In this document: positions 1 through 64,000 of the stretch, piece by piece
How positions within the stretch are numbered: the first letter of the stretch is position 1
Layout of the letters: every line of letters starts with the position of its first letter
Source of the DNA: Dyadobacter sp. CECT 9275
GTDB lineage: Bacteria; Bacteroidota; Bacteroidia; Cytophagales; Spirosomataceae
Length of the DNA: 64,000 nucleotides
Direction of reading: 5' to 3'
NCBI RefSeq assembly: GCF_907164905.1
Contig: NZ_CAJRAF010000001.1
Span: forward strand, 779,001-843,000
Made by a program: the position numbers and the translations under genes
Notes under the pieces: generated by a model
Told to the model about the DNA's origin: nothing
Databases searched by the model: none
Seen by the model: the letters and a program-made list of their open reading frames with translations, nothing else

Positions 1-1
1 G

Positions 2-139
2 GGAGCTGTGGTTATTGAAACCTTCGGGCAGCCTTCTAAAGAACTGGCTCGGGCCGCCTGCATCTGGCGCCCGCTGGCCAACAGTGCCGATGAACTTGCC
101 AGCGAGGGACTTTTGTTTTATAAGAGCCTGTTTTCATGA
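2..139 (+). CDS. Sugar phosphate isomerase/epimerase, C-terminal end (partial)
   Basis: The window opens inside a gene. Frame 2 is open from the first base to a TGA at 137-139 and gives 45 residues. The tail contains a WRPLANSADELASEG-like stretch, which resembles the C-terminus of xylose-isomerase-like TIM barrel proteins of the D-tagatose/D-psicose 3-epimerase group. The rest of the gene lies upstream of the window, so active-site residues cannot be checked. It sits just ahead of a GH43 gene on the same strand, with 19 bp to that gene's probable ATG, which suggests one carbohydrate operon. The family call rests only on this short tail. Confidence 0.7.
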   Translation, partial: GAVVIETFGQPSKELARAACIWRPLANSADELASEGLLFYKSLFS

Positions 140-158
140 AGAGTTCTATCATGGTGAT

Positions 159-1226
159 ATGATGAACGTCCTGTTTTCGTTGCTGCTGATCCTTTCTTTT
201 TTAGGGGAATCTGGTATTATCAGGACAATAGCAATACCCGGAGCAGCTTTTGATCCCGCCGATTCTGCAAAGTATACCAATCCGGTTTTTGAACCCGTAC
301 TGGCGGATCCGTCGGTAATCAGGGGAACAGATGGCTGGTTTTACGCCTTTGGTACCATGGATGACTGGGGAGATGGAAAAGGTGCTCATTTGGTTCCAAT
401 CCTGCGTTCCCGGAATCTTACCCGCTGGACCTTCCTGAAGGATGCATTCATAAAAAAGCCATCCTGGAAAGAAAAAGGAGGGATATGGGCTCCGGATATT
501 GCCAGGGTGAATGGCAGGTATCATCTTTATTATGCCTTTTCTACCTGGGGAGATACTGACCCCGGTATCGGATTAGCAGTGGCCGATTCGGTTACAGGTC
601 CGTTCCAGGATCAGGGTAAGCTCTTTCTCAGTTTGGAAGTGAATGTCCCGAATTCAATAGATCCGTTCTACCTGGAAGACGCCGGCAGGAAGTATATTTT
701 TTGGGGGAGTTATTCCAACGCTTCTAACCAGGGTACCTTTGGTGTTGAACTTGCCGGTGATGGAAAGTCGGTGCCGGACCTGGGCAAAAAGTTTAAAGTG
801 GCAGCAGGAGACTTTGAGGCGGTGATGATACACCGGAGAAACGGATATTATTATTTTTTCGGGTCAAAAGAGAATTGCTGTGATGCTGAAAAAAGCAAAT
901 ACCAGGTTCGTGTAGGAAGGTCTCAAAAACTTGCCGGACCCTATCTCGACCAAGAGGGAAAACCGTTGAAGGAAAGAGGGGCGGGTACGCTCCTGCTTCA
1001 CCGGACCGAGACCGTTGCTGGTCCGGGGCATAATTCCAGAATCATAACCGATAAAAATGGACAGGATTGGATGTTATATCATGCTATTGATGTGAAGCAA
1101 CCGAAGGTGCCCAGTGGAGCCAACCGACGGGTACTAATGCTTGACAAAATAACATGGAAAAACGGCTGGCCGGAAATCAAAAACCAGCAGCCCGGAATCA
1201 TAGAGCAAAATGCACCTACGTTTTAA
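159..1226 (+). CDS. Glycoside hydrolase family 43, arabinan endo-1,5-alpha-L-arabinosidase-like
   Basis: A secreted enzyme of about 355 residues with a five-bladed propeller fold, expected to cleave alpha-L-arabinofuranosyl or xylosyl links in plant polysaccharide. The start is set at the paired ATGs at 159/162 because a hydrophobic signal segment (NVLFSLLLILSFLG) follows at once; the longer TTG-started frame overlaps the preceding gene. GH43 landmarks are visible in order: ADPSVIRG with the catalytic base Asp, GGIWAPDI, NSIDPFY with the pKa-tuning Asp, and GDFEAVMI with the candidate acid Glu. It is followed by a GH5-like lipoprotein gene and a sulfatase gene on the same strand. The exact substrate is not fixed by the sequence. 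Confidence 0.85.
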   Translation: MMNVLFSLLLILSFLGESGIIRTIAIPGAAFDPADSAKYTNPVFEPVLADPSVIRGTDGWFYAFGTMDDWGDGKGAHLVPILRSRNLTRWTFLKDAFIKKPSWKEKGGIWAPDIARVNGRYHLYYAFSTWGDTDPGIGLAVADSVTGPFQDQGKLFLSLEVNVPNSIDPFYLEDAGRKYIFWGSYSNASNQGTFGVELAGDGKSVPDLGKKFKVAAGDFEAVMIHRRNGYYYFFGSKENCCDAEKSKYQVRVGRSQKLAGPYLDQEGKPLKERGAGTLLLHRTETVAGPGHNSRIITDKNGQDWMLYHAIDVKQPKVPSGANRRVLMLDKITWKNGWPEIKNQQPGIIEQNAPTF

Positions 1227-1294
1227 AAGATAGATACCGCGAAAATCAATTTCTGACCTTATTCAACACGACAATTCTAAATAAATCTGAACGA

Positions 1295-2458
1295 ATGAAA
1301 CTATTAAAAACGACACTATGGGCACTGGCAGCGCTTGTTTTATTCCAGAACTGTTCCAAAAAGGCCGACAGCGAGAAAGAGGAAAGTGCAGCGGCCGGGC
1401 AGCCTGCCAAACGGGAGATTTGGACCAAAGAGCAAGCCAAACAATGGTACGGCCAACAGGGATGGCTTGTGGGAGCCGACTTCCTGCCAAGCACGGCGAT
1501 TAACCAGCTGGAAATGTTCCAGGAGGCATCCTTCGACACCGCCACCATCAACCGCGAACTAGGCTGGGCGGCAGGTATCGGGATGAATACCATGAGGGTA
1601 TATCTGCATGATCTTCTTTATGAGCAGGATTCAACCGGTTTTTACAAGCGCCTCGACGTTTTTCTGGACATTGCCGCAAAACATAAGATCAGGCCCTTGT
1701 TTGTTTTGTTTGATTCCTGCTGGGATCCTTTCCCGAAATTAGGGCCGCAGCGTGCTCCCAAACCTGGAGTTCACAATTCGGGATGGGTGCAAAGCCCTGG
1801 TTTTGAAGCCCTGAAAGACAGTACGCAATACCCGCGCCTCGAAAAATATGTAAAAGGTGTTGTCGGTAAATTTGCAGGTGATGACCGTATCCTGGCATGG
1901 GATATCTGGAACGAACCCGACAATACCAATAACAGCTCTTATGGCAAAGTGGAGCTTCCCAATAAAGTGGATTACGTGTTGCCTCTATTAAAAAGCTCCT
2001 TCGGCTGGGCCCGATCGGTAAACCCTTCTCAGCCGCTTACCTCAGGGTTGTGGGCAGGAGACTGGACATCGTACGAAACGCTCAAGCCAATTGAAAAACT
2101 GATGATCGACGAGTCGGACGTGGTTTCTTTCCATAACTATGAAAATGCCGCCGAATTCGAAAAGAGAATCAAGCAGCTTCAGCAGTACGACCGTCCGATG
2201 ATCTGCACAGAGTATATGTCGCGCGGGAATGGCAGTTTCTTTGAAGGCTCACTACCGATTGCCAGGAAGTACAACGTAGGGGCCATTAACTGGGGGTTGG
2301 TAGATGGCAAGTCGCAAACGATATACCCATGGGACAGCTGGAAAAAGACCTATACAAAAGAACCTGAATTGTGGTTTCATGATATCTTCAGAAAAGATGG
2401 TACACCTTACAGACAAGCAGAAGTGGATCTGATTAAGGAGCTGACGGCTTCCAAGTAA
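1295..2458 (+). CDS. GH5-like cellulase/mannanase-family lipoprotein
   Basis: A 387-residue TIM-barrel glycoside hydrolase. The start at 1295 is chosen because it gives a lipoprotein signal (MKLLKTTLWALAALVLFQNC, lipid-anchored Cys20); the frame extends 47 codons upstream without a signal. Clan GH-A landmarks are clear: DIWNEPDN with the acid/base Glu near residue 207, and ICTEYMSRG with the nucleophile Glu near 306. It is probably anchored in the outer membrane or periplasm and acts on a beta-linked glycan. Database names for this group vary (cellulase family, 1,4-beta-xylanase), and substrate cannot be told from sequence. A strong terminator follows directly. Confidence 0.85.
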   Translation: MKLLKTTLWALAALVLFQNCSKKADSEKEESAAAGQPAKREIWTKEQAKQWYGQQGWLVGADFLPSTAINQLEMFQEASFDTATINRELGWAAGIGMNTMRVYLHDLLYEQDSTGFYKRLDVFLDIAAKHKIRPLFVLFDSCWDPFPKLGPQRAPKPGVHNSGWVQSPGFEALKDSTQYPRLEKYVKGVVGKFAGDDRILAWDIWNEPDNTNNSSYGKVELPNKVDYVLPLLKSSFGWARSVNPSQPLTSGLWAGDWTSYETLKPIEKLMIDESDVVSFHNYENAAEFEKRIKQLQQYDRPMICTEYMSRGNGSFFEGSLPIARKYNVGAINWGLVDGKSQTIYPWDSWKKTYTKEPELWFHDIFRKDGTPYRQAEVDLIKELTASK

Positions 2459-2474
2459 GATAATCAGCTTGTTT

Positions 2475-2517
2475 AAAAACCTTCTTAACGGTACACTGCC
2501 GGTTAAGAAGGTTTTTT
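2475..2517 (+). terminator. Rho-independent terminator after the GH5-like gene
   Basis: Arms AACCTTCTTAAC-GG and CC-GGTTAAGAAGGTT flank a short loop, with one bulged base, and are followed by a run of T. It ends the GH43/GH5 transcript before the sulfatase gene. Confidence 0.8.
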
Positions 2518-2588
2518 ATTTGCCTCTTTTCAGGTAGTAAAAAAGGTTGTGTGAGGTCTTTTTTTTGCGGAAGTACTTGACCTTGCTA

Positions 2589-4133
2589 ATGAAAATATTC
2601 AAATTCTTTTTCCTTTCTTTTACATTCATACTTGCTTTCCCCGGCGTTGTTCTTTTCGCACAAAAGAAAGCTCAGAAACCTAACGTCATTTTTATATATG
2701 CCGATGACGTTGGCTACGGTGACCTGAGCTGTTATGGAGCGACCAGAATCAGTACACCCAATCTGGACCGGCTGGCTAAGGAGGGGGCACGGTTTACGAA
2801 TGCTCATGCGTCGTCTGCTACCTGTACACCATCCCGTTATGCCCTGATGACTGGCGAATATCCCTGGCGCCGAAAAGGTACTGGTGTTTTACCCGGGGAT
2901 GCCTCTCTGATTATCCCTACCGACCGGCTTACGCTTCCCTCACTTTTTCAGAATGCTGGATATAAAACCGGGGCCGTGGGGAAGTGGCATCTGGGATTGG
3001 GAAAGACTAATAAGCAGATCAACTGGAACAAACCCGTTTCAACCGGGCCCAACGAAGTTGGCTTTGATTATGCCTTTTATTTTCCAGCCACTTCGGACCG
3101 CGTTCCAACTGTTTTTATGGAGAATCACGAAGTGGTAGGGCTGGACCCCGATGATCCCATTGAAGTAGATTATGCTAAAAAGATAGGAAACGAACCCACA
3201 GGGGCCGAGCATCCTGAATTGCTTAAACTACCCGCATCTCCCAACCATGGGCATAATAACACGATTGTGAATGGTATCGGGAGGATTGGCTTTATGAAAG
3301 GAGGCAAACAGGCCCGCTGGACAGACGAAGAAATAGGGCTGGTCTTTTTGAACAAGGCTGAGTCTTTTATAGAAGAGAACAAAGCAAATCCGTTTTTTCT
3401 TTATTTTTCATTAAATGATATTCACGTACCGAGGATGCCAAGTACCCAGTTTAAAGGCAAAAGTGGCATGGGCCTGCGGGGAGATGTAATATTACAGATG
3501 GACTGGACAGTAGGGGAAATTCTTAAGAAGCTGGATGACCTCAAACTAACCGAGCATACCCTGATTATTTTTTCAAGTGATAATGGCCCCGTACTGGACG
3601 ATGGCTACGCCGATAAAGCTGTTGAGCTTGCCAAGGGCCATAAGCCGGCCGGTAGCCTGCGGGGCGGTAAATACAGTGCGTTTGAGGGAGGGACGAGGGT
3701 TCCGTTCCTGGCAAGATGGCCCAGGGTAATCAAAGCCGGAACTGAAACTGACGCATTGGTGTGCCAGATAGACATGCTGTCTTCCTTTGCGGCTTTGTTG
3801 CAACAAAAACTTTCTTTTGAAGATGCGCCCGATAGCTTTAATCAGATAGATGCTTTCCTTGCAAAGCCGGTAAAAGGGCGTGAGTCACTCGTGTTACAGG
3901 GAGGTACATTAGCCCTTAAAAAGGGAAACTGGAAGTATATTGAGCCAAGTGATGGAATTGCTTATATGCCTCTGACGGGTACCGAAACCGGTAATGACAA
4001 AAAACCGCAGTTGTATGACCTGGGCAAGGACCTGGGTGAAAAAAGCAATGTTGCTGCCCAAAACCGGAACAAAGTAAAACTGATGCAGGAAGAGCTGGAT
4101 AAAATCAGAGAAGCTGGCAGGAGCCGGTATTAG
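2589..4133 (+). CDS. Sulfatase (arylsulfatase A family), secreted
   Basis: A 514-residue type I sulfatase that hydrolyses sulfate esters. The ATG at 2589 gives a signal peptide (MKIFKFFFLSFTFILAF...FAQ); an upstream start at 2547 is possible but less natural. The calcium-binding pair is seen in YADDVGYGD (Asp39, Asp40) and the formylglycine signature C-T-P-S-R at Cys79, so maturation by a formylglycine-generating enzyme is expected. GKWHLG and SSDNGP motifs, typical of the fold, are present. Adjacent GH43 and GH5-like genes suggest attack on a sulfated or mixed polysaccharide, but a terminator separates it from them. Confidence 0.92.
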   Translation: MKIFKFFFLSFTFILAFPGVVLFAQKKAQKPNVIFIYADDVGYGDLSCYGATRISTPNLDRLAKEGARFTNAHASSATCTPSRYALMTGEYPWRRKGTGVLPGDASLIIPTDRLTLPSLFQNAGYKTGAVGKWHLGLGKTNKQINWNKPVSTGPNEVGFDYAFYFPATSDRVPTVFMENHEVVGLDPDDPIEVDYAKKIGNEPTGAEHPELLKLPASPNHGHNNTIVNGIGRIGFMKGGKQARWTDEEIGLVFLNKAESFIEENKANPFFLYFSLNDIHVPRMPSTQFKGKSGMGLRGDVILQMDWTVGEILKKLDDLKLTEHTLIIFSSDNGPVLDDGYADKAVELAKGHKPAGSLRGGKYSAFEGGTRVPFLARWPRVIKAGTETDALVCQIDMLSSFAALLQQKLSFEDAPDSFNQIDAFLAKPVKGRESLVLQGGTLALKKGNWKYIEPSDGIAYMPLTGTETGNDKKPQLYDLGKDLGEKSNVAAQNRNKVKLMQEELDKIREAGRSRY

Positions 4134-4160
4134 TTTGATACTGAACGTTTTTTTTGTAGT

Positions 4161-4208
4161 CATTTTTTGTAAACGGGAGCCGTAAGGGGCAGCCGTTTAC
4201 AAAAAATG
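4161..4208. terminator. Bidirectional terminator between sulfatase and lysA
   Basis: A perfect 16-bp stem (CATTTTTTGTAAACGG and its complement) with a 16-base loop lies between two convergent genes. T-rich on both strands, so it can end transcripts from either side. Confidence 0.85.
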
Positions 4209-4215
4209 GGAACCT

Positions 4216-5445
4216 CTATAGTCCGTCCTGTGTACCGAGCAGATCCTTTAAAGATTCACGCCTTCTGATGAGCTTTGCGGAGCCGTGGTCTACCAGTACT
4301 TCAGCTGGCCTGAATCTGGCGTTATAATGAGAGCTCATCGTGTAGCCATAAGCCCCTGCATTCAGCATAACCAGAATATCACCCGGACGAACCTCCGAAA
4401 GTGTGCGGTCTGATGCAAAAGTGTCAGTTTCACAGATGTACCCCACCACATTGTATGTCTTTTCGGTTCCTCCCGGATTGGAGGTATTAAGTATATGATG
4501 ATAGGAGCCGTACATCATCGGGCGGATCAGGTGGTTGAGGCCGGTGTCGACATGGACAAAATTACGTGCCGGATCCTCCTTGACAACCGTTGTGGTAGTA
4601 AGCAGGTATCCTGACTCGCTTACCAGGAATTTACCAGGTTCAAACCAAAGCTGCAACTCACGCCCATACTCGGCACAGAATTTTTTGAAACGCTCTGAGA
4701 TTTTGGTACCAAGTAAATGCATGTCGGTTATTTCGTCGCCCGGCTTGTAGGATACCTTAAATCCGCCGCCAAGGTCAACGATCTGAAGGTCTGGGAAACG
4801 TTTGGCGGTTTCAAAGAGGATATCTGCAACCTGGATGAAAGGTTCGGCATCCTTAATGTCGGAACCGGTGTGCTGGTGCAAACCGATCACTTTAATGCCG
4901 TAACGGTTTACAACTTCCAGTATCTGCTCAATTAATAATACCGAAATTCCGAATTTGGAGTCGGCATGTGCGGTCATGATCTTGGCATTTCCACCCGCAG
5001 CCACATTCGGTTTGATCCGGATCAGGCAGGGTTTAGTACTGCCATAAGTCTTTCCGAACCACTCCAGAAGGGGTATACTGTCTACATTAACCAAAGCACC
5101 TGCTTCTACTGCCTCCTTCACCTCATGGAAAGGAACACCGCTGGGGGTAAAGGTGATCTGGCCTGCGTCGTACCCGGCAAGCCGCCCCATTTCAAATTCC
5201 CCGGGTGAGACTACATCCAGTTCTACACCAATTTCCCGCATCAGCCGGAGAATAGAAAGGTTGGTATTGGCTTTACAGGCATATTTGATTTTCATGTTCA
5301 CCGAAGAGAAGGCCTCCTGCAGTTCTGCCACTTTGCGGCGGATGGTGCCACCGTCATAAACATACAACGGGCTGCCGTAAGTTTCTATCAGTTCTGACGG
5401 GCTAATGCCTTGTATTTGATAGGTATTGTTTTCTGAGAGCTGCAT
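4216..5445 (-). CDS. lysA: Diaminopimelate decarboxylase
   Basis: Decarboxylates meso-diaminopimelate to L-lysine with PLP, the last step of lysine synthesis. The 409-residue length is normal for the family. Visible landmarks: KYACKAN with the PLP lysine, SPGEFEMGR, GLHQHTGSD, the glycine-rich phosphate loop VDLGGGFKV, WFEPGKF, and YICETDTFA with the catalytic cysteine donated across the dimer. It lies 42 bp downstream of pyrF on the same strand, so the two probably share a transcript. Confidence 0.96.
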   Translation of the reverse strand: MQLSENNTYQIQGISPSELIETYGSPLYVYDGGTIRRKVAELQEAFSSVNMKIKYACKANTNLSILRLMREIGVELDVVSPGEFEMGRLAGYDAGQITFTPSGVPFHEVKEAVEAGALVNVDSIPLLEWFGKTYGSTKPCLIRIKPNVAAGGNAKIMTAHADSKFGISVLLIEQILEVVNRYGIKVIGLHQHTGSDIKDAEPFIQVADILFETAKRFPDLQIVDLGGGFKVSYKPGDEITDMHLLGTKISERFKKFCAEYGRELQLWFEPGKFLVSESGYLLTTTTVVKEDPARNFVHVDTGLNHLIRPMMYGSYHHILNTSNPGGTEKTYNVVGYICETDTFASDRTLSEVRPGDILVMLNAGAYGYTMSSHYNARFRPAEVLVDHGSAKLIRRRESLKDLLGTQDGL

Positions 5446-5487
5446 TATTTCAAATTGTAATTCTTGTTTTTATTGTCAGAACCGCCC

Positions 5488-6318
5488 TCAGGCGGTCAGA
5501 TATTTGTCCAGATACACCGACATTTCCTCCTGGAGTTTCTTTGCCTCCAATCCGGCATGGAGGGCAAAATCTACACCATTACCAGCATATATGATACTTC
5601 GGGACGCGTTGACGAGCAGGCCGCATGATTTGTTCATGCCAAAACGGGAAACTTCCTCAAGGTTTCCTCCTTGTGCACCCACACCAGGAACCAGCAGGAA
5701 ATGTGCGGGAGCAATGGTCCGGATATGCGCAATGTCCTGTGTCTGAGTGGCGCCAACAACATAGATCATCCTGTCGGCACCGGCCCACGTTTGTGATATT
5801 CGAAGTACTTCTTCAAACAAGGCCCCGTTTTCTGTTTTCAATCGCTGAAAATCTGAACTTCCTGCATTGGAGGTAAGCGCGAGCAGTATCACCCATTTTT
5901 CTTCAAATTCCAGGAATGGGAGTACGGAATCGCTTCCCATATAAGGTGCTACTGTTACAGCATCAAAGTCGAGTCCGGAAGATTTGGGGTCAAAAAAAGT
6001 GCGGGCATATAGTCCTGAGGTGTTTCCGATATCTCCCCTTTTTGCATCTGCAATGGTAAAATGGCTTTTTGGGATGTACTCAATTGTTTTCTGCAGACTT
6101 TCCCAACCCTTTGCACCTAATGCTTCGTAAAATGCAATATTGGGTTTGTAGGAAACGCAATATTCCGCAGTAGCATCTATGATCTGTTTGTTAAAGGCAA
6201 AAATGGGGTCCTGTTCTTTCAGCAGGTGAGACGGGATTTTTTTAATATCAGTGTCAAGACCAACACAGAGATAGGATCTCTTGGTTAAAATCTGTTCAAA
6301 AAGCGCTTCGTAAGTCAT
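5488..6318 (-). CDS. pyrF: Orotidine 5'-phosphate decarboxylase (class 2)
   Basis: Converts OMP to UMP, the last step of de novo pyrimidine synthesis. The 276-residue length and the catalytic [10 protein letters not shown] motif place it in the longer class 2 family rather than the roughly 230-residue E. coli type. LCVGLDTD near the N-terminus and the phosphate loop VPGVGAQGG near the C-terminus are present. A CCGCC/GGCGG hairpin overlaps its stop codon (about 5482-5495) but lacks a T run. It precedes lysA on the same strand and is divergent from rfbC. Confidence 0.96.
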
Positions 6319-6366
6319 GATATTTTAAATATTGCGCCGAAATTACAACGTCTGCCAATAGATTCA

Positions 6367-6374
6367 TAAATTTG
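6367..6374 (+). promoter_or_regulatory. Candidate -7 element (TAAATTTG) for rfbC
   Basis: An exact match to the Bacteroidota -7 consensus TAnnTTTG, about 50 bp before the preferred rfbC start. No clear -33 TTG is seen at the expected distance. Its position argues against the upstream TTG start at 6372, which would lie inside the promoter. Confidence 0.45.
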
Positions 6375-6422
6375 TGCAGATATAAAATGATAACGTTCAG
6401 CAATAAAACCAACATAACACCC

Positions 6423-6968
6423 ATGCACATCCGGGAAACATCGATTTCAGGTTTGATTGAGTTTACTCCAAGAATTTTTGAAGACGAAAGGGGGCTGTTT
6501 TTTGAATCCTTCAATAGTGCTTCGTTTGAACAGTACGGTTTGCCCACCAACTTTGTTCAGGATAACCAGTCTTTCTCTAAAAAAGGAGTTGTTCGCGGGT
6601 TACATTTTCAAAATGCGCCTTTTGCCCAAGGCAAATTGGTGAGGGTTATTTCCGGCCGGGTGTTGGATGTTGCCGTGGATATTCGTCCTGAATCCCCGAC
6701 TTTTGGAAAGTACGAGGTTTTTGAATTAACCGGAGAACGTAATAACATGGCATATATCCCGGAGGGTTTTGCGCACGGTTTTGCTGCGCTGGAAGATTCC
6801 ATTTTTAGCTACAAATGTACTAACGTATACAACAAGCAAAGCGAGTCGGGAATTTTATGGAATGATCCTTCCCTGAATATAGACTGGGGCGTGGCGAATC
6901 CTATTGTTTCTGAAAAGGACCTACTCCTTCCTACCTTCAAATCTTTATTCAGTAAACAAGACCTCTGA
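6423..6968 (+). CDS. rfbC: dTDP-4-dehydrorhamnose 3,5-epimerase
   Basis: Catalyses the third step of dTDP-L-rhamnose synthesis, epimerising C3 and C5 of the 4-keto sugar. The ATG at 6423 gives 181 residues, the usual length, and the N-terminus MHIRETSISGLIEFTPRIF matches the family; earlier in-frame starts fall in the promoter. The cupin landmarks RGLHFQ (catalytic His region), DVAVDIRP and YIPEGFAHGF are present. The companion genes rfbB and rfbA lie about 53 kb away in this window, and no rfbD is seen, so the pathway is scattered. Confidence 0.95.
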   Translation: MHIRETSISGLIEFTPRIFEDERGLFFESFNSASFEQYGLPTNFVQDNQSFSKKGVVRGLHFQNAPFAQGKLVRVISGRVLDVAVDIRPESPTFGKYEVFELTGERNNMAYIPEGFAHGFAALEDSIFSYKCTNVYNKQSESGILWNDPSLNIDWGVANPIVSEKDLLLPTFKSLFSKQDL

Positions 6969-7001
6969 GACGCCGGGGATTGATTTTATCAGCTCGCCCG
7001 C

Positions 7002-7682
7002 CTATTTTTCAAAAAGCTCTTCCAGGGCTTTTGATGCAACTTTTTTGGCGGAGTTGGGATTCTGCCCGGTAATAAGCCGCTCGTCCATTTCGATGTACTC
7101 GATAAATGGTATTACAGATTTGGTGAAATGTGCCCCGCGTTCCTTAAGGACGTCTTCCAGATAAAAGGGTACTTCACTCACCAGGCTCATCAGTGTTTCT
7201 TCCATGCTGGTAAATCCGGTAAGGTATTTGTCCTGCAGCAGGTAGGTGCCGTCGGACAGGCGCACATTGATGAGCCCGCAAACTCCATGGCTGACGGCGG
7301 TTACCATTCCGCCATTTTCGTATATTTTCTGGGTTATTTCCTGAAGTCCTTTGTGGTCGGTCAGATCCCACATTGCGCCATGTCCGCCCGCGAAATAGAT
7401 CAGGCGGTAATCTCCCGCGTTGATTTGAGAGGGGCTTAGGGAATTTTTAATTTTAAACTGAAATGCCTGATCCTCTGAATATTGAAGATTGATCTCGTCT
7501 TTCAGATCAAGGCTTCGTTCGTCCATAGGAATTTCTCCTCCCTGGGGGCTTACAATGTCAACCAATAAACGCCGTTTGACCATACAATCATAAAAGTGCG
7601 TCAGTTCATTGAGCCACAGGCCGGTTTTACCTGTTTTCGACGGATAGGAATCGTGGTTGGTACAGACAATGAGTACTTTCAT
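7002..7682 (-). CDS. DJ-1/PfpI (type 1 glutamine amidotransferase-like) protein
   Basis: A 226-residue protein of the DJ-1/PfpI superfamily, Hsp31-like. FAGGHGAMWDL and SHGVCGL give the oxyanion region and the nucleophile-elbow cysteine, with a preceding His. Members act as glutathione-independent glyoxalase III, deglycase or chaperone; the sequence does not decide between these. It runs towards rfbC (convergent, about 33 bp apart) and is separated from the upstream signalling operon by about 225 bp, where I see only a weak hairpin. Confidence 0.85.
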   Translation of the reverse strand: MKVLIVCTNHDSYPSKTGKTGLWLNELTHFYDCMVKRRLLVDIVSPQGGEIPMDERSLDLKDEINLQYSEDQAFQFKIKNSLSPSQINAGDYRLIYFAGGHGAMWDLTDHKGLQEITQKIYENGGMVTAVSHGVCGLINVRLSDGTYLLQDKYLTGFTSMEETLMSLVSEVPFYLEDVLKERGAHFTKSVIPFIEYIEMDERLITGQNPNSAKKVASKALEELFEK

Positions 7683-7908
7683 GGCATGGCAGATTTGGTT
7701 TTTGAAAACCCGGTTTAACCAGGGAACTGAAACCTGGTAACAATCGGTGAAATATACCAGAATTTGGGTTCACTTGGGGTATTCATACCGGATAAATCAG
7801 AATCATTTCTGCTGAACGGGCAGTATACAGGTTTGGAAGGTTTTTTGGTAAAGTCCGGTTGGCGAGGCAGAGGCAAATAAAGAGAAGCCTTGGATGGCTA
7901 AGGTAAGT

Positions 7909-8565
7909 TTACAATAACTGGTTTTTGTAAGCAAAGGCCACGGCGGCGGCAGTGGTTTTAGTGCCGGTTTTTTCCAATACCCTCAGCCTGTGTCCTTCCA
8001 CGGTACGTACGCTGATGAATAACTTTTCGCTGATTTCCACCGTAGATAACCCGTCACAGATCAGTTGTAAAACTTCCTGCTCACGCGAAGACAGTGCTAC
8101 ATTACAAGCATTGGGGAAAAAAGGATGTTTATTGGGCTGGCGATTTACCATTTTACGGTGCATGGCCTTGGAAACAAAATCGTTGTAGTAAAATCCTTCT
8201 TCTGCTACACGGCGGATCGCTTTTTCCACTTCATCCGGGCTGGTGTCTTTTAACAGGTATCCTTGTACGCCTTTTTCAAGCATATGGATCACAAAGCGAT
8301 CCTCATTATACATGGAAACAACAATTACCTTAATCTCCGGAAAGCGTTCGAAAGCTAGCTCGGTTGCCTGGATACCATCCATTACGGGCATCTGCAGATC
8401 CATAAAGATAATATCGGGCGTGTTGTCCGGCAGTTTGTCAAGCAGTTCCTGTCCGTTGGCCGCTTCCAATACGAAATTAAAATCAGGGATGCCGCTCAGC
8501 ATAGAAATAAATCCTTTGCGGAACAATTCATGGTCATCTGCGATGCCTAATTTTAATACTTTCAT
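7909..8565 (-). CDS. Response regulator, NarL/FixJ (LuxR-type HTH) family
   Basis: A 218-residue DNA-binding response regulator. The receiver domain (about 1-125) has the acidic pair in IADDHE, the phospho-acceptor Asp56 in FMDLQMP and the switch lysine in YLLKDTSP. The C-terminal LuxR-type helix-turn-helix spans about 150-215 (LSSREQEVLQL, ISVRTVEGH). It is the last gene of a reverse-strand unit, 79 bp downstream of its probable cognate kinase. The target genes are unknown. Confidence 0.93.
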   Translation of the reverse strand: MKVLKLGIADDHELFRKGFISMLSGIPDFNFVLEAANGQELLDKLPDNTPDIIFMDLQMPVMDGIQATELAFERFPEIKVIVVSMYNEDRFVIHMLEKGVQGYLLKDTSPDEVEKAIRRVAEEGFYYNDFVSKAMHRKMVNRQPNKHPFFPNACNVALSSREQEVLQLICDGLSTVEISEKLFISVRTVEGHRLRVLEKTGTKTTAAAVAFAYKNQLL

Positions 8566-8644
8566 CAGGATTCTTATTAAATAATCATGGGGCTTGGCCG
8601 GATGCTGCTGCTTAGCCTTTGCAATTTACTCAACTTAGCTGAAA

Positions 8645-9502
8645 TTAAAGAATGCGTTCTCTGCGGAATGGGTGTAATGGTTCGGGCCTGGTTTCGGTAA
8701 CCGGCGCCACCGGAACCTGCGCAAGAGCGCTGGATCCTCCTTGTTCGGGCCTTTCATACTGAACGGTCCCGTTCACGATAGCCAGCCGGCTTTCAATTCC
8801 CAGCAGGCCCAGTCCGGCCAGGTTGTTGTCTTTTATTTGCTCAGGGTCAAAACCAATCCCGTTGTCTGTTACCCGAAGGTTGATATGCTTATGGTTAACT
8901 TCCAGTGATATGGCAATTTTAGAGCATCTGGAGTGTTTAATGGCATTGTTAACCAGTTCCTGCATGATACGGTAAAGAGTTAACTCTATCTTCTGGCCCT
9001 GCCGGGGGAAATCATCAGCGTTAGAATGGAAGGTGATCGTCAGTTGGTTACCTTCTTCCAGTTTATTGATGAACTCGGAGATCGCATCCGCAAGGCCGAA
9101 CCTTTCCAGGGTTGTGGGTACCAGGTCACGCGTGATGCGGCGCACGTGCAGAATGGTTTCTTCTACCAGAGACTGGGATTTCCGCATGATCTGGTCTTCT
9201 TTCACACCCGATTCGGCCACCAGTTTACTGAGTTGATTGAGGCTCAGCTTGGTCAGCGATAACATAGTACCGATGTCGTCATGCAGATCCTGCGCGATAC
9301 GCCTGCGTTCGGTTTCTTCGGAGTTGAGTGCGGTATCCAGCAGCAGCCGACTGTAATTTTTTTCGATGTCGTTCAGCTTTTTTTCTTCCTCGAATTTTCT
9401 TTTCTGATAATACATCACAAATGAGATAACAAAAAATGCCATCATCAGCATTGCAATGGAAGCAATGAGCAGTGCAAGTTTCAGCTCCTCAATGTTTTGC
9501 AT
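8645..9502 (-). CDS. Sensor histidine kinase (HisKA_3 type)
   Basis: A 285-residue kinase with a single N-terminal membrane helix (about 8-31), a short coiled linker and a HisKA_3 dimerisation domain with phospho-acceptor His74 in AQDLHDDIG, then HATPase_c with N box ELVNNAIKHS, DNGIGFD and GLGLLGIESR. It has no periplasmic sensor domain, so input probably comes through another protein. The start at 9502 is chosen because translation then opens at the membrane helix; its first 14 bases overlap the end of the upstream 7TM gene, suggesting translational coupling. Confidence 0.88.
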   Translation of the reverse strand: MQNIEELKLALLIASIAMLMMAFFVISFVMYYQKRKFEEEKKLNDIEKNYSRLLLDTALNSEETERRRIAQDLHDDIGTMLSLTKLSLNQLSKLVAESGVKEDQIMRKSQSLVEETILHVRRITRDLVPTTLERFGLADAISEFINKLEEGNQLTITFHSNADDFPRQGQKIELTLYRIMQELVNNAIKHSRCSKIAISLEVNHKHINLRVTDNGIGFDPEQIKDNNLAGLGLLGIESRLAIVNGTVQYERPEQGGSSALAQVPVAPVTETRPEPLHPFRRERIL

Positions 9503-10187
9503 AATTATTAATAGAGTGGTAATAAACACCGATTGCAATGAATAACATACTAATGATTTCAAAAATATTAGGGATATATTCCATGAAACCGATATCAACA
9601 AAGTTGTCCCATCTGAATGTGTAATGGAATATGGGCGCTATAAACACGAAGCTGGAGTAATACAACAGCAATCCTGAGCATACCCAGAAAAAAGGATAGG
9701 CCAGCAGGTTGTTAATTTTTAATGACAGAATCAGTTCACGGAAATATACCAGAATCCAGAATATCATCAGTACACTCTCTAGCGTCAGTGAGTACAGTAA
9801 TAACTTGTGATCATGCAAATCCGAAATGTCTGGATTTACATGAAAAAGGTCCCATGCGAAAAATAGAAAGTTAAGAAATATTGAACCAGCAACCAACAGC
9901 CGGAAGGGTTTTGATTCAATTTTTACTACAAACATAGAACTCAATAGGGCATATCTGACGGGGATGCTTATGTTAAAAAAAATAACTGTGTTTGTTGATA
10001 TGGAAGCGTAATGGAACATAGCCAGATCTACAACCACTTTAAATATCAGGTAGATCAGCAGAATACAAAAAACTTTGTCCTTGTAAGCTTTTTTGGATAT
10101 AATTAAAAAAAGTGGGACGATACTGATTAATATTCCTGCGCTAACTAAAGGTTGTAGTTTGATTAAATTCAGATAGCTGTCAACCAT
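9489..10187 (-). CDS. Seven-helix integral membrane protein, possible sensor partner of the kinase
   Basis: A 232-residue protein made almost wholly of about seven hydrophobic helices with short loops; I recognise no named family or catalytic motif. It is the first gene of the unit with the histidine kinase and response regulator and overlaps the kinase start by 14 bp. Since the kinase has only one helix and no sensor domain, a role in signal perception is a reasonable inference from gene order, not something the sequence proves. Confidence 0.75.
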   Translation of the reverse strand: MVDSYLNLIKLQPLVSAGILISIVPLFLIISKKAYKDKVFCILLIYLIFKVVVDLAMFHYASISTNTVIFFNISIPVRYALLSSMFVVKIESKPFRLLVAGSIFLNFLFFAWDLFHVNPDISDLHDHKLLLYSLTLESVLMIFWILVYFRELILSLKINNLLAYPFFWVCSGLLLYYSSFVFIAPIFHYTFRWDNFVDIGFMEYIPNIFEIISMLFIAIGVYYHSINNYAKH

Positions 10188-10206
10188 TTACCATTTTATT
10201 AAAGTA

Positions 10207-10599
10207 TTATTGTCCGCACTGCCGGGGACAAATCGGGCCACCTGTTAAAGCCTGTTGTTGCGGAGCATCCTTAAGTCCTGATCTTATGCCTTTGACAAGA
10301 TCGTTTCCGTCTGCATCCACCGGTACTATGATAAGCCTGGAGGTATTTTTGCCTTTACCAAAAACAATTTCGTCAGCAGAGTGATCTTCCTGGCGGTTTC
10401 CGTAATACACCCTGAATCCCACACATTTATCACCATGTGCATCCATTAATTTTTTGAATTTATTGATGCCAAAAAATTCGGCTTCCACAAAATTCTCCTG
10501 TCTTCCAACAAACTCTTTCTCTCTTTTTTTGTGTGGGACAGTTAACTCCTGAACCTTTGATAATGTTACTAATTCGCCTTCGTCTCCGGTAAATTTCAT
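10207..10599 (-). CDS. Hypothetical protein with C-terminal CPRQC motif
   Basis: I do not recognise this 130-residue protein. The ATG at 10599 is preferred because the upstream extension is hydrophobic but unlike the body. The middle section reads like a compact alpha/beta domain (CVGFRVYYGNR, DEIVFGKG, RLIIVPVDADGND). It ends in a short linker and GGPICPRQCGQ, a Cys-x3-Cys tail that could bind metal or form a disulfide. It lies 19 bp upstream of the 7TM-kinase-regulator unit on the same strand and may be its first gene. Confidence 0.65.
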   Translation of the reverse strand: MKFTGDEGELVTLSKVQELTVPHKKREKEFVGRQENFVEAEFFGINKFKKLMDAHGDKCVGFRVYYGNRQEDHSADEIVFGKGKNTSRLIIVPVDADGNDLVKGIRSGLKDAPQQQALTGGPICPRQCGQ

Positions 10600-10800
10600 C
10601 GTATTCAATGTTTTTAATATATAAAAGTCTATACGTAAAATTAGCACTAGGTATTTCAATAATCAAACGGTTGTGTATTTATTGAGTTAACGGTAAAATT
10701 CTTAACTTTCTTAAAATCATATTGTTATGTAATTGTAGTTTAAAAAAATGCGTAGAATTACCTGGTGTAACACGGTGATTTACGGCTTACTTAAATGGTA

Positions 10801-10875
10801 TTTACCTGTTCGGGAAATTGGGGGTTTTCACGCTAAAATCAGGACTTCCGGTGATTTACCTTTGTAACAGGTAAA
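10801..10875. promoter_or_regulatory. Inverted repeat with an embedded promoter-like site
   Basis: Part of a 425-bp stretch without genes (10600-11025). TTTACCTGTT at 10801-10810 is the exact complement of AACAGGTAAA at 10866-10875. A second, nested inverted repeat (TTTACC/GGTAAA, about 10855-10875) surrounds TACCTTTG at 10857-10864, a full match to TAnnTTTG. An 11-base direct repeat CGGTGATTTAC occurs at 10773-10783 and 10849-10859. It could be an operator or part of a structured RNA. Confidence 0.4.
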
Positions 10876-10947
10876 GTAATATTTTCAATAATAGGGATAA
10901 GGGTTAGGTTATTCGGAAAGCTGTTCCATCTTTGGAGCAGCTTTTTT
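10870..10947 (+). ncRNA. Candidate small RNA or terminated leader
   Basis: A promoter-like TACCTTTG at 10857-10864 would start a transcript near 10870, and a forward terminator ends at 10947, with no open frame between. The result would be an RNA of about 75-80 nt, or an attenuated leader for the SelW-like gene at 11026. Inferred from site spacing only. Confidence 0.3.
10917..10947 (+). terminator. Forward rho-independent terminator with no coding gene upstream
   Basis: Arms AAAGCTGTTCC and GGAGCAGCTTT (one G-U pair) are followed by six T on the plus strand. The nearest gene to the left runs on the other strand, so this terminator has no obvious protein gene to serve. Confidence 0.7.
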
Positions 10948-11025
10948 ATGCTTCACATTTCAGGAATAACCGGTTGAATCATGGAAAAGCCGTTACTTTG
11001 GCACTCCGGCAATCATAGATGATCC

Positions 11026-11301
11026 ATGAAACCAAACGTTACCATTGAATATTGTCCAAAGTGTGGCTGGCTTTTACGAGCTGCATGGATGGCGCAGGAA
11101 CTGCTTACTACCTTCCAGGACGATCTGAAATCTGTGAGTCTGATCCCTTCGGAAGTACCAGGGCGATACCAGATTACGTTAAATGAAGAACTGGTCTGGG
11201 ACCGGAAACGCGAAGGCCATTTCCCGGAACCCAAGGAGTTGAAAAAACGGATAAGGGATATCATTGACCCTGAAAGAAACCTCGGACATAACGACAGGTA
11301 A
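11026..11301 (+). CDS. SelT/SelW/SelH (Rdx) family thioredoxin-like protein
   Basis: A 91-residue small redox protein. The N-terminal strand ends in C-P-K-C at residues 10-13, the CxxC position where animal SelW has selenocysteine; here it is Cys. The later VWDRKREGHFPEPKELK stretch matches the family's conserved second half. Its partner is unknown. It is 18 bp ahead of an outer-membrane barrel gene, with which it probably shares a transcript. Confidence 0.88.
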   Translation: MKPNVTIEYCPKCGWLLRAAWMAQELLTTFQDDLKSVSLIPSEVPGRYQITLNEELVWDRKREGHFPEPKELKKRIRDIIDPERNLGHNDR

Positions 11302-11319
11302 ATTATTATTAAAAAATTC

Positions 11320-11979
11320 ATGAGACTAGGTATTACCAGCTTGCTCCTTTTGGGAGCGTTACATCTGAACGCCCAAAATAGGGTGGAGGACTCAATAACA
11401 GTAAAGCCGAAAAAGGCGTCGGTTAATTATTTTGGATTTCGTTTCGGAGGCTTGTCCAGTGATTTTAGTGGGAATGGAGGAGTGGGAATTCCTGCGCCGG
11501 GAGGGAAGTCGTTGCTGGGGTGGCATGCCGGTGGGGCGATGGATCTGTACACCAGGAAGTATTATAATGCCCGCGTTGAACTGTCCTATATTTCGAAGGG
11601 AGGGAAAGATACCTTTGGGAATGAGCGCATTGAAATGGAGAGTATGAACAGGTCTCAGTATGTCCAGCTCAGTGTTCTGCCGCTGATCGTAAAACCTGGT
11701 TTTAAAAAAATCAATCCCTATCTCGGACTTGGAGGGTACTACGCAAGGAGAGTCGCCATGAAGTCCAGAACCAGAACCAGTCTGGAGCCTGCGTGGGAGA
11801 ATGATCCTGTAACGGCGCGGAACCTCAATGTGAAAAATGACTTTGGGTATTCTCTTTCTTTGGGTATTTATGTATGGAAAAGACCACTCTTAGAAATGCG
11901 TTATGAAGCCGGAATCCCTTCGGTATCCTCCACTTCCCGTATTAAAAACCGTTCTCTGGTGCTTTCCTTTTCAATTTAG
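11320..11979 (+). CDS. Outer membrane beta-barrel protein (PorT-like)
   Basis: A 219-residue protein with a clear signal peptide (MRLGITSLLLLGALHLNAQ). The rest alternates aromatic and polar residues with repeated Gly and ends in the hydrophobic strand SLVLSFSI, a typical C-terminal barrel strand, suggesting about eight strands. It lies 3 bp ahead of the metalloprotease lipoprotein gene. No specific function can be assigned. Confidence 0.78.
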   Translation: MRLGITSLLLLGALHLNAQNRVEDSITVKPKKASVNYFGFRFGGLSSDFSGNGGVGIPAPGGKSLLGWHAGGAMDLYTRKYYNARVELSYISKGGKDTFGNERIEMESMNRSQYVQLSVLPLIVKPGFKKINPYLGLGGYYARRVAMKSRTRTSLEPAWENDPVTARNLNVKNDFGYSLSLGIYVWKRPLLEMRYEAGIPSVSSTSRIKNRSLVLSFSI

Positions 11980-11982
11980 CTT

Positions 11983-13524
11983 ATGAATTCTTTGATAAAA
12001 CCCGGTATCCGCTTGGTTTGTTTGATACTGGTCATCTTTATTTCCAGTGGTTGCGAAAAACAGATGACGCAGCCGGTGGACGATTTTTACCGTTTTGATA
12101 AAATGAGCCGGTTGACAATCAAGAAACCGGCTAAGACGGACTTCTTTCTTGGTATCGACAAGGCTGATATACCTTTGGAAGTAACCGCTTTCGACACAGA
12201 GGGGTTGATCATTAAAACACCCCAGGAAGCGGTTAGTTTTTATGCCAATGAAAACAAATTGGTCGACGAGTTGTTTACTCCTGACAAAGCTGGGGTTTTC
12301 AGGATAGTGGGGAAGCTGGCCGGGCAGGTGAGTGATACCGTTCGGCTAAGGGTGTTTGATCCGGCGTCCCTCACACTCCGGCTCACTGCGCTGGACGAAA
12401 CGGATAATCAGCTCATTGCAAATGGGGTAGATACGCTCGGTTTTCGCATCGAGTTGCTATATGGTTCAGAGGTACTTAAGGTGGATATGCCTCTGGTACT
12501 TTATGTAAACGGAAAGGAAACCAGTCAGCCGTTTTCCACAACAGAAGCAGGTGAGTACAGGTTTGTTGCAAAGGGCCTTGGTATTGAAAGTAACGAAATT
12601 GTGATTAAAGCGATTTCCCTGCCTGCTTATGCTATCGTACGGCTTCCGGTGATCTTCCATGAAATCAACAGGCAAAATCTCACCGGAAATGAAATCAGGC
12701 GCCTCACCGACGGGATGACAAAGGCCTACCGGAATAAACTGAATCTGGCAAACGGGCCTAAGGACCAGAACGCAACGGATGTTTATGTTGAATTTTACCC
12801 CGCGACAAGAGGGCTGGATGGGAATCCGCTCTCAGTTCCGGGCCTGGACAGGGTGGCGTCCCAGAAAACGAGTTTTGCACAAGAAGATACATATTACGAT
12901 TCCTTTAATTCTTTTTGGGATCCGGAACAGTACCTGAACATCTGGGTTTACCCGAATATAACCGGCAGTTATGCCAATGCCTCCTGGGCTTATTTTGGGG
13001 TTGTTACCGAGCCAATGGTAGGTATGGGAACAGGTGTGAAGGGTTCATCTCCCTGGTTTCCGTTTGGGATTTTCCTGAATGCCAGTCACTTAAGTAGTAC
13101 TACTGAGGAGATACTTGCCCATGAAGTGGGGCATATGTTTGGCCTTGACCATGTTTTTGCCGGAAACGGCAGCAGTTTCGAGCCCTGTACAGCGGCGGAT
13201 CCTGATCACTGTTCTGATACACCATATTATGACAGAAGAACATATTCGGATAACTTGTCGGCTGCATTTAGTGAGCGGTTTAAACGGACCTCCTGTGCTG
13301 GGGAACAATATACTTCTACCAATTTTATGGATTATTATTACGGATACAACAATTCCTTTACTCCCGAGCAGCTGAAAAGGGTACGCCATACCATAAGTTA
13401 TGGATTGTGGCTTCCCACTCCTTTTAATGGTATGGTATCGGGTAGGAAAAGTGGGGTTTCTTCAATCGTTACAAGGCCGGCCAATCTTAAATACATCAAA
13501 CCGGTGATTTGTGATCTGCATTGA
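11983..13524 (+). CDS. Zinc-dependent metalloprotease lipoprotein (M43-like metzincin)
   Basis: A 513-residue lipoprotein (signal ending SSGC, Cys24). Residues about 40-215 form two repeated beta-sandwich segments, each with a ...AGVFRIVGK / AGEYRFVAK-type strand, like bacterial Ig-like domains. The catalytic domain follows, with H-E-V-G-H-M-F-G-L-D-H at 380-390 (zinc His380, 384, 390 and catalytic Glu381) and a Met-turn at TNFMDYYYG. The fold suggests a pappalysin-like (M43) protease acting at the cell surface. Three bases separate it from the barrel gene, so the two products may act together. Confidence 0.87.
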   Translation: MNSLIKPGIRLVCLILVIFISSGCEKQMTQPVDDFYRFDKMSRLTIKKPAKTDFFLGIDKADIPLEVTAFDTEGLIIKTPQEAVSFYANENKLVDELFTPDKAGVFRIVGKLAGQVSDTVRLRVFDPASLTLRLTALDETDNQLIANGVDTLGFRIELLYGSEVLKVDMPLVLYVNGKETSQPFSTTEAGEYRFVAKGLGIESNEIVIKAISLPAYAIVRLPVIFHEINRQNLTGNEIRRLTDGMTKAYRNKLNLANGPKDQNATDVYVEFYPATRGLDGNPLSVPGLDRVASQKTSFAQEDTYYDSFNSFWDPEQYLNIWVYPNITGSYANASWAYFGVVTEPMVGMGTGVKGSSPWFPFGIFLNASHLSSTTEEILAHEVGHMFGLDHVFAGNGSSFEPCTAADPDHCSDTPYYDRRTYSDNLSAAFSERFKRTSCAGEQYTSTNFMDYYYGYNNSFTPEQLKRVRHTISYGLWLPTPFNGMVSGRKSGVSSIVTRPANLKYIKPVICDLH

Positions 13525-13740
13525 TTTTAATTATTTTAGTGTCATTTTGTCACTTGTTTTAAACTGAGCGGTAAAACTGTCAGTGTTGGTTGGGTGTGGA
13601 TGGGAGAATAATTGCAATTAATATGGTTTTATGAATTTTCAGGTTAAGATAGGGCAAAGCCTTAAATTTTTTGTCTGATAATCATCTTTGGCACATTGTT
13701 TTTCGTTTATTATAAAAAATATCTGAAACCTAAATGATCA

Positions 13741-14169
13741 ATGGCCATGGATAGCAAACTAAAAATACCGCAGGAAATGTTGATGAACATTGATTTCATC
13801 AACACAGTGAACGGTGGAATGAGTGAGCCTGCCATTCAGCTCGAAAAGGGAGAAGATGGTTTTGAGGTGGTTGTAAAAGTGCCAGGGATCGAGGTGGATG
13901 ATCTGCAGCTGGAAATTGTAAAAGGAAAACAAAATTCCAACCATTTAAAACTATTTCATCTTTTACCAATATTTTCTCAGGAGTCGCTTCCCGGAGATGA
14001 GCAGTGGAGGTCAGTCCGCTTTATCAATACTTTTGTCATCCCGGACGGTGTGGATACGGAAAGTATTACGGCACGTTACGATGATATGAGCAGGCAGCTA
14101 CTTCTCCACCTTCCCTTTGGGGATGAAAAGGGCCTCTTCCGCAGAAAAGTGGAAATACACCGCTGGTAG
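13741..14169 (+). CDS. Hsp20/alpha-crystallin-like protein
   Basis: A 142-residue protein resembling small heat-shock proteins: GFEVVVKVPGIEVDDLQLEI matches the start of the alpha-crystallin domain, and RSVRFINTFVIPDGVDTESITARYDD the later strands. The C-terminal I-x-I tail motif common in true Hsp20 chaperones is not evident, and the middle of the domain is irregular, so chaperone activity is uncertain. It stands alone, with 216 bp of non-coding DNA before it and a strong terminator after it. Confidence 0.72.
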   Translation: MAMDSKLKIPQEMLMNIDFINTVNGGMSEPAIQLEKGEDGFEVVVKVPGIEVDDLQLEIVKGKQNSNHLKLFHLLPIFSQESLPGDEQWRSVRFINTFVIPDGVDTESITARYDDMSRQLLLHLPFGDEKGLFRRKVEIHRW

Positions 14170-14187
14170 TAACCAGATTTCATACCG

Positions 14188-14226
14188 AAAAATGCTCATT
14201 GACCTTGTGTTGATGAGCATTTTTTA
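14188..14226 (+). terminator. Terminator after the Hsp20-like gene
   Basis: A perfect 12-bp stem (AAAAATGCTCAT and its complement) with a 13-base loop and a T run on the plus strand. Confidence 0.85.
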
Positions 14227-14378
14227 ATGGGGGTATAAATGAATCCTGTTAGAATTGCATATTGTCAACAGATTGTATTAAGAAAACGGAAATATTTCGA
14301 GTCGTGTTTAAAAATACTTCTACATATCTGTATCTTAGCAGATAAGAAATAGATTACTCTCCATTCTTACTCAACGAT

Positions 14379-14714
14379 ATGAAAAAGTCAAACATTTTCG
14401 CTTACATAGAGCTGTCCAAACTGGTCGAGGAACTCAGATCAGCTTACGATTCTGGCCGCTTAAAGGATAAGTTAAAGTCACAGGCGGCGTACTTCAATAT
14501 TATTGAACCCAGGTATTTTTCGGATGCATCTATCAGTGAATGGGAAGCCGTTCTTGATCTGATCCGTCAAAAGGGCGCCCGTACCGATGAGCAGGGTAAG
14601 GTTGTGTTGAACGCGGTAAGTAACACGATCGATCACCTGTCCGAAAAGGAGTGTATGGTACTGGCCGATAAGGTATATTTTGTTTTTGATAAAGTTAAAA
14701 AGGAATTTCAGTAG
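14379..14714 (+). CDS. Hypothetical small helical protein
   Basis: I do not recognise this 111-residue protein. It is soluble, mostly helical in appearance, and rich in charged residues, without signal peptide, membrane segment or cysteine cluster. Good codon structure and a clean ATG 150 bp after the preceding terminator support it as real. It converges on metG with an inverted repeat between. Confidence 0.6.
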   Translation: MKKSNIFAYIELSKLVEELRSAYDSGRLKDKLKSQAAYFNIIEPRYFSDASISEWEAVLDLIRQKGARTDEQGKVVLNAVSNTIDHLSEKECMVLADKVYFVFDKVKKEFQ

Positions 14715-14721
14715 GATGTAT

Positions 14722-14754
14722 AGGTATGGCGGATCAGGGACTCCCGCCATACCT
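14722..14754. terminator. Hairpin between the hypothetical gene and metG
   Basis: A perfect 11-bp stem (AGGTATGGCGG and its complement) lies between convergent stops. The T run is weak (five T eight bases downstream on plus), so termination strength is uncertain. Confidence 0.5.
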
Positions 14755-14764
14755 GCACATATTT

Positions 14765-16843
14765 TTAACTCACGGTGGCTCCATTCCATACGTCTTTGCC
14801 AGGTTGCACAAAGGCCAGGCTGCCGTCACGGTCTTCTGCCATCAGAATCATTCCATGACTTTCCATTCCCATCATTTTTCGGGGAGCAAGATTGGCCAGG
14901 TACAATACCTTCCTGCCAATAATTTCCTCAGGCTTGAAATGCTCTGAAATGCCACTCAAAACCGTCCGCTGTTCGATACCGATATCTACTTTCAGTTTCA
15001 GGAGTTTTTTGCTTTTGGGAACTACTTCTGCTTCAGTAATGGTAGCAACCCGGATGTCCATTTTACAGAAATCGTCATACTGGATTTCCGGCCTTACTTC
15101 TGAGACCGTCTTGCTTTCCAGCTCATTGAGCCGTTTGGCGTCGTGTAGTTTTTGTACCTGTTTTTCAATGACAGTGTCCTCGATCTTCTCAAACAACAGT
15201 GCCGATTCGCCTATTGCAGAGCCTTCGGGCAGCAGATCCGGCCTGCCGGCATTGGCCCAGTTGGTATCACGCAGTCCAAACTGATCGAATATTTTCCTGG
15301 CCGTAAAAGGAAGTACCGGTTCCGAAACAATGGCCAGCGACGCAGCTATCTGGAGCGAGATATTCAGTATGGTATTTACTCTGGCAGGGTCGGTTTTGAT
15401 AACATGCCAGGGTTGTGTATCAGCAAGGTACTTGTTGCCTGTTCGTGCCAGGTCCATGACCAGCGAAAGTGCCTCCCGGAAACGGTAGTTCTCCATTGAC
15501 TCCGCAATTTTTGCGGGGAAAGCAGCCAGATCTCTTAATACATTCAGGTCAATTTCCAGCAATTCTCCTTGGGCAGGAACCGTACTTTCACAGAACTTCT
15601 GGGTAAGCACCACCGCCCGGTTGATGAAGTTGCCGTAAATTCCTACCAGCTCGCTGTTGTTGCGTGTCTGGAAATCTTTCCAGGTGAACTCACTATCCTT
15701 GGTTTCAGGAGCATTAGCCGCCAGTACATAACGCAGAACATCCTGTTTTCCGGGAAGTTCGTTCAGATACTCATGAAGCCACACCGCCCAGTTGCGGGAA
15801 GTGGAAATTTTGTCGCCTTCCAGGTTCATGAATTCATTGGCGGGAACATTGTCGGCCAGTATGTAATTTCCCTCGGCCATGAGCATAGCGGGGAAGATGA
15901 TACAATGAAAAACAATATTATCCTTCCCTATGAAATGAACCAGCTTGGTTTGGCTGTTATCTTCTCCTTCCGCATTTTTTTTCCACCATTTTTCCCAGCC
16001 GTCTTCCGAACCGTTTTTTTGTAAAAGCCAGTCCTTGGTGGCGGAAATGTAACCAATGGGTGCTTCGAACCATACGTATAGTACCTTTCCGTCAGTATCT
16101 TCCACCGGTACTTTTATACCCCAATCCAGGTCACGCGTCATGGCTCTTGGCTTGAGGCCATCCTTCAGCCACGACTGGCATTGCCCGAAAACATTTGTTT
16201 TCCATTCGCTATGGCTGTTTACATAACTTTCAATATCGGGCTGCATGGTATCTAACGGAAGGTACCAGTTTTTGGTAGCCTTTAGTACAGGCTTTGCGCC
16301 AGACAATGTTGAGCGAGGATCCTTGAGTTCAAGCGGGCTCAGTGTTGACCCGCAACGTTCGCACTGGTCACCATAGGCATTCGGGTTGGCACAGACCGGG
16401 CAGGTACCCACAATGTATCTGTCGGCCAGGAACTGCTGAGCCGTTTCGTCGTAATATTGTTCCGTGGTTTCTTCTACAAAAACACCTTTGTCATAAAGGT
16501 CGCGGAAGATTTCCTGAGATGTCTTATGATGAACAGCCTTGCTGGTCCGGGAATAAATATCAAAAGAAATACCCAGTTCCTTGAAAGCCGCATCGATCTG
16601 AGTATAGTACTTATCCACTACTTCCTGCGGCGTCATACCTTCTTTTTTTGCCCTGATGGTGATAGGTACACCGTGTTCGTCTGTTCCACTGATGAAGGCA
16701 ACTTCCCTGCCTTGCGAGCGGAGGTACCTGACGTATATGTCAGCAGGAATGTAACATCCGGCCAGGTGGCCAATATGTATGGGCCCGTTGGCATAAATCA
16801 GTGCCGCCGTGACGGTATATCGTTTTGGATTAGTAATGGGCAT
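14765..16843 (-). CDS. metG: Methionine--tRNA ligase
   Basis: Charges tRNA-Met. The protein is 692 residues and includes the class I HIGH signature at about 23-26 (PIHIGHLAG), a zinc knuckle of the CPVC...CERC type, and the KMSKS-loop variant DKISTS. The anticodon-binding domain follows, and the last ~110 residues form a fused EMAP-II/Trbp111-like tRNA-binding domain ([23 protein letters not shown]), the long form usual in Bacteroidota. A TAATTTTG promoter-like site and a leader hairpin lie upstream. Confidence 0.97.
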
Positions 16844-16872
16844 TGCTGAATGAAATAAAATTAAGACTTGTA

Positions 16873-16906
16873 AAATGATCTGAGCACTTTTAAGATAGGA
16901 TCATTT
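16873..16906 (-). promoter_or_regulatory. Inverted repeat in the metG leader
   Basis: AAATGATC and GATCATTT pair perfectly across an 18-base loop. If transcription begins just after the TAATTTTG site, this forms a hairpin at the extreme 5' end of the metG mRNA. It could stabilise the message or be an operator; no T-box-like features are seen. Confidence 0.35.
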
Positions 16907-16912
16907 GCAGGA

Positions 16913-16920
16913 CAAAATTA
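16913..16920 (-). promoter_or_regulatory. Candidate -7 element (TAATTTTG) for metG
   Basis: Exact TAnnTTTG match on the minus strand, about 70 bp before the metG ATG. No clear -33 TTG. The rest of the 340-bp metG/DUF3179 gap holds a short GAATCA/TGATTC repeat and no open frame. Confidence 0.4.
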
Positions 16921-17111
16921 GTAAAAAAGCTACCGGTAAATCATTCTTACCTCAGGAGGTTTTGCCAATAAAACATCCGGCTGGTTTTGAAAGGAAAAAG
17001 CGTGTGTGAATCATGGTCTTGATTCGGGCTGGATCACTATTTACGGCCGCCCATGTCTAATTTTCTAATCGCACTGATAGTCATAAGGTTCAGAAAAGAA
17101 AATGAAAGAAA

Positions 17112-17144
17112 TTGAAAGAAAGTAGAAGTTCATAAGTTAATTTG
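17112..17144 (+). promoter_or_regulatory. Candidate promoter for the DUF3179 gene
   Basis: TTG at 17112-17114, 22 bases, then TTAATTTG at 17137-17144 (one mismatch to TAnnTTTG), about 40 bp ahead of the ATG at 17185. Confidence 0.35.
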
Positions 17145-17184
17145 TGCTGCGAATGTACATCACCACTATAATCTTTCAACGTAA

Positions 17185-18330
17185 ATGAAAAAAGTATTTT
17201 ATGCCGGCGTAACCGGGATTGTGATTTATGAAATAGCCAGCGTTTATTTCATTACCCCACTTCCGGGAAGTCAGAATCTAAATAGTATAGAACTAGCTTA
17301 TTTTCTTCAGAGCTGGCGCTGGGTATTCAGGATCATCCTCTGGGTACTCGTATTGGCTGGCGGGGCCGCCGTTGTAAACAAGAAACCAATCTGGTTTCCT
17401 CTGGCTATGCTGGTGATGGCCCTGGGAATTACCTATGCCACTCATTATATCATGTCGGCAGATAAGATGTTTTATCAGCCTGTAAGACTGGAACACGAAA
17501 TATCCGAAGAAAGTGTCGTTCACCAGGACAGGCTGGTACTCGGTATTTATGAAAACGGAGAGGCCAAGGCGTACCCCATTCAGTACCTGGGTTATCACCA
17601 TCAGGTAAGAGATGTGATAGGCGGAAAGTCTGTGATGGTTACTTACTGTACGGCATGCCGGACAGGCCGGGTTTACGAGCCGTTGATCAACAACAGGGAG
17701 GAAGTTTTTACACTGGTTGGCATGGATCATTTTAACGCCCTGTTTGAAGATGCAACCACCGGGAGCTGGTGGCGCCAGGTGAACGGAGAAGCAGTAACAG
17801 GTGTATTAAAGGGTCAGCGTTTGCAGGAATTCCCAAGTATACAAACATCCCTGGGACAGTGGCTGAAGATGTATCCTGATAGCAGGATCATGCAGCCCGA
17901 TCCCAGGTTCCAGGACGAATATGACCTCCTCAGTAAGTATGAAAACGGGTGGGGCAGTACAGGGCTGACCACAAGGGATTCGGTTTCATGGAGGGATAAG
18001 TCTTGGGTGGTGGGAGTAAAAATTGGGAAGGATACCAAAGCGTTGGACTGGAACCAGTTACTAAGGGAACGTCTGGTGGAAACTACAGTCGGCCGGACGC
18101 CTGTATTGGTAGCTTTGGGGAGTGACAACGGCAGTTTTTTTGCTTTTAAAAGAAATACACCTGCCGACCGCTTTACACTTAGAAATGATACCCTCTACTG
18201 CCGCGGAGAAGCTTATAATCTGCTGGGAAAAAATGTAAAACTTTCGGCAAAAGGTCTGGAGATGGTAAGCGCCTATCAGGAATTCTGGCATAGCTGGCGT
18301 ACGTTTAATCCCGCAACAGAGCGGTATTAA
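17185..18330 (+). CDS. DUF3179 domain-containing membrane protein
   Basis: A 381-residue protein with three N-terminal membrane helices (about 5-22, 45-63, 70-88) followed by a DUF3179 domain. Family landmarks are YCTACRTGRVYEP, with a CxxC pair, and GSWWRQVNGEAVTG. The function of DUF3179 is not established; the CxxC after a thiol-like Y suggests redox or metal chemistry, which is inference. It stands as a single gene after its own promoter-like site. Confidence 0.85.
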   Translation: MKKVFYAGVTGIVIYEIASVYFITPLPGSQNLNSIELAYFLQSWRWVFRIILWVLVLAGGAAVVNKKPIWFPLAMLVMALGITYATHYIMSADKMFYQPVRLEHEISEESVVHQDRLVLGIYENGEAKAYPIQYLGYHHQVRDVIGGKSVMVTYCTACRTGRVYEPLINNREEVFTLVGMDHFNALFEDATTGSWWRQVNGEAVTGVLKGQRLQEFPSIQTSLGQWLKMYPDSRIMQPDPRFQDEYDLLSKYENGWGSTGLTTRDSVSWRDKSWVVGVKIGKDTKALDWNQLLRERLVETTVGRTPVLVALGSDNGSFFAFKRNTPADRFTLRNDTLYCRGEAYNLLGKNVKLSAKGLEMVSAYQEFWHSWRTFNPATERY

Positions 18331-18482
18331 CCATTTGCCGCCCCCGATCATAAGAGGGTCCAGCACCTCTGAAAGGAAGGGCAGCGTTTTAACCAGGTTA
18401 GATAACACTACCAATAATTACTAAGGTAAATACTTGATGGGCGGATTTTTTATTGGTAAAGATTGAAATAAGCCAGCACATT

Positions 18483-18512
18483 TTGTCTGTCCGACTATAT
18501 CTGCGATCTTTG
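18483..18512 (+). promoter_or_regulatory. Candidate promoter for the NAD-dependent epimerase gene
   Basis: TTG at 18483-18485, a 19-base spacer and GATCTTTG at 18505-18512 (one mismatch to TAnnTTTG), giving a short leader before the ATG at 18533. The spacing fits the Bacteroidota sigma-ABfr pattern. Confidence 0.5.
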
Positions 18513-18532
18513 AACGTACTGTTTTTAGCTAT

Positions 18533-19531
18533 ATGAAGATTTTGATTACCGGTGTTACCGGCCTGGTGGGAAGTGCAACGGCCAGGCGTTTTCTGTCCGG
18601 GGGGCATACTGTTTATGCACTTTTCAGGCCCGGATCAGACAGGACCCTGCTGGTCGACGTGGAGGAAAATATTCATTGGGTCGAAGGAGATGTATTGGAT
18701 ATCAGTTCATTAGAGAGAGCCGTGCAAGGCATGGATTATGTGATACATGCGGCTGCTGTGGTGTCCTTTGTACCCCGCGACAGAGCTACGATGTACAAGG
18801 TTAATCATGAAGGAACAGCCAATGTTGTTAACATCTGTCTGAAATATAAAACCCGTAAATTGTGCCACGTCAGCAGTATAGCTGCGTTGGGCAGGCCAGA
18901 TCCCCGCAAAGTTCAGCCGGGGCGGGAAATTGTGCTGGACGAGAGCCAGCGCTGGGAAGATTCGCCCGAAAATTCGGAATATGCCAAATCCAAGCATCTT
19001 GCCGAATTGGAGGTGTGGCGGGGTATTGCGGAAGGGCTTGACGCAGTTATTGTAAATCCGGTTTTGATTTTGGGAGAAGGCGACTGGACAAAAAGCAGCA
19101 CCCAGATTTTCAGATACGTTTATCAGCAAAAACCTTTTTACACCGGGGGAGTCTCCAATTATGTAGATGTAAATGACGTGGCGGAGGTGATTTTTCAGCT
19201 CCTGTTTTCAGATATTTCCGCTGAGCGTTTTCTGCTTTCGGCCGGCAGTATTTCTTATCAGGAACTATTCTTTCTGATTGCCGACACAATGAAAAAAAGG
19301 AGGCCTTATCTGAAAGTCGGAAGAAGGCTCTCAGGGATTATATGGCGGATCGAAGCCGTACGCACGTGGTTGCTTGGAACCAAGCCGCTGATCACCAAAG
19401 AAACCGCCCAATCCGGGGTCAGATTGATCAGATATGATAATTCGAAAATTAAAAATGCGTTAGGATTTAGGTTTCAGGCAATTGAGAATACTGTGGCCCG
19501 GGTAAGTGAAAGTTTACTAGCCCGGATTTGA
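18533..19531 (+). CDS. NAD-dependent epimerase/dehydratase family (extended SDR)
   Basis: A 332-residue extended short-chain dehydrogenase resembling dihydroflavonol-4-reductase-like proteins. The cofactor-binding GVTGLVGS lies at residues 7-14, VIHAAA further on, and the catalytic Y-x-x-x-K is seen in EYAKSKHLAE. HVSSIAALG provides the serine. Substrate is unknown; related genes in this phylum are often linked to sterol-like, hopanoid or sugar metabolism, but nothing nearby supports one of these. Confidence 0.88.
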   Translation: MKILITGVTGLVGSATARRFLSGGHTVYALFRPGSDRTLLVDVEENIHWVEGDVLDISSLERAVQGMDYVIHAAAVVSFVPRDRATMYKVNHEGTANVVNICLKYKTRKLCHVSSIAALGRPDPRKVQPGREIVLDESQRWEDSPENSEYAKSKHLAELEVWRGIAEGLDAVIVNPVLILGEGDWTKSSTQIFRYVYQQKPFYTGGVSNYVDVNDVAEVIFQLLFSDISAERFLLSAGSISYQELFFLIADTMKKRRPYLKVGRRLSGIIWRIEAVRTWLLGTKPLITKETAQSGVRLIRYDNSKIKNALGFRFQAIENTVARVSESLLARI

Positions 19532-19696
19532 TAAAAGAGGAATTATTTCTAACTTTCTTACATTATTCATTCAGAAATCATTGAAAACGGCAGGGAGATT
19601 CCGCTTAAATATGGTTTTATTTGAAACCAAAATTCCGGCTTCCGTTAAATGATTATTCAGGTTCGTTAGCCTCTAACTCTAACCCACTCAATTGGT

Positions 19697-21103
19697 ATGA
19701 TGGAGAAAAATTTCGGGGAAAGAAAGGATTATTGGAAAGAAACACTGCTCCGGTTTGAAAGAATGCTGAAAACCAGCGAGCAGGAGTTTTTTGATTTGGA
19801 AACTTATGAAAGGGTAACGGGCCATTACATCGAAAAAGGAGACTGGGATAAGGCTTATCAGGCATGCGAACGGGGACTGGCGGATTATCCTTATTCACTT
19901 GACCTGCTTTTGAATAAAGTGCAGCTTCATGCCAACCGCGGAGAACATGAGCAGGCACTGGAAATGCTGGAACGTGCCTCACTATTCCATCCGGGAGATA
20001 TTGAGATTTCTTATATGCAGGTCGCAATATCCAATATGATGGGCGAATACGAAGAGGCAATTGAACAGTTGGAAAATTTGCTGAACCGTGTTGATGATAA
20101 AGATGAGATATATTTTCAGATCGGTCAGACGTATCAGAATTGGGGTAAACTGGAAGAAGCGGTTCGCTATTACAAAAGATCTTTGAGGAACAATCTGGAT
20201 AATGAAAATGCCTTGTATGAACTGGCGCACTGCCTGGAAATGCTGGGACAACTGGAAAGTCATCTGGAATATTATACCGAGCTGGTAGACAGAGCACCGT
20301 TTTCTCAGCATGCATGGTATAACCTGGGTATAGCGTATAGCAAGCTAGAACGTTATGAAGATGCAGTACAGGCTTATGAATATGCCACCCTGATCAAGGA
20401 TGATTTTGGTTCTGCGTTTTTCCAGTTAGGCAATTCCTACATGAGCCTGGAAAAATATGAAGATGCCAAAGCACAGTATATCAGGGCCATTGAACTGGAA
20501 GGAGAGCAGCCGGAAACCTGCTGCTGCTTGGCGACCTGTTATGAGAAATTGGGTGAATTTGAGACTGCGATCAGATACTACCGTCAGACGGTCAAGCTGG
20601 ATTCCCAGTGGGACGATGGCTGGTATGGGCTGGGAATTTGTTTCAACGAGCTGGGCCGCTGGTATGAAGCCGTAGGTTTTATCCGGAAGGCAATCCAGAT
20701 CACAGAGCTGAATCCTGACTACTGGCTGGCGCTGGCTGAAACGGAGTTTAAAGTAGGAAATGTAATCTCGGCTTTCGAAGCCTTTGAAAAAGCCGCAGAA
20801 ATTGAGCCTTCCAATCCGGATATCTGGCTCAAATGGTCTTACGTACTTTTTGAACAAGGCAATTATGCCAGAGCTTGTGACCTTTTGCAGGCAGCTATTG
20901 ACGACATGCCCGAGGAAGCGGATCTGTATTACCGCATGGCTGTTTATCAGATTCATTCAGGGGATTACCGCGAAGCTTTAATTAATCTTGAAGCCGCGCT
21001 CACGCTGGACTATGACGCACATATCCAGTTATTTGATTTCTTTCCGGACCTCGAAAAGCAGAAGGCGCTCTACCGTATTATTGAGCAATACCGCGAAAAA
21101 TAG
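19697..21103 (+). CDS. Tetratricopeptide repeat protein
   Basis: A 468-residue soluble protein made of about eleven to twelve TPR units (for example HAWYNLGIAYSKLERYEDAV, GSAFFQLGNSYMSLEKYEDA). It lacks a signal peptide and is acidic, so it is probably a cytoplasmic scaffold. It opens with two ATGs (19697 and 19700), either of which may be used. Its stop codon abuts the stop of the converging GT9 gene with no base between. Confidence 0.88.
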   Translation: MMEKNFGERKDYWKETLLRFERMLKTSEQEFFDLETYERVTGHYIEKGDWDKAYQACERGLADYPYSLDLLLNKVQLHANRGEHEQALEMLERASLFHPGDIEISYMQVAISNMMGEYEEAIEQLENLLNRVDDKDEIYFQIGQTYQNWGKLEEAVRYYKRSLRNNLDNENALYELAHCLEMLGQLESHLEYYTELVDRAPFSQHAWYNLGIAYSKLERYEDAVQAYEYATLIKDDFGSAFFQLGNSYMSLEKYEDAKAQYIRAIELEGEQPETCCCLATCYEKLGEFETAIRYYRQTVKLDSQWDDGWYGLGICFNELGRWYEAVGFIRKAIQITELNPDYWLALAETEFKVGNVISAFEAFEKAAEIEPSNPDIWLKWSYVLFEQGNYARACDLLQAAIDDMPEEADLYYRMAVYQIHSGDYREALINLEAALTLDYDAHIQLFDFFPDLEKQKALYRIIEQYREK

Positions 21104-22099
21104 TTATTTTAGGATATCCAGAAACTGGCTTGTCCGAATTTCATTTGCACAACGGAAATGCCCTTCGGGGCATTTTTTGTGCCCGTGCAGGCCACAGGGA
21201 CGGCAATAAAGTTTTTCGGAAACCTCTATCAGGTGTGAGGAGTCGGACAATGGGCCGAACCCGAATTCCGGGATAGTTGAACAGAAAACAGCCGCCACAG
21301 GTGCATTCATAGCCGAGCTGATGTGCATAGGAGCAGAATCGTTCACATAATTCATGACTGCACTTTTCATCAACGCAGCCGACTCCAGAAAGGAAAGCTT
21401 CCCACACAGGTTTTCCGTTCTGGCCGGTAAATCCGACTGGTTTTTAATGCGATCTCCTAACTCCCGGTCGGTGGGTGCACCCAGTAAATAGATTGTATAG
21501 TTTTCGGGAAGGCTATTGATCAGGTCAATCCAGCCTTCCTGAGGGTATTGTTTTGTGAACCATACCGACGACGGAGCGATGCAGACATAAGGTGTTTGCT
21601 GATAGGCCCGTACGGTTGTAAAATCATCTTTGGATGGGTGCAGTCTGGGTTTCAGGCAAGGGTAACTGGTAAGTCCGTTCAGTAAGGAATAATTTCTCCG
21701 GATCTCGTGCACACCGTTTTCAATACTATGTACAGCCTTATGGGTAAAGAGGAACGAAAAAGGGTTTTTATCGAAACCCACTCTGATGGGCGCCCCTGAA
21801 AAGCCAGTGAGTATGCCTGTCGCTCCAAATCGCTGTAAGTTGATAACCCAGTCATAATTTTCTTTCCTGATTTGTTTCAGGAGCTGCCATAAGCTTTTAA
21901 ACTTTTCTTCTTTCTTCTTCCAGATCAGTACATTTCTCAGGTAAGGATGATTGTGCAGCAGACCTTCATTTCCTTTTCGGACTAAAAAGTCTATCTGCGC
22001 ATCAGGATCGGCCAGATGCAATGTCTCAATCAGTGACGTAGCCAGGATCACATCGCCAATAAAAGCAGTTTGTATAACCAGGATGCGCTTTGGACTCAT
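21104..22099 (-). CDS. Glycosyltransferase family 9 (ADP-heptose:LPS heptosyltransferase-like)
   Basis: A 331-residue GT-B enzyme. The N-terminal ILVIQTAFIGDVILATSLIE is the acceptor-side motif, APSSVWFTKQYPQEGW lies in the linker to the donor half, and NDSAPMHISSAMNAP is the nucleotide-sugar binding loop. Such enzymes add heptose or a similar sugar to lipopolysaccharide. A cysteine-rich C-terminal stretch (RPCGLHGHKKCPEGHFRC) recurs in Bacteroidota members. It is divergent from the M16 peptidase gene. Confidence 0.9.
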   Translation of the reverse strand: MSPKRILVIQTAFIGDVILATSLIETLHLADPDAQIDFLVRKGNEGLLHNHPYLRNVLIWKKKEEKFKSLWQLLKQIRKENYDWVINLQRFGATGILTGFSGAPIRVGFDKNPFSFLFTHKAVHSIENGVHEIRRNYSLLNGLTSYPCLKPRLHPSKDDFTTVRAYQQTPYVCIAPSSVWFTKQYPQEGWIDLINSLPENYTIYLLGAPTDRELGDRIKNQSDLPARTENLCGKLSFLESAALMKSAVMNYVNDSAPMHISSAMNAPVAAVFCSTIPEFGFGPLSDSSHLIEVSEKLYCRPCGLHGHKKCPEGHFRCANEIRTSQFLDILK

Positions 22100-22129
22100 G
22101 TTGGATAACAGTGTTTACGCAAAAGTCTG

Positions 22130-22137
22130 TAATTTTG
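22130..22137 (+). promoter_or_regulatory. Candidate -7 element (TAATTTTG) for the M16 peptidase gene
   Basis: Exact TAnnTTTG match about 47 bp before the ATG at 22184, in the divergent gap with the GT9 gene. Confidence 0.4.
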
Positions 22138-22183
22138 CAGATATCACCGTAAATTATTGGTGAGTATTTTGTGTTAACATGGA

Positions 22184-23479
22184 ATGAAGAGAAATAGCAT
22201 ACGCAAACAGATTATCCCGAAGGCCTCCTCCTTATTGCTGACAGAAGAGTACCAGCTTCATACCCTTGCTAACGGTATCAGGATCGCCCACAAGCAGGTA
22301 CCGTATACCCAGATCGCCCATTGCGGTATTATGTTGGATATCGGTAGCCGCGATGAGCAGCCGCATCAGCAGGGACTGGCTCATTTTTGGGAGCATATGG
22401 CCTTCAAAGGAACTGAAAAGCGCAGTTCCTATCATATCATCAACAGACTTGAAAACGTAGGGGGTGAACTTAACGCCTACACAACCAAAGAAAAGATCTG
22501 CTTTCATGCATCCGTCCTGGACGATCATTTTGAAAAGGCGACGGATCTGCTGGCGGATATAGCTTTTCATTCGGTTTTCCCGGAGAAGCAGCTTGAGCGG
22601 GAAAGGAACGTGATTCTGGAAGAAATGTCCATGTATCTGGATTCTCCGGAAGATGCCATTCAGGATGATTTTGACCAGCTGGTATTTCCTGATCATGCAT
22701 TGGGAAATAATATTCTGGGCACCATCGAAACCGTTAACTCCTTCGGAAGGGAGCATCTCTTTGAATTTATCAATCAAAATATCGATACCGAACGGATTGT
22801 TTTTTCTTCCGTCAGCCGCCTGCCTTTTACAAAGGTTATTCGCGTGGCGGAGAAGTATCTGGGAGAAATTGAGCATCGTACTACATCCAGGATTAGAAAA
22901 GCTCCTGATTCGTATGTTCCCGTAACCCAGAAAAAAGAGAAGTCCATTACGCAAGCCCAGTGCGCCATGGGACAACCCGCTTATCCCTTGCAGGATGATA
23001 AACGACTTCCGTTTTTCATGCTTGTGAATTTGTTGGGTGGCCCTGGCATGAACTCCCGGTTTAATTTGTCGCTCCGCGAAAAATATGGGTTTGTATATTC
23101 CATTGAAGGGAATTACACGCCTTATCTGGATACAGGTTTTATGGGCATATTTTTCGGTACTGAGCACAAGCAGCTTTCCAAAAGCATTTCGCTGATCAAC
23201 AAGGAATTGAAAAGAATCAGAGAAGTACCGTTGACAACATTGCAACTTCACCAGACAAAGGTGCAGCTCATGGGCCAGCTGGCCATGTCGGAAGAAAGCA
23301 ATATGAGCTTTATGCTGATGATGGCCAAGAGCCTGATTGATACCGGTCGGGTAGATTCACTTCCGGAGATATTCGCGGAGATACAGCAAATTTCATCCCT
23401 GCAGTTGCAGGATATTGCACAGGAGATGTTCAATGAGCAAAATTTCAGTTATCTGACCTTCCTTCCAGAACAGGATTAA
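22184..23479 (+). CDS. M16 family (insulinase-like) zinc peptidase
   Basis: A 431-residue single-unit M16 peptidase. The inverted zinc motif H-x-x-E-H is at residues 67-71 (HFWEH) and the third ligand Glu in the RNVILEEMSMY helix. It lacks a signal peptide, so it is likely cytoplasmic; members resemble processing peptidase beta subunits. An R/Y-type partner is not adjacent, but another M16 gene with an intact zinc motif is at 26009-27274. Confidence 0.92.
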   Translation: MKRNSIRKQIIPKASSLLLTEEYQLHTLANGIRIAHKQVPYTQIAHCGIMLDIGSRDEQPHQQGLAHFWEHMAFKGTEKRSSYHIINRLENVGGELNAYTTKEKICFHASVLDDHFEKATDLLADIAFHSVFPEKQLERERNVILEEMSMYLDSPEDAIQDDFDQLVFPDHALGNNILGTIETVNSFGREHLFEFINQNIDTERIVFSSVSRLPFTKVIRVAEKYLGEIEHRTTSRIRKAPDSYVPVTQKKEKSITQAQCAMGQPAYPLQDDKRLPFFMLVNLLGGPGMNSRFNLSLREKYGFVYSIEGNYTPYLDTGFMGIFFGTEHKQLSKSISLINKELKRIREVPLTTLQLHQTKVQLMGQLAMSEESNMSFMLMMAKSLIDTGRVDSLPEIFAEIQQISSLQLQDIAQEMFNEQNFSYLTFLPEQD

Positions 23480-23592
23480 TGGCTGGGGGTAACTGTTAAG
23501 TCAAACCTGATTTGAAAGGTACCTGTATTTAAATTGCTGGAAGCCAGATACCCAGGCTTGACTCTTTCCCGATAACCTAACACTGCGTTACC

Positions 23593-23626
23593 AACCGCCT
23601 TCTGTATATTCTGAGGGCGGTTTTTT
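23593..23626 (+). terminator. Terminator between the M16 peptidase and phosphoesterase genes
   Basis: AACCGCC and GGCGGTT arms with a 16-base loop and six T. It sits about 115 bp after the peptidase stop; the stretch before it holds no open frame. Confidence 0.75.
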
Positions 23627-23709
23627 ACATCCGTTTTGCGGAAAAGTAGCCTTTCCAGGGTGTTTTTGCGTAAACTATATGTGATTACACCAATTATTCT
23701 GACTATTTC

Positions 23710-25041
23710 GTGATGCGTGCAAATTATTATTTAAAAAGTTATTGCCGATTCTTTTGTATTAATTTTCTCCTTGTACTTGGTTTAGTTTCCGGACACCGGG
23801 TGCTTGCTCAAAATACTGCAAATCCCTACCAGCCTGCTGCCCAGCCCGACAGGATTATCCTGAATGTTACGCAGGATCCGTCCACCTCTATGGGTGTTAA
23901 CTGGCGTACAAGCGATTCGGTAAAAGAAAGTTTTGCCGAGATTGCGATCGCAAGCCCTGATCCGCGTTTTGTAAACAAAGTCAAAAAAAATACCGCCAAA
24001 ACCGAAACCTTACAACTCGAAGGTATCCTGGCAAGTTATCATTCGGTCGTTTTTGACAACCTGGTCCCCAATACCAAATATGCCTACCGCGTAGGGCAGG
24101 GTGAAACCTGGAGCGAATGGATTCATTTTAATACCGCTGGGAAACCGGGCGAAAAATTTTCGTTTATCTATTATGGTGACGTGCAGACCAATATCCGTTC
24201 ATTATGGTCGCGCGTAGCACGTGACGCTTATGCAAAAGCTCCGGATGCCGTATTGATGATGTATGCGGGAGATCTTATCAACCGTGCTAACCGGGATGTG
24301 GAATGGGGCGACTGGTTTGAGGCGGGTGGTTTTATTCACAGTATGATTCCGGGATTTCCTTCGCCGGGTAATCACGACCACTATGACGGCCCGGATGGCA
24401 AAACGCTGACTTCCATTTTCTGGCGTCCACAGTTTGTACTTCCTGAAAATGGTCCTGCTGGATTGGAAGAAACATGTTATTATTCAGACATTCAAGGGAT
24501 GCGTTTCATTTCGCTGAATTCGGATCTGGCCGAAGAGTCGGACGAGTTCCTGGAGAAACAAAAGGTCTGGATGGAAAAGGTATTAAGTAACAACCCAAAC
24601 CGCTGGACCTGCGTAACTTTTCATCATCCCATTTATTCGCCCAAGTCGACAAGGGACAATAAGCGCATGCGTGAAACTTTTAAACCGCTTTTTGATCAAT
24701 ATAAAGTTGACCTGGTACTCCAGGGGCACGATCATACCTATGCCCGCGGAATGGCGAAAATCCCGATGGCAAAGAAAGGAGAAACCTCAGGAACCATGTA
24801 TGTGGTATCTGTGAGCGGACCTAAAATGACTGATTCCAATGTAGAAAAGCGTGACTGGATGGATCGTTCAGCGCTTTACACCCAGTTGTACCATGTCGTA
24901 AAGGTAGAAAAGGATAAACTTACCTTTGAAAGTTATACGGCTACCGGAGAGCTTTACGATGCTTTTGATCTTTTAAAACAAAAGGGAAAAATTAATAAAC
25001 TTGTTGACAGGATACCTGCCAATGTTCCTGAGAGAAGATAA
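23710..25041 (+). CDS. Secreted metallophosphoesterase (purple acid phosphatase-like)
   Basis: A 443-residue phosphoesterase with a signal peptide ending about residue 33 (GHRVLAQ). Residues about 45-145 form a fibronectin III-like N-terminal domain, as in purple acid phosphatases. The dinuclear metal motifs follow in order: YYGDVQ, YAGDLI, GNHDHYD, TFHHPIYS and QGHDHTY. It probably releases phosphate from organic esters outside the inner membrane. The next gene starts 38 bp later on the same strand. Confidence 0.9.
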   Translation: MMRANYYLKSYCRFFCINFLLVLGLVSGHRVLAQNTANPYQPAAQPDRIILNVTQDPSTSMGVNWRTSDSVKESFAEIAIASPDPRFVNKVKKNTAKTETLQLEGILASYHSVVFDNLVPNTKYAYRVGQGETWSEWIHFNTAGKPGEKFSFIYYGDVQTNIRSLWSRVARDAYAKAPDAVLMMYAGDLINRANRDVEWGDWFEAGGFIHSMIPGFPSPGNHDHYDGPDGKTLTSIFWRPQFVLPENGPAGLEETCYYSDIQGMRFISLNSDLAEESDEFLEKQKVWMEKVLSNNPNRWTCVTFHHPIYSPKSTRDNKRMRETFKPLFDQYKVDLVLQGHDHTYARGMAKIPMAKKGETSGTMYVVSVSGPKMTDSNVEKRDWMDRSALYTQLYHVVKVEKDKLTFESYTATGELYDAFDLLKQKGKINKLVDRIPANVPERR

Positions 25042-25079
25042 GATTGGATTTTTGCTGTTCAAAGTTTAAAACAGAAATA

Positions 25080-25997
25080 ATGAAAACCTATTGTTTATTC
25101 CTGAGCCTGGTGATATTTGCCTGCAATACTGCAAAAAAGGAAGAATCGAAATCAGACGAATTCCCACCTGAGCTTACCAATTTTGAAGCATATAGCGGAA
25201 ATCCGTTATTCGAAGGTGCTGGTGATTCGCTGAAATGGGATGAGAAAATCAGAGAGCGTGGTTTCATTCTTAAAGAAGATAGTACCTGGTATATGTGGTA
25301 TACCGGATATACCCGTAAAACGGGTGACGAAATAAAGTACCTTGGCCTGGCCACCTCACCAGACGGATTGAAATGGACACGATATACCGGAAATCCTATC
25401 TATACAAAGCTTTGGGTTGAGGATGTATTCGTAATGAAATCGGACAGCCTGTATTATATGTTTGCAGAAAGCAAGAATGATCTGGCACATCTGTTGACTT
25501 CCGCCGACAAAATTAACTGGACTGATCAGGGAGAGCTGGATATCCGGCTGAAAAATGGGCAGCCAATAGAAAAGGGCCCGCGGGGAACACCATCTGTCTG
25601 GAAAGAAGGAGATACCTGGTATCTGTTTTACGAAAGGAATGATGCCGCCGTCTGGCTGGCTACCTCGAAGGACTTAAAAACCTGGACCAATTATCAGGAT
25701 GAACCCGTTCTTGAGTGCGGGCCGGGGGAATATGACCGGTATGCGGTTGCAATGAATCAAATTGTCAAACATAACGGGCGCTATTATGCTTATTATCATG
25801 CTTCGGCTTTTAAGGACTGGCATGAGTGGTCTACCAATATAGCCGTGTCTGAGGACCTGATCCATTGGAAAAAGTACGACAAAAATCCCATACTGCGGGA
25901 TGATACTTCCAGTGGCTTAGTGGTAAACGATGGTAAGCAATACCGGTTGTACACCATGCATCCGGCGGTAAAAGTTTATTTTCCTAAGGGCAACTAA
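25080..25997 (+). CDS. Five-bladed beta-propeller glycosidase-like lipoprotein (GH43/GH130-like)
   Basis: A 305-residue lipoprotein; the ATG at 25080 gives MKTYCLFLSLVIFAC with Cys15 as lipid anchor, while the longer frame from 25044 hides the signal. The repeated GDTWYLFYER / DSLYYMFAES / HNGRYYAYYH blocks are propeller strands as in GH43, GH32 and GH130. The catalytic acids cannot be assigned with confidence. It follows the phosphoesterase in the same direction and converges on the second M16 gene, 11 bp apart. Confidence 0.78.
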   Translation: MKTYCLFLSLVIFACNTAKKEESKSDEFPPELTNFEAYSGNPLFEGAGDSLKWDEKIRERGFILKEDSTWYMWYTGYTRKTGDEIKYLGLATSPDGLKWTRYTGNPIYTKLWVEDVFVMKSDSLYYMFAESKNDLAHLLTSADKINWTDQGELDIRLKNGQPIEKGPRGTPSVWKEGDTWYLFYERNDAAVWLATSKDLKTWTNYQDEPVLECGPGEYDRYAVAMNQIVKHNGRYYAYYHASAFKDWHEWSTNIAVSEDLIHWKKYDKNPILRDDTSSGLVVNDGKQYRLYTMHPAVKVYFPKGN

Positions 25998-26008
25998 TCG
26001 TGTTTGGT

Positions 26009-27274
26009 TCAGGAATTTGAGCGATAATACATAGTAGTGCCGTTTTCCGGCTTAAGGATAGTACGCGCTGCTTCGTGGATATCGGCGGAGGTCAGGTTCC
26101 GTATCAGTGCGGCATCTTCGTTTGCCCAATCCACGTTTCCTGCATTGGCTGCAAAAGCCAGGTTCATAGCACGGTTGAGTAGTTCCACTTCCGAAAACGC
26201 AAGTGTTGCTTCGGTCTGGTTTTTAACTTTAATGAGTTCTTCCTCACTTACACCTTTGTCCAGCACCTGAGCAAGCAAATCGTTCACAGCGGCATCCGCT
26301 TCTTCTAGTGATACGCCCGGGTTAAGATTTCCTTTCACAAGAAACAAGCCAGGATCCAGAGAAGAAGTAATACTGGCACTGATACTGTTGAACAATGGAT
26401 TTTCTTTCAATAGCGATTGGTATAACCTGGATGACTTGCCTCTTCCGAGGATATCACTCAGCAGATCACCGGCATAAAAACCGTCGTCGTAACGGCCAGG
26501 CATGTGAAATACTTTGATCAGGCTGTTTAACGGAACCTGAGCAGAAGTTTCGAGAAACCTTGCCTCGGTTTGTAATGGCTCTTTCGGGATTTGCCGGATG
26601 TATTGTTCGCCAGCGGGTATCCCTCCAAACCATTTTTCGGCAAGTTTTTTGACCTGTTCCAGTTTAACAGCTCCGCCTACCACCATGACGGCGTTGTTGG
26701 GGCGGTAAAATTTAAAGAAAAAATGGCGGACGTCGTCCAGTGTGGCGCGTTCTATGTGCTCAATATCTTTGCCTATGGTAGCCCACCGATAGGGGTGCTG
26801 CTGATAGGCCACCGGGCGCAGTTTGAGCCACATATCTCCATACGGCTGATTGAGATAACGTTGCTTGAACTCCTCAATAACCACTTTCCGCTGAACTTCC
26901 AGTACATTTGGGTCAAATGAAAGGCTGAGCATACGGTCGGCTTCCAGCCAGAATGCCGTTTCAATATTGTTAGCCGGAAGTGTGATATAATAATTAGTAA
27001 TATCCGGAGAGGTAAAAGCGTTGTTTTCTCCACCGACCTTCTGTACAGGGATGTCGTAGTCGGGAATATTAGCCGAGCCGCCAAACATCAGGTGTTCGAA
27101 CAAATGGGCAAATCCGGTCCGTTCTTCATCTTCGTCACGGGAGCCAACGTTATACAAAATATTGACGGCGGCCATTGGAGTTGAAAAATCCTCATGAACA
27201 AAAACTTTAAGGCCATTATCCAATGTAAACTGCTCGTAACGAATCATAGAATGGGTATCTGATTTATTTTTCAA
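26009..27274 (-). CDS. M16 family (insulinase-like) zinc peptidase, second copy
   Basis: A 421-residue M16 peptidase with H-x-x-E-H at 57-61 (HLFEH) and the downstream VVIEEFKQR helix with the third ligand. The start may instead be the Met at residue 10 (27247), just before the conserved RYEQFTLDNGL strand. There is no signal peptide. It is only distantly similar to the other M16 protein, so the two look like separate lineages rather than a recent duplication. Confidence 0.9.
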   Translation of the reverse strand: MKNKSDTHSMIRYEQFTLDNGLKVFVHEDFSTPMAAVNILYNVGSRDEDEERTGFAHLFEHLMFGGSANIPDYDIPVQKVGGENNAFTSPDITNYYITLPANNIETAFWLEADRMLSLSFDPNVLEVQRKVVIEEFKQRYLNQPYGDMWLKLRPVAYQQHPYRWATIGKDIEHIERATLDDVRHFFFKFYRPNNAVMVVGGAVKLEQVKKLAEKWFGGIPAGEQYIRQIPKEPLQTEARFLETSAQVPLNSLIKVFHMPGRYDDGFYAGDLLSDILGRGKSSRLYQSLLKENPLFNSISASITSSLDPGLFLVKGNLNPGVSLEEADAAVNDLLAQVLDKGVSEEELIKVKNQTEATLAFSEVELLNRAMNLAFAANAGNVDWANEDAALIRNLTSADIHEAARTILKPENGTTMYYRSNS

Positions 27275-27390
27275 ACAATTCCCGAATTATGTGCCTATGG
27301 CAGAAACCAGGGCATACAATTTTGGGTTATAAGCAAAGCTACTGTTCAGGTGGGACTCCACCAAACCATTTCCGTTTTATCCATTTAGCC

Positions 27391-28509
27391 ATGCACTTCA
27401 GAGCAACACTGTTTTTTTTAATTCTGTTCTTTTTTTTTACAGGGCCCGGAGCCAGAGGCCAGCTTCTCAACGATCCTGCTGCTATAAAAACAATTCAGGG
27501 GGCGCTGGATAAAATTTATAACTATGAATTTGCGGAGGCGGAAAAAATCATTAACCAGGTAGAGGGCAAATATCCGGGCCATCCCGTGATCCACATTCTA
27601 GACTCCTTTATACTCTTCTGGCGGTATCTTCCTATTAAGGATAATCCCGTTAAAGCAAAAGAATATGTTCAAAAGCTGAATGCCTGTCTTTCCGCAGTGG
27701 AAAAGCGTTTTGGTAAAGACAGCAGAGATCCGGAAGCAGTGTTTTATGTGATGGTTGCGAGGGGTTATCTGGCCATGATGTACAATTATAAAGGGGAAAT
27801 GCTCAATGCCGCCGGCGAGGGGAAGAAGGCCTACAATGCTTTTCTGGAAGGGTTGAAACTAATCAGTAAAAACCCTGAGTTTTATTTTACTTCCGGTATG
27901 TATAACTACTATGTGGTCATATATCCGGAAATACATCCAATTGTGAAACCGCTGATGGTGTTTTTCAAGAAGGGGGATAAAGCGTTGGGAATGAAACAAG
28001 TGGAAACCGGTACCCGCCTGGGCACGATCACCAAGGCAGAATCCTGTTTTTATCTGTCGCATCTGTATCTGAAATATGAAGACAGGCCTGAGAAGGCGGT
28101 GGTATATATGCAACGGCTGGTAGATCAGTATCCTCAGAATCCGATTTACCTGATGAAGTACATAGAGTCCTTGGTATTAGCCGGGAAGTATGACGAGGCG
28201 GAATCTCTGATGCCTCCATTGAAGCGTTTGCAAACAGGCTTTTTCCCTGCATCATGGCATACTTTTCAAGCAATTATTCTGGAAAAGCGCGACAAAAATG
28301 ATACTGCAGCCCAGCGCGAATACCTGGCCGCGCTTAGACTACCCCACGACGACCAGTACACCGAGGAATATACCCCCATGGCCTATGCAGGTTTGGCGCG
28401 TATCGCCAAAAGGGAAGGCAATCAATCCAAAGCCAAAGACTACTATAAAAAATGCCTGGATAGGGCAGAGTACACCTCTTTGATCAAGGAAGCCAGGAGC
28501 GGGCGGTGA
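27391..28509 (+). CDS. Secreted TPR-like protein
   Basis: A 372-residue protein with a signal peptide (MHFRATLFFLILFFFF...ARGQ); the ATG at 27391 is preferred over a frame starting at 27289 that would bury it. The body is helical with degenerate TPR units (ALDKIYNYEFAEAEKIINQ; YTEEYTPMAYAGLARIAKREG). It is expected in the periplasm or outer membrane. No enzyme motif is seen, and its partner is unknown. Confidence 0.75.
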   Translation: MHFRATLFFLILFFFFTGPGARGQLLNDPAAIKTIQGALDKIYNYEFAEAEKIINQVEGKYPGHPVIHILDSFILFWRYLPIKDNPVKAKEYVQKLNACLSAVEKRFGKDSRDPEAVFYVMVARGYLAMMYNYKGEMLNAAGEGKKAYNAFLEGLKLISKNPEFYFTSGMYNYYVVIYPEIHPIVKPLMVFFKKGDKALGMKQVETGTRLGTITKAESCFYLSHLYLKYEDRPEKAVVYMQRLVDQYPQNPIYLMKYIESLVLAGKYDEAESLMPPLKRLQTGFFPASWHTFQAIILEKRDKNDTAAQREYLAALRLPHDDQYTEEYTPMAYAGLARIAKREGNQSKAKDYYKKCLDRAEYTSLIKEARSGR

Positions 28510-28526
28510 GAGTTAAATGGAGTTTG

Positions 28527-28666
28527 CAGTTTTTAGTTGACAGTTCACAGCGCTACCAACCCGGCCCGCCGCCCACTTTGAACTGCTTACTTAAAACTTA
28601 AAACTACCTGCTTACTTAACACCGCCTACTGCCCACCGCCCACTGCCTACTTAAAACTAAAAACTG
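28527..28666. repeat. Intergenic element bounded by 12-bp inverted repeats
   Basis: The gap between two genes is filled by low-complexity DNA. CAGTTTTTAGTT at 28527-28538 is the exact complement of AACTAAAAACTG at 28655-28666. Inside are repeats of ACTTAAAACT and of a pyrimidine-rich CCGCCCACTGCC-type motif. The outer arms, 140 bp apart, and internal degeneracy look like a short dispersed repeat of the REP/MITE kind. No open frame. Multiple copies elsewhere in the genome would be expected but cannot be seen here. Confidence 0.6.
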
Positions 28667-28669
28667 AAG

Positions 28670-29806
28670 TTACTCTGGAAAGAGGCTCTTATCCAGGCCT
28701 GGGATAATTTTCAGGGCATTTTTGTAGTACAATTTTTTAAGTACCTCATCCGGAAGTCCCATGCCATACATACGCCAGAAAGCGTGGTATTTTTTGTGAT
28801 AGGGGAAATACTCGTCCTCCGTTTCCAGCACCCTGAAATACGTAGTATATTCGGAGGGTACCCAGCTGTCTTTCCCGAAAAGCACGCGATCCTGATATTT
28901 AGTGAAAAACTTTTTGGCATTCCGGGGTTGGCGACCCAGTTCAGCGATTACCGCACCAATTTCAACATACATGTTGGGGAATACCGTCATAAGGCTATCC
29001 AGCTTTTTCAGGTTATTGGGGTACCATCCCATGTGCGCGTTGATGAAAGTTGTCTTGGGATTATTACGGAAAATAGCATGCTGCTCAGCTATGAGTGAAT
29101 CAAAAGGGACGGGATCGTTTGCTCCGCGGCGGCGGCCCGGGTGCGTTTTTAATTCCAGCCAGCGCTCGTTATAACGGTCCATAGGGTCCCAGAACGACGG
29201 CACATCCGCAGTATGTATCAGGACGGGTATCCCCAGTTGGCCGCACTTTTGCCAAACGCCCTGGAGCCGCGGATCACTCACCGCCACCCGGTTCCCTTTG
29301 TCATCTTTTATTCCGCTAAAACCCAGGCTTTTATAAATTTTCAACCCCTTGGCACCCATTTTTACATCTTCCTCCAGCTGTTTGACAGCCCTGGCGGTCC
29401 AGTCTTTTTCACCAAACCCTTTAAACTGCAAATTGGTAAATACCGCGATCCTTTTTGGTTCATTTTTGGCGACATTTTCCAGAGAGCCTTTCAGCGTTGC
29501 AGTACCCTCCGCCCATTCCTGAGACCAACCGCGCCCGCTGAGGTTCACCATGATAGCCATATTTAGGCTGTCCATCTGAGCTGTCAGGTTTTTAAGGTTC
29601 TGGGTAGGCATCTGGTACTGATGGTTGTGCACATCAATAAAAGGGAATTTTGCCCTGCGGGTGATATGCTCTTCTACCTTGAGGGTAGAAACAGGATCGT
29701 ATTCTTCGAAACCAAGCGGTTCTTCACTGAGCTTATTCTGTTGTGCCGAAGAGCAGTTAATACCCAGGAACAAAAGTAAAAGGGGTAGTATATGATATTT
29801 TTTCAT
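28670..29806 (-). CDS. Amidohydrolase family lipoprotein
   Basis: A 378-residue TIM-barrel hydrolase of the amidohydrolase_2 group. The signal ends LFLGINC, a lipoprotein anchor. The first metal motif is FIDVHNHQY (H-x-H), with HTADVPSF, NAHMGWYPNN and FGKDSWVPS supplying the later His and Asp positions. The substrate is unknown; relatives act as lactonases or decarboxylases on cyclic acids. It lies 11 bp downstream of ispF, on the same strand. Confidence 0.85.
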   Translation of the reverse strand: MKKYHILPLLLLFLGINCSSAQQNKLSEEPLGFEEYDPVSTLKVEEHITRRAKFPFIDVHNHQYQMPTQNLKNLTAQMDSLNMAIMVNLSGRGWSQEWAEGTATLKGSLENVAKNEPKRIAVFTNLQFKGFGEKDWTARAVKQLEEDVKMGAKGLKIYKSLGFSGIKDDKGNRVAVSDPRLQGVWQKCGQLGIPVLIHTADVPSFWDPMDRYNERWLELKTHPGRRRGANDPVPFDSLIAEQHAIFRNNPKTTFINAHMGWYPNNLKKLDSLMTVFPNMYVEIGAVIAELGRQPRNAKKFFTKYQDRVLFGKDSWVPSEYTTYFRVLETEDEYFPYHKKYHAFWRMYGMGLPDEVLKKLYYKNALKIIPGLDKSLFPE

Positions 29807-29817
29807 CAGGTAAGGTT

Positions 29818-30342
29818 TTACGACAGACGGCTTAATAAGGGATCAATCTTAAAATCGGTTTTATAAATGAGTGCAACACAATGCGCTGCAATTCCTTCCT
29901 CCCTTCCTACAAAGCCCAGCAGCTCCGATGTGGTTGCTTTAATGGAAATATCTTCTTCGCTCATCATCATCACACCCGCAAGGCAGGCTTTCATTTCGGG
30001 TATGTATGGGTTTAATTTGGGATTTTGCAACACGATGGTGACGTCAGCATTCCCCACTTCATATCCCTTTTCCCTGATCATTTCCATTACTCTGGCCAGA
30101 AGAATCTTGCTGTCGACGCCCTTCCATTGAGGGTCCTTATCCGAAAAGTGGTAACCGATATTCCGCATATTGGCTGCACCTAAAAGTGCATCGCAAAGAA
30201 CATGGCAAACAACGTCGGCGTCGGAATGGCCCTTGGCTCCATGGGTGTGCGGTATTAAAATTCCGCCCAGCCAGAAAGGCCTGCCTTCTGTTAACTGATG
30301 TACATCATACCCTTGTCCGATCCGGAATGGAAACATAATCAA
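29818..30342 (-). CDS. ispF: 2-C-methyl-D-erythritol 2,4-cyclodiphosphate synthase
   Basis: Forms the cyclic diphosphate of the MEP isoprenoid pathway. About 172-174 residues, of usual length. Metal ligands are in IGQGYDVH (Asp and His) and the signature HSDADVVCHVLCDALLGA; the substrate loop and TSELLGFVGREEGI near the C-terminus are intact. The initiator is either Met1 or Met3 (MIMFPFRIG). The amidohydrolase gene follows closely but has no known link. Confidence 0.96.
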   Translation of the reverse strand: MIMFPFRIGQGYDVHQLTEGRPFWLGGILIPHTHGAKGHSDADVVCHVLCDALLGAANMRNIGYHFSDKDPQWKGVDSKILLARVMEMIREKGYEVGNADVTIVLQNPKLNPYIPEMKACLAGVMMMSEEDISIKATTSELLGFVGREEGIAAHCVALIYKTDFKIDPLLSRLS

Positions 30343-30609
30343 CTGCTTAAATTAGATACAGATGCAAGTTGGCGATTGAATCCCAAACGACAATGTATAT
30401 CGGTAGAGAAACTTACAGAATTTGAAATGACCGGTTGTTGGAACTTCAAAGGATTTAATGCCGATTTAATAACTTAACTATTTAAAAACGCGGTTAATGA
30501 GGTAAATTGCCGATATTTAGAACGTTTACGAGGCAGGCCGGTGGCCCGGCGTAAAACATGCGGAATCGTTATTTTAATAGTATTTTTTACTCCATAGAAC
30601 CAAATATTT

Positions 30610-31080
30610 ATGAAAACGAACATTGGGATATCTGACGAAAATACCCAGGAGGTAGCATTTCTTCTTAACAAATTACTGGCCAATGAATTTGTGTTGTACA
30701 CAAAAACCCGCAATTACCACTGGAACATCGGAGGTATGAATTTCTTTGAGTTACACAAACTTTTCGAAGGGCAGTATGAACAGCTTCAGGTGATTCTGGA
30801 CGACATAGCCGAACGGATCAGGGCCATTGGTCATTACTCTGAGGCACGCCTGGAGGATATATTAAAACTGACGGATTTGCTCGAGACCCCCTATACCAAT
30901 GATGAAAAGACTCAGCTGAAAAATCTGCTGGATGATCATGAAACCATCATTCGTATCCTGAGAACGCTGGCTACTGATTTTGCTGATAAATATAAAGATC
31001 TGGGTTCCAGTGACTATGTAACCGGTTTGCTGCGGGAGCATGAAAAAATGGCCTGGATGTTACGGGCTTTTCTGAAATAA
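30610..31080 (+). CDS. dps: Dps family DNA-protection ferritin
   Basis: A 156-residue four-helix ferritin-like protein that oxidises and stores iron and protects DNA in stress. The intersubunit ferroxidase site is visible: NYHWNIGG (His), then FFELHKLFEGQYEQLQVILDD with the Asp and Glu of the second helix, DDIAERIRAIG after it. It is a single gene with a terminator after it. The 267-bp gap before it shows no gene. Confidence 0.94.
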   Translation: MKTNIGISDENTQEVAFLLNKLLANEFVLYTKTRNYHWNIGGMNFFELHKLFEGQYEQLQVILDDIAERIRAIGHYSEARLEDILKLTDLLETPYTNDEKTQLKNLLDDHETIIRILRTLATDFADKYKDLGSSDYVTGLLREHEKMAWMLRAFLK

Positions 31081-31107
31081 GGTAAATCCGGGAAGTGCTA
31101 CGATCAG

Positions 31108-31147
31108 GCGGGTATTGAAAGTATGAGACTTTTTTACCCGCTTTTTT
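31108..31147 (+). terminator. Terminator after dps
   Basis: GCGGGTA and TACCCGC arms, with an inner AAAGT/ACTTT stem, followed by six T. Confidence 0.8.
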
Positions 31148-31228
31148 GATGTTTAAGAAATCATAATCAGGTATTTAAAGTACTGCACTGGTTAAATATT
31201 GTCATTGAATCCAATATTATCTTTGGAA

Positions 31229-32368
31229 ATGAACTGTAAGCTAAAAACCATACTAAAACGGACGATTCTGATGCTTATTTCTCTTATCATTTTTTTTGCC
31301 ATAGCTGTTTTTCTTATTCTTCAGTTGAAATCCTTTGGCAAAGAACCCACGGGAGCCCGTCTGGAGAGGATCCGGAAATCTCCTAATTATAGAAACGGCA
31401 GTTTTCAGAATCTCACCAAAACACCGGTGAATGCCGAAAATTCTAGCTTTACCAAAATATTAGTGATGTTTATGTTTGGCAAGGACAAAAATGCCGAACC
31501 GATTGTCCCGCTGCCTTCAGTGCGTACCAACCTGAAAGGGCCGCCTCAGACACAACCGACCATCACTTACTTCGGACATTCCTCTTACCTGATCCAGATT
31601 GACGGGAAGAATATTCTCATGGATCCGGTATTCTGCGAACGTACTTCGCCGGTTCAGTTTTTGGGGTCAAAAAATTTTGAGGGAACACATGTTTACGGCC
31701 TTGTAGATATGCCGCGGATAGATTTTGTATTCCTGTCTCACGACCACTATGATCACATGGATTATGAAACCCTCAGGGAGTTTACTGGGAGGGAAACCCG
31801 CTTTGTAGTACCGCTCGGTGCCGGCGAGCATCTGGAATATTGGGGTATATCACCGGCGCATATCACAGAATTGGATTGGTGGGAAGAAACCAGCGTGGTA
31901 CCGGGTTTGAAAATAACCTCCACTCCGGCGAGACATTTCTCAGGCAGGAATTTCAACAGGGGAAAGTCGCTGTGGACGTCTTATGTGATGCAGTCGGACT
32001 CGTACAGGATTTTTCTCGGAGGGGACTCAGGCTATGAAAAACATTTTGCAGAAATCGGCAGTAAATTCGGTCCTTTTGATCTGGCCATTCTGGAATGCGG
32101 CCAGTACAACGAAATGTGGCCTTATATACACATGATGCCTGAGGAAACCGCCCAGGCTTCTGTTGATCTGAGAGCCAAAGTGTTATGGCCTGTCCATTGG
32201 GGAAAATTTGCGCTTGGTATGCATGCATGGAACGAGCCCATTATCCGCGTATCTAAAAAAGCAGAGGAGATGGGAATCAAACTGACGACGCCGAGAATTG
32301 GTGAACAAATTGTACTTCCTAATACTTTACCTGATCAAAAATGGTGGGAATTACCCATGAAAGAATGA
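31229..32368 (+). CDS. Membrane-anchored MBL-fold metallohydrolase (UlaG/NAPE-PLD-like)
   Basis: A 379-residue protein with one N-terminal helix (about 14-36), giving an anchored periplasmic enzyme. The ATG at 31229 is favoured over a TTG at 31199. The metallo-beta-lactamase motif SHDHYDHMD supplies the H-x-H-x-D-H ligands; TSTPARHFSGRN, LGGDSGY and WPVHWGKF supply the remaining His and Asp. The resemblance is to the UlaG/N-acyl-phosphatidylethanolamine phospholipase D subgroup, so a phosphodiester or lactone substrate is possible. Confidence 0.87.
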   Translation: MNCKLKTILKRTILMLISLIIFFAIAVFLILQLKSFGKEPTGARLERIRKSPNYRNGSFQNLTKTPVNAENSSFTKILVMFMFGKDKNAEPIVPLPSVRTNLKGPPQTQPTITYFGHSSYLIQIDGKNILMDPVFCERTSPVQFLGSKNFEGTHVYGLVDMPRIDFVFLSHDHYDHMDYETLREFTGRETRFVVPLGAGEHLEYWGISPAHITELDWWEETSVVPGLKITSTPARHFSGRNFNRGKSLWTSYVMQSDSYRIFLGGDSGYEKHFAEIGSKFGPFDLAILECGQYNEMWPYIHMMPEETAQASVDLRAKVLWPVHWGKFALGMHAWNEPIIRVSKKAEEMGIKLTTPRIGEQIVLPNTLPDQKWWELPMKE

Positions 32369-32381
32369 TTCAGCTATTCAG

Positions 32382-32852
32382 CTATTCAGGTGTTATGGTT
32401 TGGCTGGCTTTCAGCTGATCAATTTCTTTTTGCAGGGTCGTGGATTTAAAGTAATAGTACAGGCCCAGGATCAGGAATATTTTGGATAAAACAAAAATGG
32501 TTATAAAAGCCGGCCGCCAGTATTTATGTACCTTAATGTGGGTATCACTTACTTCAATTTCAAGGAATTTTTCTTTAGACGCATGAGGATTTTCTGTCTG
32601 CTTTTGCGGAGGTGATTTTTGTAGGTCGGAGCGGGTAGTTTTTAATAAAATAAGGTTCCGGATGACAGGCGGCGGAGTAACCGATTGCGTATGAAAGAAC
32701 GCATTTATGCCCTTTTCGAGGTCTGCCAGATAGTCCGCCATGGCAGGTTCATCCTGTACAAACTGCTGAACGGCCTTTTTTTCTTCTGCGGATGCTAATC
32801 CCAGAATAGATACTTCCAATATTCCGCTGCTGATAAATTCGTGTGTCTTCAA
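32382..32852 (-). CDS. Shortened anti-sigma factor-like protein
   Basis: A 156-residue protein with one membrane helix (about 118-138). The N-terminus (FISSGILEVSILGLASAEE) matches the cytoplasmic RskA-like domain of Bacteroidota anti-sigma factors, including the PPP segment before the linker. The large periplasmic domain that normally follows the helix is missing: only about 18 residues remain after it, ending in a short coiled coil. It follows the sigma-like gene by 12 bp. Confidence 0.65.
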   Translation of the reverse strand: MKTHEFISSGILEVSILGLASAEEKKAVQQFVQDEPAMADYLADLEKGINAFFHTQSVTPPPVIRNLILLKTTRSDLQKSPPQKQTENPHASKEKFLEIEVSDTHIKVHKYWRPAFITIFVLSKIFLILGLYYYFKSTTLQKEIDQLKASQTITPE

Positions 32853-32864
32853 AGTTAATTTCTG

Positions 32865-33323
32865 TTAGGAGTTTCTTGAGGACTGAAAAAAGTCGTGAAA
32901 CGATTTCAATACCTCGGATTTAGAAATGCTTAACTTTTCAGCCACTTCGTCGGGGGTATATCCCTGGCAAAAAGCGAGGTCAAATATCAGTTGGGGTGAG
33001 TTTACAATGGGTTCCGCCGTACTTTCGCTATGAGCAGGTACTACCGACATTAACTTTCTCTTGGCCTCAACCGCCTTAGCCCTTGCCAGTTTGATCACAC
33101 AGGCACCAAACGAAAAGGGGTAGCTGTTGCAGGACTGGAGTAACGGAGAAGCAAAAACCTCCACCAGTATCTCCTGAGCAAGATGAGGTTGCGGTATAAT
33201 CTGCAGAATGATGCCGTATGCCATGGCTCCGAACTTATCGTACACTTCAATTGAGGTAAGGTTTCCGGAAGTTACTGAGGCCGTGCTTTTATCAAAATTC
33301 GATAATTGATCTAGTTCAGTCAT
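32865..33323 (-). CDS. Degenerate ECF-type sigma-70 factor
   Basis: A 152-residue protein with the layout of an ECF sigma factor: region 2-like YDKFGAMAYGIILQI...HLAQEILVEVF and region 4-like LIFDLAFCQGYTPDEVAEKLSISKSEVLKS. It is about 30 residues shorter than usual; the aromatic-rich promoter-melting part of region 2 is replaced by an unusual CNSYPFSFGACVIKLARAKAVE segment. The adjacent anti-sigma-like gene supports a regulatory pair. Whether it still binds core polymerase is open. Confidence 0.65.
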   Translation of the reverse strand: MTELDQLSNFDKSTASVTSGNLTSIEVYDKFGAMAYGIILQIIPQPHLAQEILVEVFASPLLQSCNSYPFSFGACVIKLARAKAVEAKRKLMSVVPAHSESTAEPIVNSPQLIFDLAFCQGYTPDEVAEKLSISKSEVLKSFHDFFQSSRNS

Positions 33324-33570
33324 GAGCCCTGATTATTAGGATCTGTGATGGGTAATAAGTTATCTCTTAAAACGGCCGATGAAATACGGGCCATTGAGGT
33401 AAAGATAGAAATTAATCTAGTAAAAAATAGTAGAACTTCTGTAAATGATTTTGTGGTTTTTGAAATTTTAAATGTAGTTTTTTTTAGATTTTTATCAGGC
33501 TGAAACGGAATAAAACAGGAAGAGATGGGTAGTCTTTTACAAATCAGCTGTTGATGTATACATTTACAGC

Positions 33571-34230
33571 ATGAACAAGGAAATTGCAGTAATTTTTGAC
33601 ATGGATGGCGTCATTTGCCATACCAATCCCTATCATTCCATCGCTTTTCGGGAGTTTTTTTCAAGCCGGAACCTGTCGCCTACGGATGAGGAGTTTGCAG
33701 AACATATGTTTGGCAAAAGTAACAGTTACATACTTTCGCATTTTTTGCAAAGGCCTATAACAGGAGTGGAGCTGAGCCTGCTGGAGGATGAAAAGGAAAG
33801 CCTGTTCAGGAAAATCTATGAGCCATTCATAGAGCCCATAAGCGGTTTTCCGTTTTTCGTAGAAGACCTTTATGCCAATGAAGTGAAACTTGGTGTGGCA
33901 ACTTCGGCACCAAGGGCAAATCTCGACCTTATTTTTAGCAAAGTAGCCATACGGGAAATGCTGGGATCGATACTGGCGAGTGAAAATGTAACCCGACACA
34001 AACCCGATCCTGAGGTGTACCTCAAATCCGCGCAGCATCTGGGTGTGAAGCCAGACCAGTGTGTGGTTTTTGAAGATTCATTTTCTGGCGTATCCGCTGC
34101 CAAAAATGCCGGGATGAAGGTAGTAGGGGTGTTGAGCTCACATACTCCTGAAGAGCTGCCGGTCTGTGATTTATATGTTAACAATTACGAGGGGCTGGAT
34201 TTCAGGAGCGTTGCAGCTTTGTTCAGGTGA
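33571..34230 (+). CDS. HAD family hydrolase (beta-phosphoglucomutase-like)
   Basis: A 219-residue HAD superfamily phosphatase with a helical cap. Motif I is FDMDGVICHT (nucleophile and general-acid Asp), motif II VATSAPRANL, motif III KPDPEVYLKSA (Lys) and motif IV FEDSFSGVSAAKNAG. The second Asp of motif I fits phosphatase or phosphomutase action on a sugar phosphate; the exact substrate is unknown. It is convergent with the next unit, nine bases apart. Confidence 0.9.
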   Translation: MNKEIAVIFDMDGVICHTNPYHSIAFREFFSSRNLSPTDEEFAEHMFGKSNSYILSHFLQRPITGVELSLLEDEKESLFRKIYEPFIEPISGFPFFVEDLYANEVKLGVATSAPRANLDLIFSKVAIREMLGSILASENVTRHKPDPEVYLKSAQHLGVKPDQCVVFEDSFSGVSAAKNAGMKVVGVLSSHTPEELPVCDLYVNNYEGLDFRSVAALFR

Positions 34231-34239
34231 GCCCTGTTC

Positions 34240-35892
34240 CTATAAGTTCAGGTTATCTTTAACACTGACGTCAAAAGCGCCTGTAAGTACCTTACCGTTA
34301 CGTTTCACCTGTAGGAAAATCCTGTATTTTCCGCTTTTGGGAAAAGCGTAAGGAAACGAAATACGGTTGCCGTGCTCCATGCCCATGGCGCCATTGGCAG
34401 TTGTTTCATACATACCCATCTCGGTCATCAAAAGCTGTTCACGCTGAAGTACATTCATAGACTTTAACTTGGTCAAATACTGATCAACGCTATCCCTGAA
34501 AATGGCTGGGGACGGTTTTGGAGCTATTTGTGAAGTATCTGCGAGTCGTTTTCTGAAACTTTGTCCGGCTGCCGAAGCGAAGGTACCTCCAGGATGCAAA
34601 TGAATGTACACAGAGCCATCAGAGCGAAACAATGCCACGTGTCCAAGCATTCCCAGGTAAGGTTCGGGGAGGCAGGCACTTCCGTCGGGATTGTACATTT
34701 CGAAATTGAGCTGGTAAGGTTTTCCGGCTTCCAGTGGCTGGTCCGATTTCCCTTCCCACACCGCATAGGAGCCATCTTTGAAAACGGTTTTGGAACCCGG
34801 CTTTCCGCAGATCACAAAGTTTTCTGTTGCAGGGGCTTTGCCAGGCGCATTCATAGGATCTGTGATTACATAGGTATCTTCTTCTGCGGTGATCTGGCTG
34901 TGGGGCGCGTGGTGGCCTGGGGGGATATCCAGGGTATCCGTCATGGTTTCGCCAAAGCCTGAGTACCGGACGAAATCCGAATATACCAGATACCTGCCTG
35001 CGGGCAACTCCGGTAACCAAGCCTCAAAAGTGGTGCTGTCCTTACGTTCCGGATGGAGGTGAGCAAATGCATCCAGTCCGGGGATACGAACCAGGAAAGT
35101 ATGCATCAGTTTGCCGTGGTCAGGGATGATGGTACTCAGCATGGTTCCACGCTTGTTGTCTGCCCAATCGGTAGTATCAATTTTCAATTGAAAGCGCCGT
35201 TGATCTCCCGTTCTTAAAATGGCTGAATGCGCGGTAAGCGGTTTGTACAAGTATCTCCGATAGTGAGCAGCCCAGCTATCCCACCAGCTGCTTCCTGCAT
35301 ACAATATCAGCATGCAGATGGCAGAAGCAATTCCCATATTAACCCATCTTTTGCGTTTTCTGGCAGCGGACAGAGCTTCCCCGGGGCGAAGCAGGCCGTC
35401 ACTTACACTGGCTCCGATGGCCGTGATCATCAGTACGAACAGCAGTAATGCAAGCGCGGCAAGTCCCATACTCAGTCCGTTGGGCATGTCGCGCTGAGCA
35501 GTGGATGCTGCGGCCAACGGAACAACCAGCTGGGCTTTCCCCTGTTGGCCTTCTATCATTAGCTGGACACCGGATGACCCCGGCTCCATAAGCCAGACCA
35601 TCCCCTGGAACTCTCCCGCTACACCTTCCACTTTTTGAAGCAGATCTGGAGAAGGTGCGCCTTTATCACCTGACCTGTAAAAAATAGGACGGGCGGAAAT
35701 ATGTTTTACATTGCCACTTTCTACAAACACGGTGATCTGTGCCGTGCCGGGGATCACATCTGGCGGCTGGATACTGACCATAATCTGATAGGGCCCCGCC
35801 TGTCCCTGCATTTGTACGCCGGAGCTGCCTACATGCGCATGTGCAATCTGCAGGGAGAGGAATAAAATAAGTAAGAGCAGTAATTTTTTCAT
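34240..35892 (-). CDS. Envelope protein with two periplasmic domains around a two-helix hairpin
   Basis: I do not recognise this 550-residue protein as a named family. It has a signal peptide (to about residue 19), a YtkA/CopC-like periplasmic beta domain (20-125), two membrane helices (about 139-160 and 184-202) joined by a basic loop, and a long C-terminal domain with His-rich strands: IIPDHGKLMH, FAHLHPE, and later IHLHPGG and MEHGNRI. These recurring H-x-H sites suggest metal binding, possibly copper, but this is inference. It overlaps the end of the upstream membrane gene by 4 bp (ATGA), so the two are translated together. Confidence 0.7.
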   Translation of the reverse strand: MKKLLLLLILFLSLQIAHAHVGSSGVQMQGQAGPYQIMVSIQPPDVIPGTAQITVFVESGNVKHISARPIFYRSGDKGAPSPDLLQKVEGVAGEFQGMVWLMEPGSSGVQLMIEGQQGKAQLVVPLAAASTAQRDMPNGLSMGLAALALLLFVLMITAIGASVSDGLLRPGEALSAARKRKRWVNMGIASAICMLILYAGSSWWDSWAAHYRRYLYKPLTAHSAILRTGDQRRFQLKIDTTDWADNKRGTMLSTIIPDHGKLMHTFLVRIPGLDAFAHLHPERKDSTTFEAWLPELPAGRYLVYSDFVRYSGFGETMTDTLDIPPGHHAPHSQITAEEDTYVITDPMNAPGKAPATENFVICGKPGSKTVFKDGSYAVWEGKSDQPLEAGKPYQLNFEMYNPDGSACLPEPYLGMLGHVALFRSDGSVYIHLHPGGTFASAAGQSFRKRLADTSQIAPKPSPAIFRDSVDQYLTKLKSMNVLQREQLLMTEMGMYETTANGAMGMEHGNRISFPYAFPKSGKYRIFLQVKRNGKVLTGAFDVSVKDNLNL

Positions 35893-37112
35893 CGTTGAAT
35901 TTTATTCATCCATTTTCCCCAGGCCAGTCCGACGCGCGCGGACACAAGGCTTGATACGAATGCTATGGCAAGGCCTTTGTACAATTCTGTGGTGGATTCC
36001 AGCATCCAGGGTGCAAATTTATAACGGAATTCAAAATCAGGCTTATTCCCGAAATACCAGGAGGTACTACCGAAAAACCAGTTACGTGCATGTGGCGACT
36101 CCATCAGAAAACCGCCGAAATTCCATTGGACCACAAAGAATACGATCAGGAAAATGCTGCCAAGTGCCATGGCTAGCCACCAGTCGTTCAGATGGTGGAG
36201 GCGTAAACGGAGGTAATCCAAAATCATCGCCGGAATCACCAGAAGCAACGGAAACATGAAACCCTGATAATGCGTAATATGATTCATGATGGGGCCGAGC
36301 TTGGGTTCCGCGGGGAACAACGGAATAATCCATAAGGTGAGCAGCATTAAGGCTGTGTATACCCCTGTTACCGCAGTGATGGTCCATCGACCTGATATGG
36401 CTCTTCCCACGGACAGCAGCAGGACAGGAAAGGCAGCGGCACCGTAGATATAATAACTGGACCGGTGTGATTCCATTCTTCCTATTTCTTCTGAAAGCAA
36501 TGTGAACCACATGGTAAGCAAAAAACCAGCCGACAATGAAAACAGCCAGAAAAGAATGGTATCAAGGAATTTTTTTCTGGTTGCGCTCAGGTTTGCCCTG
36601 AAAGGTAATTGGTTTTTGACGGCAATCACACTGATCATTGCTCCAAATTGCACACTGATAATACCCAGCGCAAGTACTGTATGGGGCGGAGACAGGATGG
36701 TGATGTCCAAACCGTAGGTATTGTGCCACCAGTCGTCAAACGGAGCGGAGGTAAGCATAGCCAGTGCACCCCAGACACAAAAAAGAGAGCCCAGAGAGCT
36801 GTAAAAAATTCCCCAGACTTTCACACTTTCAGATTTTTCGGAAATACTTCCCCAGAACGTTTTTCGCAAAATCTCGTAACCCGAAAAAACGCCGGAAACT
36901 ACGGCCCCCAGATAAATAATAAGGTGAGGAGGCGACAACAGGCCATCTCTTCCGATGCTTAAATGCCAGCATATATCCCAGATAAGCCCTGTGATCACAC
37001 ACAGGGAGGAAAATACGGTAGCATAGATGTATAAAGGAATCCTGTATGGGGCATTTTCATGAACTGAAATCATTCGGCCGGTTTTTGAAGGAGGGATTGT
37101 AGTGGTGTCCAT
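35889..37112 (-). CDS. Multi-spanning membrane protein with duplicated DxxWH...SPPH motif
   Basis: An unrecognised 407-residue integral membrane protein of about ten helices. Two segments 80 residues apart share D-x-x-W-H-x-x-x-G-x-D then S-P-P-H: Asp46, Trp49-His50, Gly54, Asp56, Ser60-His63 and Asp126, Trp129-His130, Gly134, Asp136, Ser141-His144. This points to an ancient internal duplication and a symmetric site of His and Asp residues near the membrane surface. It is the first gene of a two-gene unit with the 550-residue envelope protein. A metal-related role is inferred only. Confidence 0.72.
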   Translation of the reverse strand: MDTTTIPPSKTGRMISVHENAPYRIPLYIYATVFSSLCVITGLIWDICWHLSIGRDGLLSPPHLIIYLGAVVSGVFSGYEILRKTFWGSISEKSESVKVWGIFYSSLGSLFCVWGALAMLTSAPFDDWWHNTYGLDITILSPPHTVLALGIISVQFGAMISVIAVKNQLPFRANLSATRKKFLDTILFWLFSLSAGFLLTMWFTLLSEEIGRMESHRSSYYIYGAAAFPVLLLSVGRAISGRWTITAVTGVYTALMLLTLWIIPLFPAEPKLGPIMNHITHYQGFMFPLLLVIPAMILDYLRLRLHHLNDWWLAMALGSIFLIVFFVVQWNFGGFLMESPHARNWFFGSTSWYFGNKPDFEFRYKFAPWMLESTTELYKGLAIAFVSSLVSARVGLAWGKWMNKIQR

Positions 37113-37215
37113 AACCTTTGGTTGGATCCGTAACAGTTTCTTTTACAAGTGATTTAATAACTCCCATTTATTTTCAGGATAAATGGCGGGAGCCTTCTGT
37201 TATACTGTAAAAATA

Positions 37216-37884
37216 CTAAAAAGGACGCATTGCCTTCACAAATCTTCCCTTGAAATACGTCGAAAAGAGATTGTCCTCACGCACACCTCTGGAGGTAGAA
37301 GCATGGATGAAAATGATCTCCTGATCACTACGGACGTCAGTAACGATTCCGGCATGGGATACATATCCTTCCTTACCTGCTTCAGGAACAAAAAATACCC
37401 AGTCGCCCGGCTGGATTTCCTGTATGGCGTTTATCTCTTTCCCAAACTCCGACTGCTGCCAGGAAATCCGGGGGACTTTCACCCCGATTTCAGCGTATAC
37501 CGAGCAGATAAGGCCTGAACAATCAATTCCGTTTTTGTCATTTCCTCCGGACCGGTACGGTGTGCCGGTATAGGTGCGTGCCTGGTCAATTACTTTGGCA
37601 ACCTCTGCACTATAAGGTACTGCCGGCCTTGTATAAGTAGCTCCGGATACCGGTGGTGTATTATTCTTTTTGGGTGGTGTTGTGCTTCTGCCGGAACCTG
37701 GCCTGGCCGGAGGGCGGGAAGAAGGCCTTGCGGAAGCAGTACTGCCTGACGACCGTGATTTGCTGTTCCTGCCTGATCGCGGCGAGGACTCTTTGGATGG
37801 TGTTTTACGAAGTGTATCGCAGGAAGTTATGAGTATAGATAGTGTGAAAAGATAAAGGAAATAAGGGAATATCTGTTTTCTCAT
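37216..37884 (-). CDS. NlpC/P60 family peptidoglycan hydrolase lipoprotein (C40)
   Basis: A 222-residue lipoprotein; the ATG at 37884 gives MRKQIFPYFLYLFTLSILITSC, with the lipid Cys at residue 22. A Ser/Pro/Arg-rich low-complexity linker (about 30-75) leads to the NlpC/P60 domain, with catalytic Cys in GIDCSGL, His in SHAGIV and the third polar residue in FIHASTS. It is expected to cut gamma-D-Glu-diaminopimelate links in stem peptides. Confidence 0.92.
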   Translation of the reverse strand: MRKQIFPYFLYLFTLSILITSCDTLRKTPSKESSPRSGRNSKSRSSGSTASARPSSRPPARPGSGRSTTPPKKNNTPPVSGATYTRPAVPYSAEVAKVIDQARTYTGTPYRSGGNDKNGIDCSGLICSVYAEIGVKVPRISWQQSEFGKEINAIQEIQPGDWVFFVPEAGKEGYVSHAGIVTDVRSDQEIIFIHASTSRGVREDNLFSTYFKGRFVKAMRPF

Positions 37885-38203
37885 GTACTGATTTTTTATT
37901 CTTGTTCCGCAGGTCAAAGCTGCTCGGAGTTTTCCGGGCCGAAGTTTTACTTATGTGCAATTAACGATACATATATTAAAAAATGATTCATTTGATCAGA
38001 AAAAGACAAAGCTACGTGCTGAAAGCTGTGCCGGAAAGGTGGATGTATCTTTGGGGTACCTGCTTGCGAGGGTTGCGCTGGGAAGCGGGTACTGTTAAAA
38101 ATCGTTCGAAAAGTTATGTCGCTGACGCCATAGTCAGTAGTTTTGTCGTTTGATTTGGAAGGGGTTGCCTTATCAGTATTAATATTTTAAGCTTTTAGAC
38201 GAA
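37885..38203. other. 319-bp intergenic region
   Basis: Between the divergent NlpC/P60 and FAH genes. It holds a TATCTTTG site near 38046-38053 matching TAnnTTTG and AT-rich DNA before the FAH start. A 56-codon plus-strand frame (37983-38153) is present but has no support. Confidence 0.4.
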
Positions 38204-38815
38204 ATGAAAATTATTTGTGTAGGACGTAATTACACCGAACACATTGAAGAGTTAAATAACGAGCGTCCTGACGCGCCGGTTATATTTTTGAAACCTGAAA
38301 CGGCTCAGATCCGCCTGGGGGAGCCGTTCTTTTATCCCGACTTTTCAAAGGATATTCATTATGAGGTAGAGCTCGTTGTAAAAATAAACCGGGTAGGCAA
38401 GAATATTGAAGAACGTTTTGCGCATAAATACTATGATGAGATAGGAGTGGGTATAGACTTCACGGCCCGTGATCTGCAATCGGATTTAAAGGCAAAAGGG
38501 TTGCCGTGGGAGCTTGCTAAGGCATTTAACGGCTCTGCACCGGTATCTGATTTTATCAATGTATCAGAATTTGAAGACATTCAGAATATCAATTTCAGCC
38601 TCGACGTCAACGGAGAGACCAGGCAAAAAGGGAATTCTTCCATGATGTTATACCGTATCAATTATCTGATTTCGTTCGTTTCAAAATTTTTCCTTCTTAA
38701 AAAAGGAGACCTCATTTTTACCGGAACGCCCAAAGGAGTAGGTGCGGTGCAGATCGGGGATACACTCACTGCTTTTATTGAAGGAAAACAGATGTTACGT
38801 TTGCCCATCAAATAA
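38204..38815 (+). CDS. Fumarylacetoacetate hydrolase family protein
   Basis: A 203-residue member of the FAH superfamily, the short form typical of acylpyruvate or oxaloacetate tautomerase/decarboxylases. CVGRNYTEHIEE starts the domain, and the divalent metal ligands are in HYEVELV (two Glu) and GVGIDFTARDLQ (Asp). GDLIFTGTPKGVG closes the active site. It is followed within 50 bp by an M23 peptidase gene. Confidence 0.9.
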   Translation: MKIICVGRNYTEHIEELNNERPDAPVIFLKPETAQIRLGEPFFYPDFSKDIHYEVELVVKINRVGKNIEERFAHKYYDEIGVGIDFTARDLQSDLKAKGLPWELAKAFNGSAPVSDFINVSEFEDIQNINFSLDVNGETRQKGNSSMMLYRINYLISFVSKFFLLKKGDLIFTGTPKGVGAVQIGDTLTAFIEGKQMLRLPIK

Positions 38816-38862
38816 ATCCTTATATCAAACCAGCGTTTCAGTTTAATCACACACCCATCTTG

Positions 38863-40815
38863 ATGTACAACTGCTTGGGAGCCAAAGTCCGTTATTTTGC
38901 TTTACTATTCTTCTGTATTTCTATTGTGTCGGTGGCGCAAAAGCAATCCTATCCTAAAGGTTACTATCAGTTTCCTATCCGTCCCGGGCTGCCCAATTCA
39001 CTCGCCGGAGGACTGGGCGATTTGCGCACCAACCATTTTCATGCAGGAGTGGATATCCGCACCCAGCAGCGGGAAGGGCTTCCCGTGTATGCCGCGGCCG
39101 ATGGGTACGTCTTGAAAGTGGCCGTGCAGAGGGGCGGATATGGTAATGTAATTTATCTCAGACATCCCAACGGGCAGACTTCGGTATATGGTCATTTGCT
39201 GAAATTTTTGGATGAGGTGGGTGATTACGTAAGAAGCGAGCAGTATAAAAAACAGACTTTTGAAATTGATCTTTTTCCCCAGGCTGGCAGATATACCTTT
39301 AAAAAGGGCGAGATTATTGCTTTGTCGGGGAATACGGGCGGGTCTGCGGGGCCTCATCTGCATTTCGAGATCAGGGATTCCAAAGATAATTATCTTAATC
39401 CGCTGTTTTTTGGATTTAACGAGATCAAAGATATCACACCACCTAAATTTGTGAATCTGGCGATCAGGCCGCTGGACATTAATGGGAGGGTGAATGGTCA
39501 GTTTGCCAGAATACCTTACACGCCTGTAAAACAGAAGGACGGGTCCTACAGGCTGGAACAACCCGTAACAGCCACAGGTACCATAGGGATAGATTTACAG
39601 GCTTTTGACCAAATGACGGGAACGGGTTTCCGGTACGGGCTGCAATGTATTGAGATCAGAATGGACGGACAGGAGGTATTTTCTTACAACATGGAAATTT
39701 TTCCGAATGCCGCTACAAGGGATTACAACAACCTGATCGACTATGACATGGAGCAGGAAACCGGTCAGCGGTTTTTGAGGTGTTACGTTCCGGATGGGAA
39801 TAAGTTCAATCTTTATAAAACCAATGGATATCAGGGGAAACTGATGATTCGGGATACCCTTAGTCACCAGATAAAAATCAGGATATCTGATTCTTACGAG
39901 AATTTCAGCGAATTGACTTTCAGTATCAAGGGAGAATCCAATGATGGTAGTATCGCCGTTCCGGAAACAGAAGCGAATCCGGAATGGGTACAAACTGAAA
40001 TTGATGAAAATGTCTTGAAAATAAGGGCTGCCAGGTACCAGAGTACTAACCCCGTGGCCACCTACTTTGCCTCTGGGAACCAGATAAAAGCGAGGGCGGT
40101 GGGCTATCAGAGCGGTGCCGCTGTTTTTGTTTCGGATCTCAGGGAGTTCATGCCTGATTCCGTACAGATTGGTAATATCACTACCAAAACCTATTTCCGC
40201 AAAGCGCTGATGCCCGGTATCCCTCAAAAATACGAGTCCGAAGGCTGGTCGCTTGAAACCGATAGCACCAGTCTTTTTGATACCCTTTACCTAGCAGTGC
40301 AGCGCAATTACACCACGCTTAAAGTCAATGACAGAGGCACAGCACTGAGAGATCGGGTGAGGCTTACATTTAAATCGGAAATTCCGGTTACAGATAAGGC
40401 AAGAACGCATATGTACCGGTACGTGAATGGTGATTATCGTTTTGTGGGAGGAGAATGGAAGGGAGATGTCATTACATTCGAAACGAAGGAATTAGGTACT
40501 TTTATGATGCAGACAGATACCGTTCCCCCAAGGCTCAGGCTGACGGAAAACAGCGGACAAAGGATCACAGGGTACATCGGCGACGGTTTGTCGGGTATCG
40601 ACAAGTTTCGGGCCATGGTAAATGGTACTTGGGTCCTGCTCAATTATGATTATAAAAAAGGATATATCTGGTCAGAAAAGCTGGATAACGGTGTGCCATT
40701 TGATGGAGATCTGCTGGTTGAAGTTACGGATAGGGCGGGAAATAGTACTATCTTGCAGACTGAAATAGTTGAAAAACCAAAAGTGGTCAGAAAACCAAGG
40801 AAAAAAAGAAAATAG
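38863..40815 (+). CDS. M23 family metallopeptidase (LytM-like)
   Basis: A 650-residue exported protein with a signal peptide ending SVAQ. The zinc peptidase domain is N-terminal (about 30-190): HFHAGVDIRT gives the first His and Asp, and AGPHLHFEIRD the H-x-H. About 450 residues of beta-rich sequence follow, in which I recognise no named domain, ending in a basic KPRKKRK tail. A TTG at 38860 precedes the ATG used here. It probably trims peptidoglycan crosslinks in the periplasm, with the C-terminal half serving as a targeting or outer-membrane domain. Confidence 0.88.
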   Translation: MYNCLGAKVRYFALLFFCISIVSVAQKQSYPKGYYQFPIRPGLPNSLAGGLGDLRTNHFHAGVDIRTQQREGLPVYAAADGYVLKVAVQRGGYGNVIYLRHPNGQTSVYGHLLKFLDEVGDYVRSEQYKKQTFEIDLFPQAGRYTFKKGEIIALSGNTGGSAGPHLHFEIRDSKDNYLNPLFFGFNEIKDITPPKFVNLAIRPLDINGRVNGQFARIPYTPVKQKDGSYRLEQPVTATGTIGIDLQAFDQMTGTGFRYGLQCIEIRMDGQEVFSYNMEIFPNAATRDYNNLIDYDMEQETGQRFLRCYVPDGNKFNLYKTNGYQGKLMIRDTLSHQIKIRISDSYENFSELTFSIKGESNDGSIAVPETEANPEWVQTEIDENVLKIRAARYQSTNPVATYFASGNQIKARAVGYQSGAAVFVSDLREFMPDSVQIGNITTKTYFRKALMPGIPQKYESEGWSLETDSTSLFDTLYLAVQRNYTTLKVNDRGTALRDRVRLTFKSEIPVTDKARTHMYRYVNGDYRFVGGEWKGDVITFETKELGTFMMQTDTVPPRLRLTENSGQRITGYIGDGLSGIDKFRAMVNGTWVLLNYDYKKGYIWSEKLDNGVPFDGDLLVEVTDRAGNSTILQTEIVEKPKVVRKPRKKRK

Positions 40816-40817
40816 AT

Positions 40818-41276
40818 ATGGAACTTCAGGTGGGTGATGTTGCTCCGGATTTTACGGCTAAAGATCAGGATGGAAAAGAAATAAAGCTTTCGGCATTCAA
40901 GGGTAAAAAGGTGATCATGTATTTTTACCCTAAGGATGATACCCCCGGTTGTACGGCTCAGGCCTGTAATTTAAGAGATAACTACGATGTACTGCTTCAA
41001 AAGGGATATGTTGTACTGGGTGTGAGTGTGGACAGCGAAAAATCCCATCTTAAATTCATCAAGAAATTTAACCTGCCTTTTCCGCTCATAGCTGATACTG
41101 AACACGCTATTGTTGAAAAATATGGCGTATGGGTAGAGAAAAGTATGTATGGCCGTACTTACATGGGTACTGCCAGAACCACTTTCGTGCTGGATGAAGA
41201 CGGGGTTATCACTGAGATTATTGAAAAAGTGGACACAAAAGATCACACCGATCAAATTCTTCATCAAACTGAATAA
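40818..41276 (+). CDS. bcp: Thioredoxin-dependent thiol peroxidase (bacterioferritin comigratory protein)
   Basis: A 152-residue peroxiredoxin of the PrxQ/Bcp type. The peroxidatic Cys45 lies in DDTPGCTAQAC and the resolving Cys50 five residues later, the arrangement of two-Cys PrxQ. It reduces peroxides using thioredoxin. It starts two bases after the M23 gene stop, so the two are probably cotranscribed. Confidence 0.95.
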   Translation: MELQVGDVAPDFTAKDQDGKEIKLSAFKGKKVIMYFYPKDDTPGCTAQACNLRDNYDVLLQKGYVVLGVSVDSEKSHLKFIKKFNLPFPLIADTEHAIVEKYGVWVEKSMYGRTYMGTARTTFVLDEDGVITEIIEKVDTKDHTDQILHQTE

Positions 41277-41367
41277 GAAACAGTCATACTTAAGATTGTT
41301 TTCGTACTAATTTTACATCTTGCCAAGCGGGTAGCAGTATATACCTTGAAAATCAATAAAGAACAAA

Positions 41368-42225
41368 ATGGAAATTGAACAATTAGAAAAAGTTGCATCA
41401 CAAGTTCGCCGGGATATCGTTCGTATGGTGCATGGTTGCCAGTCGGGGCATCCCGGAGGATCTTTGGGCTGCACCGAGATATTGGTTGCACTATACTTTG
41501 AGCAAATGAAGCTTAAGGAAGAGAACGGCAAACCGGTTTTTGATATGGATGGAACTGGAGAGGATCTCTTTTTCCTTTCCAACGGACATATTTCTCCGGT
41601 ATGGTATAGTGTTCTTGGCCGTAAGGGATACTTCCCGGTTGAGGAAATGGCTACCTTCAGAAAGCTTGATTCAAGGTTACAGGGCCACCCAACTACCCAC
41701 GAACATCTGGAAGGTATCCGGATCGCCTCAGGTTCTTTGGGCCAAGGTATGTCGGTTGCAATTGGCGCCGCTTTGTCTAAAAAACTCAATAAGGATAACG
41801 AAACCGTTTTCGTCCTGATGGGCGATGGCGAGCAGCAGGAAGGGCAGGTATGGGAAGCAGCTACATTTGCGCCGCACCATCAGGTAGATAACCTGATTGC
41901 TTTCATTGACCTGAACGGCCAGCAGATCGACGGCCCGACGGTGAAAGTGATGAATAACCTCGACCTGGGTAAAAAATATGAGGCTTTTGGCTGGGAAGTG
42001 ATTTCCATAGAAGAAGGCAACGATATGGCGGCGGTTGTAAAAGGACTTTACGAAGCCAAGTCGAGGCTGGGCCACGGCCGGCCGATCATGGTATTACTGC
42101 ATACCGGTATGGGCTTCGGCGTGGACTTTATGATGGGAAGTCACAAATGGCACGGAGTGGCACCAAACGATGAACAATTGGCCGCCGCGCTGGGACAGCT
42201 GGAGGAAACTTTGGGAGATTATTGA
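41368..42225 (+). CDS. Transketolase, N-terminal subunit
   Basis: A 285-residue protein with the thiamine diphosphate-binding half of transketolase. HPGGSLGCTEIL, the GDGEQQEGQVWEA motif that binds TPP and magnesium, and SHKWHGVAP are intact. It needs the C-terminal subunit at 43905 to work in the pentose phosphate pathway. In other Bacteroidota the two genes are normally next to each other; here 1.68 kb with two unrelated genes lies between. Confidence 0.94.
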   Translation: MEIEQLEKVASQVRRDIVRMVHGCQSGHPGGSLGCTEILVALYFEQMKLKEENGKPVFDMDGTGEDLFFLSNGHISPVWYSVLGRKGYFPVEEMATFRKLDSRLQGHPTTHEHLEGIRIASGSLGQGMSVAIGAALSKKLNKDNETVFVLMGDGEQQEGQVWEAATFAPHHQVDNLIAFIDLNGQQIDGPTVKVMNNLDLGKKYEAFGWEVISIEEGNDMAAVVKGLYEAKSRLGHGRPIMVLLHTGMGFGVDFMMGSHKWHGVAPNDEQLAAALGQLEETLGDY

Positions 42226-42227
42226 TA

Positions 42228-42250
42228 GCTGTGGGCTTTTAGCCAACAGC
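42228..42250 (+). promoter_or_regulatory. Short hairpin after the transketolase N gene
   Basis: GCTGT-x-GGC and GCC-x-ACAGC arms with a TTTTA loop start three bases after the stop. There is no T run, so it may be a processing or attenuation site rather than a full terminator. Confidence 0.35.
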
Positions 42251-42276
42251 AAAAGTACCGGGTTACTGATTCATTT

Positions 42277-43311
42277 ATGAAGATTGAAAAACTCAGGATT
42301 AAAAATTTCAAATCCCTCGTTGACCTTGAAATCATCGAGCCAAATCCCTTTAGTGTTTTTGTAGGGGCAAATGGTGTTGGGAAATCGAATATTTTTGAGG
42401 CGCTGGAGTTTTTTTACTACGTGAACTCGGTTTATCCAGATGCACCAGGAAATCCGAAGGTTTCTCAGAAGATTACGTTTCAGATGTTTGATGGAGTGAA
42501 CCTACTGTCATTCAGGGAACAAAATAGACAAGCTAGCATCGAATTGCATGTTGAAGTAGGCTCTATCCACTCATCCATTTATAGTACAGGCAGCACTGAA
42601 AACGATCTTTTTTATATTGTAAGTGATGGAACCTTTTCAGACCGGAGCTTTTCAGAAAATGCCAAAAATGGAGCTGCGAATAAATTATTCAAGAATTTCT
42701 CCAGGATTTTTATTGGTCAAAGTCGATTAGAAAGAATCAACGCACAAGTACGTTCGAATGAAAGATTGACTATAACCGCGAGCAATTTGGAAAAAGTTTT
42801 AAAGCGGTTGCTTTTTGATGAGAACAGAAGAGAAGATATGATAGATTACCTTCGGTTACTCATTCCTGAATTTGAAAGATTGGAAATTCATTCAGACAAT
42901 ATTGGAGGGACAGACACACTTTTAATTTATGAGAAGGGCTCAGACAAACCTTTTAATAGAAGCTTGATTTCCGACGGTACTTACAATATACTTTGTTTGC
43001 TAACAGCCTTATATCAGTCGGATGAGCCGCAGTTTCTTTGTATTGAAGAACCGGAAAATGGGCTGAACCCGTTCGTGGTAAAAGAACTGGTGAATCTTTT
43101 CAGGAACGCCTGCGAAGAAAAAGGACATTATATTTGGCTGAATACCCATTCTCAGACTCTGGTTGAGGCGTTAACTCCTGATGAAATCATTTTGGTGGAT
43201 AAGGTCAACGGAGAAACACAGGTTAAGCAGATCAAAGGAATGGATTTACATGGTATACCCACAGACGAAGCATGGTTTTCAGGCGCTTTGGGAGGGGGTA
43301 CACCTTGGTGA
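42277..43311 (+). CDS. AAA/ABC-type ATPase (AAA_15/OLD-like), partner of the DUF4276 gene
   Basis: A 344-residue ATPase of the SMC/ABC-like clade. Walker A is GANGVGKSN at 30-38, the ABC signature SDGT at 232-235, Walker B FLCIEEPE at 253-260 and the H-loop His291 in NTHSQ. The N-terminus IEKLRIKNFKSL is typical of OLD-like ATPases; no coiled arm longer than about 100 residues is present. It lies inside the transketolase operon and is AT-richer than its neighbours (hand counts of 20 and 24 GC per 60 in two lines, against 29 in one line of the following gene). Such ATPases with TOPRIM partners act in phage defence; that role is inferred here. Confidence 0.88.
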   Translation: MKIEKLRIKNFKSLVDLEIIEPNPFSVFVGANGVGKSNIFEALEFFYYVNSVYPDAPGNPKVSQKITFQMFDGVNLLSFREQNRQASIELHVEVGSIHSSIYSTGSTENDLFYIVSDGTFSDRSFSENAKNGAANKLFKNFSRIFIGQSRLERINAQVRSNERLTITASNLEKVLKRLLFDENRREDMIDYLRLLIPEFERLEIHSDNIGGTDTLLIYEKGSDKPFNRSLISDGTYNILCLLTALYQSDEPQFLCIEEPENGLNPFVVKELVNLFRNACEEKGHYIWLNTHSQTLVEALTPDEIILVDKVNGETQVKQIKGMDLHGIPTDEAWFSGALGGGTPW

Positions 43312-43874
43312 GGATCGGGTTTGTTGTAGAGGGATATACCGAAAGGATCATTTTGAAATCTGATGGTTTTCGGGAATATCTTAAAGAGAAAAATTTACAA
43401 CTTATCCATGAAATCATCGTTGCCGGTAGTAAGGATAACCTGGCGCCGGCCAGAATTACAAGTTATGTTCAGGTACTGAGAGACAATGGCGCTGAGGTGA
43501 TTGTGGTGCTTAGAGATCTTGACGACTGTTTGAGTATTGAAGAAGCAAAATCGAAGGTGATTTCAGATACTGATATTGAGAAAGTCATAGCAGTCCAGGC
43601 GATTGAATCCTGGTTTCTGGCAGACTCAAAAACTTTGGGAGATATTCTCAATGTCCCCGATTTTTATTTTGATATGCCAGAAGAACTGGTTGCACCATTT
43701 GAAAAGTTGAAGGAATTAAGAATGAAATATTCGGGTAGAGGAATTGGAGATAAAAAAGTGTTTGCCAGAATTATGGTAAGTAACGGTTTCTCCGTTCAAA
43801 GGGCAGCCAGTCACCCCAATTGCCCAAGCGCAAAATATTTTTTAAATAAGCTGGAATCGCTAGCGGTTAATTAA
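43308..43874 (+). CDS. DUF4276 family protein, TOPRIM-like
   Basis: A 188-residue protein. The GTG at 43308 overlaps the TGA of the ATPase gene in GTGA and is preceded by a purine-rich GGGAGGGGG about 10 bases upstream; an ATG at 43272 inside the ATPase gene is possible but less likely because the conserved domain begins at once after the GTG. TOPRIM-type acids are visible: Glu8 in VVEGYTE, and Asp70, Asp72, Asp73 in VVLRDLDD. AIESWFLADS matches the conserved DUF4276 block. A nuclease role is inferred. Confidence 0.85.
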   Translation: MRIGFVVEGYTERIILKSDGFREYLKEKNLQLIHEIIVAGSKDNLAPARITSYVQVLRDNGAEVIVVLRDLDDCLSIEEAKSKVISDTDIEKVIAVQAIESWFLADSKTLGDILNVPDFYFDMPEELVAPFEKLKELRMKYSGRGIGDKKVFARIMVSNGFSVQRAASHPNCPSAKYFLNKLESLAVN

Positions 43875-43904
43875 TAAAGATTAGAAAATAGAAAAGATAC
43901 AATA

Positions 43905-44858
43905 ATGAAAAAATACACTTTCACAGAAAAGAAAGATACCCGTTCGGGATTTGGTGCAGGCATGCATGTTCTTGGACAACAAAACCCCAATGTTGTAGCC
44001 CTTTGTGCTGATTTGGTTGGCTCTCTCAAACTTGAACCCTTCATCAAGGAAAACCCCGAAAGGTTTGTCCAGTGTGGTATCTCCGAGGCTAACATGATCG
44101 GTATCTCAGCGGGACTAACCATTGGAGGAAAAATACCTTTTGCAACTACCTTTGCCAACTTCGCAACAGGTCGTGTTTATGACCAGATACGCCAGAGCGT
44201 GGCATATTCGGGTAAAAATGTGAAGATATGTGCTTCACATGCAGGCCTTACGCTGGGTGAAGATGGTGCAACCCATCAGATCCTGGAAGATATCGGTATG
44301 ATGAAAATGCTTCCTGGAATGACGGTGATCAATCCGTGCGACTATAACCAGACCAAAGCAGCAACCATTGCCATCGCCGAGCATGACGGGCCGGTTTATC
44401 TGCGTTTCGGACGTCCGGTTATTCCTATTTTTACCGATGCGGATCAGAAGTTTGAAATTGGTAAAGCATGGATGGTAAATGAAGGGACAGACGTGAGTAT
44501 CTTCGCTACGGGGCATATGGTATGGGAGGCGATTCAGGCTGGTGAACAACTGGAAGCGGAAGGTATCAACGCTGAGATCATCAACATTCACACTATCAAA
44601 CCGTTGGATGAAGAGGCTGTTTTAAAATCGGTTTCCAAAACAGGTTGCGCTGTGACTGCCGAAGAGCATAACCGTATCGGCGGGCTGGGCGACAGCATTG
44701 CTCAGGTGCTGGTTAAAAATAAACTGGTTCCCCAGGAATATGTTGCCGTGAACGACAGCTTCGGGGAAAGTGGGACACCAGCCCAATTAATGGAAAAATA
44801 CGGCCTTACGGCAAAGGATATTGTTGCGGCCGCTAAAAGAGCGATCAGCAGGAAATAG
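43905..44858 (+). CDS. Transketolase, C-terminal subunit
   Basis: A 317-residue protein holding the pyrimidine-binding and C-terminal domains of transketolase. FVQCGISEANMIGISAGL carries the conserved Glu that activates the TPP ring, followed by the PFATTFANFATGRVYDQIR block and a regulatory C-terminal domain. It starts 30 bp after the inserted DUF4276 gene and must pair with the N-terminal subunit at 41368. Confidence 0.94.
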   Translation: MKKYTFTEKKDTRSGFGAGMHVLGQQNPNVVALCADLVGSLKLEPFIKENPERFVQCGISEANMIGISAGLTIGGKIPFATTFANFATGRVYDQIRQSVAYSGKNVKICASHAGLTLGEDGATHQILEDIGMMKMLPGMTVINPCDYNQTKAATIAIAEHDGPVYLRFGRPVIPIFTDADQKFEIGKAWMVNEGTDVSIFATGHMVWEAIQAGEQLEAEGINAEIINIHTIKPLDEEAVLKSVSKTGCAVTAEEHNRIGGLGDSIAQVLVKNKLVPQEYVAVNDSFGESGTPAQLMEKYGLTAKDIVAAAKRAISRK

Positions 44859-44888
44859 AAAGGCACACAGTTTTTGCTTAAATTGAAT

Positions 44889-44941
44889 AAGTCTTGCAGC
44901 GGGTCCCGGATGACGGGCTTACTGCAGGACTTAAATTTTTA
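44889..44941 (+). terminator. Terminator after the transketolase operon
   Basis: AAGTCTTGCAG and CTGCAGGACTT arms (one G-U pair) with an inner CCCG/CGGG stem, followed by an AT-rich tract with five T. Confidence 0.7.
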
Positions 44942-45056
44942 TTAGCCCTGTTATGGAAAAACAATAATAATTGGTATTCTTACAGGTACAAGAAATCAGA
45001 AGCCGGAGGACAATCGGATGAACCTGCGCCGAGGCTATCAGGTTATTAGTTATTAA

Positions 45057-45599
45057 ATGTCTGACGAAGAGTTATTAGCCCTTTTTGAGAATCCTGATAC
45101 GCGGCGAAATGCGTTCAACCAGCTGGTGCGCAAGTATCAGCAGAAAGTGTATTGGCTGGTGAGGAAGATGGTAGTCGACCATGACGATGCTAACGATATT
45201 ACCCAGGACGTTTTCATCAAGGCCTGGTCGGCGCTGGAAAATTTCAGGGGAGATTCCAAACTCTATACCTGGCTATACAGAGTAGCCAGCAACGAGGCGA
45301 TCAACTTTTTGAACAAGAAAAGAAGGAGGTTTTTTGTCCCGATTTACGATGTTGAAAATGAGCTGAGCGAAAAACTGGAATCGGATCCGGAACTGAGTGG
45401 GGATGTTATTCAGTTGAAACTCCAGAAGGCCTTGCTTAAATTGCCTGAAAAACAGCGCCTTGTTTTTAATCTTAAGTATTTTGAAGAGCTGCCTTATGAA
45501 GAGATTTCCGAAATAACAGGAACCTCGGTGGGTGCTTTAAAAGCTTCCTATCACTGGGCAACAAAAAAAATTGAAGATTTTTTAAATGATACGGATTAA
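45057..45599 (+). CDS. RNA polymerase sigma factor, ECF subfamily
   Basis: A 180-residue ECF sigma factor of the RpoE-like group. Region 2 runs about 15-85 with DDANDITQDVFIKAW and TWLYRVASNEAINFLNKKR; region 4 about 120-175 with LPEKQRLVFNLKYFEELPYEEI and GTSVGALKASYHWA. It heads a three-gene unit with a membrane protein in the anti-sigma position and an LTXXQ periplasmic protein, resembling the RpoE/RseA/Spy-like envelope stress set. Confidence 0.93.
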   Translation: MSDEELLALFENPDTRRNAFNQLVRKYQQKVYWLVRKMVVDHDDANDITQDVFIKAWSALENFRGDSKLYTWLYRVASNEAINFLNKKRRRFFVPIYDVENELSEKLESDPELSGDVIQLKLQKALLKLPEKQRLVFNLKYFEELPYEEISEITGTSVGALKASYHWATKKIEDFLNDTD

Positions 45600-45655
45600 A
45601 CTTTTTTAGGCTAAAAGAGTCAAATCCCTGAATTTCAAAAGTAATTCGCAAGATC

Positions 45656-46105
45656 ATGGACAAAAAACGTATACGGCTTGAAGACCTGAAAAAGGAGACG
45701 CCATTTTCAGTGCCGGAAGGTTATTTTGATAAATTACCACATATCATACAGGCAAAAATTCCACCGGTTAAGGAACGCAGAAAAAGCATCATACCCGGCT
45801 GGACGTGGCAACGAGGAGTGGCGCTGGTATCTGCTATGGCCCTGATCTTTGTGCTGGTATGGGTTACAGTCCCCGAAAGACAAGGGGCTTTGGGAAATGA
45901 GCCTTTAAGTGACGTAAGTGATGGCTCCATTATCCAATATCTGGAAGATCAGAACATCAGTTATTACGATTTGAGCGAGCACAACGTTGTTCAGAAGGCT
46001 TTTGAAACAGACTCAACCGTGATGTTTTATCTGGATAATATGGATGAAGATATCATTGAACAGCAGATTCTTGATGCCCCGGTGAGGGGTTTGGACAAGA
46101 TTTGA
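45656..46105 (+). CDS. Small membrane protein in anti-sigma position
   Basis: A 149-residue protein with one membrane helix (about 52-70, ALVSAMALIFVLVWVTV). The N-terminal PFSVPEGYFDKLPHIIQAKI segment is common to Bacteroidota proteins next to ECF sigma genes. A short acidic periplasmic part follows. It lies 56 bp after the sigma gene and 17 bp before the LTXXQ gene. Anti-sigma action is inferred from position and topology. Confidence 0.75.
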   Translation: MDKKRIRLEDLKKETPFSVPEGYFDKLPHIIQAKIPPVKERRKSIIPGWTWQRGVALVSAMALIFVLVWVTVPERQGALGNEPLSDVSDGSIIQYLEDQNISYYDLSEHNVVQKAFETDSTVMFYLDNMDEDIIEQQILDAPVRGLDKI

Positions 46106-46122
46106 CCCTAACAATTTAAAAA

Positions 46123-46599
46123 ATGAACTTATTATCATCAAAATTGATCTTTCACAGGGCGAGTGGCCTGGTGCTGTTATTAATGGTAACCTTTACAGCT
46201 TTTGGGCAACGGAGGTCGGAAGAAGAGATTAAGCGGATTCAGGACGCAAAGATTGCCATTATTACCAACAGACTGAATCTGACACCTGAACAATCCGTTG
46301 GATTTTGGCCGATGTATAACGAATTTTCTCAAAAGCGCAGAGAGCTGCATCGGGCGCAGCGCAAAATTATTAATGATAAAAAAGCGGAGGGCCAGACAGA
46401 CGAGCAGGTATTGAGTAACCTCAAGGAAGTGCAGGAGCTCAGACAAAAGGAGCTTGATCTGGAAAAGGATTATCAGAACCGCTTTTTAAAAGTAATTTCT
46501 GCGAGCCAGGTGGTCGAGTTGTATAAGGCCGAACGAACTTTTAATGATATGCTCATTCAACGTCTCAAACAAAGAAAGGAAGAAAAACCAAACGAGTAA
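46123..46599 (+). CDS. LTXXQ/Spy-like periplasmic protein
   Basis: A 158-residue exported protein with a signal peptide ending FGQ. The body is helical and highly charged; LNLTPEQSVGFWPMYNEFSQKRREL carries the LTxxQ motif of CpxP/Spy-type envelope chaperones. It is the third gene of the ECF sigma unit, so control by that sigma factor is plausible. A terminator follows. Confidence 0.82.
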   Translation: MNLLSSKLIFHRASGLVLLLMVTFTAFGQRRSEEEIKRIQDAKIAIITNRLNLTPEQSVGFWPMYNEFSQKRRELHRAQRKIINDKKAEGQTDEQVLSNLKEVQELRQKELDLEKDYQNRFLKVISASQVVELYKAERTFNDMLIQRLKQRKEEKPNE

Positions 46600-46622
46600 T
46601 CGGCTTATTACATAAATGCCTT

Positions 46623-46657
46623 TCCCGTCCCGGATATTTCCGGTGGCGGGATTTTTT
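46623..46657 (+). terminator. Terminator after the ECF sigma unit
   Basis: Imperfect TCCCGTCCCGG / CCGGTGGCGGGA stem followed by six T on the plus strand. Confidence 0.75.
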
Positions 46658-46676
46658 ATTTTCAAAAAGCGGATGA

Positions 46677-46730
46677 TTAAAAATCAGAACCCTGGTGTGG
46701 AGACGATAATCCGCCATACCAGGGTTCTGA
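46677..46730 (-). terminator. Terminator for the SulP gene
   Basis: A perfect 13-bp stem (TCAGAACCCTGGT and its complement) with a 21-base loop; on the minus strand it is followed by a T run, just beyond the SulP stop. Confidence 0.8.
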
Positions 46731-46751
46731 CTGCGTTTGATACAGGATTTT

Positions 46752-48332
46752 TTAGTGCCCGCCTATGATCGAGACTTCTTTGATACCCTTCGTTTCAACC
46801 TTGATATTTCGCAAAGGTGCCGAATGCTTTCTGAAATCCTGGATAATTTCCAGTACATCATAATCAATATCAATAGACCGGGTCCCATCGATAATCACGG
46901 TTGAATTATCGGGAAGATTGTCCAGCGTTGCGCCGATACTGCCTTTGTTCAGAAAGGTTACTTCCTCCGATAATATCAGAGTGATTACCTCACCATTGCG
47001 ATGTTCTTCTTTAACATACTGGTAGGAATGCTTGTAATTCTTCCGGAGAATGAAATAAATAGCGATTACCATTCCTATGGCAATGCCTTTGAGCAGATCG
47101 GTGCTCAGGATGGCAATGATGGTTACGATAAAAGGGATAAACTGTTCCTTCCCCAGCCGGTACATGCCGGTGTAAAGAGAAAGTTTGGATAGTTTATAAC
47201 CAACCACCAGCAGAATAGCTGCCAGAGAAGCCAGGGGTATATAATTCAATAATTTGGGAATCAGCAATGCGGAGAGAAGCAGGATGGTCCCGTGTATGAT
47301 CGTAGCCATTTTGGTCCTTCCACCTGCTTCCACATTGGCTGAACTACGAACAATAACCTGAGTGACCGGCAACCCGCCAATAAGCCCGGATGTCATGTTG
47401 CCTATACCCTGGGCAATTAATTCCCGGTTGGTAGGGGTACTCCGTTTATATGGATCCAGTTTATCCGTTGCCTCAACGGATAGGAGAGACTCAAGACTTG
47501 CCACCACAGCCAGTGTAACCGCGACCGTATAAACCTCGGGCTTTGTGTAGGACGTGAAATCCGGTGATTTAAAAAAACTAAAGAAATCCTGCAAACTGCC
47601 CGCAACCGGAAGCTGTACGAGGTGGTCACCACTGACAGCCAGGCCCGGAGCAAATAGGTTAAACCCGATATTCATCAGTACCCCCAGTAGAACAACAAAC
47701 AAAGCACCCGGTAAGAATTTGAAAAGCTGGATACGTTTCATAAAAGGCTTGTCGAACAGGATCAGCAGACCCAACGAAACGGCCGATATGATGATGGCCC
47801 CGGTGCTACTGTACCGCACCGCGTTGTAGAGTTCTGTCAGTGTGTTCTGCCCGTCTTTTTGTTGAAAGGCCTCATCTCCCATGAAATCGGCATCGTAACC
47901 AAAGGCATGTGGTATCTCCTTTAATATCAGTGTAATACCTATGGCTGCCAGCATTCCTTTAATCACTGAGGATGGGAAATAATAACCGATGATTCCGGCT
48001 TTCATGATACCGGCAATAACCTGAAGCGCACCTGCTAAAATTAATGCTGCCAGAAAGGCCTCAAAACTTCCCAGTGTATCAAGTGCAGAAAGTACAATAA
48101 CAACCAAACCGGCAGCAGGCCCGGATACACCGAGAGGTGATCCGCTGATGGCACCTACGACTATCCCGCCGACCATTCCGGCAATGATACCGGAAAAGAG
48201 TAGGTCGGGCCTGCCAGTGGAGGCAAGTGCCACCCCCAGGCAAAGTGGTAATGCAACCAGATAAACGACCAGGCCCGAAGGAAAATCGTATTTTAGGTTT
48301 GAAAGCAATTTCTTATCAGACGACATGCGCAA
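46752..48332 (-). CDS. SulP family anion transporter with STAS domain
   Basis: A 526-residue SLC26/SulP transporter: about 11-14 helices up to residue 420, then a C-terminal STAS domain (about 430-525, TVIIDGTRSIDIDYDVL). It follows a beta carbonic anhydrase gene by 39 bp on the same strand, which suggests bicarbonate as the substrate, as for BicA, rather than sulfate. The protein ends in a single His-rich GGH. Its own terminator lies beyond the stop. Confidence 0.9.
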   Translation of the reverse strand: MRMSSDKKLLSNLKYDFPSGLVVYLVALPLCLGVALASTGRPDLLFSGIIAGMVGGIVVGAISGSPLGVSGPAAGLVVIVLSALDTLGSFEAFLAALILAGALQVIAGIMKAGIIGYYFPSSVIKGMLAAIGITLILKEIPHAFGYDADFMGDEAFQQKDGQNTLTELYNAVRYSSTGAIIISAVSLGLLILFDKPFMKRIQLFKFLPGALFVVLLGVLMNIGFNLFAPGLAVSGDHLVQLPVAGSLQDFFSFFKSPDFTSYTKPEVYTVAVTLAVVASLESLLSVEATDKLDPYKRSTPTNRELIAQGIGNMTSGLIGGLPVTQVIVRSSANVEAGGRTKMATIIHGTILLLSALLIPKLLNYIPLASLAAILLVVGYKLSKLSLYTGMYRLGKEQFIPFIVTIIAILSTDLLKGIAIGMVIAIYFILRKNYKHSYQYVKEEHRNGEVITLILSEEVTFLNKGSIGATLDNLPDNSTVIIDGTRSIDIDYDVLEIIQDFRKHSAPLRNIKVETKGIKEVSIIGGH

Positions 48333-48371
48333 GAGTTTTAATCAATGAGTGAGACTAGTTTCGGGAATAGG

Positions 48372-49022
48372 TTACGCTAACTGGGGTTCGGATTCAAACC
48401 GGTATACCGACTCAATTTTGCTGGTATCACCTGCGGTAACGTTAAGATCTTTAAGTATCCCGTTCTTTACATCGTAAACAATACCATGCACCAGTAACGG
48501 TTTGCCATTTGCCCAGGCATTTTGCACAATAGATGTTTTGCTCAGATTGTACACCTGCTCGGTCACGTTAAGCTCAACCAGCCTGTCGCTCCGCTCTTTC
48601 ATATCTTCAATGGCACCGAGCTCATTTTCGTGCAGGCGGTAAACGTCCTTAATGTTCCGTAACCAGTTGTCTATCAGTCCTACCTGTTTATGGGACATCG
48701 CAGCATTTACGCCTCCGCAGCCATAGTGCCCCACAATCATGATGTGTTTTACCCCAAGCACATTCACAGAGTAATCCAGTACGCTTAGCATGTTCATGTC
48801 CGTATGTACCACCATGTTGGCAATGTTGCGGTGCACGAATATATCTCCTGGTGAGGTCCCTGTAATTTCATTGGCAGGCACACGGCTGTCCGAACAACCA
48901 ATCCACAGGAACTCAGGGCTTTGTCCGTTAGCCAGTTTGTTGAAAAAATCGGGATCTTCTTGTGTTACCTGTTTAACCCAATTCTTATTGTTTTCAAATA
49001 ATTTATTATATGACTTAATCAT
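48372..49022 (-). CDS. Beta-class carbonic anhydrase
   Basis: A 216-residue enzyme interconverting CO2 and bicarbonate. Zinc ligands are Cys43 in IGCSDSRVP and His99, Cys102 in GHYGCGGV, with the Asp45-Arg47 dyad. It is upstream of the SulP transporter, so the pair probably imports bicarbonate and balances it with CO2 in the cytoplasm. The 127-bp gap before it has no clear open frame. Confidence 0.95.
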   Translation of the reverse strand: MIKSYNKLFENNKNWVKQVTQEDPDFFNKLANGQSPEFLWIGCSDSRVPANEITGTSPGDIFVHRNIANMVVHTDMNMLSVLDYSVNVLGVKHIMIVGHYGCGGVNAAMSHKQVGLIDNWLRNIKDVYRLHENELGAIEDMKERSDRLVELNVTEQVYNLSKTSIVQNAWANGKPLLVHGIVYDVKNGILKDLNVTAGDTSKIESVYRFESEPQLA

Positions 49023-49149
49023 AGTAGTACCAAATGGTTGTAAATGGATGGAAAGAGAAGGAATAAAATACCATACGCAAGTGCAGTCAATCCCGATTTC
49101 GTTTCAGGACCCAAAGCTTACGGGGTAAAAAAAATAGAATGGGGAGCGA

Positions 49150-49542
49150 TCAGGCCAGTTCTGGGGGAGGAGAAAAGAGATTGCGGTAAATCTCATTTTC
49201 AAAAGAAACATGGTACGCAAACACCGATTTGAGGGAGGTGTCAAATACCTGTTTTTCAATTTCAATTACGGAGTTGACCAGCTGCAGGTCATCCATCATT
49301 TTCTCTGTTTCGGTTTCAGAGTTTTCATTTTCGCAACTGCCAGAGTCGCACTGTACTATAGATTTGCTTTTTGCCAACAGCAGCTTGTCCACATTCGCAG
49401 CCTTGCAAATGAGAAAAAGAGTGAGCAGCAGGAGGCAAAAACTTCTTAGCAAACCAAAATAGCGTTTATGGACACATAATCTGCAAACAGTGTTGGATTT
49501 AGAAACGTTCGGCTCCCTGCTTTTCTTATTGTATATGAGCAA
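49150..49542 (-). CDS. Hypothetical small membrane-anchored protein
   Basis: I do not recognise this 130-residue protein. It has one hydrophobic segment (about 33-47, FCLLLLTLFLICKAA), then an acidic stretch with DSGSCENENSETETEK and a C-terminal FSPPPELA. Opposite-strand frames in this stretch look like shadows. The start may be an internal Met-free alternative, so the N-terminus is uncertain. Confidence 0.5.
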   Translation of the reverse strand: MLIYNKKSREPNVSKSNTVCRLCVHKRYFGLLRSFCLLLLTLFLICKAANVDKLLLAKSKSIVQCDSGSCENENSETETEKMMDDLQLVNSVIEIEKQVFDTSLKSVFAYHVSFENEIYRNLFSPPPELA

Positions 49543-49577
49543 AAATGGATGAGCGGTCCTAAATCGGGGATGGCAAT

Positions 49578-49612
49578 AAAAAAAGGGGTGTTATAAAACA
49601 ACCCCTTTTTTT
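49578..49612. terminator. Symmetric terminator between two small minus-strand genes
   Basis: AAAAAAAGGGGT and its exact complement pair over 12 bp with an 11-base loop. It lies just beyond the stop of the 34-codon frame on the minus strand and can act in both directions. Confidence 0.9.
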
Positions 49613-49613
49613 A

Positions 49614-49718
49614 TTACGGTCTCCAGCCTTTTTCATGGTTCTCCAGCCATCTGCCTACTAAAAAAGCAGAAGTCAGCAAGACTACATAAAAGGCTATCAT
49701 GATAATTGTCATTTGCAT
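49614..49718 (-). CDS. 34-residue single-helix membrane microprotein
   Basis: A short frame reads MQMTIIMIAFYVVLLTSAFL followed by VGRWLENHEKGWRP. One clean hydrophobic helix of about 20 residues leads into a basic, aromatic tail, the layout of bacterial membrane microproteins. The stop directly abuts a strong terminator, and a TATTTTTG site lies about 30 bp upstream of the ATG, so the transcript seems to be built for this frame alone. I know no named family for it. Confidence 0.55.
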   Translation of the reverse strand: MQMTIIMIAFYVVLLTSAFLVGRWLENHEKGWRP

Positions 49719-49748
49719 AATGTACCCGGTTTTCTGATTCAATAATGA

Positions 49749-49756
49749 CAAAAATA
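49749..49756 (-). promoter_or_regulatory. Candidate -7 element (TATTTTTG) for the microprotein
   Basis: Exact TAnnTTTG match on the minus strand, 31 bp before the ATG at 49718. A -33 TTG is not clear. Confidence 0.4.
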
Positions 49757-49845
49757 GTTAAAAATAGATTAGAAGAGTTAAACCAGTGTAAAAAAATGGA
49801 ACCGCTGGGCCGCATTAAGTATTTTAAACGGTCTTACTTTGGCAT

Positions 49846-50970
49846 TTATAATACCCCCTTGGTCGAAGGCATAAAATCCAATGCTTTCAAGTCTCGTTTC
49901 ACCGCCATTTTTATGGCCTTGGCAAAGGCTTTAAATATAGATTCAATTTTGTGGTGCTCATTTTGTCCTTCCACTTTGATATTCAGGTTGGACAAGGAGG
50001 TATCAGAAAATGATTTAAAGAAATGGTGGAACATTTCGGTAGGCATTTCGCCGATACGCTCTCTTTTAAATTCGGCATCCCAAACCATCCAGGGGCGGCC
50101 CGAAAAATCAATCGCTACCTGCGCAAGTGCTTCATCCATAGGTAGTAAATAGCCATACCGGCTGATCCCCCGTTTGTCACCCAGTGCTTTTCGGTATGCC
50201 TCTCCCAAGGCGAGTGCAGTATCTTCAATGGTATGGTGTTCGTCTATATGGAGATCTCCCTGTACCGAAATTTTCAAGTCAGCGCCGGAATGGCGGGCAA
50301 GCTGATCAAGCATGTGGTCGAAAAAGCCCAGTCCGGTTTCTATTTCCGACCTACCGCTACCGTCCAGGTTAAGCTCCACTTTAATCTGTGTTTCCTTGGT
50401 GTTGCGCTTCACAACCGCGATGCGGGAAGGTAATTTCAAATGTTCATAGATAGCATCCCAATCTGTTGATACAAATGCCAGAGAGCCCTTAAGATCCGAA
50501 GGTACCGTTTGGGCAGCTTCGGGTTCTGCATAAAACAGCGCTTTTGCACCCAGATTTACAGCCAGTTGGATATCCGTGAGGCGGTCGCCAATGACGTAGC
50601 TGTCAGCCAGGTCGTATTCTTCGGAAAAATATTCGGTGAGCATAGCCGTACCGGGCTTCCGTGTTGGCAAATTTTCCTCGGGAAAACTTCTGTCAATATG
50701 TACCTTGGCAAAATGAATATTTTCGTTGGAAAGTGTGGTTAGCATTTTAAGATGAGCTGGCCAGAAAGTGTCTTCCGGGAATGAGGCCGTTCCAAGCCCG
50801 TCCTGATTAGTTACCATAACCAGTTCATAATCTGTTTCCTCGGCAATCCGACGTAAGTTGGAAATCACTTTGGGTAGAAATTCGAGTTTCTCCAGTGAGT
50901 CAATCTGGAAATCTGTCGGCGGCTCAACAATAATAGTACCGTCGCGATCAATAAATAACACTTTCTTCAT
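49846..50970 (-). CDS. hisB: Bifunctional histidinol-phosphatase/imidazoleglycerol-phosphate dehydratase
   Basis: A 374-residue fusion that catalyses two steps of histidine synthesis. The N-terminal HAD phosphatase (about 1-165) starts with FIDRDGT (Asp8, Asp10); the C-terminal dehydratase (about 180-374) has [28 protein letters not shown] and [14 protein letters not shown], with the His-rich metal motifs. The fusion is the enterobacterial-type arrangement, also common in Bacteroidota. No other his gene is in the window. Confidence 0.96.
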
Positions 50971-51154
50971 TTAACAGGAATATTGAGATAATTACTAGTC
51001 AAGACAAATGCATTTCCTAATTTTGTTCAAATTTCGTAAACTAACTCGGATAGAAAAGCTATCCATTAAGGAAAAGACAAATTGATTGGTAAAAAACAGG
51101 ATTGGACTAGTCGGTTTGCCGGGGTTTGAAAGATACATTTAAAGTTAAGTCAGG

Positions 51155-51748
51155 ATGTTTACAGGTATTATTGAGTCGCTGGGAGAGATTCTTGAAATTA
51201 GTGAAGAAGGAACTAACCGTACATTCACGCTCACTTCGCCAGTTGCGACAGAACTGAAGATAGACCAAAGTCTTAGTCATAACGGGGTATGTCTTACGGT
51301 GACGGGCGTGGAAGGCAACCGCTACCAGGTAACTGCAGTGGAGGAAACCTTGAAGAAAACCAACCTGGGTTTGCTGAAACCCGGAGACCAGGTTAATCTG
51401 GAGCGGTGCATGCCAGCAAACGGACGATTTGACGGGCATATTGTACAAGGGCATGTAGATCAGACGGGGACCTGCGTTTATGTAGAAGAACGCGAGGGAA
51501 GCTGGCTTTACGATTTTGAATACGATTCTTCGCAGGGAAACCTAACGGTCGAAAAAGGCTCCATCTGTATCAATGGGGTGAGTTTAACCGTTTTTAATTC
51601 CGAAGAAAAGAGGTTCAGGGTAACCATAATTCCCTATACTTATGCCTTTACAAATTTCAACAGGCTGGCCGAGGGAGATACCGTGAATCTGGAGTTTGAT
51701 ATTCTGGGAAAATATATCAAACGGATTATCGGTTCGTATAACCTATAG
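51155..51748 (+). CDS. ribE: Riboflavin synthase, alpha chain
   Basis: Dismutates two 6,7-dimethyl-8-ribityllumazine molecules to riboflavin. The 197 residues contain two homologous lumazine-binding barrels: MFTGIIESLG...NGVCLTVTG and GHIVQGHVDQTG...NGVSLTVFN. A short C-terminal helix mediates trimer assembly. No FMN riboswitch is apparent in the 180 bp before it. Confidence 0.96.
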   Translation: MFTGIIESLGEILEISEEGTNRTFTLTSPVATELKIDQSLSHNGVCLTVTGVEGNRYQVTAVEETLKKTNLGLLKPGDQVNLERCMPANGRFDGHIVQGHVDQTGTCVYVEEREGSWLYDFEYDSSQGNLTVEKGSICINGVSLTVFNSEEKRFRVTIIPYTYAFTNFNRLAEGDTVNLEFDILGKYIKRIIGSYNL

Positions 51749-51816
51749 TGCATTGGGTTCTTTTAATTATTACCTTTATTTTTACCGACTTATAACATTC
51801 CTGTTTACTTAATTTC

Positions 51817-52620
51817 ATGGCCAAGATAAGCACTCAATCCCGTTCGGATCTTTTCATACATATCGGAATTATCTTTTCCCTGCTGCTGGTTTTTTTTCTG
51901 GGCTTTTTCTTCGTTTACCTGCCTTTTACAACCAATCACGGAGAAGCGATTACGGTACCTGATCTTAAGAAAAAAAGTGTTGAAGATCTGGAAGATTTTC
52001 TGGATAGCCGGGATCTGCGGTATGAGGTGAGTGACTGTACTTTCGTGGCCGGTCTTCCGGCGCTGACCATCATTTCACAATATCCGCAGCCGGGGGCAAA
52101 GGTAAAGGAGGGACGTAAAATTTATGTGACGGTGGTTTCCAAAACGGCACCTCTGATCAAAATGCCGAAACTTACGGATATGACACACCGCAGCGCACAG
52201 ATGTATCTGCGAAGTGTTGGCCTGGAAGAAGGTGCGATCACCTATGAACCGGATATGGCCCAGAATGCCGTTCTCAGACAAATGTATAACGGGCACGAGA
52301 TATTACCAGGACAGCCGATCGCGAAGGGGTCCAAGATTGACCTAGTATTGGGTGAGGGACTTGGTACCGCCCAGTTTGAGGCGCCATCTGTGACGGATAT
52401 GCCGCTGGACGAAGCCAAAATTGCTATCATAGGTGCAGGCTTGAAGGTGGGGCAGCAAATGGTGGTACCTGCTGAAGAAGGCCAGGCCGGGGGCACAGTG
52501 GTACGTCAAAATCCGGATGCAGGAACAAAAGTAAGAATTGGTGATGTAATAGACGTGTGGGTTACCCCACAAGCACCTGAATCAGAATCGAATGGCAACA
52601 CACAACCAGAACAGTTATAG
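51817..52620 (+). CDS. Membrane-anchored PASTA-domain protein without kinase
   Basis: A 267-residue protein with an N-terminal helix (about 15-38) and three PASTA repeats (about 45-112, 115-180 and 190-260; for example TVPDLKKKSVEDLEDFL, SVTDMPLDEAKIAIIGAG). There is no serine/threonine kinase or transpeptidase domain, so it may bind peptidoglycan stem peptides as a structural protein. The downstream T9SS cargo gene begins inside its last 29 bases. Confidence 0.9.
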   Translation: MAKISTQSRSDLFIHIGIIFSLLLVFFLGFFFVYLPFTTNHGEAITVPDLKKKSVEDLEDFLDSRDLRYEVSDCTFVAGLPALTIISQYPQPGAKVKEGRKIYVTVVSKTAPLIKMPKLTDMTHRSAQMYLRSVGLEEGAITYEPDMAQNAVLRQMYNGHEILPGQPIAKGSKIDLVLGEGLGTAQFEAPSVTDMPLDEAKIAIIGAGLKVGQQMVVPAEEGQAGGTVVRQNPDAGTKVRIGDVIDVWVTPQAPESESNGNTQPEQL

Positions 52621-54457
52621 GGTATCCCTGGCAGGAATTTTAAGTATCACACTGATTTTTCTCAATAGTTTACAGGTAATCGCACAACTACAAATCGTAC
52701 CGATTTCTGTTGGACAGGCCAACACACAGCCGGATGCAGTTCCTAACCAAAAAGTGAGTGCCAGCCTGGGACTTCCTTTTTTTGATGATTTTTCGACAAC
52801 AGCAACTCAATCCCCGGATCCTCATTTCTGGATGGCAGGCAGCGGGGTTTTTATTAACAATACCCTAACAACTGGGCACCCCTCCGTGAATGTGGCTACT
52901 TTTGACGGCCTTAAAGCAAACGGTACCCCCTATAATTTTACCAATCCGTTATCTCAAAATTATACGGATACCCTCACCTCACTGCCAATAGACCTCCAGG
53001 GAAAGACTGCGGCAGACTCGGTATACCTGAGTTTTTACTGGCAGTCCAAGGGATTAGGTGAGAAACCGGACTCAAGTGACTTCTTTCAGCTCGAGGTTTT
53101 GAACAGCAGCCAGCAATGGACGGCACTCTGGAAAAGAAATGGTTATGAATTGGATACCTTGTTTCACCAAGAGTTTGTCGTTATTAAGGATCCCTTATTA
53201 TTTCATTCGGGTTTTCAGTTTCGTTTCAGGGCTTATGGGCGTAATTCGGGGGCATACGATATGTGGCACCTCGATTATGTATACCTGAATGCCAAGCGCT
53301 CCAGCAAAGACATTTACATCCGTGATATTGCGGTAAGAAATCCGCTGACTTCTTATTTGAAGACTTATACGGCCATGCCGCTGGATCATTACGCCCGAAA
53401 TCCGGCAGGATTTACTGCGGCCAATGTGGGTACCCAAATCGTAAATCATTACAATAATGAAAATTATACCTCCTTTGTATTAACGGTAAAGGATGAAATT
53501 TCCGGGGCGGTGTTCAAAGGCGGACAGGAGGGATCTACTTATATAGGCCCTTTGAAAGAGCTCGTCAAATCGGTTACCATTTTGCCGCTAACAGTGAGCA
53601 CCACACTGGCGAGGATGCGGATCAGATATAAGTTTGATATGCTCACCACAGATAACAGCAATCCAAGTATCCCGAGTATTGACCTGCGCCGAAATGATAG
53701 TATCAGCGCAGTGGCTGATTTAAGTGATTATTTTGCCTACGACGATGGCAGTGCGGAATATGGCATACAGATCAACCAGAAGCTGGGAAGAGTGGCGATA
53801 AGGTTTGTGATGGCAAAACCCGATACCGTGGGTGGGGTAAGGATGTCGGTGGTTCCATTCAATAAGGATATTTCGGGGCAGTCGTTTACACTTCAGCTGT
53901 GGAGTAATAAAAACGGAAAGCCCGACCAGCTCTTAACGCAAGCCGCCGTAGCGGCCAGATATGGAACTTCAAGAAACAGTTTCAATGAATATACTTTTGG
54001 AAAAGCCGTTGCAATAACAGACACTTTTTATGTGGGCTGGCTTCAGGTGAATGAACAACCGCTCACCGTTGGCTACGACCTGAACTCGCGGCTGGGAGCA
54101 GATAAGGTATGGTATAACCTGGGGACGGAGTGGGTGCCGGGCGCTGACCTGAAAGGAAGTATCATGATTCGCCCGTTTATGACTACCAAAGGGCAGGAAG
54201 TGGTGACCGGGACGGAGCCGGGGATATCTGCAAAAAGTTTTTTTTATCCTAACCCTTCTCAGGGAATTATATCCTGGAAAGATTTGGTTTTAGACAGGAT
54301 AGAGGTATACACTGTGAACGGCAATTTGGTGAAAGTTATTTCACCAGGTTATGAGAGCAGGTCGGCCAGCGTGACGGAACTGCCGGGTGGACTTTACATT
54401 TTTAAGGGATATAACGGTAAGAGGCAAATAACTCAGAAAGTCGTGATTTTCAGGTAA
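52592..54457 (+). CDS. Secreted protein with type IX secretion (Por) sorting domain
   Basis: A 621-residue cell-surface or exported protein. The ATG at 52592 is needed for the signal peptide (LAGILSITLIFLNSLQVIAQ) and overlaps the PASTA gene by 29 bp in another frame. The body is beta-rich, with a jelly-roll-like N-terminal half (PFFDDFSTT). The last ~75 residues are a T9SS type A sorting domain: FFYPNPSQGI, VYTVNGNLVK, LPGGLYIFKG and a final QKVVIFR. The central function is unknown. Confidence 0.9.
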   Translation: MATHNQNSYRVSLAGILSITLIFLNSLQVIAQLQIVPISVGQANTQPDAVPNQKVSASLGLPFFDDFSTTATQSPDPHFWMAGSGVFINNTLTTGHPSVNVATFDGLKANGTPYNFTNPLSQNYTDTLTSLPIDLQGKTAADSVYLSFYWQSKGLGEKPDSSDFFQLEVLNSSQQWTALWKRNGYELDTLFHQEFVVIKDPLLFHSGFQFRFRAYGRNSGAYDMWHLDYVYLNAKRSSKDIYIRDIAVRNPLTSYLKTYTAMPLDHYARNPAGFTAANVGTQIVNHYNNENYTSFVLTVKDEISGAVFKGGQEGSTYIGPLKELVKSVTILPLTVSTTLARMRIRYKFDMLTTDNSNPSIPSIDLRRNDSISAVADLSDYFAYDDGSAEYGIQINQKLGRVAIRFVMAKPDTVGGVRMSVVPFNKDISGQSFTLQLWSNKNGKPDQLLTQAAVAARYGTSRNSFNEYTFGKAVAITDTFYVGWLQVNEQPLTVGYDLNSRLGADKVWYNLGTEWVPGADLKGSIMIRPFMTTKGQEVVTGTEPGISAKSFFYPNPSQGIISWKDLVLDRIEVYTVNGNLVKVISPGYESRSASVTELPGGLYIFKGYNGKRQITQKVVIFR

Positions 54458-54487
54458 ACAAAGTTTCTATTTTAAATTTATATAATT

Positions 54488-54796
54488 ATGGATATTACAG
54501 TTGAGGAATTAAAGGAAAGGCTGGAAAAGGGGGAAGACCTTCATTTTTACGATGTTCGTGAAGAGCATGAGTATGAAGAGGATAACCTGGGAGCCGTACT
54601 GATCCCGTTGGCCGAGCTGCCGGACCATCTGGACGAACTTTCAGCACTTAAGGACGAAGAGATCATTATCCATTGCCGCTCGGGAGCCAGAAGTGGCAAG
54701 GCTGCTGCTTTCCTTCAGTCGCAAGGTTATACCAACGTCAGAAATGTGCTGGGAGGTATTCTGGCTTATCGTGAGCTGGAAGAATCAGAATCATAA
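54488..54796 (+). CDS. Rhodanese-like domain protein
   Basis: A 102-residue single rhodanese domain with the active-site loop HCRSGARSGKA and catalytic Cys near residue 61. DVREEHEYEEDNLG is the conserved entry motif. It may transfer sulfane sulfur to an unknown acceptor. It starts 30 bp after the T9SS cargo gene and ends at a terminator shared with folB. Confidence 0.92.
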   Translation: MDITVEELKERLEKGEDLHFYDVREEHEYEEDNLGAVLIPLAELPDHLDELSALKDEEIIIHCRSGARSGKAAAFLQSQGYTNVRNVLGGILAYRELEESES

Positions 54797-54808
54797 GGGC
54801 ACGTCCTG

Positions 54809-54840
54809 AAGCCGGACGATACGAACAGTCCGGCTTTATT
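54809..54840. terminator. Bidirectional terminator between rhodanese and folB genes
   Basis: A perfect 9-bp stem (AAGCCGGAC and complement) with a ten-base loop between convergent genes, T-rich on the plus side. Confidence 0.75.
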
Positions 54841-54841
54841 A

Positions 54842-55192
54842 TTATCCTTCCATGGTGATCACCGCCCGCGTGCAGACACCTCCCACCGGAGGGTTAAATT
54901 TGGATACCTTTACGATAACCTTATCAACGAGCGGATATTTTTCTCTCACGCCGCGGATCACCCTGAAGCCAATATGCTCAAGTAATCGTGCAGGGTCTTC
55001 CATCACTTTAGCTGCAATGCGGTAGATGATTTCGTAGTTGACGGTTTCGCTGAGCTTATCGTTTTGGGCAGCTTCCACAAAATCCGTGATCACGGTAATA
55101 TCCAGTGCGTATTTGTTTCCAATGCGTTGCTCTTCAGGATAATAGCCATGATATGCAAAGAACTCAAGGCCTTCCAAACTTATTGTTCCCAA
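54842..55192 (-). CDS. folB: Dihydroneopterin aldolase
   Basis: A 116-residue enzyme of folate synthesis that splits dihydroneopterin to 6-hydroxymethyl-dihydropterin and glycolaldehyde. FFAYHGYYPEEQRIGN has the substrate-site residues, followed by the NYEIIYRI block and VIVKVSKFNPPVGG with the catalytic Lys. It follows the DivIVA-like gene on the same strand by 65 bp. Confidence 0.94.
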   Translation of the reverse strand: MGTISLEGLEFFAYHGYYPEEQRIGNKYALDITVITDFVEAAQNDKLSETVNYEIIYRIAAKVMEDPARLLEHIGFRVIRGVREKYPLVDKVIVKVSKFNPPVGGVCTRAVITMEG

Positions 55193-55257
55193 TACTGATT
55201 TAAAATTATCGGTTAGTATCCTGAGATAATCCGGTGAGAAAATAATTGATTCCTGGA

Positions 55258-56226
55258 TCAGATCTGATCAAAGAAGGAGCCGCCGCCGTTTTTCTTGGGG
55301 GTGCTGGTATCCGGCGTACGGGGTCTGTTAATGGCCGGTGAAGCGTCCCGTGCTTTTTCTGCGCTCCGGTGCATTTCTTCCAAAGCCTCATTTGCTTCTT
55401 CGGCTGCCGTTTTTTTCCTGTTTTCGATCGGTATCGCAATCTCGGAAATGACGGGTTCCGGCGCTTTATAGGCTGGCTCCGGTATAACAACTGTTTCTTC
55501 GGGTTCCATCTCTTTTTCTTCTTCAGCAGGATGTTCAGGAGCAACAATTTCCAGAACAACCTCATTTTTTTGCTCTTCAACGATTGGGTCCGGTTCTACC
55601 GCAGCAGTCTCTTCTTTGGGTGCCGTAAAATAAGCGGCCTTTTTGGGAATTTCGATCTCCGAAACATGCTGTCTGATTTCTTCCATACGGTTCAGAACGG
55701 ACTCCTTGTCATATTTCTGCTCAAAGCGTTCTACGGTATCCATTGTATTATTAGCCAGGGAAGAAAGCTGCACCACAAGGTTATCCCTGAAATTTTCAAT
55801 AGCCCGGAAATCTCTTTCCTGCAATTTAATCTCAGCCGCAAATTCCTCCTTGAAGCGTTTTAATTTTTCTTCGGTTTCCCGGATAATCTGGTTGGTACGG
55901 GCTTCGGCTTCTGCAATCATTTCGTCAGACCTTACCTTGGATTCGTCAATCCGTTTGTCCGCCGCGGCTGTTGCCTCTTTCTCAATCTGGCGGCTCGCAT
56001 CTTCAGCCGTTTTTAAGGTCCTGAAAAGAGTGGTTTCTATATCTTTTAACTTGGCAAGTTCTTTCTCAGCATATTCCAGTTGCATTTTCAGCAGGTTGTT
56101 CTCGCTGGTATAGCGCTCCCATTCCTGCGACAGGGAGTTTAGGAATGCGTCCACAGCATCCGGATCATAACCCCTGAAAATCTTTTCAAACGTGTGTTTA
56201 CGTATGTCTATAGCGGAAATTTTCAT
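55258..56226 (-). CDS. DivIVA domain-containing coiled-coil protein
   Basis: A 322-residue protein. The N-terminal DivIVA motif ISAIDIRKHTFEKIFRGYDP and the following VDAFLNSLSQEWERY are clear. A long coiled coil spans about 35-190 with heptads of Leu, Ile and charged residues, followed by an acidic, Pro/Glu-rich low-complexity tail. In Gram-positives DivIVA binds curved membrane and guides growth or division; its role in Bacteroidota is not established. Confidence 0.88.
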   Translation of the reverse strand: MKISAIDIRKHTFEKIFRGYDPDAVDAFLNSLSQEWERYTSENNLLKMQLEYAEKELAKLKDIETTLFRTLKTAEDASRQIEKEATAAADKRIDESKVRSDEMIAEAEARTNQIIRETEEKLKRFKEEFAAEIKLQERDFRAIENFRDNLVVQLSSLANNTMDTVERFEQKYDKESVLNRMEEIRQHVSEIEIPKKAAYFTAPKEETAAVEPDPIVEEQKNEVVLEIVAPEHPAEEEKEMEPEETVVIPEPAYKAPEPVISEIAIPIENRKKTAAEEANEALEEMHRSAEKARDASPAINRPRTPDTSTPKKNGGGSFFDQI

Positions 56227-56330
56227 GCTGTTATTTATGCTTTGGTACTGGTTTAAAAAAGGATGTGTAAGTTAAAGATATAAGAATCATATTTCAAAGT
56301 ATTTGCCAATATAACCATTTTAAAAGTACG

Positions 56331-57251
56331 CTAGCGGTCCACCTCCCATACCGAAATCATCCGGTCATCACTGCATGATACGAGCTGATTCTCATAGCTT
56401 GTCCATAATAATTTGTTAACGGAAGTTCCATGCCCGGCGTGTCTTGCGCGGTCAATTATTTTTTTTAGCCTGAAAGTTTCAGCATCCCATATCTTGATCG
56501 ATTTATCCATGCTGGCAGTCGCAAAAAAACGGGTATCCGGGCTGTAAGTGATATGGTTGATGGCATACATATGCGCCGGAATATCCATGATCTGCTGATA
56601 ATGATCTGAAACATCCCATACCTTCAGATAAGCGTCCCGCCCGGAAGTGAGGAGGTACCTGCCGTCAGGGGAATAACATACCGTGAACACCGAATTGGAA
56701 TGTGCCATCAGTGTTTTTTTTAATTGAAATCCGTCCGAATCGAACAGATGGATATTGGATTCACTGTCTCCAACGGCGAATTCGGAGCCCATGGGATGTA
56801 TGGCGATGCTTCGGATACTTTTGTTGCTGACCTTTATGTGCTTTTGTACGGACAGCGTGGGAATGTCCATCACAAGAATTACACCGTCGCCAAGTGCAAT
56901 AAATGCCTTCGTTCCGCTGATTTGTATGTCAAAAATTGCAGCGGCGGTAATTTTTGAGGTTTTCTCGATCCTATTGTTTATTGTATCCAAAATCTGGATT
57001 CCTTCGTAATTTTGGCCAATCCAGAGAGACGCGTTCGTTGGGTCATAACAAAGTGAATACACCGAAACACCGGCGCGGGCTACCAGGTCACCGAGGTCGG
57101 GGCGGGTAAGGTTCCAGCGGATAACGTAACCATCACCGCCGGCGGAATAAAATCCATGTTCCGAACGGTCGGGAACAACGGTATAAACACTGTCGCGATG
57201 GCCGGAAAAAGTATCTATTTTGCGAATATTCATAAGTTTGGTATTTCTCAC
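56331..57251 (-). CDS. WD40 repeat protein
   Basis: A 306-residue beta-propeller of about seven WD40 blades (for example SVFTVCYSPDGRYLLTSGRD, FFATASMDKSIKIWD, QLVSCSDDRMISVWE). It has no signal peptide and is expected to be a cytoplasmic scaffold. The start Met may instead be Met7 (57233), which follows the conserved pattern. It is divergent from the phosphopantetheinyl transferase gene 23 bp away. Confidence 0.92.
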   Translation of the reverse strand: MRNTKLMNIRKIDTFSGHRDSVYTVVPDRSEHGFYSAGGDGYVIRWNLTRPDLGDLVARAGVSVYSLCYDPTNASLWIGQNYEGIQILDTINNRIEKTSKITAAAIFDIQISGTKAFIALGDGVILVMDIPTLSVQKHIKVSNKSIRSIAIHPMGSEFAVGDSESNIHLFDSDGFQLKKTLMAHSNSVFTVCYSPDGRYLLTSGRDAYLKVWDVSDHYQQIMDIPAHMYAINHITYSPDTRFFATASMDKSIKIWDAETFRLKKIIDRARHAGHGTSVNKLLWTSYENQLVSCSDDRMISVWEVDR

Positions 57252-57274
57252 AAAGATTTAAAAACAGAATAATT

Positions 57275-57904
57275 ATGCCGCTCGTTCATTCCGAAAAGCT
57301 GGAAGGCAACACAACATTGTTTCTCTGGAAACTGGATGAGGGTGAGGAGGAGCTCAGAGCGCGCCTCGGTTCCAAATATAACCTGGAAGATCTGGAGTCC
57401 ATCACCCATCCTCAGAAAATAAGGGAATGGCTTGCCAGCAGGCTGCTCATCCAACTGCTGGTTGAAGGAAATGAAACAATTTATGAAGGAACGCAGAAGG
57501 ATGAACACGGCAAGGCTTTCCTGGTGAATAACAATCATCATATTTCTCTAACGCACACACATGACTATGTGGCTGCCGTAATCAACCCGGATCTGCCCGT
57601 GGGGATTGACATGGAAAAGGTTGATTACAAATTACAACGGACCGCCAATAAATACCTTTCCCCGGAAGAGTATGCTCATGCGGACGGTGAGCTGAAAACC
57701 TTATGCATTTACTGGTGTGCCAAAGAAGCTTTGTATAAACAGTATGGAAAGAAAAAGATCAGTTTCAGAGATGCTATCCATGTAGCGCCTTTTGATTCAG
57801 GTGACACCCAGGTAAATGGTTTTTTGAGAGACGAGGAAATATTTATCACAGCCAGGGTTTTTCTCCGGTGGTTTGATGATCACTGCCTCGCTGTTTCGTG
57901 CTGA
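57275..57904 (+). CDS. 4'-phosphopantetheinyl transferase superfamily protein
   Basis: A 209-residue Sfp/AcpS-like enzyme that loads carrier proteins with phosphopantetheine from CoA. The magnesium-binding V-G-I-D-x-E motif (VGIDMEKVD) and the WCAKEALYKQYGKK block carry the catalytic residues. Length matches the single-chain Sfp type. No carrier-protein or synthase gene is nearby, so the target is unknown. It converges with the SirB1-like gene with one base between. Confidence 0.92.
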   Translation: MPLVHSEKLEGNTTLFLWKLDEGEEELRARLGSKYNLEDLESITHPQKIREWLASRLLIQLLVEGNETIYEGTQKDEHGKAFLVNNNHHISLTHTHDYVAAVINPDLPVGIDMEKVDYKLQRTANKYLSPEEYAHADGELKTLCIYWCAKEALYKQYGKKKISFRDAIHVAPFDSGDTQVNGFLRDEEIFITARVFLRWFDDHCLAVSC

Positions 57905-57905
57905 T

Positions 57906-58754
57906 TTATACTTCGTCCTGATTATCCAGGGTTGACTTGAGAATTTTCTCGATCTCAGTCATTTTTTCATGCTCACTTGTCTTTTCATAAGACAGGATCA
58001 GATTCCTCAGAACCCGCTGGATAATTTCCAGATTGGTGCAAGGCTGATAGAACATTTCCTTAGGTTTGATGTTCAGCTGAGCAATGTAATGGTCGATATC
58101 CGTTTTGGAAAAGATAATTCCACGACTGAATACATTGATATAAAACTGCGCTTTTTCGCTCTTATACGTGAGAACAAACAGGTTGGGGAGGTTGACGCCA
58201 TACACAGGTAACCCCAGTTTCCGGGCAATGAGCAGATAAATGACGCAGAGCGTAATGGGATTTCCCCTGCGGTTTTCCAGAACCACATTGATCATGGAAT
58301 TAGACGGAGAATGGAAATTTTTAGTATTTGCCGCAAAATTCATGGGTCCGAAAAAGATGCTGTTGATCCGCTTGATCTGATCCACCGCATTCATTTCTTC
58401 CTTAAACTGAATCCATATATCGTAGTATAACTGTTCAATTGAACTGGCCAGTTTTTCCATGGTAAGGTCGGGGTAGTGGTAGGTCGCCAGTATCCACATC
58501 CCTTCCAGCAGGTCAAGCCCGCCGCTGTTTTTCCATTGCACCAGCCGATCCATCATAATGCTCAGCTGGAGTTCGTGGATCAGTTCCTCTATCTTACGTT
58601 GTATATTCGGATTGAAGCTTTCTTCCCATTCCGATTCCAGAAATGGGATAATACTTCCTCCTAAGGACAAGATTCTCCCCTCAACATGCTCGCTCACTTC
58701 GTGATCTTCATCGTCGAGCAAGGATACCAGCGCTTTTATTTCTCTCTTATTCAT
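57906..58754 (-). CDS. SirB1-like transglutaminase-fold protein
   Basis: A protein of about 282 residues. The transglutaminase-like domain (about 85-250) matches the SirB1 family, with NRRGNPITLCVIYLLIARKLGLPVYGVN; the usual catalytic Cys is in that block (TLCVIY). The C-terminus resembles a helical repeat. The start is placed at 58754, preceded by AGGA, though upstream Mets at 58763 and 58799 are also possible. No substrate is known. Confidence 0.8.
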   Translation of the reverse strand: MNKREIKALVSLLDDEDHEVSEHVEGRILSLGGSIIPFLESEWEESFNPNIQRKIEELIHELQLSIMMDRLVQWKNSGGLDLLEGMWILATYHYPDLTMEKLASSIEQLYYDIWIQFKEEMNAVDQIKRINSIFFGPMNFAANTKNFHSPSNSMINVVLENRRGNPITLCVIYLLIARKLGLPVYGVNLPNLFVLTYKSEKAQFYINVFSRGIIFSKTDIDHYIAQLNIKPKEMFYQPCTNLEIIQRVLRNLILSYEKTSEHEKMTEIEKILKSTLDNQDEV

Positions 58755-58825
58755 AATCCTCATATCTGCTTTTACCAACGAACGGATAAATAAAAACATT
58801 TTTTTTTTATGGACGTCAAATTTTC

Positions 58826-58833
58826 TACTTTTG
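58826..58833 (+). promoter_or_regulatory. Candidate -7 element (TACTTTTG) for the galE operon
   Basis: Exact TAnnTTTG match in the 212-bp gap before galE, 134 bp before its ATG. The leader between has no open frame. Confidence 0.4.
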
Positions 58834-58966
58834 CCCGGAAAAAATTGCAGTTTGAAGAGGTATATCCGTTACGTCGTCAGATATAAAAAATGACTGGGAT
58901 GCCGGATAATTAAGGTTTTAACTAAAAAAATATCTATTTAGACATCTTTGATTTAACAGACACTAT

Positions 58967-59986
58967 ATGAAAATTCTTGTAACAGGCGGAGCCGGATTTA
59001 TTGGTTCACACACAGTGGTGGAACTTCATAGTGCAGGATTTGAGCCTGTAATATTAGATAACCTCTATAATTCAAACCGAGAGGTACTCAACGGTATTAA
59101 GCAAATAACAGGCAAAGATTTTCCTTTTTATGAATTAGACTGCAATGATATTGAAAAGGTAAGAGCGTTATTTGAAAAGGAGCAGTTTGACGGCGTTATC
59201 CATTTTGCTGCCTACAAAGCAGTAGGGGAGTCGGTTGAAAAGCCCTTGAAATATTATGAAAACAATATCAACTCCTTGATGGTACTTCTTAGAGTAATGG
59301 AGGAGTTTAAAGTAAATAAATTTGTTTTTTCATCTTCCTGTACCGTTTACGGACAGCCGGATAGCCTGCCTGTAACAGAGGACACCCCGCGTAAGCCGGC
59401 CACTTCTCCTTACGGGAATACCAAGGCCATTGCGGAGGACATCATACGGGATCATGTTCATGCGGGGCCCGGACTCAGGGCAATTTCTCTGCGGTATTTT
59501 AATCCGATTGGTGCGCATGAAACCTCTCTGATCGGCGAATTACCGAACGGCGTACCCAGCAATCTGGTACCCTTTATCACACAGACAGCGGCAGGTTTAC
59601 GTAAATCCCTGACGGTTTTCGGGAGTGATTACGACACGCCGGACGGCACCTGTATCCGTGATTTTATCCATGTCGTTGACCTGGCCAAAGCACACCTTAA
59701 AGCACTTCTTTTATTGAAAGATGTTTCTGATGAAAACTTCTATGATGTTTTCAATGTAGGAACAGGAGAAGGATATACAGTACTTAACCTGATCAGGACT
59801 TTTGAAGAAGTTAATAATCTTAAATTAAATTATACCATCGGGCCGCGCCGTGAGGGTGATGTTGAGAAAATATACGCGCAGTCCGACAAAGTGAATAACG
59901 TAATGAAATGGCGCGCCGAAAAAACAATGGCAGAAGCCCTTCGGGATGCGTGGAACTGGCAACTAAAATTAGTAAACACTTTATGA
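58967..59986 (+). CDS. galE: UDP-glucose 4-epimerase
   Basis: Interconverts UDP-glucose and UDP-galactose. The 339-residue extended SDR shows GGAGFIGSH at about 7-15, the SSSCTVYG block with catalytic Ser, and Y-G-N-T-K in SPYGNTKAIAE. NPIGAH and the C-terminal KWRAEKTMAEAL stretch fit GalE. Its TGA overlaps the ATG of rfbB (ATGA), so the two are translationally coupled, feeding envelope polysaccharide synthesis. Confidence 0.95.
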   Translation: MKILVTGGAGFIGSHTVVELHSAGFEPVILDNLYNSNREVLNGIKQITGKDFPFYELDCNDIEKVRALFEKEQFDGVIHFAAYKAVGESVEKPLKYYENNINSLMVLLRVMEEFKVNKFVFSSSCTVYGQPDSLPVTEDTPRKPATSPYGNTKAIAEDIIRDHVHAGPGLRAISLRYFNPIGAHETSLIGELPNGVPSNLVPFITQTAAGLRKSLTVFGSDYDTPDGTCIRDFIHVVDLAKAHLKALLLLKDVSDENFYDVFNVGTGEGYTVLNLIRTFEEVNNLKLNYTIGPRREGDVEKIYAQSDKVNNVMKWRAEKTMAEALRDAWNWQLKLVNTL

Positions 59987-61038
59987 AGAAGATTTTGATT
60001 ACAGGAGGAGCCGGTTTTATCGGCTCTCATGTTGTACGCAGGTTTGTGCTGCATCATCCTGAATACCATATATATAACCTCGATGCGCTGACCTACGCGG
60101 GTAACCTGGAAAACCTGCGGGATGTTGAAAACGCTCCCAATTATACTTTTGTAAAAGGAGATATCGTAGATGCGTCTTTCATCGACAGTTTAATTTCCGA
60201 AAATGATTTTCACGGGATTATCCACCTTGCGGCGGAAAGCCATGTGGACAGGTCGATCTCAGATCCAATGTCTTTCGTGATGACCAACGTGGTGGGTACC
60301 GTCAATTTATTGAATGCCGCCAAAAAGGCATGGGCAGGTGACATGGCCGGAAGGAGGTTCTACCACGTTTCTACGGATGAGGTATACGGTGAACTGCACG
60401 ATCCCGGAACATTCTTCCTGGAAACCACCAAATATGACCCGCGGTCGCCTTATTCGGCTTCTAAAGCCTCTTCGGATCACTTTGTGAGGGCCTATCACAA
60501 TACCTACAAACTCCCTGTTGTAATATCCAATTGCTCAAATAATTATGGCCCTAATCATTTTCCGGAAAAGTTAATTCCGCTCATGATCCATAATATCCTC
60601 AATAACAAACCGCTGCCAGTATACGGCAAAGGGGAAAACATCCGTGACTGGCTTTTTGTGGAAGACCATGCAAGAGCGATTGACGTGATTTTCCATAAAG
60701 GTGTAAACGGGGATACTTATAATATCGGGGGGCATAATGAATGGACGAATATTGACCTGGTGAAGCTGTTATGCGGCCTGATGGATAAAAAACTGGGCCG
60801 GGCAGAGGGTGAATCCGCTGCGCTTATTACCTATGTTACAGACAGAGCAGGGCACGATCTGCGGTATGCCATTGATGCAACGAAATTATCCGAGGAATTG
60901 GGCTGGAAGCCTTCGCTTCAGTTTGAGGAAGGCCTGGAACGGACGGTAGACTGGTACCTGAATAATAAAGAATGGCTCCATAACGTCACCTCCGGAGAAT
61001 ATAAAGGATACTACGATTCAATGTATGTTAACCGATAA
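59983..61038 (+). CDS. rfbB: dTDP-glucose 4,6-dehydratase
   Basis: Converts dTDP-glucose to dTDP-4-keto-6-deoxyglucose, the first committed step to rhamnose and other deoxy sugars. The ATG at 59983 places [11 protein letters not shown] at residues 8-18; a longer frame from 59908 overlaps gal[10 protein letters not shown] carries the Asp/Glu pair unique to this enzyme and [10 protein letters not shown] the Tyr-Lys dyad. 351 residues. Two bases separate it from rfbA. Confidence 0.96.
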
Positions 61039-61040
61039 AC

Positions 61041-61907
61041 ATGAAAGGAATTATTTTAGCCGGCGGTTCCGGCACAAGATTACACCCGCTTACCCTTGCC
61101 GTTAGCAAGCAATTGATGCCTGTATACGACAAGCCCATGATTTATTATCCTTTGTCGATACTCATGTTATCGGGGATCAAAGAAATACTGATCATTTCTA
61201 CACCCCATGATCTTCCGCATTTTGAGAAACTGCTGGGTGACGGTAGCCGCCTGGGTTGCTCTTTTTCCTATGCCGTTCAGCCGAGCCCGGATGGCCTTGC
61301 CCAAGCATTTATTATAGGTGAAGAATTCATCGGGAATGATAAAGTGGCGCTGATCCTGGGAGATAATATTTTTTATGGCTCTGGTCTTTCCAAATTACTG
61401 CAGTCGATCAACGATCCGGACGGGGGAGTGATATTTGCCTATCAGGTGCAGGATCCGGAACGTTACGGCGTGGTGGAATTTGATGCAGAAAACAAGGTAA
61501 TTTCTATTGAAGAAAAACCTGAAAAGCCCAAGTCCAATTATGCAGTTCCTGGGTTGTATTTTTATGATAATGATGTAGTTGAGATTGCCAAAACAATCCC
61601 TCCGTCGCCCAGGGGCGAACTGGAAATCACTGACGTCAACAGAGTGTATCTGGAAAAAGGTAAGCTGAAAGTGGGCGTCCTCAACCGGGGTACGGCCTGG
61701 CTGGATACCGGTACTTTCCAGTCGCTAATGCAGGCTGGGCAGTTTGTACAGGTAATAGAAGAACGCCAGGGATTAAAGGTGGGATGTATCGAGGAGATTG
61801 CTTACAGAATGGGCTTTATTGATGCAGAGCAGCTCAGAGAAATAGCAAAACCATTGGTAAAAAGTGGTTACGGAACCTACCTCGAGCGCATTGTTGCCAA
61901 TTCCTGA
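61041..61907 (+). CDS. rfbA: Glucose-1-phosphate thymidylyltransferase
   Basis: Makes dTDP-glucose from dTTP and glucose 1-phosphate. The 288 residues carry [20 protein letters not shown], with the signature Arg and Lys of nucleotide binding, KPMIYYPLS, and LGDNIFYG with the metal Asp. [19 protein letters not shown] and the EEKPEKPKS block match the family. It follows rfbB in the same operon; rfbC is elsewhere and rfbD is outside the window. Confidence 0.97.
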
Positions 61908-61943
61908 CACTGAGCCAATTGATTTTATCTGATAAATTTCAAT

Positions 61944-62585
61944 ATGAAGTTTATTTCTCCTGATATTGAAGCATATTGCGAATCTCATACTGATGAAGAA
62001 AGCGATCTGCTGAAAACATTAAACAGGGACACCTATGCCAATGTACTGGCACCCAGGATGCTTTCTGGCCAGCTGCAGGGAAGGTTCCTGTCGATGGTTT
62101 CCAGAATGGTGCGGCCGGAACGTATCCTGGAAATTGGTACCTATACCGGTTATTCAGCCATTTGCCTCGCAGAAGGGCTCGTGACTGGGGGAAAGCTGAT
62201 TACGGTGGATATCAACGAAGAGCTTGAAAACCTGGCAAATGGTTATTTTAGTAAATCAGCATTTGCATCACAAATTGACTACCGGATCGGCGATGCACTC
62301 GAAATAATTCCTACGCTGACTGAAACTTTTGACCTGATATTTATTGATGCGGATAAAATAAATTATCTTGCATATTATCAATTGTGCCTTCCCAAGGTAC
62401 GAAGCGGTGGATTTATTATTGCGGATAATGTTTTGTGGAGCGGGAAAGTCCTGGAACAGAAAGGGAAAATAGATAAGGATACCCAAGCGTTATTAGATTT
62501 TAACCGAATCGTAAACGAAGACCGCCGGGTTTCTAACATTCTGCTTCCAATACGGGACGGATTAATGGTACTCCAAAAATTATAG
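61944..62585 (+). CDS. Class I SAM-dependent O-methyltransferase
   Basis: A 213-residue methyltransferase of the catechol/caffeoyl-CoA type (Methyltransf_3). Motif I is ILEIGTYTGYSAICLA, the acidic loop TVDINEELE and the metal-binding Asp motif DLIFIDADKINY, then GGFIIADNVLWSG. Substrate unknown. It starts 36 bp after rfbA on the same strand but has no known link with sugar synthesis. Confidence 0.92.
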   Translation: MKFISPDIEAYCESHTDEESDLLKTLNRDTYANVLAPRMLSGQLQGRFLSMVSRMVRPERILEIGTYTGYSAICLAEGLVTGGKLITVDINEELENLANGYFSKSAFASQIDYRIGDALEIIPTLTETFDLIFIDADKINYLAYYQLCLPKVRSGGFIIADNVLWSGKVLEQKGKIDKDTQALLDFNRIVNEDRRVSNILLPIRDGLMVLQKL

Positions 62586-62615
62586 GTCTCCAAATTGACA
62601 ACCATTTTATTTTTT

Positions 62616-64000
62616 ATGACTTCTGTTTACACCTCTAAGCTTAGAGAACTGGGGCTGACCATCACATTTTTCCTGCTGATTGCAGCCAGGGTAATGGCCC
62701 AGGAAATCCCCGAAATACCTTCAAGTGTATCTTTTGGTGGGGTCACCGTTAAGTTTGACAGAAATGCTCAGAATATTATTGAAGAGGACATTAAAAGCCT
62801 GATGGGCAATAAAAAGTTCTGGGAAGAGAAAATGGACCGTGCCATTTTGCACTTTCCCATTGTCGAAGGTATTCTGATGGACGAAGAGGTGCCCATCGAT
62901 TTTAAATACCTGGCAGTTCAGGAAAGTTCTTTTAAGCCGGACGTTGTTTCGAGCTCCAACGCAGTGGGATACTGGCAGTTTAAACCGGAAACAGCAAGAG
63001 AACTTAATTTACGGGTTGATGACGAGGTGGATGAACGTAAGAATATAAGTTCTTCAACCCATGCCGCAGCCTGGTATCTCAAAAAAAATAACCAGCAATT
63101 CAATAACTGGGTTTCAACACTGTATTCGTACTATCTGGGTGCTGGAGGGGTAAAAAAAATAGTACCGCCGAACTGGACTTACGCAAGAGAAGTAACGCTT
63201 ACAGGAAAAACTGACCGCTATGTACTTCGGTTTTTTGCGCATAAAATAGCGCTGGAGGCGGGTATCGAACGTCATCGGAGTGCGAATACGCTAGTTCTTT
63301 TTGAATCCGAAACTGGCAAAGGGCAGACATTTGATGAAATTGCCCGGTCGCTCGGGGTGAATGTACAGGATCTTCAGGCTTATAACCGGTGGTTTAAAGG
63401 AGATCGGGTACCTTCCGACAGGGAGTATTATATGATCATTCCGAGTCCTGCCAATCAGGCGTCGGCAGTAAGAACGAGGTTGTCGTCACCCGTTGCGGCT
63501 AGTCAGCCGGAAGAAATTGTGCGTCCTTATGAGCCAACGGGCTTTCCGGTGTTAAAAGTTTCAAAGGAAATGTCGGAAAAAAACGGCCATACCTTTTATC
63601 AAATCAATGGCTTGCCGGGTATACAGGCGAAACAAGGAGACAAACCCAAAACGCTTGCGAGTGAAGGAAATCTCAGAGCGCCCCGCTTTATGCGACACAA
63701 TGATATGCTTCGGGATATGGCGCTGGTTCCGGGAAATATATACTACCTGGCTAAGAAAAATAAAAAGGCAGCTACTCCTTTTCATACTGCCCGTCCCGGT
63801 GACACCTGGCATGGCGTTTCGCAACAGTATGGGATCAGGCTGGTGAATCTTCTCAAATACAACAGAACCATTAGCAGAAACTTTCCTATTGAAACGGGAC
63901 AGGTATTGTGGTTAACTAAAAGGAGACCAAGAAAACAGCCTGTTGAGATTGTGCCACCGAAATCTACCACACCTGCACCAGTGCCAGCAGAGGAGCCGGT
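62616..64000 (+). CDS. Lytic transglycosylase with LysM domains (MltD-like), C-terminus cut by window end
   Basis: A gene open from the ATG at 62616 to the end of the window, at least 461 residues. A signal peptide (MTSVYTSKLRELGLTITFFL...RVMAQ) is followed by an SLT domain with catalytic Glu in LAVQESSFKPD, then AVGYWQFKPETAREL and YYLGAGGVKK. Two LysM motifs follow (about 225-270, FDEIARSLGVNVQDLQAYN; about 385-430, HGVSQQYGIRLVNLLKYN) and a Pro-rich linker at the window edge. It cleaves peptidoglycan glycan strands in the periplasm. The stop is outside the window. Confidence 0.93.
   Translation, partial: MTSVYTSKLRELGLTITFFLLIAARVMAQEIPEIPSSVSFGGVTVKFDRNAQNIIEEDIKSLMGNKKFWEEKMDRAILHFPIVEGILMDEEVPIDFKYLAVQESSFKPDVVSSSNAVGYWQFKPETARELNLRVDDEVDERKNISSSTHAAAWYLKKNNQQFNNWVSTLYSYYLGAGGVKKIVPPNWTYAREVTLTGKTDRYVLRFFAHKIALEAGIERHRSANTLVLFESETGKGQTFDEIARSLGVNVQDLQAYNRWFKGDRVPSDREYYMIIPSPANQASAVRTRLSSPVAASQPEEIVRPYEPTGFPVLKVSKEMSEKNGHTFYQINGLPGIQAKQGDKPKTLASEGNLRAPRFMRHNDMLRDMALVPGNIYYLAKKNKKAATPFHTARPGDTWHGVSQQYGIRLVNLLKYNRTISRNFPIETGQVLWLTKRRPRKQPVEIVPPKSTTPAPVPAEEP

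Follow-up and report, generated by a model that had tools for sequence, protein, structure and literature searches.

An ATPase gene and a TOPRIM-type gene lodged between the two transketolase halves of Dyadobacter sp. CECT 9275 probably form an immune module of the HEC-01 type, held as an optional allele at a fixed transketolase (tkt) site, with part of the ATPase exchanged independently of its partner. The pair lies in a stretch of 64,000 nucleotides, here called the window, to which all coordinates refer. What can be observed directly is the architecture of the pair, its fidelity to the site, its turnover there, mosaic edges within its genes and the replacement of an ATPase cassette, together with a TOPRIM fold by model. 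What is new is that a HEC-01 pair has so unusual a genomic setting and that its ATPase is hypervariable and strongly modular.

On the left, the pair is flanked by tktN (41368..42225), encoding the N-terminal transketolase subunit (Pfam Transketolase_N, 1.8e-48), and on the right by tktC (43905..44858), encoding the C-terminal subunit (Transket_pyr, 2.5e-40; Transketolase_C, 5.5e-31), all genes lying on the plus strand. The first gene (42277..43311) encodes an ABC/SMC-head type ATPase of 344 residues and the second (43308..43874) a protein of 188 residues, whose GTG start at 43308 overlaps the ATPase stop by 4 bp (GTGA). Open reading frames and Pfam confirm the preliminary description of two non-metabolic genes parting the halves of one enzyme, and the AT-richness it had noted holds as well: the GC content is 39.4% in the ATPase gene and 39.9% in the second gene against 49.8% in tktN, 47.5% in tktC and 45.0% in the window, which places the pair 8–10 points below the transketolase genes, and a comparison of 62 distinct occupied loci shows the pair to be richer in AT than tktC in every one (median 10.4 points). 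The insert between the tkt halves of the window holds only these two genes and therefore no integrase. An exact 14-nt direct repeat links the end of tktN (42206-42219) with the inside of the second gene (43630-43643) and is perhaps due to chance. Wherever all four genes are visible (121 of 121 loci, repeat fetches included), tktN, ATPase gene, second gene and tktC follow in this order on one strand. A Bacteroidota promoter pattern matches three times in the window, the chance mean being 3.67, and none of the matches lies ahead of the pair. Because the genes share a strand, the gaps are mostly short and no pattern match precedes the pair, it likely uses the transketolase transcript, as had been proposed at the outset.

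The ATPase has the complete set of motifs ascribed to it from the single sequence, with the key residues invariant in a 56-row alignment: G30, G35, K36 and S37 of the Walker A motif GANGVGKS (residues 30–37, 42364..42387), S232-D233-G234-T235 of the signature-like ISDGT (residues 231–235, 42967..42981), E258-P259-E260 at the end of the Walker B region (FLCIEE, residues 253–258, 43033..43050) and the H-loop His291 (43147..43149). Searches for the two expected Pfam families returned AAA_21 at 2.2e-26 and AAA_15 at 1.4e-20, both above their cut-offs. In the second protein, D70 is invariant across a 54-row alignment, E8 falls in the 90% class and, at positions 72 and 73 of a DLDD motif, Asp (D72, D73) is the majority residue. 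The structural model (pLDDT 93.9) has strands at 2–7 and 64–70, so that Glu8 (43329..43331), a presumed metal ligand, comes after strand 1 and D70-L-D72-D73 (43515..43526), the presumed DxD, after strand 3, the TOPRIM layout that had been suspected from the same residues. By sequence the relationship is weak, the DUF4276 (PF14103) score of 23.7 bits (E 6.5e-5) falling short of the 30.2 required, though 28 of 57 listed homologues carry PF14103. The membership in DUF4276 thus stays below threshold, but the predicted structure supports a TOPRIM relation: in Foldseek, the C-terminal (TOPRIM) regions of OLD proteins were the only PDB matches at E<=0.001, followed by GajA and the PARIS complex. Pfam, models and Foldseek together bear out the architecture of an ATPase paired with a predicted TOPRIM-fold protein. 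The second gene is under purifying selection, with dN/dS of 0.04–0.23 in seven of seven distinct pairs.

The preliminary description had placed the pair with OLD, Gabija and PARIS; a kinship to ATPase–TOPRIM defence is upheld by the match to a candidate defence system, but the closest named one is HEC-01 and none of these three. In PADLOC-DB 2.0.0, the best model for the ATPase is HEC-01A PDLC04176 (2e-89, 298.5 bits), and the second protein matches HEC-01B PDLC04191 (4.1e-60) and PDLC04185 (8.3e-53). The pair resembles HEC-01 in both its A and B matches and in having adjacent genes, here overlapping, with the ATPase first, and differs in its address in a metabolic operon and, among Bacteroidota copies, in the exchanged ATPase cassette. 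The name stands for Hma-embedded candidate, and a 2026 paper (PMC12988326) states that antiviral activity was seen for several HECs, including HEC-06; a search of PMC8565338 gave no match to HEC terms. A literature search, outside which lay preprints and most subscription papers, returned no antiviral tests of HEC-01, nothing on DUF4276 or HEC-01 with PADLOC and no description of either the tkt site or the cassette, and no title linked transketolase to anti-phage defence at such a site; the titles listed for MADS (the first 8 of 809) were unrelated. Several named systems were set aside. For PARIS, no AriB model occurs among the 16 PADLOC families listed at E<=0.1, and the DUF4276-like second protein has 188 residues compared with about 305 in AriB; AriA models match the ATPase at 2.7e-28, ranked below 10 HEC/PDC models, and the lack of AriA among the 50 VIA rows listed for the ATPase excludes nothing. 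OLD classes 1–3 need ATPase and TOPRIM in one polypeptide, whereas two overlapping reading frames are found here, and Gabija needs an adjacent UvrD-like GajB helicase, whereas the neighbours here are tktN and tktC. OLD nucleases and GajA have the same two domains, and their TOPRIM parts are the best structural matches; the domains of the present pair are divided between two genes, and a helicase gene of the GajB type is absent from the space separating tktN and tktC. For MADS, the MAD3 score of 74.9 bits compares with an NCBIfam cut-off of 420. Septu and retron PtuA ATPases differ in their partner, PtuB being an HNH nuclease, in place of which a TOPRIM protein is found here.

Occurrence was surveyed in 200 genomes of the family, taken as Spirosomataceae in the wide sense by named records (Dyadobacter, Spirosoma, Larkinella, Runella, Fibrella, Arcicella, Emticicia and others). 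The second gene is present in 67 of them, across 16 of 36 genera, and has no match in 133. In all 67 carriers it adjoins tktN and/or tktC, both flanks being visible in 60 and only one side in the stretch fetched from the other seven, an adjacency far beyond chance. The second gene occurs in five of 48 Dyadobacter genomes, in each case at the tkt site; among the 46 in which the site was read (G066 and G069 being outside this count), it holds the pair in five, a Uma2-like gene only in two and is empty in 39. Relatives thus show the presence, absence and replacement at the tkt locus that the preliminary description had looked for, but no one-off cargo, since the family carriers are all at this site. 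The same place is kept without housekeeping-like conservation, given the many genomes with no match and an identity of only 36–68% between the carriers' second proteins and that of the window. Among 390 genomes of the order, the best match outside the family (E 8e-10, genome G052, locus L122) is a decayed pair whose ATPase part is 67% identical and whose second gene is mostly gone; it lies in a genome of 720 contigs, on a 2.8-kb stretch with no tkt gene, and may reflect transfer or contamination. At the level of the phylum (395 genomes), four strong matches fall in three genomes that belong to another class, and tkt was absent from the surrounding stretches retrieved for them. Five family genomes also have weak DUF4276-type matches (E 3e-8 to 2e-4) at other places (G004, G077, G105, G151 and G168), and distant relatives therefore live away from tkt. 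One metagenome-assembled genome (G167; L088, L089) holds two different pair alleles, one beside tktN and one beside tktC, and is for this reason probably a strain mixture.

A tktC tree comprising 159 loci (61 occupied by the pair, 95 empty, two with Uma2 alone and one relic), from which rows with identical tktC were dropped, was used to follow turnover at the site. Of the loci collected for the pair, those left out before counting were 10 whose proteins were short, incomplete or interrupted by stops, those without a match to either gene, L276 (no tktN) and those repeating another's last 100 DUF residues, a step that also loses any loci with equal DUF and another cassette. On the tktC tree the pair label changes 31 times, at least 21 of these changes being forced by starred branches, compared with a shuffled mean of 48.9. 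Five close Dyadobacter share 94–99% identity in tktN, 91–95% in Uma2 and 98–99.7% in tktC, and the pair is missing in two of them; between D. frigoris and CY356, the ATPases are 55.6% and the second proteins 42.9% identical. The DNA of these two is 90–98% identical in tktN and 100 and 93% over the opening 120 nt of the ATPase gene, falls to 25–76% in its remainder and 38–65% in the second gene, and returns to 96–100% at the end of the latter and 93–98% in tktC. Two protein records named D. frigoris likewise share 45 identical residues at the ATPase start, with ATPases 53% identical overall and second proteins 34%. A tree of the second protein (DUF tree) rejects the grouping of all five Dyadobacter copies in a single clade (AU p 5.6e-9) and also a clade of CY356, 3J3 and D. 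frigoris (p 3.3e-5), which the tktC tree places with LHD-138 in one starred clade of eight rows. For the concatenated pair, one Dyadobacter clade is not rejected (p 0.79; p 0.94 for four without D. frigoris) and Larkinella as one clade is (p 0.019), the unconstrained quick search having been poor, with three constrained trees scoring better. Because the flanks can be 94–99% identical around a pair that differs by half or is missing, and because the edges within the genes are sharp, alleles are taken to be swapped at the site itself, the simplest route being homologous recombination.

Within the ATPase, residues ~46–165 (42412..42771, edges approximate) are a swappable cassette, exchanged independently of the TOPRIM protein and delimited from segment-wise identities and an entropy profile. 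It follows the Walker A helix in the ATPase model. The ATPases are 71–80% identical where the second proteins are 89–99% identical in five of seven distinct sister comparisons, with the differences mostly within this segment. All 21 tkt-locus pairs with second proteins at least 80% identical have cassettes of 14–46% identity (L171, which has an aberrant ATPase start, takes part in two of them); nine of these pairs have second proteins 89–99% identical, and in them cassettes are 16–46% identical, residues 1–45 are 89–100% and residues 166–344 are 84–97%. Over all pairs of 68 loci, the median identities are 82% for residues 1–45, 22% for 46–165, 62% for 166–344 and 41% for the second protein. 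At the DNA level, eight pairs are 80–100% identical in the first 120 nt and mostly 25–70% in the following blocks, recovering at alignment codons ~150–180 in seven pairs and at ~230 in L204/L083. Among 120 listed homologues, whose genomic place is unknown, 60 pairs have C-terminal parts at least 90% identical, their cassettes being 13–40% identical in 44 and 56–100% in 16; with none between, the bimodal distribution speaks for replacement and not gradual drift. The reverse combination, similar cassettes beside different second proteins, is found in four pairs, for example in Runella (L185/L199, 72 vs 38%) and at its most extreme in L194/L214 (100 vs 48%), L214 coming from a metagenome-assembled genome that holds two alleles. 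LHD-138 has a cassette nearer that of CY356 and a second protein nearer that of the window. In contrast, four proteobacterial pairs (L208/L210/L212, L209/L228) with second proteins at 92–95% keep their cassettes at 88–96%. Six further pairs outside Bacteroidota with second proteins at 70–73% have cassettes at 35–67%, and in the same range of second proteins the Bacteroidota pair L195/L231, from another operon, has a cassette at 31% between ends at 96 and 87%. A search for silent cassettes, which lone cassettes unlike the query would escape, gave one full-length ATPase match and six partial ones in the window's genome, and one full-length match in each of seven other genomes, two of these with further partial matches. 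The closest pattern already known is that of type I restriction, with its variable target-recognition domains, and of an enteric immigration control region, with its conserved boundary genes, as described in PMC12707154. With HsdS, the present pair shares a highly variable, here putative, recognition segment between conserved parts, which in this case sits in the ATPase after Walker A; with the immigration control region, it shares variable defence content between conserved anchor genes, which in this case encode the two subunits of a single metabolic enzyme and belong to the same operon.

An ancient vertical locus, entered once in the family ancestor, often lost and evolving at high speed, in which case distant alleles would be old lineages and not exchanged cassettes, is an unlikely account of these patterns. 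A tree built from 106 pairs does allow all 68 tkt copies to fall on one side of a branch (support 51), the Bacteroidota-type copies splitting from the rest at support 100; forcing the tkt copies together improves the likelihood of the concatenated pair (p 0.99), and on the DUF tree alone the tkt label needs three changes. Relics and broken copies in place (G073, G070, G180, G093) also show loss on the spot. Such a history is nevertheless at odds with the sharp intragenic edges and bimodal cassette identities, with near-identical second proteins beside unrelated cassettes, with the conflict between DUF and tktC trees in Dyadobacter and with the rejection of a single Larkinella clade.

Relatives elsewhere comprise 18 non-tkt Bacteroidota loci among 80 loci, of which 16 have housekeeping-gene neighbours: formiminotransferase-cyclodeaminase in seven (by similarity to L167), ileS-dksA in two, lycopene cyclase in two, and further dapB/lepB, ffh, pyruvate kinase, an MlaE-ABC...CoA-ligase stretch and a decarboxylase...ABC-CoA-ligase stretch. 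At L183 (Saprospiraceae), the pair stands directly before genes for an AccI-type restriction endonuclease and an N6 methylase, and at L173 it adjoins unknown families. Outside Bacteroidota, the HEC-01 relatives at L209, L215, L222 and L228 have a DNA methylase gene on one side and a ResIII-type gene on the other (by Pfam in L209, by cluster in the others). This preference for housekeeping operons, the constant orientation along the host operon where four genes are visible and the frequent changes between presence and absence would suit a selfish or toxin–antitoxin-like module of essential operons, in which the ATPase restrains the TOPRIM protein and defence is secondary or absent. Addiction, however, gives no reason for a hypervariable, exchanged ATPase cassette, and with relatives adjoining restriction or methylase genes (L183, L209) such a module appears improbable.

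Empty sites in the family outside Dyadobacter have tktN–tktC gaps of 2–187 bp (47 loci in 46 genomes), with the exception of G073, where a gap of 351 bp still holds an ATPase remnant. In two Dyadobacter genomes (G019, G004) a gap of about 667 bp contains a Uma2-like gene. Genes of this kind, encoding a putative endonuclease (PF05685), follow tktN at L102, L103, L245, L233, L234, L072, L084 and others, and precede the pair in CY356, 3J3, D. frigoris, Runella and others; that of CY356 matches PF05685 at 1.2e-32, the others being judged by eye. Since the Uma2-like gene occurs alone or before the pair, the tkt site accepts two kinds of guest, alone or together. In G180 (L101), two short open reading frames, RelE-type toxin–antitoxin-like by eye, lie between tktN and the ATPase gene, and the second gene of the pair is broken. 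A second tktC occurs in nine Spirosoma genomes, nine of which have the pair compared with 14 of 24 single-copy ones (Fisher p 0.03, uncorrected); the eight second tkt copies read (L297-L304) are all empty and form their own clade. Two guest kinds at the same site might suggest that the tkt spacer is the attachment site of a site-specific element bringing the pair as cargo. This is very improbable, as the window insert has two genes and no integrase, the spacers vary in length and sequence, the tkt copies group together, unlike many unrelated arrivals, and the 14-nt repeat does not join the two junctions. The compact, cargo-like module first envisaged is no recent insert and gives way to one site family-wide, with gain, loss and replacement there. 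Least credible of all is a housekeeping partner of transketolase or central metabolism, which the fixed site in the operon would fit but the family genomes without a match, the relatives in unrelated operons and the hypervariable cassette do not.

For the immune module, antiviral defence is the likely role of the pair. In PARIS, the ATPase AriA senses phage proteins and until then keeps the TOPRIM nuclease AriB inactive, as set out in the accessible part of PMC12409363. The ATPase of the present pair would most likely sense an infection trigger and control the small putative TOPRIM nuclease encoded by the overlapping gene; by analogy with PARIS, it may hold or license the TOPRIM protein and free it upon a trigger read by the cassette. 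The pair would probably be expressed together with tktN and tktC. Strains exchange versions of the pair, most simply through homologous recombination within conserved stretches, namely the flanking genes and the outer ends of the pair itself, and a cassette of ~100–120 residues is exchanged apart from the putative nuclease. As cassette exchange is independent of the nuclease, sensor specificity and effector could be recombined, and the homology offered by the conserved ATPase ends and the tkt flanks would allow cassette, effector or whole pair to be replaced without harm to the operon. A bolder extension, plausible but tentative, regards the pair as an immune receptor of combinatorial specificity, in which residues 46–165 are an exchangeable trigger-recognition domain, shuffled relative to the nuclease alleles through homologous recombination, and one operon-embedded locus supplies a population with many receptors, comparable to the DNA specificities of type I restriction systems.

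If this is true, the sensor of the candidate defence family HEC-01 would be located at ATPase residues 46–165, and natural strain pairs that differ at the cassette and little elsewhere in the pair would make HEC-01 sensing testable in isolates already available. Defence-gene screens that rely on island context could miss such operon-embedded loci. Defence genes could, on the same premise, persist outside defence islands, nested in housekeeping operons between conserved flanks and renewed by recombination.
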